From: an uncultured SAR86 cluster bacterium | Lineage (GTDB): Bacteria; Pseudomonadota; Gammaproteobacteria; Magnimaribacterales; Magnimaribacteraceae | Assembly: GCA_902532015.1 (NCBI GenBank) | Contig: CACAGI010000010.1 | Span: forward strand, 1 to 43,228 | Length of the DNA: 43,228 bases | Direction of reading: 5' to 3' | Part shown: in pieces, positions 1 to 43,228 of the stretch | Numbering within the stretch: position 1 is the stretch's first letter | Layout of the letters: the number at the start of each line of letters is the position of its first letter | Made by a program: the position numbers and the translations under genes | The notes under the pieces: model-generated | Database searches by the model: none | The model's input: only the letters and a program-made list of their open reading frames with translations | What the model was told of the DNA's origin: nothing

Positions 1-900
1 TTGGCGGTCCTGAAGTTGGAGCTGCATTTAGCGAACTACCCTTTGACCATCTTATGTATACCGGTAGTACCTCAATAGCAAAACATGTAATGAAAGCTGC
101 ATCTGAAAATTTGGTTCCATTAACTTTAGAGTTGGGAGGAAAATCCCCAGTTGTGGTAAGTAAATCTTCAAAGATAAAAGAGACTGCAACAAGAGTAATG
201 CAAGGAAAAAACCATGAATGCAGGTCGAATCTGCCTTGCGCCTGATTATGCTCTAGTACCAGAGGAGAGTATAGATGAATTTGTACAGGCCACTGTGGAT
301 GTTACTTCTGAGATGTATCCTGATATGAAAGATAATGAAGATTTCACCTCAATCATCAATCAAAAGCATTATGATAGGATTCAAGGATATATAGCTGATG
401 CTAAAGACAAAGGGGCGGATATAGTTGAGATCAATCCTTCTAACGAAGATTTTAGTCAACAACCTCATCACAAAATACCTCCTACAATTATTTTAAATCC
501 AACTGAAGATATGCAAGTTATGCAAGAAGAAATTTTTGGACCTGTTTTACCCGTAAAGACATATAAAGATGTATCAGAAACAGTGGACTATATTAATAGC
601 AAGGATAGACCATTGGGTCTTTATTATTTTGGAGAAGATTCTAAAGAAAAAGACTATGTTCTCGATAACACAACTTCAGGAGGCGTTACAGTAAACGATG
701 TTATCTCTCATATAACCATGGAAGACTTACCTTTTGGTGGGGTAGGTCCTAGCGGAATGGGGTCTTATCATGGCTATGATGGATTTAAAGAATTTAGTCA
801 TGCTAAGTCGGTGTATAAGCAGTCATGGATAAATTTAAATAAGTTGGCTGGTTTGGTACCTCCTTACAAGAAGAAAGAAGATAACGCCAAAACAGCTTAA
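1..900 (+). pseudogene. Aldehyde dehydrogenase (coniferyl-aldehyde type), 5'-partial and frameshifted
   Basis: This is the 3' part of an NAD(P)-dependent aldehyde dehydrogenase that oxidises an aldehyde to its acid; its start lies before the window. The frame beginning at base 3 reads GGPEVGAAFS, then the FTGS-like segment MYTGSTS and the catalytic-Glu motif ELGGKSP. The frame beginning near 214 continues with NAGRICLAPDY, which holds the nucleophilic Cys, and later EEIFGPVLPV and PFGGVGPSG. The two halves join perfectly if one A is removed from the run of six at 206-211, giving GKTMNAG instead of GKNHECR. The best match is the coniferyl aldehyde dehydrogenase (CalB-like) subgroup, although the real substrate is unknown. 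The break may be a sequencing or assembly error in a homopolymer, a recent mutation, or slippage. Both halves are otherwise well conserved, which argues against an old pseudogene. Confidence 0.8.
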
Positions 901-929
901 CTCTTTCCTTAGCGTGATATAGGATTCTG

Positions 930-2174
930 ATGAAAAATATATCTCTTTTTATTGCACTAAGATATTTTAAAAGCAAGGGACAAGGTTTCGTTTCATTTCA
1001 ATCTGGAATGGCTTTAGCAGGTATAGCTATTGGGGTAGCTATCTTAATATTAGTTACTTCAGTAATGAATGGGTTCGAACGAGAATTAAAAAACAGAATA
1101 CTTCAGGCCATTCCTCATGCTTCTATAAATGGCAATATTCTTAAGACCGAAATAGATAATTTAGGTGAAACTTTAATGCTTAACCCTAATATTTTAGGTA
1201 TCGCACCTTTTATAGAAACACAGGGTTTATTGAGTTCAGGAACTTTTCTAAAAGGAGTGTATATATTTGGAATTGATCCTGAATACGAAGAGAATGTCTC
1301 TTCAATCGACGATCATTTTATTGAAGGCTCAATGGAATCGTTACAAGAGGAAGGTTACAACTTGGTAATTGGAGATATTTTGGCAATTCAACTAGGTTTA
1401 AAAGTTGGAGATTCAGTGAATATACTTGTGCCTCAAACAGCTCTAGGACTGGCAGGTATTTTACCAAGAACTAAAAAATTTAATGTAACTGGTATTTTTA
1501 GTTTAGGTGCTCCTGAAATTGATCAGAGTTATGTTTATTTAAACACTGAAAATGCTTCCAAACTACTAAGAACAGGAGAATATGTTCATGGAATGAGAAT
1601 AAGGTATTCAAATCTATTTGACTCTAAAGACAACATCAAATCAGACTTATTGAGGATAAATAAAGAGTTTCAAGTAAATTATAAAGCACGCTCGTGGGAA
1701 ACAAATTATGGAACTTTATTTGAAGCCATTCAAATGGAAAGGTTTTTAGTGGCCTTTATGTTGATGACATTAGTTCTTATCTCCTCTTATAACTTGATGT
1801 CTATGCTCATAATGACAATTAAAGAAAAAGAATCTCAAATAGCTATTTTAATTTCTTTAGGTGCCAAAAATAACTTAATAAAAAACATTTTTTTATTCTT
1901 TGGCTTTTTAATTGGCTCAGCTGGAATAACTATTGGACTATTATCAGGATTGATTCTAACAAGTAACTTTGGATCGATCGTTAGCTTTATTGAGAGTCTA
2001 TTTGGAATTCAGTTTATGAAAGTATACTTTATAGATTATTTTCCTATAGACATTAGATGGAGTTGGGTTTTTTCTATTTGTATTATTTCTTTTCTCTTAG
2101 CATCAATCGCTAGTGTTTACCCCGCCAAGATAGCATCTAAAATTGAACCAGCAGAGGCGCTTAAATATGAATGA
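930..2174 (+). CDS. lolC/E: Lipoprotein-releasing ABC transporter permease (LolC/LolE family, probably LolF type)
   Basis: This is the inner-membrane permease of the Lol system, which extracts mature lipoproteins from the inner membrane and hands them to LolA. The 414-residue length is typical. An N-terminal amphipathic stretch (IALRYFKSKGQGF) leads into TM1 at about residues 22-45. A large periplasmic domain follows, and then three TM segments at about 270-300, 317-345 and 372-402, the FtsX/MacB-like topology. The conserved IA.LISLGA motif that couples to the ATPase is present (IAILISLGAKNN). The stop overlaps the start of lolD. No second permease gene follows lolD, unlike the lolC-lolD-lolE order of enterics, so a single permease acting as a homodimer is likely. 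The family is certain; the choice between C, E and F is inferred from context. Confidence 0.9.
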   Translation: MKNISLFIALRYFKSKGQGFVSFQSGMALAGIAIGVAILILVTSVMNGFERELKNRILQAIPHASINGNILKTEIDNLGETLMLNPNILGIAPFIETQGLLSSGTFLKGVYIFGIDPEYEENVSSIDDHFIEGSMESLQEEGYNLVIGDILAIQLGLKVGDSVNILVPQTALGLAGILPRTKKFNVTGIFSLGAPEIDQSYVYLNTENASKLLRTGEYVHGMRIRYSNLFDSKDNIKSDLLRINKEFQVNYKARSWETNYGTLFEAIQMERFLVAFMLMTLVLISSYNLMSMLIMTIKEKESQIAILISLGAKNNLIKNIFLFFGFLIGSAGITIGLLSGLILTSNFGSIVSFIESLFGIQFMKVYFIDYFPIDIRWSWVFSICIISFLLASIASVYPAKIASKIEPAEALKYE

Positions 2175-2826
2175 TGAATTAATAAACTGTATCAATATTA
2201 ACAAGGCCTATAAACAAGCTGATGAGCAACTTTCAGTTATAAGTAATCTAAGTTTTTCTATTAAGGAGGGAGAATGTATTGGTTTGATAGGAGCATCAGG
2301 TTGTGGAAAATCTACACTTCTCCATATTCTAGCTGGCCTAGATTTACCTGACTCAGGAGAAGTAAATTTTAATGGAAAGAATATTTCCTTATTAGACAGA
2401 GATGATAGAGCAGAATTTAGAAATCAACATATAGGCTTTGTGTACCAATTTCATCATTTGTTACCTGATTTCAGTGCCCTAGAAAATGTAGCCTTTCCTT
2501 TACTTTTATCTGGTAAATCTAAAGATAGTAGTTTAATCGAAGCTCAGAACGTATTAGATAAGGTTGGTCTTAAATCAAAAGAAAATAACAAACCTAGTCA
2601 ACTCTCAGGCGGTGAAAGACAAAGGATTGCTATTGGTAGATCGATTATAACTAAACCATCGTCAATATTAATGGATGAGCCAACAGGCAACTTAGATAAT
2701 AAGAATGTTGATAATTTTATGAATCTTGTACTCGATTTAAGCCAAGATTTAAATATTAGCTTAATTATTGCAACTCATGATAAGAATGTCTCAAGTCGAC
2801 TGGATAGGTTATTAAATCTAGAATAG
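2167..2826 (+). CDS. lolD: Lipoprotein-releasing ABC transporter ATPase LolD
   Basis: This is the cytoplasmic ATPase that powers lipoprotein release by the adjacent permease. Walker A is GASGCGKST (residues 42-50), the ABC signature is LSGGERQR (about residue 146) and Walker B is SILMDEPTGNLD, with the H-loop in IIATHD. The length of 219 residues is normal. I chose the ATG at 2167 because a GAGG ribosome-binding site lies 9 bases upstream (2154-2157) and the protein then starts at the usual family position. A TTG at 2143 would add eight residues without a better signal. The start overlaps the permease stop by eight bases, which suggests translational coupling. The next gene begins five bases after the stop. 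Confidence 0.95.
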   Translation: MNDELINCININKAYKQADEQLSVISNLSFSIKEGECIGLIGASGCGKSTLLHILAGLDLPDSGEVNFNGKNISLLDRDDRAEFRNQHIGFVYQFHHLLPDFSALENVAFPLLLSGKSKDSSLIEAQNVLDKVGLKSKENNKPSQLSGGERQRIAIGRSIITKPSSILMDEPTGNLDNKNVDNFMNLVLDLSQDLNISLIIATHDKNVSSRLDRLLNLE

Positions 2827-2831
2827 AGTCT

Positions 2832-5651
2832 ATGACCAAAAAAAATACAGAGCTATCAGGTATTCGCCTTTACGGTAGATTACTATCATATGTATTACCT
2901 TATATACCTCTATTTGTTGTTAGTATTATAGGATTTGCTGTTTATTCAGGTTCGCAAGTTGCAGCAACTGAATGGCTTAAGAGGGTTATTGACTATGTTA
3001 ATGATCCCATTGGAGACATGAGACTTATTCTTCCCTTAGCTTTAATTGCTATAGCGCTAGTTAGAGGGATAGGTTTTTTTGTAGGAAATTATCTACTCTC
3101 TTCAATATCAAACAGACTTGTTCACAACATTAGAACTGAACTGTTTAATAAACTGACTGTTCTACCAAGCTCTTATTATGACCAACATAGCTCCGGACAT
3201 TTAATCTCAAGAATAACCTTTAATGTTATGCAAGTAACTGGAGCGGCCACAAATGCATTAAAAATATTTATACGTGAAGGTTTGTTAGTAATAGGTCTCA
3301 TTACATACTTAATGTTTCTAAATTGGAAATTAGCAATGTTTCTTTTCATAGCTGCTCCATTCATTGCAATTATAGTTGGGGTAGCTGCACGAAGACTTAG
3401 AAAAATTAGTGGAAGAATTCAGACAGCCATGGGAGATGTAACACATGTAGCTTCTGAAACCATAAACGGTCATGAAGAAGTGAAATCTTTTGGAGGAGAA
3501 GAGTATGAAATCAGTAGATTCAATGAAGCAAGTGATAACAATAGAAAGCAGAATCTAAAACTGGAAGCTACTAATTCAATTGCCTCGCCCTTAGTTCAAC
3601 TTTTTGTGTCTGCAGCTTTAGCTTTAATAACTTGGTTAGCATTAGATGCTTCCATTGTTACCAATATGACTCCTGGTACTTTTATAGCTTTTTTTAGTGC
3701 TGCAGGAATGCTTGCAAAACCAGTAAGACAACTCTCAGAAATAAACAGCCAAATACAAAAGGGATTGGCAGCAGCTGAAGATATATTCGGTCAATTGGAC
3801 GAAACACCTGAAAAAAATGAAGGCACTTACACAGCTGACTATATTAATGGAGAGATAAGTTTTTCAAATCTTAATTTTTCGTATCCAGGAGCAGAAGGAG
3901 CAAACACATTAGAAGATATTAATTTAACTATTAATAAAGGTGAAACCGTAGCTTTTGTTGGAAAATCTGGTGCTGGAAAAACTACATTAATGAGCTTGCT
4001 TCCTAGGTTTTATGATGGATACGAAGGAGAAATAATGATAGACGGCGTATCTGTAAGTGAGTATGAAATAACTAATTTAAGATCACATATATCTTTAGTT
4101 AGCCAAAATGTTACTTTGTTTAACGATACCATTGCCAACAATATAAATTATGGATCTTCTAATAATGATTTGACGCAAATAAAAGAAGCAGCGAGAAAGG
4201 CTAATGCTGATACTTTTATAGAATTAATGGCAGATGGATATGAGACGCAAGCAGGAGATGATGGTGTTTTACTTTCCGGAGGCCAGCGTCAAAGGATAGC
4301 CATAGCAAGAGCTATATTAAAAGATGCTTCCATACTTATTCTTGATGAAGCTACTTCAGCCCTGGATTCTGAGTCAGAAAATTATATTCAAGAGGCTCTT
4401 GTTGCGTTATCAAAAAATAAGACTACTTTAGTTATTGCTCACCGTCTTTCTACAATTGAATCTGCAGATAAGATTGTTGTATTGGATCATGGGAAGATTG
4501 TAGAAGTAGGTGACCACGCATCTCTTATAGAAAAGGATAGCCATTATGCAGAGTTACATAGAAATCAATTTAAAGATGACCTTCAGGTAACAACCAAAAC
4601 AGATGAAGTTACAGATTTAACTAATTCTGAAGATGCTGAAATAGATCAAGTCAGCTTTATTGAAGATAGTTGGTACAAAAAAAGGCTTTGGTTATGGGTC
4701 CTATGGCCATTCTCTAGACTAATTAGATCTTTAGTCACAAGAAGAAGAAATAAATTTTTACTTAATTCAGAACTTTCTTGGAAGCCTAACATTCCAGTAA
4801 TAGTTGTAGGAAATATAACTGTAGGGGGTTCTGGAAAAACACCTTTTGTTATTTGGCTTTCTAAAGTTCTTGAGGAGCAAGGATATAAACCTGGAATAGT
4901 AAGTAGAGGTTATGGTAGTAAATCAAATCAATTCCCTCTAGTTATTAACGAAGATTCTAGAATAGAGGATTCAGGAGATGAGCCACTTATAATATATAGA
5001 AACACTAACAGACCTGTTTGTATTTCTCCTAACAGAACTCAGGCCGTTAAGAAATTATTAGAAGATACAGACACAGATATAGTTATAAGCGATGATGGAT
5101 TGCAACATTATAAATTAGGCAGAGATATGGAAATTGTTGTATTTGATGGCATTAGAGGAATAGGAAATAGTCTTTGCTTACCAGCTGGTCCATTAAGGGA
5201 GCCTATAGAGCGCTCCAAAGCTGCTGACTTTATAGTTAGCTCAACAAAAAGATTAAATATTGAAGAGATTGACGAAGACTGTTTAATGACTTACAAACCT
5301 CTGGAGTGGGTAAGGCTAAGTGATAATAGAAGGTTTCCAGCTAAGGACTGGCCGCTATCAAGAAATGTGCATGCTGTTGCAGGAATAGGAAATCCTTCAA
5401 AATTTTATAATACTTTAACTGCTTTAGGCCTTAATCTTGTAGAGCATAGTTTTCCAGATCACTATCAATTTAAAGATGAGGATTTAAATTTTGAAGATAA
5501 TCATCCAATCTTAATGACTGAAAAGGACGCTGTCAGATGTATGGATATGAAAAATAAAAATCTTTGGTACTTATCAATTGAAGCAGAAATTGAGGATGTT
5601 AAATTTAAAACAGAATTACTTACGAAACTAAAAGAATTGGAGAATAAATGA
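2832..5651 (+). CDS. msbA-lpxK: Fused lipid A flippase MsbA and tetraacyldisaccharide 4'-kinase LpxK
   Basis: One 939-residue reading frame carries two lipid A enzymes that are normally separate proteins. Residues 1 to about 579 are MsbA: an ABC exporter TM domain with about six helices, Walker A GKSGAGKT (about 376), signature LSGGQRQR (about 480), Walker B ILILDEAT and the H-loop in IAHRLST. Residues about 580-612 are an acidic, Thr/Asp-rich linker. Residues about 613-939 are a full-length LpxK: a membrane-proximal N-terminus ([18 protein letters not shown]), P-loop [13 protein letters not shown] (about 659-671), DDGLQH (about 753-758), PDHYQF and MTEKDAVRC. LpxK phosphorylates the 4' position of the lipid A disaccharide on the cytoplasmic face, and MsbA flips the lipid. 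No in-frame ATG, GTG or TTG lies between the end of the MsbA ATPase and the LpxK P-loop, so an independent LpxK start is unlikely. The stop overlaps the next ATG in ATGA. Confidence 0.93.
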
Positions 5652-5815
5652 CAGCATTAGATAAGAAGTTATTGGATATATTGGTTTGTCCTGTTTCTAA
5701 AGCACCATTGGAACAAGTTGGAGATGAACTAATTTGTAAAAAAAGTAAATTAGCCTACCCAATTAAAGATGGAATACCTGTAATGCTTCCTGATGAAGCT
5801 CGTAAAATAGATTAG
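5648..5815 (+). CDS. ycaR: Trm112/YcaR-like small protein
   Basis: This 55-residue protein belongs to the Trm112-like family (PF03966), recognised from [14 protein letters not shown] near the start and [18 protein letters not shown] near the end. Enteric bacteria carry the homologue ycaR between lpxK and kdsB, the same place as here. The ATG overlaps the msbA-lpxK stop by four bases and the stop abuts the kdsB ATG, so it is an integral member of the operon. Only two cysteines remain (about residues 14 and 30); the second Cys of the usual CPxC pair is Ser, so a complete zinc site is doubtful. The biochemical role in bacteria is not settled, and eukaryotic Trm112 activates methyltransferases. 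Confidence 0.85.
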
Positions 5816-6538
5816 ATGCAGGATTTTATTGTTTTAATACCTTCTAGAATGGAATCAATGCGGTTACCTGGAAAACCATTAAAACTTATAGGTAATAAAA
5901 CATTAATACAAAGAGTTTACGAGCAAGCTCAACAAAGTAAGGCTAAAAAAGTCTTAGTTGCTACGGATTCAGAAGAGATTATTTCTCACTGTTCCAATAA
6001 TAATATTGATACAATTTTAACCAGACCAGATCATTTGACAGGGTCAGACAGACTTGCGGAAGCCGTAAATAATCTTGACTTAGAAGAGGATCAGATTGTT
6101 GTTAATGTGCAGGGAGATGAGCCTTTTATAGATCCCGAAGATATCAATAATCTATTCGATTTAATGGTACAAAAATCTTCAAATATGGCAACTTTATTCG
6201 CTAAATTAGATGCCAAAGACATATCCAATACAAGTGTAGTTAAATTATGGATTAAAGAGGATGGAAGTGTAATTAATTTTTCTCGAAAGATAGATGATAA
6301 GTGTGATGTTGATAAAGCCAAACTTCATCTTGGAATTTATGCTTATAGAGCAAGTTTTTTAAAGCAGTTTGTGAAATGGCCTCAAAGTAAAAGAGAGCTA
6401 GATAAGCAACTTGAACAAATGAGAGCTATGGATAATAAGGAAGTTATATATGCAAAAGAATCTATAAGTAATATTCATTTAGGAGTAGATACTGAGGAAG
6501 AATTAGAGTCAGCAAGAGAATTAGCCAGTTCATTATAA
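5816..6538 (+). CDS. kdsB: 3-deoxy-manno-octulosonate cytidylyltransferase (CMP-Kdo synthetase)
   Basis: KdsB activates Kdo with CTP to give CMP-Kdo, the donor for the inner core of lipopolysaccharide, in the cytoplasm. The nucleotidyltransferase N-terminus IPSRMESMRLPGKPL is diagnostic, followed by VATDSEEI, the T.PDHLTGSDRLAEA segment, VVNVQGDEPFI with the metal-binding Asp, and HLGIYAYRASFL. The length of 240 residues is close to the usual 245-250. The ATG follows directly after the Trm112-like stop without a gap, and murB starts two bases after this stop. Its position behind msbA-lpxK groups lipid A phosphorylation, flipping and Kdo activation in one operon. Confidence 0.96.
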   Translation: MQDFIVLIPSRMESMRLPGKPLKLIGNKTLIQRVYEQAQQSKAKKVLVATDSEEIISHCSNNNIDTILTRPDHLTGSDRLAEAVNNLDLEEDQIVVNVQGDEPFIDPEDINNLFDLMVQKSSNMATLFAKLDAKDISNTSVVKLWIKEDGSVINFSRKIDDKCDVDKAKLHLGIYAYRASFLKQFVKWPQSKRELDKQLEQMRAMDNKEVIYAKESISNIHLGVDTEEELESARELASSL

Positions 6539-6539
6539 A

Positions 6540-7538
6540 ATGAAAATTGAAGAAAACTATTCTATAAAAGATATTAATTCTTTAAGAATCAATCAATTGG
6601 CGAAATATTTCTGTTCGATTGAAACAGTAGAGCAATTTCAAGAAGCGATAGAATTTTCAAGGATCCGGAATCTTCCTATGCTCTTTATCGGAGAAGGATC
6701 AAATATTGTTTTTACTAAAGATTATGAAGGTTTGGTAATCAAAAATAATATCTATGGAAAGATTGAGCATGATGAAAGGAAAGTAGAAGTTTCTTCGGGT
6801 GAAAACTGGCATCATTTTGTTAATTGGAGCTTATCTAATGAAAGGTACGGCTTAGAAAACCTAGCTCTTATACCTGGGACTGTAGGCGCTTCACCAATAC
6901 AGAATATTGGAGCATATGGAAAAGAGGTTTCTGCGTTTATAAAAGAGGTTAAATCCATCAACACACTTACAGGAGAAGCAAGAATATTTTCTAAAGATGA
7001 ATGTAAGTTTAGTTATAGATCCAGCGTATTCCAGAATAAAAAAGAATATTTTATTACTTCAGTAGTTTTTGAGACTCATCTAGAACCTTGTGTTGATATT
7101 TCTTATGATTCTTTACAAGAATTTTTTAAATCTAGCCCTAAAGAAATAGAAACTTTAAAGCCTAAAGATGTATTTGACGGCGTGTCATCTCTAAGAAGGA
7201 TTATTTTACCAGATCATAATATAGATTTTAACGTAGGCAGTTTTTTTAAAAACTTGGTCCTGGAAGAGAGTGATTTTAGAGACCTAACTAAGATAATTAA
7301 TGTACCTTATTATGAGGCTAATTCTAAATATAAAGTACCTTCAGGCTATTTGATAGAAGAAGCTGGATGGAAAGGAAATGGGGTGAAGAATGTAAAGGTA
7401 TCAGAGCAACACGCTTTAGTCTTAACAACAAACGGCAATCTAGATGGAAATGAAATAGTTAGATTTGCTGATTCTATTATTGATGATATCTACAATAAAT
7501 TTAAAGTTAAATTAGAAATAGAACCTACATTAATTTAA
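6540..7538 (+). CDS. murB: UDP-N-acetylenolpyruvoylglucosamine reductase
   Basis: MurB is the FAD enzyme that reduces UDP-GlcNAc-enolpyruvate to UDP-MurNAc with NADPH, the second committed step of peptidoglycan synthesis. The N-terminal phrase ENYSIKDINSLRI corresponds to the family's N-T segment. FAD-binding motifs IGEGSNIVF and ALIPGTVGASPIQNIGAYG are present, as are the Tyr-Arg pair in FSYRSSVF, GSFFKN and the catalytic Ser in VPSGYLIEEAGWKG. The 332-residue length and the insert between SYDSL and LRR indicate the Escherichia (type I) form. It lies two bases after kdsB and four bases before the LysE-type gene, in the same plus-strand run. Confidence 0.96.
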   Translation: MKIEENYSIKDINSLRINQLAKYFCSIETVEQFQEAIEFSRIRNLPMLFIGEGSNIVFTKDYEGLVIKNNIYGKIEHDERKVEVSSGENWHHFVNWSLSNERYGLENLALIPGTVGASPIQNIGAYGKEVSAFIKEVKSINTLTGEARIFSKDECKFSYRSSVFQNKKEYFITSVVFETHLEPCVDISYDSLQEFFKSSPKEIETLKPKDVFDGVSSLRRIILPDHNIDFNVGSFFKNLVLEESDFRDLTKIINVPYYEANSKYKVPSGYLIEEAGWKGNGVKNVKVSEQHALVLTTNGNLDGNEIVRFADSIIDDIYNKFKVKLEIEPTLI

Positions 7539-7542
7539 TTAA

Positions 7543-8157
7543 ATGATGGAGTTTTTTACTGTAGCAATTTTGCATTTATTTGCGGTAGCAAGCCCTGGTC
7601 CTGATTTCGCATTAGTAACGAGGCAAAGCTTAAGATATAACCGAAGAGTTGCAATCTGGACCAGCTTAGGAATAGGGGTGGGAATATTATTTCATTCACT
7701 TCTAGCAATAACAGGTTTAGTTTTATTAATAACATCTAATGAACTGTTTTTAACAATCTTTAAAATCATAGGGTCGCTTTATTTATTATATTTGGGAGTT
7801 AATTCAATTCTAGACAGCAAAAAAGCAGGTAATATTGAAGAAGAAAATACAAACGTAGATAAATTCAATGGTTTCATGGCAGGTCTAATTACTAATATAA
7901 CAAACATTAAAGCCATCTTATTCTTTGTAACAGTATTTAGCGTGGTAATAGGTACAGGAAATAATCTATCCCTTTTATTTTATGGAGCCTATATGGCTTT
8001 GGCTACATTTATATGGTTTTCAATTATTTCTTATGTTTTTACTAGTGAGGGTTTTAAAAATAAATTTTCTTCATTCTTAGGTTTATTTGAAAAAATTATA
8101 GGTTTTGTTTTAATCTTTTTATCCTTGCAGATTCTTATTTATCAAATATTTATATAA
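7543..8157 (+). CDS. LysE/RhtB-family amino-acid exporter
   Basis: This is a 204-residue inner-membrane protein of the LysE/RhtB efflux family. The N-terminal signature AVASPGPDFALVTRQSL is the family hallmark and is followed by about six hydrophobic segments, near residues 5-25, 40-63, 68-88, 112-135, 145-165 and 180-203. Family members export amino acids such as lysine, threonine or homoserine lactones, and the substrate cannot be read from this sequence. There are two consecutive ATG codons (7543 and 7546) and either may be used. The downstream gene starts immediately after the stop, so the two are probably co-transcribed, although a functional link to the envelope genes upstream is not evident. 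Confidence 0.9.
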   Translation: MMEFFTVAILHLFAVASPGPDFALVTRQSLRYNRRVAIWTSLGIGVGILFHSLLAITGLVLLITSNELFLTIFKIIGSLYLLYLGVNSILDSKKAGNIEEENTNVDKFNGFMAGLITNITNIKAILFFVTVFSVVIGTGNNLSLLFYGAYMALATFIWFSIISYVFTSEGFKNKFSSFLGLFEKIIGFVLIFLSLQILIYQIFI

Positions 8158-8703
8158 ATGACTAAAACATCAGTCTCATCAATATTTTCAGAACTTTCAA
8201 AATTAGACGAAGATACTTTTCCACCTGTTGAGAAGTGGGACCCGCCTTTATGCGAGAACGTAGAAATGCGAATTGACAGATCTGGAAATTGGTTTTTTAT
8301 GAATTCTCCTATTGGAAGAGAAAGAATGGTTAATTTATTCAGTAGAGTACTGCGATTGGATTCAGATGGCTTTTATTATCTAGTTACTCCTGTAGAAAAA
8401 ATTAGGATTATTGTGGAAGACAAGCCATTTGTAATTATAGATTTTGAGATTCTTGGTTCTGGTAAACATCAAATAATAAATTTTAAAACAAATACTCATG
8501 AGACCTTTTCTTTAAATTTAGACCATCCACTAAGAGTTGAAGTAAACAAGGAAACTTTAGAGCCATCACCCTACGTATTAGTTAGAAAAAACTTAGAAGC
8601 TTTAATATCTAGAAATGTATATTATAAATTAATTGATTTAGGAGAAGAGAAGGGCACTGATTTTGGAGTTATAAGCCAAGAATCATTCTTTAAATTATAT
8701 TAG
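8158..8703 (+). CDS. DUF1285 family protein
   Basis: This 181-residue cytoplasmic protein matches the DUF1285 family (PF06938) by the phrases FPPVEKWDPPLCENVEMRI, RSGNWFFMNSPIGRERMV and FYYLVTPVEKIRI, which is the normal order in the family. No signal peptide or membrane segment is visible. Its biochemical role is unknown. The ATG directly follows the exporter stop and it is the last gene of the plus-strand run. Just downstream lies a hairpin whose T tract is on the minus strand, so that terminator serves the opposing transcript better than this one. Confidence 0.85.
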   Translation: MTKTSVSSIFSELSKLDEDTFPPVEKWDPPLCENVEMRIDRSGNWFFMNSPIGRERMVNLFSRVLRLDSDGFYYLVTPVEKIRIIVEDKPFVIIDFEILGSGKHQIINFKTNTHETFSLNLDHPLRVEVNKETLEPSPYVLVRKNLEALISRNVYYKLIDLGEEKGTDFGVISQESFFKLY

Positions 8704-8708
8704 GCGCA

Positions 8709-8736
8709 TAAAAAAACAGAGCCTAAGCTCTGTTTA
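8709..8736 (-). terminator. Intrinsic terminator, minus strand
   Basis: A nine-base stem (8714-8722 with 8727-8735) encloses the tetraloop CTAA. Read on the minus strand it is followed by a run of seven T, the classical rho-independent arrangement. On the plus strand only three T follow, so it would be weak for the DUF1285 transcript. It marks the 3' end of a minus-strand transcript that starts near 8923. Confidence 0.75.
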
Positions 8737-8754
8737 GTTCGAGTTCGAAAGTGT

Positions 8755-8853
8755 CTAGATTTGAGTCTTTTTCTCTAGCTCCTTGATCAATTTCTCTTTT
8801 GATCTTGGTGGTCTAATAAATCTTTTGGTACCTTTCTTTATTAGAGCTTTCAC
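8755..8853 (-). CDS. Possible 32-residue basic protein with a GTG start
   Basis: Within the short minus-strand transcript one frame is open from 8976 to the TAG at 8755-8757. It has no in-frame ATG, and the first conventional start after the predicted transcription start is the GTG at 8851-8853. The product would be rich in Lys and Arg, with phrases such as KALIKKGTKRFIRPPRSKEK. The upstream part of the same frame also reads like protein (NYPIRKQLETGEGRDKEVRE), so a longer product with an ATT or other rare start is conceivable. An AGAGAA lies about ten bases before the GTG. I recognise no family, so this is a weak call. Confidence 0.22.
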   Translation of the reverse strand: MKALIKKGTKRFIRPPRSKEKLIKELEKKTQI

Positions 8854-8929
8854 CTTCCGTTCTCTAACTTCTTTATCTCTTCCTTCTCCCGTCTCGAGTT
8901 GTTTCCGGATCGGATAATTAAGTAAGGTA

Positions 8930-8957
8930 ATAATACTCTTTTTAACTGACGCGTCAA
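8930..8957 (-). promoter_or_regulatory. Sigma70-type promoter on the minus strand
   Basis: On the minus strand TTGACG (8957-8952) and TATTAT (8935-8930) are separated by 16 bases, a near-consensus pair. Transcription would start near 8923. A-tracts upstream at UP-element distance strengthen the call. A perfect ten-base palindrome, TGACGCGTCA (8947-8956), overlaps the -35 box and could be an operator. Confidence 0.6.
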
Positions 8958-8960
8958 CAC

Positions 8961-8990
8961 TTTTTTTAACTTTTTTTTAACTTTTTTTTT
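8961..8990 (-). repeat. Three helically phased A-tracts (UP-element-like)
   Basis: On the minus strand runs of nine, eight and seven A are separated by GTT. The tracts begin at 8961, 8971 and 8982 on the plus coordinate, that is 10 and 11 bases apart, matching one helical turn. Relative to a start at 8923 they occupy about -38 to -67, the position of UP-element subsites. The arrangement predicts an intrinsic bend and contact with the RNA polymerase alpha subunit. Confidence 0.6.
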
Positions 8991-9023
8991 AATAAAATTA
9001 TACTTTCTAAGTTATTGAAAATA

Positions 9024-10673
9024 TTACATATTTGGGTAATTTGGTCCTCCTGCACCTTCTGGTGTTACCCAATTAATATTTTGTGATGGGTCTTTTATGT
9101 CACAAGTTTTGCAGTGCACACAATTTTGTCCATTTATTTGAAATATTTTTTCTCCATCTTTCTCTATAACTTCGTATACACCTGCAGGACAATATCGTTG
9201 AGCTGGCTCATCGTACATAGGTAGATTCACTTCTATTGGAATTGTTGGATCCTTTAAAACTAAGTGACAAGGTTGGTCTTCTTCATGATTTGTATTTGAT
9301 AAAAACACTGAGGAAAGTTTATCAAAACTAATTACTCCGTCTGGCTTAGGGTAATCAATTTTCGGCATTTTATTGGCTTCTTGTAAGCATTCATGATCAG
9401 GTTGGTCATGATGAAGTGTAAAAGGTAACTTGCCCCTAAATATCAGTTGATCCATTCCAGCTAAAGCAACACCGAGTAAAGTTCCAAATTTATGTATAAA
9501 AGGTAAAAAATTTCTTGCTTTATGCAGCTCTTTTTCTAGCCATGAAGATTGTAAATTAGCTGTAAACTTGACAATGTCTTTTTCGGGTTCTTCTTTAAAG
9601 AATTCTTCGTAAATACTTTCTGCACCGATCATTCCTGATTTCATTGCTGTGTGTGTTCCTTTAATTCTTGGAAAATTCATTGTTCCTGCATCGTCTCCTA
9701 CAAGAAGCCCTCCGGGGAAATGCATTTTTGGTATTGATTGATAGCCACCTTTTATGAGTGCTCTTGCTCCATAAGCAGTCCTTGTCCCTCCCTCTAGATA
9801 CTTCTTAATAGAAGTCTGATGTTTCCATTGTTGGAACTCATCGAAAGGACTAATATGAGGGTTATCGTAATCCAAAGGAACTATATAACCCAAAAAGGCT
9901 TGATTATTTTCACCATGATAGAAATAAGAACCTGAAAGAACTCCTTTCGCAGCTGGCCAACCCATTGTATGGATTACTAAGCCTTCCTCGTGAATGTCAG
10001 GATTTATATCCCAAACTTCTTTAAAGCCAATTCCATAATGTTGAGGATCACTATCTTGATCCAGTTTAAAATTACTTATAACTTGTTTTCCCAAATGTCC
10101 TCTACATCCTTCAGATAAGACAGTATATTTAGCTAAAAGATCTATTCCCGGTTCATAGCTAGGTTTCTTTTCACCAGAAGCATCTAACCCCATATCTCCG
10201 GTTGCAACTCCTATTACAATTCCGTTGTCGTAAATAAGTTTAGAAGCCGTAAACCCAGGAAAAATATCAATCTCCAATCCTTCAGCATACTCACTTAACC
10301 ATCTACAAAAATTTCCTAGACTCATTATGTAGTTACCATGATTTTTAAATGTAGTTGCAAATAATGTAGGTATAGAGAATGAAGTTGAGTCATTTAGTAA
10401 GTACCTAACAGAATCTTTTTTAACTGGCGTATTTAAAGGTGCTTCAAGTTCCTTCCATTCAGGTATTAATTCATTAAGAGCTTTAGGATCAAATACATTG
10501 CCAGAAAGGATATGAGCACCAACCTCAGAGCCTTTTTCTACTACGCAAATAGAAATTTCTTTAGAATTTTCTTTACATAATTGCTTTAGTTTTATTGCAG
10601 TAGACAAACCAGCTGGACCAGCTCCAACAATTACTACGTCATACTCCATTGATTCTCTTTCAGTGTTTTCCAT
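9024..10673 (-). CDS. Electron transfer flavoprotein-ubiquinone oxidoreductase
   Basis: EtfQO takes electrons from reduced ETF and gives them to quinone at the inner membrane, linking acyl-CoA dehydrogenases to respiration. The 549-residue length is typical. The N-terminal FAD motif is VVIVGAGPAGLSTA. GGLLVGDDAGTMNFPRIKGTHTA forms the second flavin segment, and the C-terminal 4Fe-4S domain has its four ligands in YCPAGVY and CVHCKTC. The first ATG (10673) lacks a good ribosome-binding site. The ATG at 10649 has AAAGAGA a few bases upstream and would start nearer the FAD motif, so it may be the real start. The gene diverges from etfB-etfA, its electron donor, across a 79-base spacer. Confidence 0.95.
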   Translation of the reverse strand: MENTERESMEYDVVIVGAGPAGLSTAIKLKQLCKENSKEISICVVEKGSEVGAHILSGNVFDPKALNELIPEWKELEAPLNTPVKKDSVRYLLNDSTSFSIPTLFATTFKNHGNYIMSLGNFCRWLSEYAEGLEIDIFPGFTASKLIYDNGIVIGVATGDMGLDASGEKKPSYEPGIDLLAKYTVLSEGCRGHLGKQVISNFKLDQDSDPQHYGIGFKEVWDINPDIHEEGLVIHTMGWPAAKGVLSGSYFYHGENNQAFLGYIVPLDYDNPHISPFDEFQQWKHQTSIKKYLEGGTRTAYGARALIKGGYQSIPKMHFPGGLLVGDDAGTMNFPRIKGTHTAMKSGMIGAESIYEEFFKEEPEKDIVKFTANLQSSWLEKELHKARNFLPFIHKFGTLLGVALAGMDQLIFRGKLPFTLHHDQPDHECLQEANKMPKIDYPKPDGVISFDKLSSVFLSNTNHEEDQPCHLVLKDPTIPIEVNLPMYDEPAQRYCPAGVYEVIEKDGEKIFQINGQNCVHCKTCDIKDPSQNINWVTPEGAGGPNYPNM

Positions 10674-10752
10674 AATTAATAATATTTATTGTATTGAGAG
10701 GGGCTGCAGTTATAGAATACGAATTTGAATTTTACCACATAAGGAAAATAGT

Positions 10753-11505
10753 ATGAAGATTCTAGTTCCAGTAAAAAGAGTTGTGGATTACAACGTTAAA
10801 GTAAGAGCTAAAGCTGACGAAAGTGGCCCAGATCTCAGTAATGCAAAAATGGCAATTAACCCTTTTTGTGAGATAGCAATAGAAGAGGCTGTTAGGCTTA
10901 AAGAGTCTGGTAATGCTGAAGAAGTTGTGGCAGTTTCTGTTGGTGATTCTGCATCTCAGGAACAATTAAGAACTTGTTTGGCTTTGGGAGCAGATAGAGC
11001 AGTCTTAATTGAAACAAACGAAACTCCAGAACCATTGGGAGTAGCTAAAGCGCTTAAAGCTATTGTAGAAAAAGAGAGTCCAGAAATTGTTATTTTAGGC
11101 AAACAGGCGATAGATGGCGATTCAAATCAAACAGGTCAAATGCTTGCAGCTTTACTTGGCTATGCTCAGGGAACATTTGCTTCAGAAGTTACAATTCAAG
11201 GTAATAAAGTTGAAGTTACTAGAGAAATTGATGGAGGCTTACAAACTGTCTCTTTGAATCTACCGGCTATTATCACGACAGATTTAAGACTAAATGAGCC
11301 TAGATACGCTTCACTTCCTAATATTATGAAAGCTAAAAAGAAACCTTTAGAAACACTTTCTTGTGAAGAGCTCGGTATTGATATAGCGCCAAGAACTGAA
11401 ACTTTAAAAGTTAGCCCTCCACCAGAAAGAGCTGCTGGGATAATAGTTGAAAATATCGATCAATTAGTTGATAAATTAAAAAATGAAGCAAAGGTGATCT
11501 CATGA
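10753..11505 (+). CDS. etfB: Electron transfer flavoprotein beta subunit
   Basis: EtfB is the AMP-binding small subunit of ETF, which collects electrons from acyl-CoA dehydrogenases. [18 protein letters not shown] and [16 protein letters not shown] are the diagnostic N-terminal phrases. The AMP site lies in [16 protein letters not shown], and the recognition-loop region lies near [20 protein letters not shown]. The 250 residues match the family. AAGGA lies nine bases upstream of the ATG. The stop overlaps the etfA ATG in ATGA, so the two subunits are translationally coupled. The divergent spacer upstream contains a possible -10 (TATAGAAT at 10711-10718), but I could not find a convincing -35. 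Confidence 0.97.
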
Positions 11506-12431
11506 GTATATTGGTAATAGCGGAACATGATAATTCCGAACTAAAGGCATCCACTTTAAACACATTAACCGCTGCTACAGAAATTGGTAGTGATGTTGAC
11601 TTACTCGTAGCAGGAAGTGATTGTAGTTCAGTTGTGGAAGCGGCTCAGCAAATACCTTGCATTTCAAAAGTCTTGTTAGCTAATAAGGAAAGTTACACAA
11701 ATGCTTTAGCAGAGAACTTAGGAACTCTAGTAGCTGAATTAGGTTCTAATTACTCCCATATCTTAGCTCCAGCCACAACAAGCGGTAAGAATTTCATGCC
11801 GAGAGCAGCTGCTCTTCTTGATTCTTCTCAGATATCTGACATAAGCGCAGTGATTTCTGAAGACACTTTTGAGAGACCAATCTATGCAGGAAATTGTATT
11901 GCAACTGTAAAAAGTAATGATTCTGTAAAAGTTATAACAGTAAGAACTACCGGTTTTGATGCTTGCGAATCTACAGGAGGGAGTGCGGATGTTGACGAGC
12001 TTGTAAATGATACTGATCTTGGAGTCTCCTCTTTCGTTAAAGAAGAGATAGCAGAGTCTGATCGACCTGAGCTAACTGCAGCTGATGTTGTGATATCAGG
12101 TGGAAGAGGCATGCAAAATGGAGACAATTTTAGTTTACTTAATGGAATAGCAGATAAGCTTGGAGCAGCAATTGGTGCCTCTAGAGCGGCAGTTGATTCT
12201 GGATTCGTTCCTAATGACATGCAAGTAGGGCAAACTGGAAAAATCGTAGCTCCTGATCTATATATCGCTGTAGGAATTTCAGGTGCCATTCAACATTTAG
12301 CTGGAATGAAGGACAGTAAGGTAATTGTAGCTATTAATAAAGACGAAGAAGCCCCTATCTTTCAAGTAGCAGATTACGGCTTAGTTGCTGATTTATTTGA
12401 TGCTCTTCCTGAGCTTGAATCGAAACTATAA
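11502..12431 (+). CDS. etfA: Electron transfer flavoprotein alpha subunit
   Basis: EtfA carries the FAD of ETF. The C-terminal FAD domain is clear: [61 protein letters not shown] and [25 protein letters not shown]. The 309-residue length is usual. The gene overlaps etfB by four bases. It converges on trmA with only six bases between the stops, and a hairpin inside the end of trmA may help end transcription in both directions. Together with EtfQO and the acyl-CoA dehydrogenases at 19648-21971 it forms a complete route from fatty acyl-CoA to quinone. Confidence 0.97.
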
Positions 12432-12437
12432 ATTTTC

Positions 12438-13523
12438 TTAATCTGTAGGCGTTATCTTTTCTAAGATGACGCCAGATTCAATGTGATCTGTATAAGGAAA
12501 TTGGTCAAACATCGCAACTTTCTTTATTTCATGTGTCTTATTCAGTATATCTATATCTCTTTTTAAAGATTCAAAACCACAAGAAATATAAATGATTTCA
12601 TCGAAATGAGATATTTTCGAAATAGTATCTTGATCAATTCCTTCTCTCGGGGGATCAACGAAGATTGATTTTATATTATATTCTTTTAAATCAATTTTTT
12701 TATTTATTAACCTTCTGAATGCTCTTTTTTTTTCGTAAGCTTCAAGAGTTTCTTTACCTGATAATCTAGCGTTTTTAATATTTTTACATTTATTTAATTT
12801 TATATTTTTCTCAAGAGCTACAAGACTAGGACGACTATTTTCAGTTGCTATTACATTGTTAAATAATCTACTGAGAGGGATAGTAAAGGTTCCTAATCCG
12901 CAGTGAAGTTCAAGGATATCAGAATTCTTTTTTCCAATTCCTTCTATCCAACCAATAATCTGATCGCACACATCAGGGTTTGTCTGACTAAAACATTGTT
13001 CATATAATTTGAGCTTAAAACTATGATTAGTAGATTTGTATTCTTCGGTGACATAATCTTGGCCAATTATTAATTTTTGTTTTTTGCTTCTACCTATAAC
13101 CGAGCACTTAAGACTGTCTTTGATTAAATTTGCCTTCTCAACCCAACTTGTTTCTAATTCTTTGTGATAGATTAAAGAAACCATTACTTCCATAGATCTA
13201 GAGCTCTGGAATTCAATTTGAAAAAGTTTTTTGTACAGTACTTGTTCTTGATTGACTATTTTCAACAATTTTTTCATTAACTCTTGTATAGATTTTGAAC
13301 ATATAGGGTATGTTTCTATTTCTATACGTTCATTATCTTTAATCATTGAATATTTGATCCCATGATCAGAGTTTAAAACACCAAATTCGCATCTATGCCT
13401 GAAAGAATGATGGCTTGATGGAAAAATATCTTTGGTAGTAACTTTATTAAAATAAGAGTTAAAAATTTCTTCTTTCTCTTTAAGTTGCTTGCTGTAATTC
13501 TCAGAAGAAATTTTCAAAATCAT
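12438..13523 (-). CDS. trmA: tRNA (uracil-54-C5)-methyltransferase
   Basis: TrmA makes ribothymidine at position 54 of the tRNA T loop with S-adenosylmethionine. The N-terminal NYSKQLKEKEEIF and HRCEFG phrases, the SAM site ILELHCGLGTFTIPLS, VDPPREGID and the catalytic cysteine in IYISCG followed by FDQFPYTDHIESGV follow the Escherichia enzyme closely. The usual residue after the catalytic Cys is Asn and here it is Gly. The 361-residue length is normal. No 4Fe-4S cysteine cluster is present, which separates it from RlmC and RlmD. It is transcribed from a 74-base spacer shared with the divergent nfuA. Confidence 0.93.
   Translation of the reverse strand: MILKISSENYSKQLKEKEEIFNSYFNKVTTKDIFPSSHHSFRHRCEFGVLNSDHGIKYSMIKDNERIEIETYPICSKSIQELMKKLLKIVNQEQVLYKKLFQIEFQSSRSMEVMVSLIYHKELETSWVEKANLIKDSLKCSVIGRSKKQKLIIGQDYVTEEYKSTNHSFKLKLYEQCFSQTNPDVCDQIIGWIEGIGKKNSDILELHCGLGTFTIPLSRLFNNVIATENSRPSLVALEKNIKLNKCKNIKNARLSGKETLEAYEKKRAFRRLINKKIDLKEYNIKSIFVDPPREGIDQDTISKISHFDEIIYISCGFESLKRDIDILNKTHEIKKVAMFDQFPYTDHIESGVILEKITPTD
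12440..12478. terminator. Hairpin at the convergent etfA/trmA ends
   Basis: An 11-base stem with one G-U pair (12448-12458 with 12463-12473, loop TTCT) is extended by a five-base outer stem (12440-12444 with 12474-12478). It lies in the last codons of trmA and just after the etfA stop. Neither strand shows a good T tract, so it may be a weak terminator or a 3' protective hairpin rather than a strong terminator. Confidence 0.35.
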
Positions 13524-13582
13524 TTTGTTTTAAAGAATCTTGTATCTTACAGTAAAACTTAAAAATAAATTAATCATAAATT

Positions 13583-13591
13583 TGTTAGAAT
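13583..13591 (+). promoter_or_regulatory. Extended -10 promoter immediately before nfuA
   Basis: TGTTAGAAT fits an extended -10 (TGn plus TAGAAT at 13586-13591). No good -35 is visible. The distance from the -10 box to the nfuA ATG is only six bases, so transcription should start at or next to the start codon, which predicts a leaderless or nearly leaderless mRNA. Confidence 0.45.
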
Positions 13592-13597
13592 AGAGAT

Positions 13598-14185
13598 ATG
13601 AAAGAGTTAAGTATCACTGAATCAGCAGAAAAATACCTTGATGAATTATTAGAGTCTCAAGACAAAGATACTGCAGGTATTAAAATCTTTGTAAGCGAAC
13701 CAGGAACACCAAGAGCTGAAACTTGTATTGCTTATGCTAAAGAAGATGAAAACTTTGATGATTACTTACTTATCGAAGAGCTCAGCTTTTCTTTGTACCT
13801 CGAGAAACAGTCTCTTGAGTTTGTTAAGGATGCTGTAGTTGACTATTCCCCAGATAAATTTGGAGGGACATTAACTATTAAAGCTCCAAATGCAAAACTT
13901 CCTCAACTAAATGAGAACGCCTCTATCGAAGAAAAAATTAATTATGTCCTTTATTCTGAGATAAATCCTAGTTTAGCTTCACATGGTGGTGAAGTTTCTC
14001 TAGTTGAAGTCGTAGATCAAGAAACGGCTGTTCTTCAGTTTGGAGGAGGGTGTCAGGGTTGCGGAATGGTAGATTTAACTCTTAAGGATGGAGTTGAGAA
14101 AACATTACTTGAACAAGTTGAAGGACTAAAAGGGGTAATGGATGTTACTGATCATTCGTATCGAGAGAATGCTTATTACAAATAA
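13598..14185 (+). CDS. nfuA: Fe-S biogenesis protein NfuA
   Basis: NfuA carries 4Fe-4S clusters and transfers them to target enzymes. The N-terminal half (residues 1 to about 100) is a degenerate A-type carrier domain that begins with the usual ITESAEKYLDELL. The C-terminal half is the Nfu domain with the cluster-binding CxxC in GGGCQGCGMVDLTLKDGVEKTL. The 195-residue length matches the Escherichia protein. Only six bases separate an extended -10 box from the ATG and the AGAG before the start is too close for a normal ribosome-binding site, so it may be translated from a leaderless message. Likely clients in this window include EtfQO and possibly NqrF. Confidence 0.95.
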   Translation: MKELSITESAEKYLDELLESQDKDTAGIKIFVSEPGTPRAETCIAYAKEDENFDDYLLIEELSFSLYLEKQSLEFVKDAVVDYSPDKFGGTLTIKAPNAKLPQLNENASIEEKINYVLYSEINPSLASHGGEVSLVEVVDQETAVLQFGGGCQGCGMVDLTLKDGVEKTLLEQVEGLKGVMDVTDHSYRENAYYK

Positions 14186-14234
14186 ATCTAAATTAGCTTT
14201 TACTTATTTTCTGCTTTTTAAACCAAAATAATTT

Positions 14235-15641
14235 ATGTCTCAATTAAATGCAGATTCTTGTTATATATTTACTGATACAGAAACAACTGGCCTTGACATA
14301 AATTTTTCTCAGATAATTCAAGTAGGATCAATTCTTACTGATGAATCCTTAAACCAAGAAAACTCACAAGATATTGGAAGCAAATTACTTCCTTGGGTAG
14401 TTCCTTCTCCAGAAGCGTTTTTAGTTCATAAAAAGATAGAGTGCTTAGAAGATGATGCTATGTCTCATTACGAGATGATGAAACTACTACGAAATACTTG
14501 GTTAGACTGGTCTAAAAGAAGAAATGCTGTATACATTACCTATAATGGCCATAGGTTTGATGAAGAATTATTTAGAAGGCAATTTTATTGGAATCTTTTA
14601 CCTCTATACATAACTAATACCTTAGGCGCTTCAAGATTAGATATGATGAGCACTTTACAGTTGGTTGCAAATTTCTTTCCAGACAGTCTCAAACTACCTT
14701 CATTTGAAGAGAACGAGGTAAGCATGAAACTAACCGATTGGTCTGACGCAAATTCAATTGAAATCATTAATGCGCATGATGCATTGGCTGATTGTGTTCA
14801 AATGCTGGAGCTTAGTAAATTAATTATTAAAAATGCTAATCCGGTATGGAAAGCCTCTATACAGGGAGCATCTAAGAATGGAAATTTATCTTTACTCCAA
14901 TCTCAACCTTTTGCGATGATAGGAGAGGTTGTTAGAAGAAAAAGATTTACTTACCCAGTAACTTTTTGTGGACAAAACCCTAAAATGAATAACGAAGTAG
15001 CTGTTGCAGATTTATATTTTGATCCCGATCAATTAGATGATTTAACCGATTCTGAATTATTAGAACAGATTAGTAATAGTGGCACTGCGATAAGAAAAGT
15101 AAGGATCAATAAAAGTTTACCAGTTATTTCTTCAGATCAGATACCGAATATAGAAACATTCCTAGATATTCCCTATGAACAACTTGAAGAAAGAGCTCGA
15201 AAAATACAAGAAAATGTTAAGCTTCAAACAAGAGTTAGTGAGCTACTAGCTAGTAATCAAATAAACTATCCTCCACCAAAATATCTAGAACAAAGTGTTT
15301 ACTCTGGCTTTCCTTCTGATGCTGATGATTTATGGATGGAACGTTTTCATTCATTACCCTGGGAAGAAAGAAGCAAGTTATTAGATGGTTTTGAAGATCC
15401 TAGATACAAAGAATTAGCTGAGAGATTGATATGCTCAAATTCCCCTGAACTAGCATCTCCAGATATGATGTCTAGATATCAAAATTTCTTAAATCAAAGA
15501 CTCTACGACAAAGGCCCATGGTTATCTTTAGAAAAGAGTTTAGAAAAAACAAAGAAACTATTGTCAGAAGCTACAGGAGAAGAAAAAGACATTCTTGAGA
15601 GGCTTGAAAAAAATATGTCACAAAAGAATATTTTTAACTAG
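14235..15641 (+). CDS. sbcB: Exodeoxyribonuclease I
   Basis: SbcB degrades single-stranded DNA from the 3' end and acts in recombination and mismatch repair. The DEDDh exonuclease motifs are present: the first Asp-Glu pair in FTDTETTGLD, the second Asp region in YNGHRFDEELFRRQF and the final His-Asp in NAHDALADCVQMLEL. The SH3-like and helical C-terminal domains follow, including LPWEERSKLLDGFEDPRYKELAERL. The 468-residue length is close to the Escherichia enzyme. It follows nfuA by 49 bases and converges on the CsiV-family gene with an eight-base overlap of the 3' ends. Confidence 0.95.
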   Translation: MSQLNADSCYIFTDTETTGLDINFSQIIQVGSILTDESLNQENSQDIGSKLLPWVVPSPEAFLVHKKIECLEDDAMSHYEMMKLLRNTWLDWSKRRNAVYITYNGHRFDEELFRRQFYWNLLPLYITNTLGASRLDMMSTLQLVANFFPDSLKLPSFEENEVSMKLTDWSDANSIEIINAHDALADCVQMLELSKLIIKNANPVWKASIQGASKNGNLSLLQSQPFAMIGEVVRRKRFTYPVTFCGQNPKMNNEVAVADLYFDPDQLDDLTDSELLEQISNSGTAIRKVRINKSLPVISSDQIPNIETFLDIPYEQLEERARKIQENVKLQTRVSELLASNQINYPPPKYLEQSVYSGFPSDADDLWMERFHSLPWEERSKLLDGFEDPRYKELAERLICSNSPELASPDMMSRYQNFLNQRLYDKGPWLSLEKSLEKTKKLLSEATGEEKDILERLEKNMSQKNIFN

Positions 15642-16605
15642 CAGGTAAAGAAGATACCCTAACAATAATTCCAAAATAAGGATGATCAATAAAATGAAAC
15701 TCATTCTCTTCAACTTTAATTTCTTGATTTATTTCATATAGGTCGTTGTATTGAAATCCTAATGATTGATCAGTATCTAAATCTAGAGGATAGTTATTTA
15801 CATCTGTATTCATAATCCATTTAGAAAAATCTCCCATATTTATTTTAATATTATTAAAAATAGTCTGAATCCAATAGCTGTTATCTATCTCAGGATCATC
15901 TATTTTTGATTTCAATTCTAATGCTTCATTAAAGTTTATAGTCTTCAAAGGTGAATGTTCTGTAATTCTAAAATCAGTTTTTTCTCCAAATCTTAATTTA
16001 GCATCAAAATGTAAGTATCTATCTTTGTAAATCAATAACTTTCCATATGTTCTTGATTTTTCTGTTGAATTTTCAACAAGAATGAATGCAGAATGGTTTT
16101 TTTTAACAAGAGGCTGATACCAAGAAATTGAATATAAAACCTCATAGTCCTTATTCTTTTCTAACCTTATTTTTAATGCCTCAAATTCTTTTTCAAAAAG
16201 TATTCTTTCAAATAGGTTAAATTTTAAGTTTTTGTTTGCTTCCGGGCCTTGAGTTTCTATTTTTTCTTCATCATTACTATTTATCAATTCTTCATTTGTA
16301 CTATCTAACCTCATAGGGATAAAAGTATTTTTAATTTCTTCTTGAAAAATAGGCTTTTCAACTAATAAGGTCGGTTGATCTTTGATCATAAAAAACTCTT
16401 CATCAAGGTCTAACGGTTCAAGCACTTTCCATTGTTCCTTTAAATCAATTTCATCAATGAACTGATTCTTAAATATGAGAAGATCTATTTTATGGATTTT
16501 TTCATATGGTTTATCATTAATAAAATTATCTATAAATTCATCAGGTGTGATTACTGCATAAGTAGGTAATGAGAATAGAAGAAGACTAAAAAGTTTAACT
16601 CGCAT
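15634..16605 (-). CDS. CsiV-family periplasmic protein
   Basis: This 323-residue protein begins with a signal peptide (KLFSLLLFSLPTYAV) followed by YEKIHKIDLLIFKNQF, the start pattern of the CsiV family (PF10972). The C-terminal FHFIDHPYFGIIVRV matches the conserved LHYLDHP-like ending. CsiV was described in Vibrio cholerae as a peptidoglycan-binding partner of the synthetic enzyme LpoA/PBP1A system. The low-complexity acidic stretch around residues 95-120 is variable in the family. The start overlaps the end of mfd by 11 bases, and the CsiV-mfd pairing is common in gammaproteobacteria such as Pseudomonas. The family assignment rests on motifs and synteny. Confidence 0.7.
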   Translation of the reverse strand: MRVKLFSLLLFSLPTYAVITPDEFIDNFINDKPYEKIHKIDLLIFKNQFIDEIDLKEQWKVLEPLDLDEEFFMIKDQPTLLVEKPIFQEEIKNTFIPMRLDSTNEELINSNDEEKIETQGPEANKNLKFNLFERILFEKEFEALKIRLEKNKDYEVLYSISWYQPLVKKNHSAFILVENSTEKSRTYGKLLIYKDRYLHFDAKLRFGEKTDFRITEHSPLKTINFNEALELKSKIDDPEIDNSYWIQTIFNNIKINMGDFSKWIMNTDVNNYPLDLDTDQSLGFQYNDLYEINQEIKVEENEFHFIDHPYFGIIVRVSSLPAS

Positions 16606-19558
16606 TTTGACTGATTAAATTGATTACATTTTTAGTCATACTAACTTTAGATTCTATATCTTCAGAATTAACAAGAGAGGTATTTAAATTGGTATCTTTA
16701 AAAAAGATATTAATTTTATCTTTACTAAAATTAATTTTAGTAACTAAATTTTCTTCACTAAGCAATCTAAGTTCTGCCTGATGAAAGAAATGTTTAATCT
16801 CTACTGGAAATAAACCAAATCGGTTAATCATTTCTATTTGAATTTTTTTTAATTCTTCTTCTGAAGTTGCTAAGGCTATTCTGTTATACATCAATAATCT
16901 TACATTGATATCAGGAAGATATTCCTCAGGAATTAAACAGCTTTCATTTATATTAATTTCAGGCAATTCATCTAGATTATGAAAATCTAAATCACCATTC
17001 TTTATAAAATCTGTCGCCTTCTTAATCATCCTCGTATACAAATCTAAACCTATCGAATCAAAAACACCACTCTGATTAGAACCAAGAATCTCTCCAGCGC
17101 CTCTTATTTCAAGATCTTTAAGAGCTAACAAGAAGCCCGCAGATAGTGAGTCAGTTTCTTGAAGTGCCTCCAATCTTTTATCAGCTAATTTCCTTTTTAT
17201 AACATGCCTTGATCTTAAGAAATAAGCATAAGCCTGTTTATTGCTTCTACCTATTCTACCTCTTAATTGATGTAACTGAGCTAAGCCCAATTTATCTGCT
17301 TCTTCGACAATTAAAGTATTGGCATTTGGGACGTCAATTCCACTTTCAATAATTGTTGAGCACACCAAAACATCGATTTCATTTGCATGAAATGAAACCA
17401 TTTTTTTCTCTATTTCTTTACTATTTAGTTGTCCATGCACAATTTCAATTTTTAAATCTGGAAATTTAGAATTCAACCTATTTTTTCTATCTTCTATTAA
17501 GCTTAGATCATTGCACAGATAGTACGTTTGACCATTTCTTAGTCTTTCTCTTTGCACTGCTTCGTGAATTAGATTTTCATTAAAAGAATAAGTAAAAGTT
17601 TTCACAGGAAGTCGATTATCAGGAGCAGTTGCAATAATGGATAAGTCTTTTAACTCAGTAAGAGCAAAATTTAATGATCTCGGTATAGGTGTTGCTGAAA
17701 GACTAATTATCTCTACTTCTTCTTTAAGAGTTTTAATTTTTTCTTTTTGTCTTACACCAAATCTATGCTCTTCATCAATAATCAGAAGACCTAGGTCAGA
17801 AAAATTTACATTGTTTTGTAATACTGCGTGCGTTCCAATAAGAATATCTATCCTGCCTTCTTTTAGTTTAAATAATAGCTCTTCTTTTTCCTTCCTTTTT
17901 ATGTTTCTTGATAAAACACCTATTTCAGCACCAGTTTTTTCAAATCGATCAACAAAACTTGCAAAATGCTGAGTAGCTAATAGCGTCGTAGGGACTAAAA
18001 TGCAAGTTTGTTTTTTGTTAAAAGTAGCAATAAAAGCTGCTCTCATGATAACTTCAGTTTTTCCAAAGCCAACTTCCCCGCAAATTAATCGGTCCATAGG
18101 TATGGTTTTTTGCATATCAATAATTACTTCATCTATAGTTCTTTTTTGGTCAAAAGTTTCTTGATAAGGAAAATTAGCACAAAATGATTGATATTCTTTA
18201 ACCGGCACTCTATAAGAAAAACCTTTTTTGCTTGATCTTTTGGCCTGAACTTCCAGTAATTCAGCTGCCGTATCAAAAGTTTGTTTTAGAGCCTTATCTT
18301 TTCTGGTTGTCCATCTTTTTGACCCCAATGTGTCAATCGTTCTATCTTTTGGTCCGAAATATTTAGAAACTAAATTCATATGCTCAATAGGAACATACAC
18401 CTTACTGTTATCTGCGTATTCAATCTCAAGACAGTCATTTATTCCTAGATAGGTATCTATATTTTTCAAACCATTAAATCTTCCTATTCCATGAGTAAGG
18501 TGAACGACTAAATCATCTTTAATGGGCATGTTTTGTAAATTGAAATCGCTCTTTTCATTTCTTTCCTTTAACTTATTTTCTTCTGGTTTATTTTCTGGTT
18601 CTGCATTAACTTTAAATTTTGATAAATTTTTATCTTTTATGAAATCCAGAAATTCCTGATATTGAATAAATAAATCATCAGGTGGCAAGAGTGGTCTTTT
18701 GATGTCATATCTATATTCCTCATAACGTTCTTTTATTAAAAGATCAAAATCACTAGCTTCCTTAGAGACTCCTTCTTGTATGTATATTGTTTTAATTTTA
18801 TTTATGAAAGGTAAAAGAGTAGTTTTTTGACCATAAAAGAGTGGAAGATACATCTCAACTCCTTCAGCAGGTTTTATTTCCATTATTCTAGTAAAAATTT
18901 CAGAATCTCCCTCAAAAGCATTGAATTTATTTCTCCAATTATTTTTAAAGTTAATTGCACTTTTTTCATTAAGTGGATATTCAAATGAAGGAAGGTGATC
19001 TATATAGTTAATCTTTTTATTTGCTATTTGAGTTTGCGGATCAAAAATACGGAGGCTTTCTACAGCTTCGCCAAAAAATTCAATTCTTATTGGTTCTTTC
19101 CTGCTAGTAACAAAAATATCTAAAATTGATCCTCTTAGAGCATATTCTCCTGGTATAGAAACAAAGTCAGATCTTGAATACCCATCATTTTCTAAAAGGT
19201 TCAATAAATTTTCTAATTCTAGTTTGTCGCCAACCTTAAGGTCATTAATAGGCATAACATGACTTATACTTGGACATGGAGATAGCAAAGTTTGAATTGA
19301 AACTATTAGACTGCATTCAGTTTGTTTAGTTAATTCTGATAAACACTTTATTCTGCTTGCTCTAATCACTGGTGAAGAGGAAAAAAAATCATAGGGTAGT
19401 AGCTCTGAACCCTCTAACAGTAAGCAATTAAAGTCCTGTTTTAACTCTTTATGTAATAATTGCGCAGATTGAGTACTTTTAGTTACAAATAGATTGTGCT
19501 TAGGCGAGTCTATCCCCAGATTTTTTAAATCTGTAAGGGTTTGAATATTTTTTGTCAC
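16595..19558 (-). CDS. mfd: Transcription-repair coupling factor Mfd (short form)
   Basis: Mfd displaces stalled RNA polymerase from damaged template strands and recruits UvrA. The UvrB-like N-terminal module is present (LLPYDFFSSSP, IPGEYALRGSILDIF, IRIEFFGEAVESLRIFD). The polymerase-interaction domain follows (DDLVVHLTHGIGRFNGL at about residue 346, YVPIEHMNLVSKYFG), then the RecG-like translocase with Walker A GEVGFGKTE, the DEEHRFGVRQ box, SATPIPR and QLRGRIGRS, and the C-terminal inhibitory domain (LIPEEYLPDINVRLLMYNRIA). At 987 residues it is about 160 shorter than the Escherichia protein. Nearly all of the loss lies between about residues 305 and 345, where domain 3 is replaced by a short Lys/Glu-rich linker. 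It diverges from the acyl-CoA dehydrogenase operon. Confidence 0.95.
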   Translation of the reverse strand: MTKNIQTLTDLKNLGIDSPKHNLFVTKSTQSAQLLHKELKQDFNCLLLEGSELLPYDFFSSSPVIRASRIKCLSELTKQTECSLIVSIQTLLSPCPSISHVMPINDLKVGDKLELENLLNLLENDGYSRSDFVSIPGEYALRGSILDIFVTSRKEPIRIEFFGEAVESLRIFDPQTQIANKKINYIDHLPSFEYPLNEKSAINFKNNWRNKFNAFEGDSEIFTRIMEIKPAEGVEMYLPLFYGQKTTLLPFINKIKTIYIQEGVSKEASDFDLLIKERYEEYRYDIKRPLLPPDDLFIQYQEFLDFIKDKNLSKFKVNAEPENKPEENKLKERNEKSDFNLQNMPIKDDLVVHLTHGIGRFNGLKNIDTYLGINDCLEIEYADNSKVYVPIEHMNLVSKYFGPKDRTIDTLGSKRWTTRKDKALKQTFDTAAELLEVQAKRSSKKGFSYRVPVKEYQSFCANFPYQETFDQKRTIDEVIIDMQKTIPMDRLICGEVGFGKTEVIMRAAFIATFNKKQTCILVPTTLLATQHFASFVDRFEKTGAEIGVLSRNIKRKEKEELLFKLKEGRIDILIGTHAVLQNNVNFSDLGLLIIDEEHRFGVRQKEKIKTLKEEVEIISLSATPIPRSLNFALTELKDLSIIATAPDNRLPVKTFTYSFNENLIHEAVQRERLRNGQTYYLCNDLSLIEDRKNRLNSKFPDLKIEIVHGQLNSKEIEKKMVSFHANEIDVLVCSTIIESGIDVPNANTLIVEEADKLGLAQLHQLRGRIGRSNKQAYAYFLRSRHVIKRKLADKRLEALQETDSLSAGFLLALKDLEIRGAGEILGSNQSGVFDSIGLDLYTRMIKKATDFIKNGDLDFHNLDELPEININESCLIPEEYLPDINVRLLMYNRIALATSEEELKKIQIEMINRFGLFPVEIKHFFHQAELRLLSEENLVTKINFSKDKINIFFKDTNLNTSLVNSEDIESKVSMTKNVINLISQNAS

Positions 19559-19589
19559 TAGTTTCTTTACTTTTATTAGTAATCAAAAA

Positions 19590-19617
19590 ATGAAAATTAT
19601 ATAGGTAAGTGTATAAT
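19590..19617 (+). promoter_or_regulatory. Candidate promoter of the acyl-CoA dehydrogenase-gap run
   Basis: ATGAAA (19590-19595) and a consensus TATAAT (19612-19617) are 16 bases apart in the spacer between the divergent mfd and acyl-CoA dehydrogenase genes. Transcription would start near 19624, leaving a leader of about 24 bases with AGGGAA before the ATG at 19648. The -35 match is moderate. Confidence 0.45.
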
Positions 19618-19647
19618 TATTTTTTTTTAATTTTAGGGAATACAAAA

Positions 19648-20841
19648 ATGGACTTAACTTTTTCAGATTCAGATCTTTCTTTTAGAAGGGAAGTAGTCGC
19701 TTTTCTTAAAAATGAATACCCTTCTGACATAAAAGAAAAACAAGATAAAAGGGTGCCTTTAGAAAAAGAAGAGATTATTAGATGGCAAAAAATCTTACAT
19801 AGTAAAGAATGGTTTGCTATTAATTGGCCTACTGAATTTTCTGGTTATCAAGAACTTTCAGTGACAGAAAAATATATCCTGCAAGAGGAATTAGCTAGGG
19901 CCAATACGCCAACGACTATCCCTTTTGGAATGGGTATGTGTGCTCCAGTAATTTATAGTTTTGGGACAGAGGAACAGAAACAAAAGCATTTACCATCCAT
20001 ACTAAATAGTGACGTTTGGTGGTGCCAGGGATATTCTGAACCAGGATCTGGCTCAGATTTAGCGTCCTTAAAAACTAAAGCTGAGCTTGTTGGTGATAAA
20101 TATATTGTTAACGGAACTAAGACATGGACAACTTTAGCTCAACATGCTGATTGGATTTTTTGTTTAGTGAGAACCGAAACTACATCTATTAAACAAGAGG
20201 GTATAAGTTTTCTTCTAATTGACATGAAAACACCTGGTATAGAGGTTAAGCCTATCATTACAATAGACGGATCTCATGAAGTAAATATGGTCTATTTAGA
20301 TAATGTTGAAGTTCCAAAAGAAAATTTAGTCGGTGAAGAAGGTCAAGGTTGGAATATTGCCAAATTTCTATTAGCTCATGAAAGAAGTGGAATAGCAGGT
20401 ATAGCTGCTCTTAAAAGGGAATTAAGTAGACTGAGAGAGCTTTCCTCAGAGATACCTCTTGGTGAAGGTACTTTAATTGAGGATCCTCAATTCAGAAATA
20501 AGATTGAAGAAACAGATATTGAATTAACAGCTACTGAATTCACTGAGCTTAGGACTTTGGCTGCGATGTCTCAAGGAGGATCTCCTGGAGCTGAATCTTC
20601 TATCCTAAAAATAAAAGGAACAGAGCTACAGCAGACAATCTCTGAGTTATTCGTTGAAATGCTAGCTTATTATGCACATCCTTTTTACCTAGAAAACGAA
20701 ATAGGTTCAAATGAAACTGTAGGTCCAGATTACGCCGCACCTGTAATGCCTCATTACTTAAATTATAGAAAAGTAAGTATCTATGGTGGTAGCAATGAAA
20801 TTCAACGAAACGTAATATCAAAAGCAATCTTAGGACTCTAA
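19648..20841 (+). CDS. Acyl-CoA dehydrogenase, large (catalytic-type) subunit of a two-subunit enzyme
   Basis: This is a flavin acyl-CoA dehydrogenase of 397 residues, similar in layout to the large subunit of pimeloyl-CoA dehydrogenases. QGYSEPGSGSDLASL and GTKTWTTLAQHADW form the FAD and substrate sites, LLAHERSGIAG lies in the helix carrying a catalytic Glu in related enzymes, and IYGGSNEIQRNVISKAILGL closes the protein. The position of the catalytic Glu of medium-chain enzymes (YEG) is Gly here (Gly380), so the base is probably supplied elsewhere. The ATG at 19648 is chosen because AGGGAA lies seven bases before it; an in-frame ATG 13 codons earlier lies over the predicted promoter. The second subunit starts three bases after the stop. 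Confidence 0.88.
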   Translation: MDLTFSDSDLSFRREVVAFLKNEYPSDIKEKQDKRVPLEKEEIIRWQKILHSKEWFAINWPTEFSGYQELSVTEKYILQEELARANTPTTIPFGMGMCAPVIYSFGTEEQKQKHLPSILNSDVWWCQGYSEPGSGSDLASLKTKAELVGDKYIVNGTKTWTTLAQHADWIFCLVRTETTSIKQEGISFLLIDMKTPGIEVKPIITIDGSHEVNMVYLDNVEVPKENLVGEEGQGWNIAKFLLAHERSGIAGIAALKRELSRLRELSSEIPLGEGTLIEDPQFRNKIEETDIELTATEFTELRTLAAMSQGGSPGAESSILKIKGTELQQTISELFVEMLAYYAHPFYLENEIGSNETVGPDYAAPVMPHYLNYRKVSIYGGSNEIQRNVISKAILGL

Positions 20842-20843
20842 TT

Positions 20844-21971
20844 ATGGATTTTACATTTAACGAAGAGCAAACGATGATCCAAGATCAAGTTGAGCAATTT
20901 ATACAAAAAGAATATAGCTGGGAAACTAGGCAAGATTTATCTAATTCAGAACTAGGATTCAGCAATGAAAACTGGAAAACTTTCGCTGAGCTTGGTTGGT
21001 TGGGTATAGCAATATCAGAAGATAATGGTGGTTTTGGTGGTTCTGCTATCGAAACAATGCTCATAATGGAAGAGTTTGGAAAAGGGTTAGTAGTAGAACC
21101 CTTTTTAGAGACAATAGTTATGTCATCTGCTGTACTAGACAAATATGGTAATGATGAACAAAAAACTGATGTTCTAAGTCCGGTTATAAATGGAGAAATG
21201 CATTTAGCATTAGCTTATGCAGAACCGCAAAGCAGGTTCAATCTTTCAGACGTAGTCACACAAGCAAGAGCAGAAGGGGATAGCTTTATATTAAATGGAT
21301 TCAAGTCAGTTGTAATGAACGGACCTTCAGCAAATAAGTTTATAGTTTCTGCTCGCACTTCAGGTAATCAACTAGATAAAAAAGGAATATCTTTATTCTT
21401 AATAGATTCTGATGTTAATGGTATTACTAAAACAGACTACAAGACAGTTGATGGTAGAAAGGCTTCAGATATAGTCCTAGAAAATGTCTCTGTTCCTGGT
21501 GAATCTTTGATAGGTACATTAGATGAAGGATTTGAAATTCTTGACGAAGCGATAGATAGATCGATCTTAGCTATATCAGCGGAAGCTGTTGGTGCCATGG
21601 AAGTACTTTACAAGACTACCGTTGAGTACACCAAAACAAGAGAACAGTTCGGGACGCCGATAGGAAAATTTCAAGTTTTACAACATAGAATGGTGGATAT
21701 GTTTATGGAATATGAACAATGTAAATCTCTTTTATACATGGCTACTATGAAAAATGAAGAAGGAGCTGATGATGCTAAAAAAGCAATATCAGGATTAAAG
21801 TATCAAGTAGGTAAAGCAGGAAAATTTGTGGGACAGCAATCTGTTCAACTTCATGGCGGTATGGGTGTTACTGATGAATTAAATGTAGGTCATTATTTCA
21901 AAAGATTAACCACAATAGGAACAATTTTTGGTAATGCAGATTTTCATTTAAAACAATATACTGCACTATAA
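20844..21971 (+). CDS. Acyl-CoA dehydrogenase, small (partner) subunit
   Basis: This 375-residue acyl-CoA dehydrogenase family protein follows its partner by two bases. The N-terminal helical domain (DFTFNEEQTMIQDQVEQFI, LGWLGIAISEDNGGFGG), the middle beta domain and the C-terminal YTKTREQFGTPIGKFQVLQHRMVDM and QLHGGMGVTDELNVGHYFKRL are intact. The ending TIFGNADFHLKQY replaces the usual G-T/S-x-EIQR segment. Such paired subunits are known as alpha2-beta2 enzymes, for example the mycobacterial ChsE pairs and pimeloyl-CoA dehydrogenase, in which the smaller subunit lacks full catalytic residues. The true acyl substrate is not deducible. Electrons would go to EtfAB. Confidence 0.88.
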   Translation: MDFTFNEEQTMIQDQVEQFIQKEYSWETRQDLSNSELGFSNENWKTFAELGWLGIAISEDNGGFGGSAIETMLIMEEFGKGLVVEPFLETIVMSSAVLDKYGNDEQKTDVLSPVINGEMHLALAYAEPQSRFNLSDVVTQARAEGDSFILNGFKSVVMNGPSANKFIVSARTSGNQLDKKGISLFLIDSDVNGITKTDYKTVDGRKASDIVLENVSVPGESLIGTLDEGFEILDEAIDRSILAISAEAVGAMEVLYKTTVEYTKTREQFGTPIGKFQVLQHRMVDMFMEYEQCKSLLYMATMKNEEGADDAKKAISGLKYQVGKAGKFVGQQSVQLHGGMGVTDELNVGHYFKRLTTIGTIFGNADFHLKQYTAL

Positions 21972-21975
21972 ATTT

Positions 21976-23448
21976 ATGACAAAAGATCAACCAGATAAGA
22001 GGTTAAGACCAGAACCTCCTAAAGATCCATTTGGAGATTTTCAGTATAGACAAGCATTAGCTGAAGAGATGCTTCCCATGATAGGTCGGATTTATAGAAG
22101 CAATGTTCATTTATTGCTTTATGGAAAACCCTTAGTAAATTTATCTGTCTCTGAAATCATGAATGCCCATAGATTTGTTAGAGAAACAGAAAATAACGAA
22201 TTAAGTGAATTTGAAACCTACCAAGTTATCGTTGCACTTTCTGAACTAGAATTAGGACCTGCCGAAATAGATATAGGCATCATAGCAGCAGCTCATTTAT
22301 TTGAAGACAAAGGATTAAGTCTTGAGGATTTTGTTAAAAACTCTGTTCAAGATTTAATAGGCAAAGAAGGTGCAATTTTAGAAAAAGCTAAAGATGTAGT
22401 TTTATATGGCTTCGGAAGAATAGGTAGATTACTCACCAGAATGCTTATAGAAGACTCTGGAGGAGGAGATAATTTAAGACTTAGAGCAATAGTTGTTAGA
22501 AAAGCTATAGATGACGATATTATTAAAAGAGCAAACTTGATGAGAACTGATTCTGTTCATGGTCCTTTCAAGGGGACAATTAGGGTTGTAGAGGAAGAAG
22601 ACTTGCTAATCATTAATGGCAATGAAGTAAAAGTTATTTATTCAGATGATCCTACACGCATCAATTATACTGATTACGGCATTCAAGATGCTTTGTTGAT
22701 AGACAATACAGGAGTGTGGAGAACGGAAGAGGGGTTAGGACAACATTTAAATTGTAACGGAATTTCTAAAGTACTTCTCACCGCGCCTGCAAAAGATGGT
22801 ATTAAAAATATAGTACACGGAATTAATAATGAAATTATTGATAATGATGATATTTTGGGTGCAGCATCATGTACCACAAACGCAATTGTTCCAACCCTTA
22901 AAGTATTAAATGACGAATTTGAGATAAAATCGGGCCACATTGAAAGTGTACATTCATATACCAATGACCAAAATTTAATAGATAATTTTCATAAAAAAGA
23001 AAGAAGAGGAAGAAGTGCTGCTCTTAATATAGTTATAACTGAAACTGGAGCAGGAAAGGCAGTCGGACAAGTATTACCTGAACTTCTGGGTAAATTAACT
23101 GCCAACGCAGTCAGAGTACCAACGCCAAATGTTTCTTTGGCAATTATGAGCTTAGAACTAGCCAAGGAAGTTACAGTAGATTCTATAAATAACTTTCTAA
23201 GACAAAAGGCATTTCACTCAGATTTGAAAGAACAAATTGGTTTTACTAATTCACCTGAAGTTGTTTCTACTGACTTTGTAAGTGACACCCATGCAGGCAT
23301 AGTTGACTCCGCGGCTACAATTGTAAATGATAATAAGTGCATACTTTATGTGTGGTATGACAATGAATATGGTTACACCGCTCAACTTCTAGGTTTAGCC
23401 AAAGAGATGGTTGGACTCACTTATAAAAGATATCCAAATTTTATCTAA
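21976..23448 (+). CDS. gap: Glyceraldehyde-3-phosphate dehydrogenase, long form
   Basis: This enzyme interconverts glyceraldehyde 3-phosphate and 1,3-bisphosphoglycerate. An N-terminal extension of about 125 residues, largely helical (LAEEMLPMIGRIYRSNVHLLLYG is within it in two parts), precedes the Rossmann motif YGFGRIGRLLTRML. The catalytic cysteine is Cys299 in AASCTTNAIVPTL, and later motifs include RVPTPNVSLAIM and WYDNEYGYTAQL. The 490-residue size matches the long GAPDH found in pseudomonads and relatives, where it also lies next to mfd and nqr. The direction (glycolytic or gluconeogenic) cannot be read from sequence, but the glyoxylate-shunt and fatty-acid genes nearby suggest gluconeogenic use. 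It starts four bases after the acyl-CoA dehydrogenase stop. Confidence 0.92.
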   Translation: MTKDQPDKRLRPEPPKDPFGDFQYRQALAEEMLPMIGRIYRSNVHLLLYGKPLVNLSVSEIMNAHRFVRETENNELSEFETYQVIVALSELELGPAEIDIGIIAAAHLFEDKGLSLEDFVKNSVQDLIGKEGAILEKAKDVVLYGFGRIGRLLTRMLIEDSGGGDNLRLRAIVVRKAIDDDIIKRANLMRTDSVHGPFKGTIRVVEEEDLLIINGNEVKVIYSDDPTRINYTDYGIQDALLIDNTGVWRTEEGLGQHLNCNGISKVLLTAPAKDGIKNIVHGINNEIIDNDDILGAASCTTNAIVPTLKVLNDEFEIKSGHIESVHSYTNDQNLIDNFHKKERRGRSAALNIVITETGAGKAVGQVLPELLGKLTANAVRVPTPNVSLAIMSLELAKEVTVDSINNFLRQKAFHSDLKEQIGFTNSPEVVSTDFVSDTHAGIVDSAATIVNDNKCILYVWYDNEYGYTAQLLGLAKEMVGLTYKRYPNFI

Positions 23449-23476
23449 TCCCCTAGCTTTATAACCCTCTGATCTT

Positions 23477-23482
23477 TATAAT
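23477..23482 (+). promoter_or_regulatory. Candidate -10 box of the nqr operon
   Basis: A consensus TATAAT lies in the 76-base spacer between gap and nqrA, followed by a GC-rich stretch (ACGCACGCG) where the discriminator and early transcript would be. No convincing -35 is visible at 16-18 bases upstream, so an activator or another spacing is possible. Read-through from gap could also supply the operon. Confidence 0.35.
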
Positions 23483-23524
23483 ACGCACGCGTTCAAGCCT
23501 GCATTTTTAAATATCATATAGGGA

Positions 23525-24877
23525 ATGATAAAAATAAAAAAAGGTCTTAATATACCCATCAACGGTGAGCCGACCGAAGAAATCAATGACTCCAAAAAAA
23601 GTCGATCTGTTGCAATTTTAGGAGATGACTACATTGGCATGAAGCCAACTATGTTGGTTGAAGAAGGAGACGAAGTTAAATTAGGCCAAGCTTTATTTGA
23701 AGATAAAAAAAATCCTGGAGTTCTTTTTACTTCTCCAGCAGGAGGAAAGATTGAATCAATTAACCGAGGTGACAGAAGGGCTCTTCAATCAGTTGTAATA
23801 GAGATTGCTAAGGATGAGGAATCTTTAGAGTTTAAATCGTTCTCAAAAAATGAATTAACTGATGTCACTTCTGATGAAGTAAGAAAACAATTAATAGCTT
23901 CAGGAATGTGGACCTCTTTTAGAACAAGGCCATATAGTAAGATTCCACCTATAGATTCTTCTCCTTCAAACTTATTTATTTCTGCTCTGGATACACAGCC
24001 CCTTAGCCCTAATCCAGAAAATATTATTAATCTTAATAAAGAAAGTTTTGATTTTGGGCTATTGGTTTTAAGAAAACTCCTAGATTGTCCAATTCACATT
24101 TCTACAGCAGAAGATTCAAACTTATCTATATCTGAAGACACTAATGTAAAAATACATACTATAACTGGTCCTCATCCTGCTGGTCTTGTCGGCACACAAA
24201 TGCACTTTATATCTCCAGCTTCTTTATCAAATATAAATTGGTCTATTGGCTATCAAGATCTAATTGCTATAGGACAATTATTTGAAACTGGGAAGATCAA
24301 TGTTGAAAGAATAATCTCTATTGCTGGACCTCAAGTTAATAGCCCAGCTTATTTTAAAACTAGATTAGGAGCCTGTTCAGATGAAATTACTGCTGGTGAA
24401 TTAACTCAAAGGGAAAATAGAATTATTTCGGGTTCTGTTATTTCAGGAAGAGAGGCTGTTGGTCCATATGCTTATCTAGGACGTTATCATAATCAAATCT
24501 CTGTTGTCGCTGAACCAAATTCAAAAGATAGAGAGTTTATGAATTGGTTAACTCCAGGCCCAAGAAAATTCTCAAAGATCCCTTTATTCTTATCTTCACT
24601 TTTTCCCAAGAAGATTTTTAAATTTAAAGCGCTAATGAACGGATCAGATCGCCCTATAGTCCCTATAGGTGTATATGAAGAGGTTTTGCCTTTTAAATTC
24701 TTGCCGGCAATGCTTTTAAGAAATGTGGTTCTAATGGATACAGAAAAGATACAGGCTCTAGGTGGATTAGAGCTTGATGAAGAAGATTTATCTTTATGTA
24801 GCTTTGTTTGTCCAGGTAAATATGATTTTGGCTCTTTACTAAGGGCAGGTTTAACAAAAATAGAAGTTGAAGGCTAA
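23525..24877 (+). CDS. nqrA: Na+-translocating NADH:quinone reductase subunit A
   Basis: NqrA is the peripheral cytoplasmic subunit of NQR, involved in quinone binding. The protein starts with the canonical MIKIKKGLNIPING and contains FTSPAGGKIESINRGDRRALQSV, TGPHPAGLVGTQMHFI and RPIVPIGVYEEVLP, in the order of the family. The length of 450 residues is normal. The ATG is immediately preceded by AGGGA with almost no spacing, an unusual arrangement, but the start agrees with the family. nqrB starts on the base after the stop. It is the first gene of the set nqrA-B-C-D-E-F followed by apbE and nqrM. Confidence 0.97.
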   Translation: MIKIKKGLNIPINGEPTEEINDSKKSRSVAILGDDYIGMKPTMLVEEGDEVKLGQALFEDKKNPGVLFTSPAGGKIESINRGDRRALQSVVIEIAKDEESLEFKSFSKNELTDVTSDEVRKQLIASGMWTSFRTRPYSKIPPIDSSPSNLFISALDTQPLSPNPENIINLNKESFDFGLLVLRKLLDCPIHISTAEDSNLSISEDTNVKIHTITGPHPAGLVGTQMHFISPASLSNINWSIGYQDLIAIGQLFETGKINVERIISIAGPQVNSPAYFKTRLGACSDEITAGELTQRENRIISGSVISGREAVGPYAYLGRYHNQISVVAEPNSKDREFMNWLTPGPRKFSKIPLFLSSLFPKKIFKFKALMNGSDRPIVPIGVYEEVLPFKFLPAMLLRNVVLMDTEKIQALGGLELDEEDLSLCSFVCPGKYDFGSLLRAGLTKIEVEG

Positions 24878-26083
24878 ATGAAACCTCTAAGAAAGATTTT
24901 AGATAATTTAAAACCTAAGTTTACAAACGGCGGTTCCTTAGAGAAGTATTATCCTATTTATGACGTTATTGAAAATCTTTTCTATTCTTCCGATAAAAGG
25001 ACTTTTGGTTCTGTTCATATAAGAGACAGCATAGATCTTCAAAAGGTAATGGTTGTTGTGTGGATGGCTACTTTTCCTGCAATGTTTTATGGAATGTACA
25101 ATTTAGGATTTCAATCTCTTTCAGCTTTTGAACAATTAGGCACAATAAACAAAGATGATTGGCATTTTATTTTTATAGACCTTCTATGCAATTATGATCC
25201 TAAAAGCATCCTAGATTGTATCTGGTTTGGAGCTTGTTACTTTATACCCATCTATCTAGTTACATTTATAGTTGGAATAGCTTGGGAAGTGGTGTTTGCA
25301 ATAGTTAGAGGTCACGAAATAAATGAGGGAGCGTTTGTAACTACAGTTCTATTTGCTCTTTGTTGCCCACCTGATGCGCCATTATGGCAAGTTGCTGTAG
25401 GTATAAGCTTCGGTATTGTGGTAGCAAAAGAAATCTTTGGAGGCACAGGAAAAAACTTCTTAAATCCTGCATTAGCAGGAAGAGCGTTTCTGTATTTTGC
25501 TTACCCTGTTCATTGGTCGGGAGACTCAGTATGGGTCGCAGTAGATGGATATAGTTCACCAACAATATTGGGAATAGGTGCTCAAGAGGGTTTAGAGGGT
25601 ATTCAAATGCAATACTCTTGGTTAGACTCCTTCATCGGCAATATTCCTGGATCTATAGGAGAAACTTCAACATTATTTATCCTGCTAGGACTTGTGGTAC
25701 TTCTATATACCAGAGTAGCTTCTTGGAGAATAATAGCAGGTGTCTTGCTTGGCACGTTTTTAACTTCTCTTTTATTTAATCTTATAGGTTCTGATACAAA
25801 TCCAATGTTTTCTCTACCTTTTTATTGGCACTTAGTTATTGGTGGCTTTGCTTTTGGGCTTACATTTATGGCTGTCGAACCAGTATCAGGATCACATACA
25901 AATTTAGGAAGATGGTATTACGGTATTTTAATAGGGATAATGGTTGTTTTAATTAGGGTCGTGAACCCTGCTTATCCAGAAGGCATGATGCTTGCTATAC
26001 TTTTCGCAAATTTATTTGCTCCACTAATTGATCATTTTGTACAAGAAAGAAATATTAAACAAAGATTGAGGGCCTCTGAATGA
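24878..26083 (+). CDS. nqrB: Na+-translocating NADH:quinone reductase subunit B
   Basis: NqrB is a membrane subunit that carries covalent FMN and takes part in Na+ transport and quinone reduction. About ten membrane helices are visible. Conserved family segments include [48 protein letters not shown] and [24 protein letters not shown]. The flavin-attachment motif, which is SGAT in the characterised Vibrio enzymes, reads SSPT here (residues 226-229). The acceptor threonine (Thr229) and the preceding Asp-Gly are kept, but Gly-Ala is replaced by Ser-Pro. The 401-residue length is close to normal and nothing else looks degraded. The stop overlaps the nqrC start by four bases. Confidence 0.97.
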
Positions 26084-26859
26084 ATAACGATACAATCAGA
26101 AAAACTCTAATTGTAGCTATCTCTTTGTGTTTAGTTTGCTCAGCTCTAATTTCTTTTTCAGCCGTTGAATTAAGGGATCTGCAAGAAGCCAATAAAACTT
26201 TAGATAAACAAACTAAAATCTTATCAGCCGCTGGTTTATTGGTAGATGATAAAGAAGTTTCTTCTTTATTTAACTCTATTGAAATTAAGATAGTTAATCT
26301 CGAAACAGGCCTATTTGATTCAAGTATCAGTATAGAAGATTTTGATGAAAGTTCTTTCTCAAGAAATCCTAATACGTCAATAGAACTTAATTCTGTTACA
26401 GATATAGCTTTACTAAAAAGAAGGGAAAATTTTCAGTCTATATATCTCCACTATGATAATGAAGATTTGAATGCAATTATTTTGCCAGTAAGAGGTTACG
26501 GTTTATGGGGCACGATGAAAGGTTATTTAGCATTAGAGTCAGATCTGCAGACAATTATAGGTTTAGAGTTTTTTGATCATAAAGAAACACCTGGTTTAGG
26601 CGGAGAAATTGTGAATCCAAGATGGAAAGCAATTTGGAAAGGGAAAGAAGTTTATTCTGATACAGGAGATGTAGTTATCTCAGTAATTAAGGGATCGGTA
26701 GATAAAAGAAACGAAAAAGCTAAGTATCAAGTTGATGGACTATCAGGTGCAACAATTACTAGTAATGGAGTTACTAACTTACTTTCTTTTTGGTTAGGAG
26801 AGATGGGGTATGGGCCATTAATAAAACAAATAAGATCAATGGAGTCTGTAGATGTCTAA
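26080..26859 (+). CDS. nqrC: Na+-translocating NADH:quinone reductase subunit C
   Basis: NqrC has one N-terminal membrane helix (residues 8-29) and a periplasmic FMN-binding domain. The covalent flavin site DGLSGAT holds the acceptor Thr225 in the classical SGAT motif, in contrast to the changed motif in Nqr[16 protein letters not shown] and [11 protein letters not shown] are further family signatures. The 259-residue length is typical. It overlaps nqrB by four bases and nqrD by eight, consistent with coupled translation of the operon. ApbE, encoded downstream, is expected to attach the FMN. Confidence 0.97.
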
Positions 26860-27520
26860 AGCAAAACAGGTCTTATTAAATCCAATATTCAATGATAATC
26901 CTATTGCTTTGCAGATTTTAGGTATATGTTCAGCTCTTGCTGTAACTGGCACACTCTACATAACATTAATTATGTGCGTTGCCTTAACGGCAGTAGTAAC
27001 TTTATCTAATTTCTTTGTTTCTCTAATAAGAAATCACATCCCAACCAATATTAGAATTATTGTCCAGATTTCAATTATTGCTACATTAGTAATGTTAGTT
27101 GATGAGGTGCTTCAGGCTTATGATTATGAAAGCAGTAAAACCTTGTCTGTTTTTGTAGGCTTAATTGTGACTAATTGTATTGTCATGGGAAGGGCAGAAG
27201 CCTTTGCCATGAAAAATGGTCCCATAATGAGTGCGATTGATGGTTTTGGGAATGGGTTAGGGTATAGCATCATTTTGATAGTTATTGCCGTAATAAGAGA
27301 GTTTGTAGGAGCTGGTACTTTTTATGGAATTGAAATAATGTCCTTAACAACTAATGGTGGCTGGTATCTTGCTAATAACTTTTTTCTTACTCCTGCTAGT
27401 TCATTTTTTATAATAGGTTTTACTATCTGGGCATTAAGACAATGGAAAACTGACCAAATAGAAGAACCAGAATTTAAAATTTCTAAAAATAGCTTAGAAG
27501 CTAAGGAGACATCTGTCTAA
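26852..27520 (+). CDS. nqrD: Na+-translocating NADH:quinone reductase subunit D
   Basis: NqrD is an integral membrane subunit that, with NqrE, holds the intramembrane iron centre. The N-terminal [22 protein letters not shown] is split by conserved Asn-Pro residues. [21 protein letters not shown] contains the conserved Cys that ligates iron, and [25 protein letters not shown] follows. About six hydrophobic helices fit the 222-residue length. It overlaps the genes on both sides (eight bases with nqrC, one base with nqrE). The iron is thought to be delivered with help from NqrM, encoded at the end of this cluster. Confidence 0.97.
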
Positions 27521-28119
27521 TGATAGAAGCATATCTAAGTATATTTATAAAAGCTGTATTCATAGAAAATATCGCAATTAATTTTTTTCTAGGCATGTGT
27601 ACTTTTTTAGCCATCTCTAAAAAAATACAGCCCGCAATAGGTCTTGGTATAGCTGTCATAGTTGTGCTGGGTTTAGCTGTTCCTATTAATAACTTGATCT
27701 ACAATTTTTTCTTAAAAGCAGACGCTTTATTTCCTGGATCAGACTTACATTTTGTAGGCTTAATATGCTACATCGGCATAATTGCAGCTTTAGTACAAAT
27801 TTTAGAAATGTTCTTAGATAAATATCTTCCTACTCTATACAACGCTTTAGGAGTCTTTTTACCGCTTATAACAGTCAATTGTGCTATTTTGGGAGGTGTA
27901 CTCTTTTCCATAGAAAGGAATTTGCTTTTCACTGAAAGTGTTGTTTATGGATTAGGAGCTGGAACTGGCTGGGCATTAGCTATAGTTGCTTTAGCTGGTA
28001 TAACGGAGAGACTTAAATATGCAGATATTCCAGAAGGTCTGCAAGGTCTAGGGATTACTTTTATAACGGTTGGTCTAATGTGTTTTGGATTTTTATCTTT
28101 TGGAGGTATTTCTTTATAA
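27520..28119 (+). CDS. nqrE: Na+-translocating NADH:quinone reductase subunit E
   Basis: NqrE is the partner of NqrD in the membrane core. The start [30 protein letters not shown] includes the first conserved Cys, and the second Cys lies in [16 protein letters not shown], the inverted repeat counterpart of the NqrD motif. [18 protein letters not shown] and [12 protein letters not shown] close the protein. About six membrane helices are visible in 199 residues, the normal size. The start codon shares one base with the nqrD stop and the nqrF ATG follows one base after the stop. Confidence 0.97.
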
Positions 28120-28120
28120 A

Positions 28121-29353
28121 ATGAATTTTTTACAAAATGAAATCTTTTTAGGAGTTTTGGTTTTTACTCTTGCAGTTAACTTGATGGTTTTTATCATCTT
28201 AGGTGCACGAAAACTTTTAGTATCATCCGGTAATGTAAGCATCTCAATGAATGAAGATGCTAAATCTATCAATGTAGAAGCTGGAGGAAAGCTTTTACAA
28301 ACTCTTGCAGCTCAGAATCTATTTCTTTCTTCCGCTTGCGGAGGAGGGGGTACTTGCGCTCAATGTAAATGTAAAGTGGTAAGTGGAGGCGGGTCTATAT
28401 TGCCTACTGAAGAATCACATTTTACTAATAAAGAAAAAAAAGAAGGGTGGAGATTATCTTGCCAAGTTCCGGTAAAAGACAATATGCAAATAGTTGTTCC
28501 TGATGAGGTCTTTGGCGCCAAAAAATGGGAATGTGAGGTCATCTCAAATAATAATGTTGCTACCTTTATAAAGGAACTTGTTCTTAAATTACCGGATGGA
28601 GAAGATGTTGGTTTCAAGGCAGGAGGTTACGTTCAGATGGAAATCCCTCCTTATGAATTAGATTATAGATCTTTTGATATTGAAGAAGAATATCATGGTG
28701 ATTGGGATAGATTTGGGGTTTGGGAAAATAAATCTAAAACCCTAGAGCCAGTAATTAGAGCTTATTCAATGGCTAATTATCCAAATGAAAAAGGCATAAT
28801 GAAATTTAATATTAGAATATCCTCACCACCTCCAGGAACAGATTTTCCCCCTGGAGAAATGACCTCTTATATTTTTAATCTTAAAAAGGGAGATAAGCTA
28901 ACCATATTTGGTCCATTCGGAGAATTCTTTGCTGAAGAGACAGATAACGAGATGATCTTTATAGGAGGAGGGGCAGGCATGGCTCCAATGAGATCTCATA
29001 TCTTTGATCAACTCCTTAGATTAAATTCGAAAAGAAAAATTACATTTTTTTATGGTGCAAGGAGCTTAAGTGAAATGTTCTATACCGAAGAATATGATAA
29101 ATTGGCTGAAGAACATGAGAATTTTGAATGGCATGTAGCTCTTTCAGATGCTTTGCCAGAAGATAACTGGGATGGACTGACTGGCTTCATCCATCAAGTA
29201 ATTTATGATGAATATTTAAAGGATCATCCTGCTCCTGAAGACTGTGAATATTATATGTGCGGTCCACCGATGATGATGGATTCCTGTTTTAAAATGCTTG
29301 ATAGTTTAGGGGTTGAGCCTGAAGCAATTAAATTCGATGACTTTGGGAGTTAA
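28121..29353 (+). CDS. nqrF: Na+-translocating NADH:quinone reductase subunit F
   Basis: NqrF is the NADH-oxidising subunit. An N-terminal membrane helix (residues 7-29) anchors a 2Fe-2S domain with ligands in [13 protein letters not shown] and LSCQVP. A ferredoxin-reductase domain follows, with the FAD motif RAYSMANYP and the NADH motifs [27 protein letters not shown] and [12 protein letters not shown]. The ATG at 28121 is chosen because it gives the family start ([16 protein letters not shown]) and leaves a one-base gap to nqrE. A GGAGG lies upstream at 28102-28106, a little far away. An upstream start at 28085 would lie inside nqrE. The length is 410 residues. Confidence 0.96.
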
Positions 29354-29362
29354 TATCTTAAT

Positions 29363-30370
29363 TTGAAATTTTCTTACATTGCTTCTTTAATTTTTATTCT
29401 CCTTATATTTGTTTTCTTTCTTTTAGATTCCAATAAAGAAATTAAGCCCTTGTCTTTTGAAGGGGAGGTTATGGGCACTACGTATAAAGTAATACTTTAT
29501 GGAAAAGAAATTCAAACTTCTCAAAAAGAAATTAATAATATCTTTGAAAGTGTAAATCAAGAAATGTCTACCTACCTTGCTGATTCATCTATATCTCAGA
29601 TTAATAAAAATGACTTGTTTGAGTGGTCCAAGGTATCTAAAGGATTTATTCGTGTTTTAAATTTTGCTATAGATCTCTGTAATGACACTGATGGTGTGTA
29701 TGATGTTTCCTTAGGGAGACTAGTGAATACTTGGGGTTTTGGCCCAACTCAAGCAACTGATTTAACGCAAGATGAAGAAAAAATAATGGTAGATGCGATA
29801 GGGTGTGATTCAGTCCAAGTTGATCAAGAATCTGTAAGAAAATTAAGGAATGTTTATTTAGACTTTTCTTCTATCGCTAAAGGCCATGCTATAGATTTAG
29901 TACATTTAGAACTTTTGTCTGATGCAAGTATTGAATCTCATTATATAGAATTAGGTGGAGAGATAAGAACTTCTGCTATTAAGAGACATAACATACCTTG
30001 GGTGGTCGGTATACAGGACCCTGAAGATCCCAGCAATTTTCTAATTAAGCTTCAATCAAATAAGTTTAAGGAGTTTGCTGTTGCAACTTCAGGTGATTAC
30101 AGAAATTTTAGAGTCTTTGATGAGCAACTGGTCTCTCATACATTTAATACAAAGTTAGGCAAACCTAAGGCTTACTCAAAAACTTCAGTAACTGTAATTG
30201 CAGAAAATGCAATGAAAGCAGACGCGTTGGCAACTGCACTAAATGCAATGGAACTTGAAGAGGCTATAAAATATTCAAATCAAAATAATATAAATGCAAT
30301 TTTTATATTTAATCAAAACAAGCAATCAAACATGAAGTTTTCTAATTCCATGTTAAAAGTAGTAAAATAA
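29363..30370 (+). CDS. apbE: FAD:protein FMN transferase
   Basis: ApbE transfers FMN from FAD to Thr in NqrB and NqrC outside the cytoplasmic membrane. GEVMGTTYKVILYG, MSTYLADSSISQINK, GFIRVLNFAIDLCNDTDGVYDVSLGRL (family N-terminal half) and LDFSSIAKGHAIDLV with YIELGGEI are clear. The metal site lies in MKADALATALNAM. The usual H-T-I-D-P-x-T-G-x-P segment is altered to HTFNTKLGKP. The N-terminus is a hydrophobic helix (residues 4-21) without a lipobox Cys, so it should be membrane-anchored rather than a lipoprotein. The start is a TTG because no ATG precedes the catalytic domain. Context behind nqrF makes NQR its evident client. Confidence 0.93.
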   Translation: MKFSYIASLIFILLIFVFFLLDSNKEIKPLSFEGEVMGTTYKVILYGKEIQTSQKEINNIFESVNQEMSTYLADSSISQINKNDLFEWSKVSKGFIRVLNFAIDLCNDTDGVYDVSLGRLVNTWGFGPTQATDLTQDEEKIMVDAIGCDSVQVDQESVRKLRNVYLDFSSIAKGHAIDLVHLELLSDASIESHYIELGGEIRTSAIKRHNIPWVVGIQDPEDPSNFLIKLQSNKFKEFAVATSGDYRNFRVFDEQLVSHTFNTKLGKPKAYSKTSVTVIAENAMKADALATALNAMELEEAIKYSNQNNINAIFIFNQNKQSNMKFSNSMLKVVK

Positions 30371-30374
30371 AAAG

Positions 30375-30551
30375 ATGCTAACAAGCTTAATAACATTTCT
30401 AGTCCTACTTTTTATTGTAACCTTAATGTCGGTAGGAATTTTCTTTGGTAAAAAACCCATATCAGGCTCTTGTGGAGGTTTAGCAAATCTAGAACCTGGT
30501 AGAGAATGTGATTTGTGTGGCGGAAATCCTTCTAAGTGCATTGAGCAATAA
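30375..30551 (+). CDS. nqrM: NqrM, Na+-NQR maturation protein
   Basis: This 58-residue protein has one N-terminal membrane helix (about residues 4-24) followed by a Cys-rich tail: SGSCGG at residues 31-35, ECDLCGG at about 44-50 and a final Cys in SKCIEQ. This is the NqrM pattern (formerly DUF539). NqrM is required for assembly of the intramembrane iron centre between NqrD and NqrE in Vibrio. It follows apbE by four bases. A hairpin terminator directly after the stop closes the nqr-apbE-nqrM operon. Confidence 0.93.
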   Translation: MLTSLITFLVLLFIVTLMSVGIFFGKKPISGSCGGLANLEPGRECDLCGGNPSKCIEQ

Positions 30552-30576
30552 AAAAGGAAGCCGTAGCTTCCTTTTT
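30551..30576. terminator. Bidirectional intrinsic terminator between nqrM and aceA
   Basis: The stem pairs 30551-30561 with 30566-30576 around the loop CGTA. A GGAAGC/GCTTCC core is flanked by five A on the left and five T on the right. It follows nqrM immediately on the plus strand, and read from the minus strand it lies 17 bases after the aceA stop, so it can end both convergent transcripts. Confidence 0.85.
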
Positions 30577-30593
30577 CAATTATAAGAGTTTTA

Positions 30594-32174
30594 CTAGAAT
30601 TGATTCATGGTGTTATCTTCACCTGAAGCTTTTAAAGCAGCTTCACCAGCAAAATATTCTTTATGGTCATCGCCCATATCCGATCCAGCCATATTTTGAT
30701 GTTTTACGCATGCTATTCCTTCCCGTATTTCTTTTCTCTGTACATTTTCAACATAACCTAACATTCCTTTATCACCAAAGTATTCTTTAGCAAGATTATC
30801 TGTTGAAAGCGCTGCAGTATGATAAGTCGGTAAAGTAATAAGATGGTGGAATATACCAGCTTCCTTTGCAGCATCTGCTTGGAAAGTGCGTATTTTTTCA
30901 TCCGCATCTTTACCAAGCTCTGAATCATCGTATTTTTCATTCATTAGATCATTTCTATCATATTCACTAATATCTTTTCCTGCTTTTTCCATAGCATCAA
31001 AAACTTGCTGCCTAAAATTTAAAGTCCAATTGAATGATGGGCTATTGTTATAAACAAGCTTAGCATTTGGAACAACTTTCTTAATTTCATCCATCATTGC
31101 TCCAATCTGACCTATGTGAGGCTTTTCAGTTTCAATCCAGATTAAATCAGCACCATTTTGTAAACTAGTTATAGAATCTAGAATGCAACGCGCTTCACCA
31201 GTTCCTTCTTTAAATCTATATAAGTTACTAGGAAGTCTTTTTGGCCTAACAACTTTTCCATGATGGTTTATCAATACGTCTCCATGATTCAAATCAGACT
31301 CAGGTAGCTCCTCAAGATCAAGAAAAGAGTTGTATTGATCTCCTAAATCGCCTACTTCATGGGTGATAGCTATTTGTTTAGTTAAACCTGCACCCAAGGA
31401 GTCAGTTCTGGCAACTATCACGCCATCATCAACACCCAGTTCTAAAAATGCATAACGAACAGCATTAATTTTTGCAAGGAAATCTGCGTGAGGGACTGTA
31501 ACTTTTCCATCTTGATGACCGCATTGTTTTTCGTCAGAAACTTGATTTTCAATTTGTATACAACAAGCTCCAGCTTCTATCATTTGTTTTGCCATTAGAT
31601 AAGTAGCTTCTTCATTACCAAAACCAGCATCAATATCAGCAATTATAGGTACGATGTGAGTCTGGAAGTTATCAATTTTTTCTTGAATAGTTTTCTTTGC
31701 ATCACCTGTTGCTTCATCTAATTCTCTAAATAAGCCACCCAATTCTCTAGCATCAGCTTGTTTAAGGAATGTATAAAGCTCATTTATTAAACTTGCAACT
31801 GTAGTTTTTTCATGCATTGACTGATCAGGCAAGGGTCCAAATTGAGATCTTAGTGCAGCGACCATCCATCCCGACAAATATAGATATTTCTTATCTGTTG
31901 ATCCAAAGTGCTTCTTAATAGATATTAATTTTTGTTGTCCTATGAATCCATGCCAGCAACCTAATGACTGAGTGTAAGCTTCAGTATTAGAATCATAATC
32001 ATCCATATCTTTTCTCATAATAGAGGCAGTGTATTTAGCTATGTCTATACCTGATTGAAATTGATTTTGTAATCTCATGCGAGCAGCATGCTCAGGATTA
32101 ACGTTTACGTTAGCTCCTTTGCCTTCTTTCTTAAGCTTTAAGAGTCTATCAATCATCTCTTTATAAATTGCCAT
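30594..32174 (-). CDS. aceA: Isocitrate lyase (large form)
   Basis: Isocitrate lyase splits isocitrate into glyoxylate and succinate, the first step of the glyoxylate shunt used for growth on acetate or fatty acids. The signature KQCGH with catalytic Cys218 is present in EKQCGHQDGKVTVPHADF, with the Mg site in IADIDAGFGNEEAT and later NNSPSFNWTLNF. At 526 residues it is the long form known from Pseudomonas, larger than the Escherichia enzyme. AAGGA lies a few bases before the ATG. A 96-base spacer separates it from purB upstream and may hold its own promoter, although I could not define one with confidence. No malate synthase or aceK lies in the window. Confidence 0.96.
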   Translation of the reverse strand: MAIYKEMIDRLLKLKKEGKGANVNVNPEHAARMRLQNQFQSGIDIAKYTASIMRKDMDDYDSNTEAYTQSLGCWHGFIGQQKLISIKKHFGSTDKKYLYLSGWMVAALRSQFGPLPDQSMHEKTTVASLINELYTFLKQADARELGGLFRELDEATGDAKKTIQEKIDNFQTHIVPIIADIDAGFGNEEATYLMAKQMIEAGACCIQIENQVSDEKQCGHQDGKVTVPHADFLAKINAVRYAFLELGVDDGVIVARTDSLGAGLTKQIAITHEVGDLGDQYNSFLDLEELPESDLNHGDVLINHHGKVVRPKRLPSNLYRFKEGTGEARCILDSITSLQNGADLIWIETEKPHIGQIGAMMDEIKKVVPNAKLVYNNSPSFNWTLNFRQQVFDAMEKAGKDISEYDRNDLMNEKYDDSELGKDADEKIRTFQADAAKEAGIFHHLITLPTYHTAALSTDNLAKEYFGDKGMLGYVENVQRKEIREGIACVKHQNMAGSDMGDDHKEYFAGEAALKASGEDNTMNQF

Positions 32175-32270
32175 ATTTTTTCCTTGTATTATTACTCATA
32201 AGTAAAATTCATTTTTTTAAACTTGGATAGATCAAAAAAGAAAAGAAGTTTAACGAAGAATTGCTATAAA

Positions 32271-33644
32271 TCAACCGTCTTTTAGCTGTTTAGCTAGTGT
32301 TTTTGCTATGCCAACATAAGAAGAAGGAGTGAGATTTTTGAGGGCTTGCCTTTCTTCTGAGGGGATATCAATCTTATCTATCAAATGATGTAGGTCTTCT
32401 TTGCTAATCTTCTTTCCTCTTGATAACTCTTTCATTAGCTCATAACCATCTTTAATTAGGTGTTTTCTAAATATTGTTTGTATGGCCTCTGTTAACACTT
32501 CCCAAGAACTATCAAGGTCATACTTTAATTGATCTTTATTTATCTCTAATTTATTAATGCCTTTCAATAAAGAGGAGAGGGCAAGATTAGTATGTCCATA
32601 ACATAATCCTATGTTTCTCATTATCGTTGAATCAGATAAATCTCTTTGCCATCTTGAAATAACAACAGTGTTAGATAGATGTTGAAAATTTGCGTTCGCT
32701 AGACCTAAATTACCCTCTGCGTTTTCAAAATCTATAGGATTAACTTTGTGAGGCATTGTAGAGGAACCTATTTCTCCTTTTTTAAGCTTTTGTTTGAAGT
32801 AACCTAAAGATATGTATCCCCATATATCTCTACTAAAATCAATAAGTACATTATTCAGCCTAACATAATGAAAAAATAATTCTGCTATTGAGTCTTTTGG
32901 CTCTACTTGCGTAGTATGTGTGTTTATCTCTAAGCCTAATCCGTTAATAAATTTCTTAGAAACTATTTCCCAATTTATATCAGGGTAGGCTATTGCATGC
33001 GCATTAAAGTTTCCCACCGCTCCATTAATCTTTCCCTTTAAAGCAGTGCCATTAATAGCCTTATTAATATAATTAATGCGATGAACAAAATTAGCAAATT
33101 CTTTTCCCATTGTCGTTGGCGAAGCAGTTTGACCATGAGTTCTTGATAACATTGATATATTAGAATATTTAATTGCCTTTTCTTTTAGGGCCTTAATCAA
33201 GTTATCAATATTTAAAGAAATAATTTTTGAAGAATCTTTAATCATTAATGAATAAGATAAATTATTTATATCTTCTGAAGTACAGGCAAAATGGATAAAT
33301 TCAGAGTATTTATCTAAGGACTTAACTTTAGTAAATTTCTCTTTTAGATAGTACTCAATAGCTTTTACATCATGATTGGTTCTTTTTTCTATAGATTTAA
33401 CACGCTTAGCATCATTTAATGAAAAATTTGTAACTAAATCATCAAGATAGCGAATATTCCTAATTGATAATTTAGGAAGTTCTTTAATTTTCGAGGTACT
33501 AGCAAGATGTTTAAACCATTCAACTTCTATGAAAAGTCTATTTTTAATTAAACCATATTCACTGGTTACGTATCTTAATTCACTATTTACAGCATTATAT
33601 CTACCATCAAGAGGAGAAATGGATAACAAAGAATCGTTCTTCAT
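32271..33644 (-). CDS. purB: Adenylosuccinate lyase
   Basis: PurB releases fumarate from SAICAR and adenylosuccinate in purine synthesis. The fumarase/aspartase superfamily signature GSSTMPHKVNPIDFENAEGN is present, as are SISPLDGRY near the start, the catalytic His in SRTHGQTASPTTMGKE and FACTSEDINN. The 457-residue length matches the Escherichia type. It is transcribed from a 65-base divergent spacer shared with the amidohydrolase gene. In many gammaproteobacteria purB follows mnmA; here mnmA is about 2.3 kb away on the same strand, separated by plus-strand genes. Confidence 0.96.
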   Translation of the reverse strand: MKNDSLLSISPLDGRYNAVNSELRYVTSEYGLIKNRLFIEVEWFKHLASTSKIKELPKLSIRNIRYLDDLVTNFSLNDAKRVKSIEKRTNHDVKAIEYYLKEKFTKVKSLDKYSEFIHFACTSEDINNLSYSLMIKDSSKIISLNIDNLIKALKEKAIKYSNISMLSRTHGQTASPTTMGKEFANFVHRINYINKAINGTALKGKINGAVGNFNAHAIAYPDINWEIVSKKFINGLGLEINTHTTQVEPKDSIAELFFHYVRLNNVLIDFSRDIWGYISLGYFKQKLKKGEIGSSTMPHKVNPIDFENAEGNLGLANANFQHLSNTVVISRWQRDLSDSTIMRNIGLCYGHTNLALSSLLKGINKLEINKDQLKYDLDSSWEVLTEAIQTIFRKHLIKDGYELMKELSRGKKISKEDLHHLIDKIDIPSEERQALKNLTPSSYVGIAKTLAKQLKDG

Positions 33645-33709
33645 CTAAATATTATAACTTATGTCTACTAATGCTTGCCTTGTAATTAAACAAGAAGCAA
33701 ACTAGTCCT

Positions 33710-34993
33710 ATGAAGTTATCTCTTTTACTATGTTTGAACTTACTACTTAGCTTTAATGTTGTTGCTAAGACAGTCATTCATGCAGGATATTTAATAGATG
33801 GAAGTAATGATAATCCCATGAATGAGATGTCTATCTATGTAATAGAAAATAAAATCACTGAAGTTATTACCGGATATATAGAACCTGAAGCTGAAGACGA
33901 TTATATCGATTTAAGTGGATATACAGTACTTCCGGGATTAATTGATATGCATGTTCATCTAACTTCAAATCAAAGTAGCACTAATAGATATATTGAGAGC
34001 ACAAGTTTAAATGCAGCTGACTACGCTATAAGGGCAGTTAGTAATTCAAAAAAAACACTCTTAGCTGGTTTTACGACAGTTAGGAATCTTGGAGATTCGG
34101 ATACAGTTACAGTTGCACTAAGAAATGAAATTGCAAAAGGAACGGTTCCCGGTCCTCGCATCTTTACAGCCGGTAAGACAATTGCTTCTACAGGTGGTCA
34201 TGCTGACGATACCAATTCTTTAAATAAAAATCTTTCATCTGATCCCGGACCAATAAACGGAATTATTAATAGCTCCGATGATGCATATAAGGCTGTAAGG
34301 CATAGATATAAAGAAGGAGCGGATTTAATTAAGATTACCGCAACAGGTGGAGTCTTGAGTAATGCTAAGAACGGTAAGAATCCTCAAATGACGGAAGATG
34401 AAATAAGATCTGTTGTTAAAGCAGCTAGAGATTATGGTTTTAAGGTTGCTGCCCACGCGCATGGTTCTGAAGGTATTGTCAGAGCTGTCAAAGCAGGAGT
34501 TGACTCGATAGAGCATGGCACACTTATGAATTCGGAAGGAATCTCTCTTATGAGACAGCAGGGGACTTATTATGTTCCAACTCTTCTGGCTGGAGCTTGG
34601 GTTGCAGAAAAGGCTTTAATTGAAAATTATTACCCTCCGTTTGTTCAACAGAAAGCTCTTGAGATTGGACCACAGTTAAAATCAACTTTTTCAAAAGCTT
34701 ATCAAGCAGGAGTTAAGATTGCTTTTGGTACTGATTCAGGTGTTACTCCTCACGGGGATAATGCTAAAGAATTTAAACTAATGGTTGATGCAGGTATGAC
34801 AGAAAAGGAAGCGATACTTTCAGCTACCTTACATGCATCAATCTTACTTGATCAACAAGATTATCTAGGCTCTATATCAAGTGGAAAGTTCGCAGATATA
34901 ATTGCCGTTTCTGGTAATCCATTAGAGGATATTACAAGTTTAGAATCAGTAGATTTTGTTATGATAAATGGCAATGTAATAAAAAAACCTTAA
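33710..34993 (+). CDS. Exported metal-dependent amidohydrolase (prolidase/imidazolonepropionase-like)
   Basis: This 427-residue protein has an N-terminal signal peptide (residues 1-19, KLSLLLCLNLLLSFNVVA) and an amidohydrolase-superfamily barrel. Metal and catalytic residues are visible as HVH in DMHVHLTSNQS, a Lys in DLIKITATGG that could be carboxylated, His in AAHAHGSEGI and SIEHGTLM, and the Asp of FGTDSGVTPHG. The closing GSISSGKFADIIAVSGNPLEDI is the usual C-terminal beta-sandwich return. Family relatives include Xaa-Pro and Xaa-Arg dipeptidases and imidazolonepropionase-like enzymes. The substrate is not predictable, but a periplasmic peptide or cyclic amide is plausible. A GST gene follows after four bases. 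Confidence 0.85.
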   Translation: MKLSLLLCLNLLLSFNVVAKTVIHAGYLIDGSNDNPMNEMSIYVIENKITEVITGYIEPEAEDDYIDLSGYTVLPGLIDMHVHLTSNQSSTNRYIESTSLNAADYAIRAVSNSKKTLLAGFTTVRNLGDSDTVTVALRNEIAKGTVPGPRIFTAGKTIASTGGHADDTNSLNKNLSSDPGPINGIINSSDDAYKAVRHRYKEGADLIKITATGGVLSNAKNGKNPQMTEDEIRSVVKAARDYGFKVAAHAHGSEGIVRAVKAGVDSIEHGTLMNSEGISLMRQQGTYYVPTLLAGAWVAEKALIENYYPPFVQQKALEIGPQLKSTFSKAYQAGVKIAFGTDSGVTPHGDNAKEFKLMVDAGMTEKEAILSATLHASILLDQQDYLGSISSGKFADIIAVSGNPLEDITSLESVDFVMINGNVIKKP

Positions 34994-34997
34994 AATT

Positions 34998-35609
34998 ATG
35001 AAACTTTATAATTCCGTCGGACCAAACCCGCATGTGGTAAGAATGTTCATTCAAGAACTTGGGCTAGATCTTGAAATAGTCGAAGTAGACTTAATGGCTG
35101 GAGAGAATAGACTAGAGGATCACTTAGTGAGGAACCCGTCTGGCCAGCTTCCAACTTTAGAACTTGATAATGGTGATTTTATATCTGAAATAACTGTTAT
35201 TTGTGATTATCTTGATGAAATACAAGGACATTCTGATCTTATAGGAAGAGATGCAGAAGCTAGAGCTGAAACGCGCATGTGGATTCGACGAATAGATCTA
35301 AAGATAGCAGAACCTTTAACAAATGGGTTTAGATTTGCTGAAGGTTATGAATTCTTTAAAGATAGACTAAGGCTTATTCCGGAAGCAGCTGATGATTTAA
35401 AGATTTTAGCTCAAGAAGGCATCTCTTGGTTGGATGGACAACTTGAAGGAAAGGATTTTGTTTGTGGAAATAGATTTTCTCTAGCGGACATTATGCTTTA
35501 TTGCTTTTTAAATTTTGGAGCAACGGTTGGCCAAACGCTGAATCAAGATAATAAAAATATCATTAATTTATATAACAAAATTCATTCTAGACCTAGCGCG
35601 TCCGTATAG
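34998..35609 (+). CDS. Glutathione S-transferase family protein
   Basis: This 203-residue cytoplasmic protein has a thioredoxin-like N-terminal domain (MKLYNSVGPNPHVVRMFIQELGL, given in parts here, and NPSGQLPTLELDNGDFISEI with the cis-Pro and the glutathione-binding Glu/Ser region). An all-helical C-terminal domain follows, with FVCGNRFSLADIMLYCFL carrying the conserved Asp of the fold. The usual Ser, Tyr or Cys near the active site could be Ser6 or another residue. The substrate is unknown. It is placed close behind the amidohydrolase and probably shares its transcript. Confidence 0.85.
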   Translation: MKLYNSVGPNPHVVRMFIQELGLDLEIVEVDLMAGENRLEDHLVRNPSGQLPTLELDNGDFISEITVICDYLDEIQGHSDLIGRDAEARAETRMWIRRIDLKIAEPLTNGFRFAEGYEFFKDRLRLIPEAADDLKILAQEGISWLDGQLEGKDFVCGNRFSLADIMLYCFLNFGATVGQTLNQDNKNIINLYNKIHSRPSASV

Positions 35610-35611
35610 AT

Positions 35612-35701
35612 ATGCAAGACGAGGATAAGATAAGAGCTTGGCTTTGCTCAATAGCAGTTTTATTAATCATATTGATTTGGTCTTTATCTAGTATCTTTTA
35701 G
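35612..35701 (+). CDS. Small single-pass membrane protein (29 residues)
   Basis: A 29-codon ORF fills the gap between the GST and GIY-YIG genes exactly. It has a charged N-terminus (MQDEDKIRAW) and one hydrophobic helix (LCSIAVLLIILIWSL). It starts two bases after the GST stop and ends one base before the TTG start of the next gene, which is the spacing of a real operon member. The charge pattern suggests a cytoplasmic N-terminus. I recognise no family and nothing indicates a function. The chance of a random ORF of this size is not negligible. Confidence 0.4.
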   Translation: MQDEDKIRAWLCSIAVLLIILIWSLSSIF

Positions 35702-35702
35702 A

Positions 35703-35942
35703 TTGAGTTGGTTTGTATACATATTAAAGTGTAAAGATAATTCTCTTTATACTGGAATTACTAATGATCTAGAAAAAAGAATAAAAGTACATAACTTGGG
35801 AAAAGGAGCAAAATATACAAAAGCAAGATTGCCTGTAAGTCTCTTATATTGTGAAACCTATCAAACCAAAGGGGATGCTCTAAGGAGAGAATTAGAAATC
35901 AAGAAATTAAAAAGAATAGAAAAATTAGCATTAGTAGATTAA
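35703..35942 (+). CDS. GIY-YIG nuclease-superfamily protein (UPF0213/YhbQ-like)
   Basis: This 79-residue protein is a single GIY-YIG domain. VYILKCKDNSLYTGITNDLEKRIKVHN contains the YIL...YTG motif pair and the catalytic Arg in EKRI, followed by GAKYTKARLPVSLLY and a Glu in RRELEIKKLKR. The form matches the UPF0213 (YhbQ) group, whose members show nuclease activity in some studies but lack an agreed role. The start is TTG, because no ATG lies before the conserved core. It converges on mnmA with a 12-base overlap of the 3' ends. Confidence 0.88.
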   Translation: MSWFVYILKCKDNSLYTGITNDLEKRIKVHNLGKGAKYTKARLPVSLLYCETYQTKGDALRRELEIKKLKRIEKLALVD

Positions 35943-36998
35943 ATCTATTTCTCCACCACCTAAGCACTCGTTGTCTCTATAGATAACTACAGATTGACCT
36001 GGAGTTACTGCTCTTTGAGGTTTTTCAAATTTAATCTTGATTTTGTCTTGTTCAATTGTGATATCACATTTTTGATCTTTTTGACGGTATCTAATTTTAG
36101 CCATACCTTCAAATTTATGTTCAATATCATTATTTAATAAGTACTTATTTCGGGTAACTATTTCTTTAGAAAATAGAAGAGGATTATCATTACCTTGAAC
36201 TACAGTAAGGAGATTAGCTTCAATGTTCTTATTTGCAACATACCAAGGGCTATTATTAGTTCCTTTTTGCCCACCTATACCAATACCTTGCCTTTGACCT
36301 AAAGTATAGTATTGAAGACCTTTATGTTCGCCTAGACTGTTACCATTTTCATCTATAATTTTGCCGGTATTTTCTTCTACATAATTTGAAATAAACTCTG
36401 GAAAAGGTCTCTCTCCTATGAAACAAATCCCTGTACTATCTTTTTTTTCACTGGTAACTAAGCATTTATCTCTAGCTATTTCTCTTACCTTTTCTTTGTC
36501 AATATTACCAAGTGGAAAAAGCGTTTTAGTTAATACTTCTTTATCTATTGCATGAAGAAAATAAGTTTGGTCTTTATTAGAGTCTAATGCTTTAAATAAT
36601 TTAGTTTGATCGGTTCTAGCATAGTGGCCTGTAGCGATATAATCGAAACCATTAGACAACGCATAGTTATAAAACTCTTTGAACTTAATTTCTTTGTTGC
36701 AAAGAATATCTGGGTTTGGAGTTCTCCCTTGCTTCAATTCCTCTAAAAAGTATGAAAAAACTCTTTCTTTGTATTCTTTAGCAAAATTTATCTCATAAAG
36801 AGGAATATTTAACTGATCTGCAACAAAAGCAGCATCCATAAAATCTTCTTTCGCACTACAATAAGGTGTTCCATCGTCATCGTCCCAATTTTTCATAAAC
36901 AAGCCATGCACTTCATAACCTTCTTCTTTTAGAAGAAAAGCAGAGACAGAAGAATCTACTCCTCCTGACATTCCAACTAGAACCTTATTTTCACTCAC
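35931..36998 (-). CDS. mnmA: tRNA-specific 2-thiouridylase
   Basis: MnmA thiolates U34 of Lys, Glu and Gln tRNAs. The PP-loop VGMSGGVDSSVSAFLL lies at the start, the first catalytic Cys is in PNPDILCNKEIKF and the second in STGICFIGERPF, and the C-terminal barrel includes YYTLGQRQGIGIGG and GQSVVIY. The 355-residue length is usual. The start is GTG at 36996-36998, in agreement with the family start just before the PP-loop. It diverges from icd. Confidence 0.95.
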   Translation of the reverse strand: MSENKVLVGMSGGVDSSVSAFLLKEEGYEVHGLFMKNWDDDDGTPYCSAKEDFMDAAFVADQLNIPLYEINFAKEYKERVFSYFLEELKQGRTPNPDILCNKEIKFKEFYNYALSNGFDYIATGHYARTDQTKLFKALDSNKDQTYFLHAIDKEVLTKTLFPLGNIDKEKVREIARDKCLVTSEKKDSTGICFIGERPFPEFISNYVEENTGKIIDENGNSLGEHKGLQYYTLGQRQGIGIGGQKGTNNSPWYVANKNIEANLLTVVQGNDNPLLFSKEIVTRNKYLLNNDIEHKFEGMAKIRYRQKDQKCDITIEQDKIKIKFEKPQRAVTPGQSVVIYRDNECLGGGEIDLIY

Positions 36999-37008
36999 TA
37001 AGACTAAA

Positions 37009-37037
37009 TTAACCTTATATTCCTTTTAATATATAAT
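37009..37037 (+). promoter_or_regulatory. Candidate icd promoter
   Basis: TTAACC (37009-37014) and a consensus TATAAT (37032-37037) are 17 bases apart in the mnmA/icd divergent spacer. The predicted start near 37044 leaves a leader of about 26 bases that contains AGGA and AGAG before the ATG. The operon icd-clpS-clpA-serine hydrolase is likely to be read from here. Confidence 0.55.
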
Positions 37038-37069
37038 GCTGCCACAAAAAGGAATTATACAGAGCAATT

Positions 37070-38329
37070 ATGAAATTCGAACATATAAGAGAACCAAAAA
37101 CAGGTTCTAAAATCACTGTAGACAAATCAGGAAATTTGATTATTCCCGATAATCCCATTATCCCTTTTATTGAAGGAGATGGTATTGGTTCAGATATTAC
37201 TCCTGCAATGATTCAGGTAGTTGACAGTGCTGTTGAAAAATCTTACGAAGGCAAAAGAAAAATTGAATGGATGGAAATATATTGTGGAGAAAAGTCTACA
37301 GAAGTTTATGGTAAAGACAATTGGTTACCCTCTGAAACATTAAAAGCATTGGAAACTTACCTAGTAGGAATAAAAGGGCCCCTTACTACACCTGTTGGAG
37401 GAGGTATAAGATCACTGAATGTTGCTCTAAGACAAGAGTTAGATCTATATGTATGCCAAAGACCTGTCAGATATTTCGAAGGTGTCCCTAGTCCTGTAAC
37501 TAATCCTGAAAAAACTGATATGGTTATTTTCAGAGAAAATTCAGAAGATATCTATGCAGGCATAGAGTGGGAAGCAGGTTCAGAAGAAGCTCAAAAGGTA
37601 ATCAATTTTTTAACAAAAGAAATGGGTGTCACGAAAATTCGATTCAGTGAAGATTGTGGAATAGGCGTAAAACCAGTTTCTAAACAAGGTACCGAACGTT
37701 TAGTTGATAAAGCTATTCAGTATGCAATAGCGAATGATAGAGATTCTGTAACTCTTGTTCATAAAGGAAATATTATGAAATTCACTGAGGGGTCCTTTAA
37801 AGATTGGGGTTATCAGTTTGCTGCCTCAAAATACGGAGCTGTTGAATTAGACGGAGGTCCTTGGCATTCCTTAAAGAATCCTGATACTGGAAAAGAAATT
37901 ATAATTAAAGATGTTATAGCGGATGCTTTTCTTCAACAAATTTTAACAAGACCTGATGAGTATAGTGTTATCGCTACACTTAATTTAAATGGTGACTATA
38001 TTTCAGATGCCTTAGCTGCTGAGGTAGGTGGAATAGGAATAGCTCCAGGTGCAAATCTAGGAGATGAAGTTGCATTATTTGAGGCAACTCATGGAACAGC
38101 ACCTAAATACACAGGTTTAGATAAAGTTAACCCTGGCTCCTTAATTCTTTCAGCTGAAATGATGCTTCGATACATGGGTTGGACAGAAGCAGCAGATTTA
38201 ATTATTGATGGATTAGCTAAAACAATTAGTCAAAAAACTGTTACCTATGATTTTGAGAGATTAATGTCAGGAGCGAGTCTATTAAAATGCTCAGAATTTG
38301 GAGAGGCAATTATTAATAATATGGATTAA
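37070..38329 (+). CDS. icd: NADP-dependent isocitrate dehydrogenase
   Basis: Icd oxidatively decarboxylates isocitrate to 2-oxoglutarate in the citrate cycle. The substrate and regulatory loop [20 protein letters not shown] contains Ser115, equivalent to the Ser phosphorylated by AceK in Escherichia. [35 protein letters not shown] and [12 protein letters not shown] are further family motifs. The 419-residue homodimeric type is clear. It competes with the isocitrate lyase encoded at 30594-32174 for isocitrate, although no aceK is present in this window. The stop TAA shares its last base with the ATG of clpS. Confidence 0.97.
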
Positions 38330-38685
38330 TGTCCTATATAAAAAGTAATAAAAAACCTAACGAAAGAGAAAGGCAAGATAATACATCTACCGTAGCTACT
38401 CTTGAAAGACCAAAAGTAAAAAAACCTCCTCTATATCGTGTCATCCTCCTTAATGATGATTACACACCAATGGAATTTGTTGTATATGTTCTTCAAATGT
38501 TCTTTGGTTTTGATGGAGACAAAGCACAACAAATAATGTTAGCCGTTCATACCCATGGCAAGGGAGTTTGTGGTATCTTTACAAAAGAAGTTGCAGAAAC
38601 TAAAAGCGCACAGGTTAATAATTTTGCAAAAGAAAATGGACACCCGTTAGTAAGTGATATAGAACAAGTAGAAGAAGATGATTAA
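38329..38685 (+). CDS. clpS: ATP-dependent Clp protease adaptor ClpS
   Basis: ClpS delivers N-degron substrates to ClpAP. After a flexible, charged N-terminus of about 30 residues, the core contains [23 protein letters not shown] with the Asn-Asp-Asp of the N-degron pocket, and [19 protein letters not shown]. The 118-residue length is slightly longer than the Escherichia protein. It overlaps icd by one base and clpA by eight, so adaptor and chaperone are co-translated. Confidence 0.96.
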
Positions 38686-40939
38686 TAACGAACTAGAACA
38701 GAATCTCAATGATGCTTTTAAGCTAGCACATACGCAGAAACATGAATTTGTAACAGTAGAACATCTTTTATTGGTATTGCTTGATAATTCTGATTCAATG
38801 AAACTCTTAGTTTCTAATAAGGTAGACGTAGATCAATTGAGAACTGATCTAGAAGAATTTATTGGCTCCACAACTCCTAAAATTAAAAAAGATGAAGCCT
38901 CCGAGATTCAGCCTACTTTAGGCTTCCAAAGAGTTTTACAAAGGGCCGTGTTTCATGTTCAGTCTTCTGGCAAGAATGAAGTGAAAGGTAGCAATGTCCT
39001 GGTTGCTATATTTAGTGAAAAAGAATCTCAAAGCGTTTTTTTATTAGAACAACAGGGTTTATCAAGACTAGATGCTGTAACGTACTTAAGCCATGGTAAT
39101 TCAGAATTGCCTGATCCAGAAGAAGATAATGCTGACACTGAAAGTGCAGAAAATGATTCAAATACTGCGCTTGAAAAATTTACTTTGAATCTTAACAAAG
39201 AGGCATTAGAAGGAAGAATAGACCCCTTAATAGGAAGACAAGAAGAAATTGAAAGACTTATTCAAATCCTTGCAAGAAGAAGTAAAAATAATCCCTTGCT
39301 AGTGGGAGAATCTGGTGTAGGTAAAACTGCATTAGCTGAGGGCCTAGCCAAACTGATAACAGAAAAAAAAGTACCAGACCTAATCAAAGATAGTGTTATT
39401 TATTCTTTAGATATGGGTGCATTGCTTGCAGGCACAAAATATAGAGGAGATTTTGAAGAAAGGTTAAAAGGAGTTCTAAAAGAATTAGAGAATGATAAAT
39501 CTGCCATTCTGTTTATTGATGAAATACATACAGTTATTGGAGCAGGTGCTACTTCTGGTGGTGTTATGGATGCTTCTAACCTATTAAAACCAGCTTTAGC
39601 TAAACGCGGTCTTCAGTTTGTTGGATCAACAACTTACAAGGAGTTTAGAGGTATATTTGAAAAAGATAGAGCATTATCTAGAAGATTTCAAAAAATTGAA
39701 ATTGCTGAACCTACTGTCGATGAAACTATAAATATCTTAAAAGGCTTGAAGTCTAGATTCGAAGAACATCATGAAATTAAATATACTGAGGGTGCTCTAA
39801 AAGCTGCAGCATCTTTAGCCTCGAAACATATAAATGATCGTTTTCTTCCTGATAAAGCTATAGATGTTATTGATGAAGCAGGAGCAAGACAAAAATTAGT
39901 AAAAAAATCTAAAAGAAAGAAAACAATTGCACAGATTGATATTGAAAAAATAGTGGCTGCGATAGCTAGAATACCAGAGAAGTCTGTATCTTCTTCAGAT
40001 AAGAAATCTTTAGAAAAATTAGAAGAAAATTTAAAAAGGGTTATTTTTGGACAAGATCAAGCAGTTGAAAGTCTTGCCTCTTCTATAAAGCTCGCAAGAG
40101 CGGGCTTGAGAGTGGAGGAAAAGCCGGTAGGATCATTCTTATTTTCTGGCCCTACAGGTGTTGGAAAGACAGAATTAAGTAAACAATTGGCTAAGATAAT
40201 GGGAATAGAGTTTGTTAGATTTGATATGTCCGAGTACATGGAAAGGCATACTGTTTCAAGGTTAATTGGTGCTCCGCCAGGATATGTAGGCTATGACCAA
40301 GGCGGTTTGTTGACTGAATCAGTTGCTAAACACCCTCACTCAGTTATCTTGTTAGATGAAATTGAAAAAGCTCATCCTGAAGTTTTTAACATACTTTTAC
40401 AAGTAATGGATCATGGCACTTTAACTGATAATAATGGAAGAAAAGCAGATTTTAGAAACACTGTTGTAATAATGACGACCAATGCTGGTGCTCAAGATAT
40501 GAGCAGGGCAAGTATGGGTTTTCAATCTCAAGATCATTCAACTGACGCTACAGAAATGATTAAAAAAACTTTCTCACCTGAATTTAGAAATAGGCTAGAT
40601 GGGATTATACAATTCAATCCTTTGCCTATTGAAGTTATAAGAACAGTAGTAGACAAATTTTTAGTTGAACTACAAGTTCAGCTAGATGAGCAAAAAGTTC
40701 AATTAGAAGTTTCAGAAGATGTGCGAGAATGGTTAATAGAGAATGGTTATGATAAGAATATGGGCGCGAGGCCAATGGAAAGACTTATTCAAGACTCTAT
40801 TAAAAGAAAGCTAGCAGAAGAAATATTGTTCGGCAAATTATCTAAAAGTGGCGGAATAGCTTACGTAGACATTATAGATAAAGGAATTTCAATTAAATTC
40901 AAGCAAAATTTAAAACAAAAGGAAAAGGTCATAAATTGA
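38678..40939 (+). CDS. clpA: ATP-dependent Clp protease ATP-binding subunit ClpA
   Basis: ClpA is the AAA+ unfoldase that feeds ClpP. The Clp N-domain (residues 1 to about 145) is followed by AAA-1 with Walker [14 protein letters not shown] (about 211) and AAA-2 with Walker [14 protein letters not shown] (about 491). [22 protein letters not shown] and [11 protein letters not shown] are typical of ClpA. The ClpP-binding tripeptide that is IGL in Escherichia is MGF here (residues 613-615), still of the hydrophobic-Gly-hydrophobic type. The 753-residue length is normal. No M-domain is present, which separates it from ClpB. Its stop overlaps the TTG start of the serine hydrolase. Confidence 0.97.
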
Positions 40940-42099
40940 AATATTTAGTTTTCTTTTCTTTTTTTATCATTTCGTTTATTTCACATACTCAGGACGATAG
41001 CAGCAGTAATATAGATCCTGAAAATACAATTCTTTTTTGGAACCTAGACCAAAAGATCAATGGTTTTAAAAACGGCTATAAATATGTGCCTTCTAGATTA
41101 ATTAACAAAAGCTCGAAACCTCTTCCATTAAATTATCTCTTATTAGACTTTTCGAAGGTAAGCTACAAAATAAATAACAAAACTTATACTTTATCTGATT
41201 ATATCAAGAAGTTTAATGTCGCTGGCTTAATGGTAGTTAGAAGAGGGAATGTGCTTTATGAAAATTACACCTTAGGTAATGATAAAGATTCTAAATGGAT
41301 TTCTTTTTCTGTAACTAAGTCGGTTACTTCTTTGTTGCTAGGCGCAGCAATCCAAGATGGGTTCATTAAAAATATAAATGAACCAATTACTAATTATCTT
41401 CCTAAACTTATTGGAAGCCATTACGATTCAGTCACTATTAAGAATGCACTGCAAATGTCTTCTGGAGTGAAATGGAATGAAGACTATGATGATCCCTATT
41501 CAGATGTAAATTTAGCTGCAGGTTTAAATTCTTCAGATTTATATGAATACCTTAGTAAATTAGAACGTACGACAAAACCCGGTAAGAGGTTCAATTACAA
41601 CACTGCTGAAAGTAATTTAATAGGCGGAGTAATACGAGAAGCAATCAACTCTAATCTTTCTTATTATTTAGAAAAAAAGATTTGGGAGCCTTTTGGAATG
41701 GAATCTGATGCTTACTGGGGATTAGATCCTACATTTCAAGACGAACTAGGGGGATGTTGTATTTATGCAACACTCAAAGATTATGTAAGATTAGGTATGT
41801 TTGCTCTCAAACAAGGTACTTTAGAAGATGGTACACAGGTTCTTCCTAAAAAGTGGATTAAGGATTCAATCCAACCATCAAGTTCAATGAGATATTATGG
41901 TTATCAATGGTGGCTTGATGGACCTCCTTATAAGTCTTATAGAGCTATAGGAATTTTTGGTCAGCTTATTTGGATTGATCCACGAACGCAAACTGTAGTA
42001 GCGATGCAAAGTGCATGGGATAAAGCCTGGACGCCTGAAGCTGATCAACATAGAAACGCTGTTCTAAATGCCATTATGATCAAACTTTATAATTTATAG
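40936..42099 (+). CDS. Exported serine hydrolase, beta-lactamase (class C)/DD-peptidase fold
   Basis: This 387-residue protein starts with a signal peptide ([17 protein letters not shown]). It has the catalytic SxxK in FSVTKSVTSLLLGA, YNT as the second element in FNYNTAESNLIGG, and a helical core typical of PF00144. The C-terminal GYQWWLDGPPYKSYRAIGIFGQLIWID includes the third active-site region, with HGG replaced by a GIFGQ-like segment. Family members include esterases, DD-peptidases and 6-aminohexanoate-dimer hydrolases, and true beta-lactamase activity is not implied. The start is TTG, overlapping the clpA stop by four bases. It ends three bases before the convergent infA stop. Confidence 0.88.
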   Translation: MKYLVFFSFFIISFISHTQDDSSSNIDPENTILFWNLDQKINGFKNGYKYVPSRLINKSSKPLPLNYLLLDFSKVSYKINNKTYTLSDYIKKFNVAGLMVVRRGNVLYENYTLGNDKDSKWISFSVTKSVTSLLLGAAIQDGFIKNINEPITNYLPKLIGSHYDSVTIKNALQMSSGVKWNEDYDDPYSDVNLAAGLNSSDLYEYLSKLERTTKPGKRFNYNTAESNLIGGVIREAINSNLSYYLEKKIWEPFGMESDAYWGLDPTFQDELGGCCIYATLKDYVRLGMFALKQGTLEDGTQVLPKKWIKDSIQPSSSMRYYGYQWWLDGPPYKSYRAIGIFGQLIWIDPRTQTVVAMQSAWDKAWTPEADQHRNAVLNAIMIKLYNL

Positions 42100-42102
42100 T
42101 AT

Positions 42103-42321
42103 TTAACGTTCTCTAAATATAATTCTTCCCTTAGAAAGATCATAGGGAGTTATTTCTACTTTTACCTTGTCCCCAGTAAGAATTCTTATGTAATGTTTCC
42201 TCATTCTGCCTGAAATATGAGCAGTCACTATATGTTCATTTTCAAGCTTTACTCTGAAAGTAGTATTTGGGAGAGTTTCAATTACTTCTCCATCCATTTC
42301 TATCAAATCTTGTTTTGCCAT
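42103..42321 (-). CDS. infA: Translation initiation factor IF-1
   Basis: IF-1 binds the A site of the 30S subunit during initiation. The 72-residue protein is a single OB fold with [37 protein letters not shown] and [18 protein letters not shown]. The length and sequence are fully typical. Its place beside clpA is common in gammaproteobacteria. It is transcribed on the minus strand from a 45-base spacer shared with a possible small membrane ORF. Confidence 0.97.
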
Positions 42322-42366
42322 ATATAATACATTTTCTACTAGTTGGAAGAATTTCTAAAGTAAAAG

Positions 42367-42477
42367 ATGAAAGAAAAAGAATTTAAATTTGGAAGATTAC
42401 TGCTTTTTTTAGCCTTAGTTACTATCTTTATAGCAATAGCAAGCTATGTACTAGATAAGTTTTTCTTAGTCTACTGA
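42367..42477 (+). CDS. Small single-pass membrane protein (36 residues)
   Basis: This 36-codon ORF lies between infA and the CoA-transferase gene. A basic and acidic N-terminus (MKEKEFKFGR) precedes one hydrophobic helix (LLLFLALVTIFIAIASYVL) and a short tail. The 3' end overlaps the convergent CoA-transferase stop by 12 bases. A GGAAG lies upstream but about 16 bases from the ATG, so the ribosome-binding site is not strong. No family is recognised. The positive N-terminus and good helix make it more protein-like than a random ORF, but the call stays tentative. Confidence 0.38.
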   Translation: MKEKEFKFGRLLLFLALVTIFIAIASYVLDKFFLVY

Positions 42478-43228
42478 TTGAACTATATTTCTGTCGATTA
42501 ACCCTTGAATCTTCTCTTCATCATATCCTGCCCACTCCTTCAATATTTCTTTAGTATTTGTGCCTAAATGAGGAGGTGGAGTGTAAGAGTCTTCATTTGT
42601 ATAGGATAATTTTACTGGATTTCCTGGCATTTTCACTTTACCACCATCTGGATGCTCTACCTCAACAACCATATTCCTATGAATGACTTGCTCATCTGTT
42701 AAAGCTTGACTGAAAGTATTGATAGGACCACACGGAACTTTTGCATCATTCAGGGCTTGTATCCAAAACTCTGATGGTTTAGTTGCAAGAATTTTATTTA
42801 ATTCAGATTCAATAAATTGCTGATTTTTTAATCTATCTACTGATTTCCTAAACTTAGAATCTCTAAGGCTATCGACATTGACAACATCCAAAAGAGCTTC
42901 CCAAAAAGCGTCTGTTATCACTGCAATGACAACAAAACCATTTTGAGTAGTAAAACTATTGTAAGGTACATGCACAAAGTGAGCATTACCAATTGGTTCT
43001 GGATTTATGTCTGACAAAGTTTGCATAGTAGCCATATAAGTTAAAAGTGATATTTGTACATCTAAGAGAGACATATCAATGTGTTGGCCTTTGTTGGTTC
43101 TGTCTCGAGAGAGGAGGGCGGATAGAATTCCAATAACACTATAAAGACCAGAGCCTAAGTCTCCAATTGGTATGCCGGCTCTAGTTGGAGTTTCTGCATC
43201 AGGTCCTGTTACAGACATACCTCCACTG
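42466..43228 (-). CDS. CaiB/BaiF-type CoA-transferase family III protein, 5'-partial
   Basis: This is the C-terminal part of a family III CoA transferase; the upstream end runs out of the window, with the last bases reading SGG before MSVTG. PTRAGIPIGDLGSGLYSVIGILSALLSR, HIDMSLLDVQISLLTY and VPCGPINTFSQALTDEQVIHRNMVVEVEHP are the family's C-terminal signatures, and the closing LGTNTKEILKEW follows. The catalytic Asp of the family lies in the part not covered. These enzymes move CoA between carboxylic acids, such as carnitine, oxalate or succinate. The substrate is unknown. The gene reads towards infA and overlaps a convergent small ORF. Confidence 0.9.
   Translation of the reverse strand, partial: SGGMSVTGPDAETPTRAGIPIGDLGSGLYSVIGILSALLSRDRTNKGQHIDMSLLDVQISLLTYMATMQTLSDINPEPIGNAHFVHVPYNSFTTQNGFVVIAVITDAFWEALLDVVNVDSLRDSKFRKSVDRLKNQQFIESELNKILATKPSEFWIQALNDAKVPCGPINTFSQALTDEQVIHRNMVVEVEHPDGGKVKMPGNPVKLSYTNEDSYTPPPHLGTNTKEILKEWAGYDEEKIQGLIDRNIVQSVD

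Follow-up and report, generated by a model that had tools for sequence, protein, structure and literature searches.

What is transcribed from the 320-base intergenic gap at 8704-9023 of this window, the whole 43,228-nt stretch of SAR86 DNA analysed here? The gap separates a DUF1285 gene (8158-8703, plus strand) from an EtfQO gene (9024-10673, minus strand), both names being those of an earlier sequence-only reading and not of a family-library match. The earlier note had described in it a minus-strand unit in which A-tracts precede TTGACG-16-TATTAT and a 9-bp hairpin leads into T7, all of which are confirmed in the sequence (Table 1), and had recognised no standard RNA family, such that the product might be undescribed. 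On this last point it was wrong: an Rfam scan gives IMES-1 (RF02034) as a full-length, untruncated match of 133.1 bits against a gathering cut-off of 81 (E 1e-28), and this is the sole Rfam family above cut-off in the whole window. The stretch 8923-8709 on the minus strand encodes IMES-1, a small RNA that is catalogued and has no known function; its length from promoter to terminator is estimated at about 215 nt, with a start placed some 7 nt past the -10 hexamer. The window RNA has the same helices and conserved loops as the Rfam family and displays no family-level difference from it, although the structure line of the match carries neither the self-complementary loops nor the contact between the P4 and P5 loops discussed below. 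IMES-1 was reportedly described in 2009 from marine metagenomes and is said to be very abundant in ocean RNA samples, with no cultured host; the name is absent from the papers in our literature search, which does not cover the source papers of 2009 and 2017. Because IMES-1 was already catalogued, the novelty lies not in the gene but in the strong evolutionary evidence for self-pairing and in the map of its SAR86 hosts.

Table 1. Features of the IMES-1 locus, in window coordinates.
Feature	Position	Strand	Basis
IMES-1 RNA gene, inferred start to end of T-tract	8709..8923	-	promoter, Rfam match, terminator
Rfam RF02034 IMES-1 match, model 1-191 of 191, 133.1 bits	8729..8922	-	Rfam profile search
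A-tracts, possible UP-like element	~8959..8990	-	sequence; A/T tracts recur 5' of the -35 in relatives
-35 hexamer TTGACG	8952..8957	-	sequence; TTGAC/TTGCA kept in relatives
-10 hexamer TATTAT, 16-nt spacer	8930..8935	-	sequence; kept in relatives
Loop A palindrome CUCGAG, apical loop of 5' hairpin	8893..8898	-	Rfam structure line; alignment
P2, multibranch closing helix, 5' arm (pairs with 8746-8751)	8854..8859	-	Rfam structure; covariation
P3 5' arm (pairs with 8812-8820)	8837..8845	-	covariation
Loop B palindrome GGUACC, P3 apical loop, proposed symmetric kissing site	8827..8832	-	loop survey
P3 3' arm	8812..8820	-	covariation
P4 hairpin, loop GAG at 8794-8796 facing CUC of P5	8785..8804	-	P4 pairs covary
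P5 hairpin, loop CUC at 8763-8765	8755..8778	-	relatives' alignment; covariation
P2 3' arm	8746..8751	-	Rfam structure; covariation
Intrinsic terminator AAACAGAGC-UUAG-GCUCUGUUU + T-tract	8709..8735	-	9-bp hairpin + T7

By number, promoter-like sites within 4 kb stand at chance level (16 vs 15.9 expected from shuffles), TTGACG-16-TATTAT being the top-scoring of the 16 (10/12), and terminator-like sites likewise do not stand out by number alone (3 vs 1.7 in shuffles). The promoter and terminator are lifted above chance by the folding of the RNA body, which beats 200 of 200 shuffles (z -3.2), by the 133-bit family match and by their recurrence at matching positions in relatives. Across 30 oriented relatives, promoter, body and terminator all align; a promoter of the form TTG-spacer-TAnnnT is matched at 92 of 108 distinct loci, with a 16-nt spacer in 86 of those, and T7 or longer stands at the 3' end of all 108, while the terminator hairpin is kept in relatives, where an A-U pair has become U-A by compensatory change. 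That the unit has its own promoter and terminator, as had been proposed, is borne out by this recurrence, and the conservation in close relatives on which the earlier note had staked its reading extends to promoter, body and terminator alike.

The proposal that the unit would specify either a small RNA or a very small gene stood in its first half, given that helices covary and no reading frame is conserved. In a covariance analysis of homologous spacers, which had been suggested as a check, 86.5% of the cells in IMES-1 helices are paired, compared with 69.4% in shuffles, and helix covariation reaches 0.438 compared with 0.144 in shuffled and at most 0.114 in slid controls; for P3, changes on both sides occur across relatives in 9 of 9 pairs. 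The loops of P4 and P5 are also complementary to one another: most sequences have GAGA in one loop and UCUC in the other, the window has GAG and CUC, and one sequence from SAR86 family f1 (L029) has GAAGA and UCUUC. Together with the GGGU and ACCC loops of the sister family IMES-5, the L029 variant supports a loop-loop contact, and the P4 and P5 loops probably touch, most simply inside one molecule.

The host of IMES-1 is the marine SAR86 order, in which the RNA scores above cut-off in 121 of 203 genomes. A class-wide sample of 369 genomes yielded just three matches, all from the SAR86 order, and IMES-1 was not found in the sampled gammaproteobacterial genomes outside that order. Among named GTDB genomes, a degenerate IMES-1 pattern likewise recovered records that are mostly SAR86; SAR86A, SAR86E and D2474-A1-1, a complete genome, are among them. 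Profile-confirmed matches under non-SAR86 names are mostly 'Gammaproteobacteria' metagenome-assembled genomes or contigs broken inside the RNA, and we suspect that these records are mislabelled or mis-binned. IMES-1 fragments with 96-98% identity to SAR86 copies occur on three short IMG/VR contigs (L139, L141 and L143), which end inside the RNA; in L141 and L143, whose genes were read, the junction with phage structural genes falls within the RNA. We take all three as probable chimeric assemblies, perhaps reflecting a very abundant IMES-1 RNA. Four other viral pattern matches and a minority of those in genome_contigs lack an IMES-1 profile match and were set aside as chance, and a phage origin was rejected after no match emerged in 50,697 phage records.

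Within the order, IMES-1 is present in families f1, f2 and f4 and absent from f3, where weak matches were identified instead as IMES-5 (RF02995). Neighbouring genes are conserved within parts of SAR86 only: in f1 they are EtfQO and DUF1285, and in other parts pyruvate kinase is among them. Of the two kinds of conservation that the earlier note wished to see examined, that of sequence therefore holds for RNA, promoter and terminator, whereas synteny breaks down between families. Since the neighbours change in this way, IMES-1 is a stand-alone gene, and for the same reason its action is most likely in trans. A role as cis-regulator of EtfQO was rejected on three grounds: EtfQO is encoded on the same strand but upstream of the RNA, promoter and terminator belong to the RNA itself, and the neighbouring genes vary from family to family. 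Two copies of IMES-1 occur in several SAR86 genomes, as tandem pairs spaced about 315 bp in some and at distances of 1-10 kb in others (L004, at 1189-1399 and 1503-1714, as well as L048, L073, L088, L092, L104, L109, L114 and L117).

IMES-5 is present in f1 and f3 and was not found in families f2 or f4 (examples include L195 1516-1663, L146 998-1148, L208, L215, L200, L220 and L221, among others). It gave no match up to E 10 at window positions 8600-9100, and none was found in the incomplete assembly of the window's own genome. In f1 genomes with both RNAs on one contig (e.g. G005, G008, G010 and G016), IMES-1 and IMES-5 lie about 14 kb apart, a spacing that could run off the end of a contig and so would explain why IMES-5 is unseen in the window's genome. 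In f3 genus g9 (L195 ~1306-1663; L145 850-1350), IMES-5 sits, as judged by eye, between a tRNA gene and a frame resembling tryptophanyl-tRNA synthetase. The two RNAs are alike in a 5' hairpin with loop A CUCGAG, in a GGGUGA-AAG segment and in adjacent P4 and P5 loops able to pair, and IMES-5 cross-matches the IMES-1 model weakly, at 34 bits; they differ at P3, which is capped by a GAAA tetraloop in IMES-5 and by a palindrome in IMES-1. From the loop-A hairpin, core segment and P4/P5 contact held in common, IMES-5 is apparently homologous to IMES-1, and the two could share one Rfam clan. By our tally, one or the other occurs in about 150 of the 203 SAR86 genomes, many of the remainder being incomplete. 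Both RNAs are hereby assigned to SAR86, together with a map of which families carry which.

A feature of IMES-1 that bears on its architecture is that both apical loops, unpaired in the Rfam drawing, centre on a six-base palindrome. Loop A reads CUGCAG in f2 and f4 and CUCGAG in f1, and one of these two hexamers is present in every sequence readable at that column (100 of 100 in a 103-sequence alignment; 45 of 45 in a second count). Loop B, by comparison, takes 11 different hexamers, all of them self-complementary: seven by Watson-Crick pairs (GGUACC in the window, GUCGAC, GUUAAC, GUAUAC, GCUAGC, GCAUGC and GCCGGC) and four with G-U pairs (GUCGAU, GUCGGC, GUUGAC and GUGCAU). A self-complementary hexamer occurs in 40 of 40 distinct P3 loops, whereas 2000 shuffling trials average 6.4 and never exceed 13, and counting Watson-Crick pairs only the figures are 30 vs 3.4; in this count the automatic stem call is off for L076, yet that sequence carries GUCGAC. 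When f2 and f1 plus f4 were aligned separately, the stretches at loops A and B alone were self-complementary in every sequence, and 7 of 7 distinct loop-B hexamers were self-complementary in each of the two alignments. Covariation within loop B is 0.657 in f1 plus f4, compared with 0.142 when shuffled and at most 0.139 when slid, and in f2 the loop is 100% paired with 6 further pair types. On a tree made without loop B, the hexamer changes about 20 times; 14 of these 20 changes alter two or more bases with self-complementarity kept, and the remaining 6 are single changes, all between a Watson-Crick and a G-U pair. This tree is a rough one, drawn from a short RNA, with hexamers read via a list of those already found. 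Predicted duplex energies of the hexamers range from -5.6 to -14.7 kcal/mol, the weak end being held by GUUGAC (-5.6) and GUUAAC (-6.4). For loop A, with one two-base switch only, the covariation may reflect a single event.

At the centre of such a hexamer stand two adjacent bases, which are unable to pair within one chain, so that their joint change points to pairing between molecules. The same adjacent-base argument is used for the homo-oligomers of OLE and GOLLD (Kretsch et al. 2025, PMC12286853). Self-complementary loops that vary between species suggest that IMES-1 copies pair with each other. Two molecules would pair through like loops, A with A and B with B, and these symmetric kissing loops would yield dimers or larger assemblies, whether a closed dimer, a ring or a chain. 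In a weaker step of the model, the assembly would act as a structural scaffold or a sink for a partner, not as an Hfq-type antisense RNA or a CsrA sponge; a scaffold or sink role for the assembly is a guess. We consider it likely that IMES-1 is a stand-alone, probably trans-acting gene whose RNA self-joins via loops A and B. We also lean towards viewing IMES-1 as a natural homo-oligomer built on two palindromic kissing loops, to which f1 may add IMES-5 via loop A. If so, mixed RNA-only particles of IMES-1 and IMES-5 would exist in f1 of the largely uncultivated SAR86.

The most serious alternative to self-joining is that IMES-1 is an ordinary monomeric small RNA whose palindromic loops are protein-binding or otherwise fixed motifs, their self-complementarity being incidental. 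The RNA has many conserved unpaired bases besides the loops, the dimer is an inference from sequence, and loop A taken alone could be a fixed motif, all of which leaves this reading some weight. Loop B, however, keeps its self-complementarity and not its sequence, with 11 hexamers and none failing, and such variation argues against a protein site, which would be expected to conserve sequence; we regard the monomer as unlikely. A classical trans-acting antisense RNA, pairing with mRNAs with the aid of a chaperone, would fit the stand-alone gene, the intrinsic terminator and the long U-tail, but conservation covers the whole structure instead of a short seed, and profile searches with models that do match in E. 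coli found Hfq in 0 and ProQ in 0 of 61 SAR86 genomes, making this reading improbable. That neither chaperone was found in the searched SAR86 genomes seems in itself unusual for Gammaproteobacteria.

Sequestration of CsrA through GGA motifs, in the manner of CsrB or RsmY, draws on the several such motifs in the RNA and on the presence of CsrA in the window's own genome and in family f1. Across the 61 genomes, CsrA occurs in 29 of 35 from f1 and 9 of 9 from f3, but in 0 of 9 from f2 and 0 of 8 from f4, and with 0 of 17 in these two IMES-1-bearing families, a CsrA sponge was rejected for IMES-1 as a family and is a very remote prospect overall. A 6S RNA or other housekeeping RNA of the lineage, suggested by the small size, structure and own promoter of the RNA and by the reported abundance of IMES-1, has almost nothing left to commend it: no other housekeeping family matches the locus, and a separate 6S RNA (RF00013, 87.7 bits), also a stand-alone small RNA of the same genome but of a different locus and family, lies on another contig, which rules out 6S identity. 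Equally negligible is a very small encoded protein, for which overlapping ORFs of 32-36 aa with GTG starts are available; a start with an open frame of at least 9 codons is common to at most 39 of 103 sequences, and the compensatory base changes favour RNA. With 6S excluded, neither Hfq nor ProQ found in the 61 genomes and no CsrA found in f2 and f4, a structural or scaffold role, or the sequestration of a partner, is what is left for IMES-1, and this is the likeliest function, though unproven. As a separate observation, the distribution of CsrA (f1 and f3, not f2 or f4) follows the same split as that of IMES-5, and this common split may point to a link between the two; it covers only four families, so that one shared ancestry could explain the match.

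Few natural RNA homo-oligomers are known to us, and we know of no IMES-1 structure. For an RNA that lacks a known function, the self-joining reading offers a structural prediction that can be tested directly, with natural compensatory variants as a guide. The six-base palindrome in a purine-flanked apical loop resembles that of the HIV-1 DIS (reviewed in PMC7357161), although the latter is a packaging signal of a viral genome without homology to IMES-1, and IMES-1 has two such loops. Another parallel lies with OLE, GOLLD and ROOL, all of which have symmetric kissing loops; for OLE and GOLLD these are backed by palindrome-to-palindrome changes, as in IMES-1 (Kretsch et al. 2025, PMC12286853), and the few palindrome types described there in that argument are outnumbered by those of IMES-1. 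The main text of that study makes no mention of IMES RNAs (PMC12286853). GOLLD, ROOL and OLE are large RNAs with cryo-EM structures (PMC12286853), whereas IMES-1 falls short at about 215 nt of the several hundred that mark a large ornate RNA; it shares with OLE and GOLLD a palindromic loop that covaries with itself. At this size, IMES-1 should lend itself to study more readily than GOLLD or ROOL.
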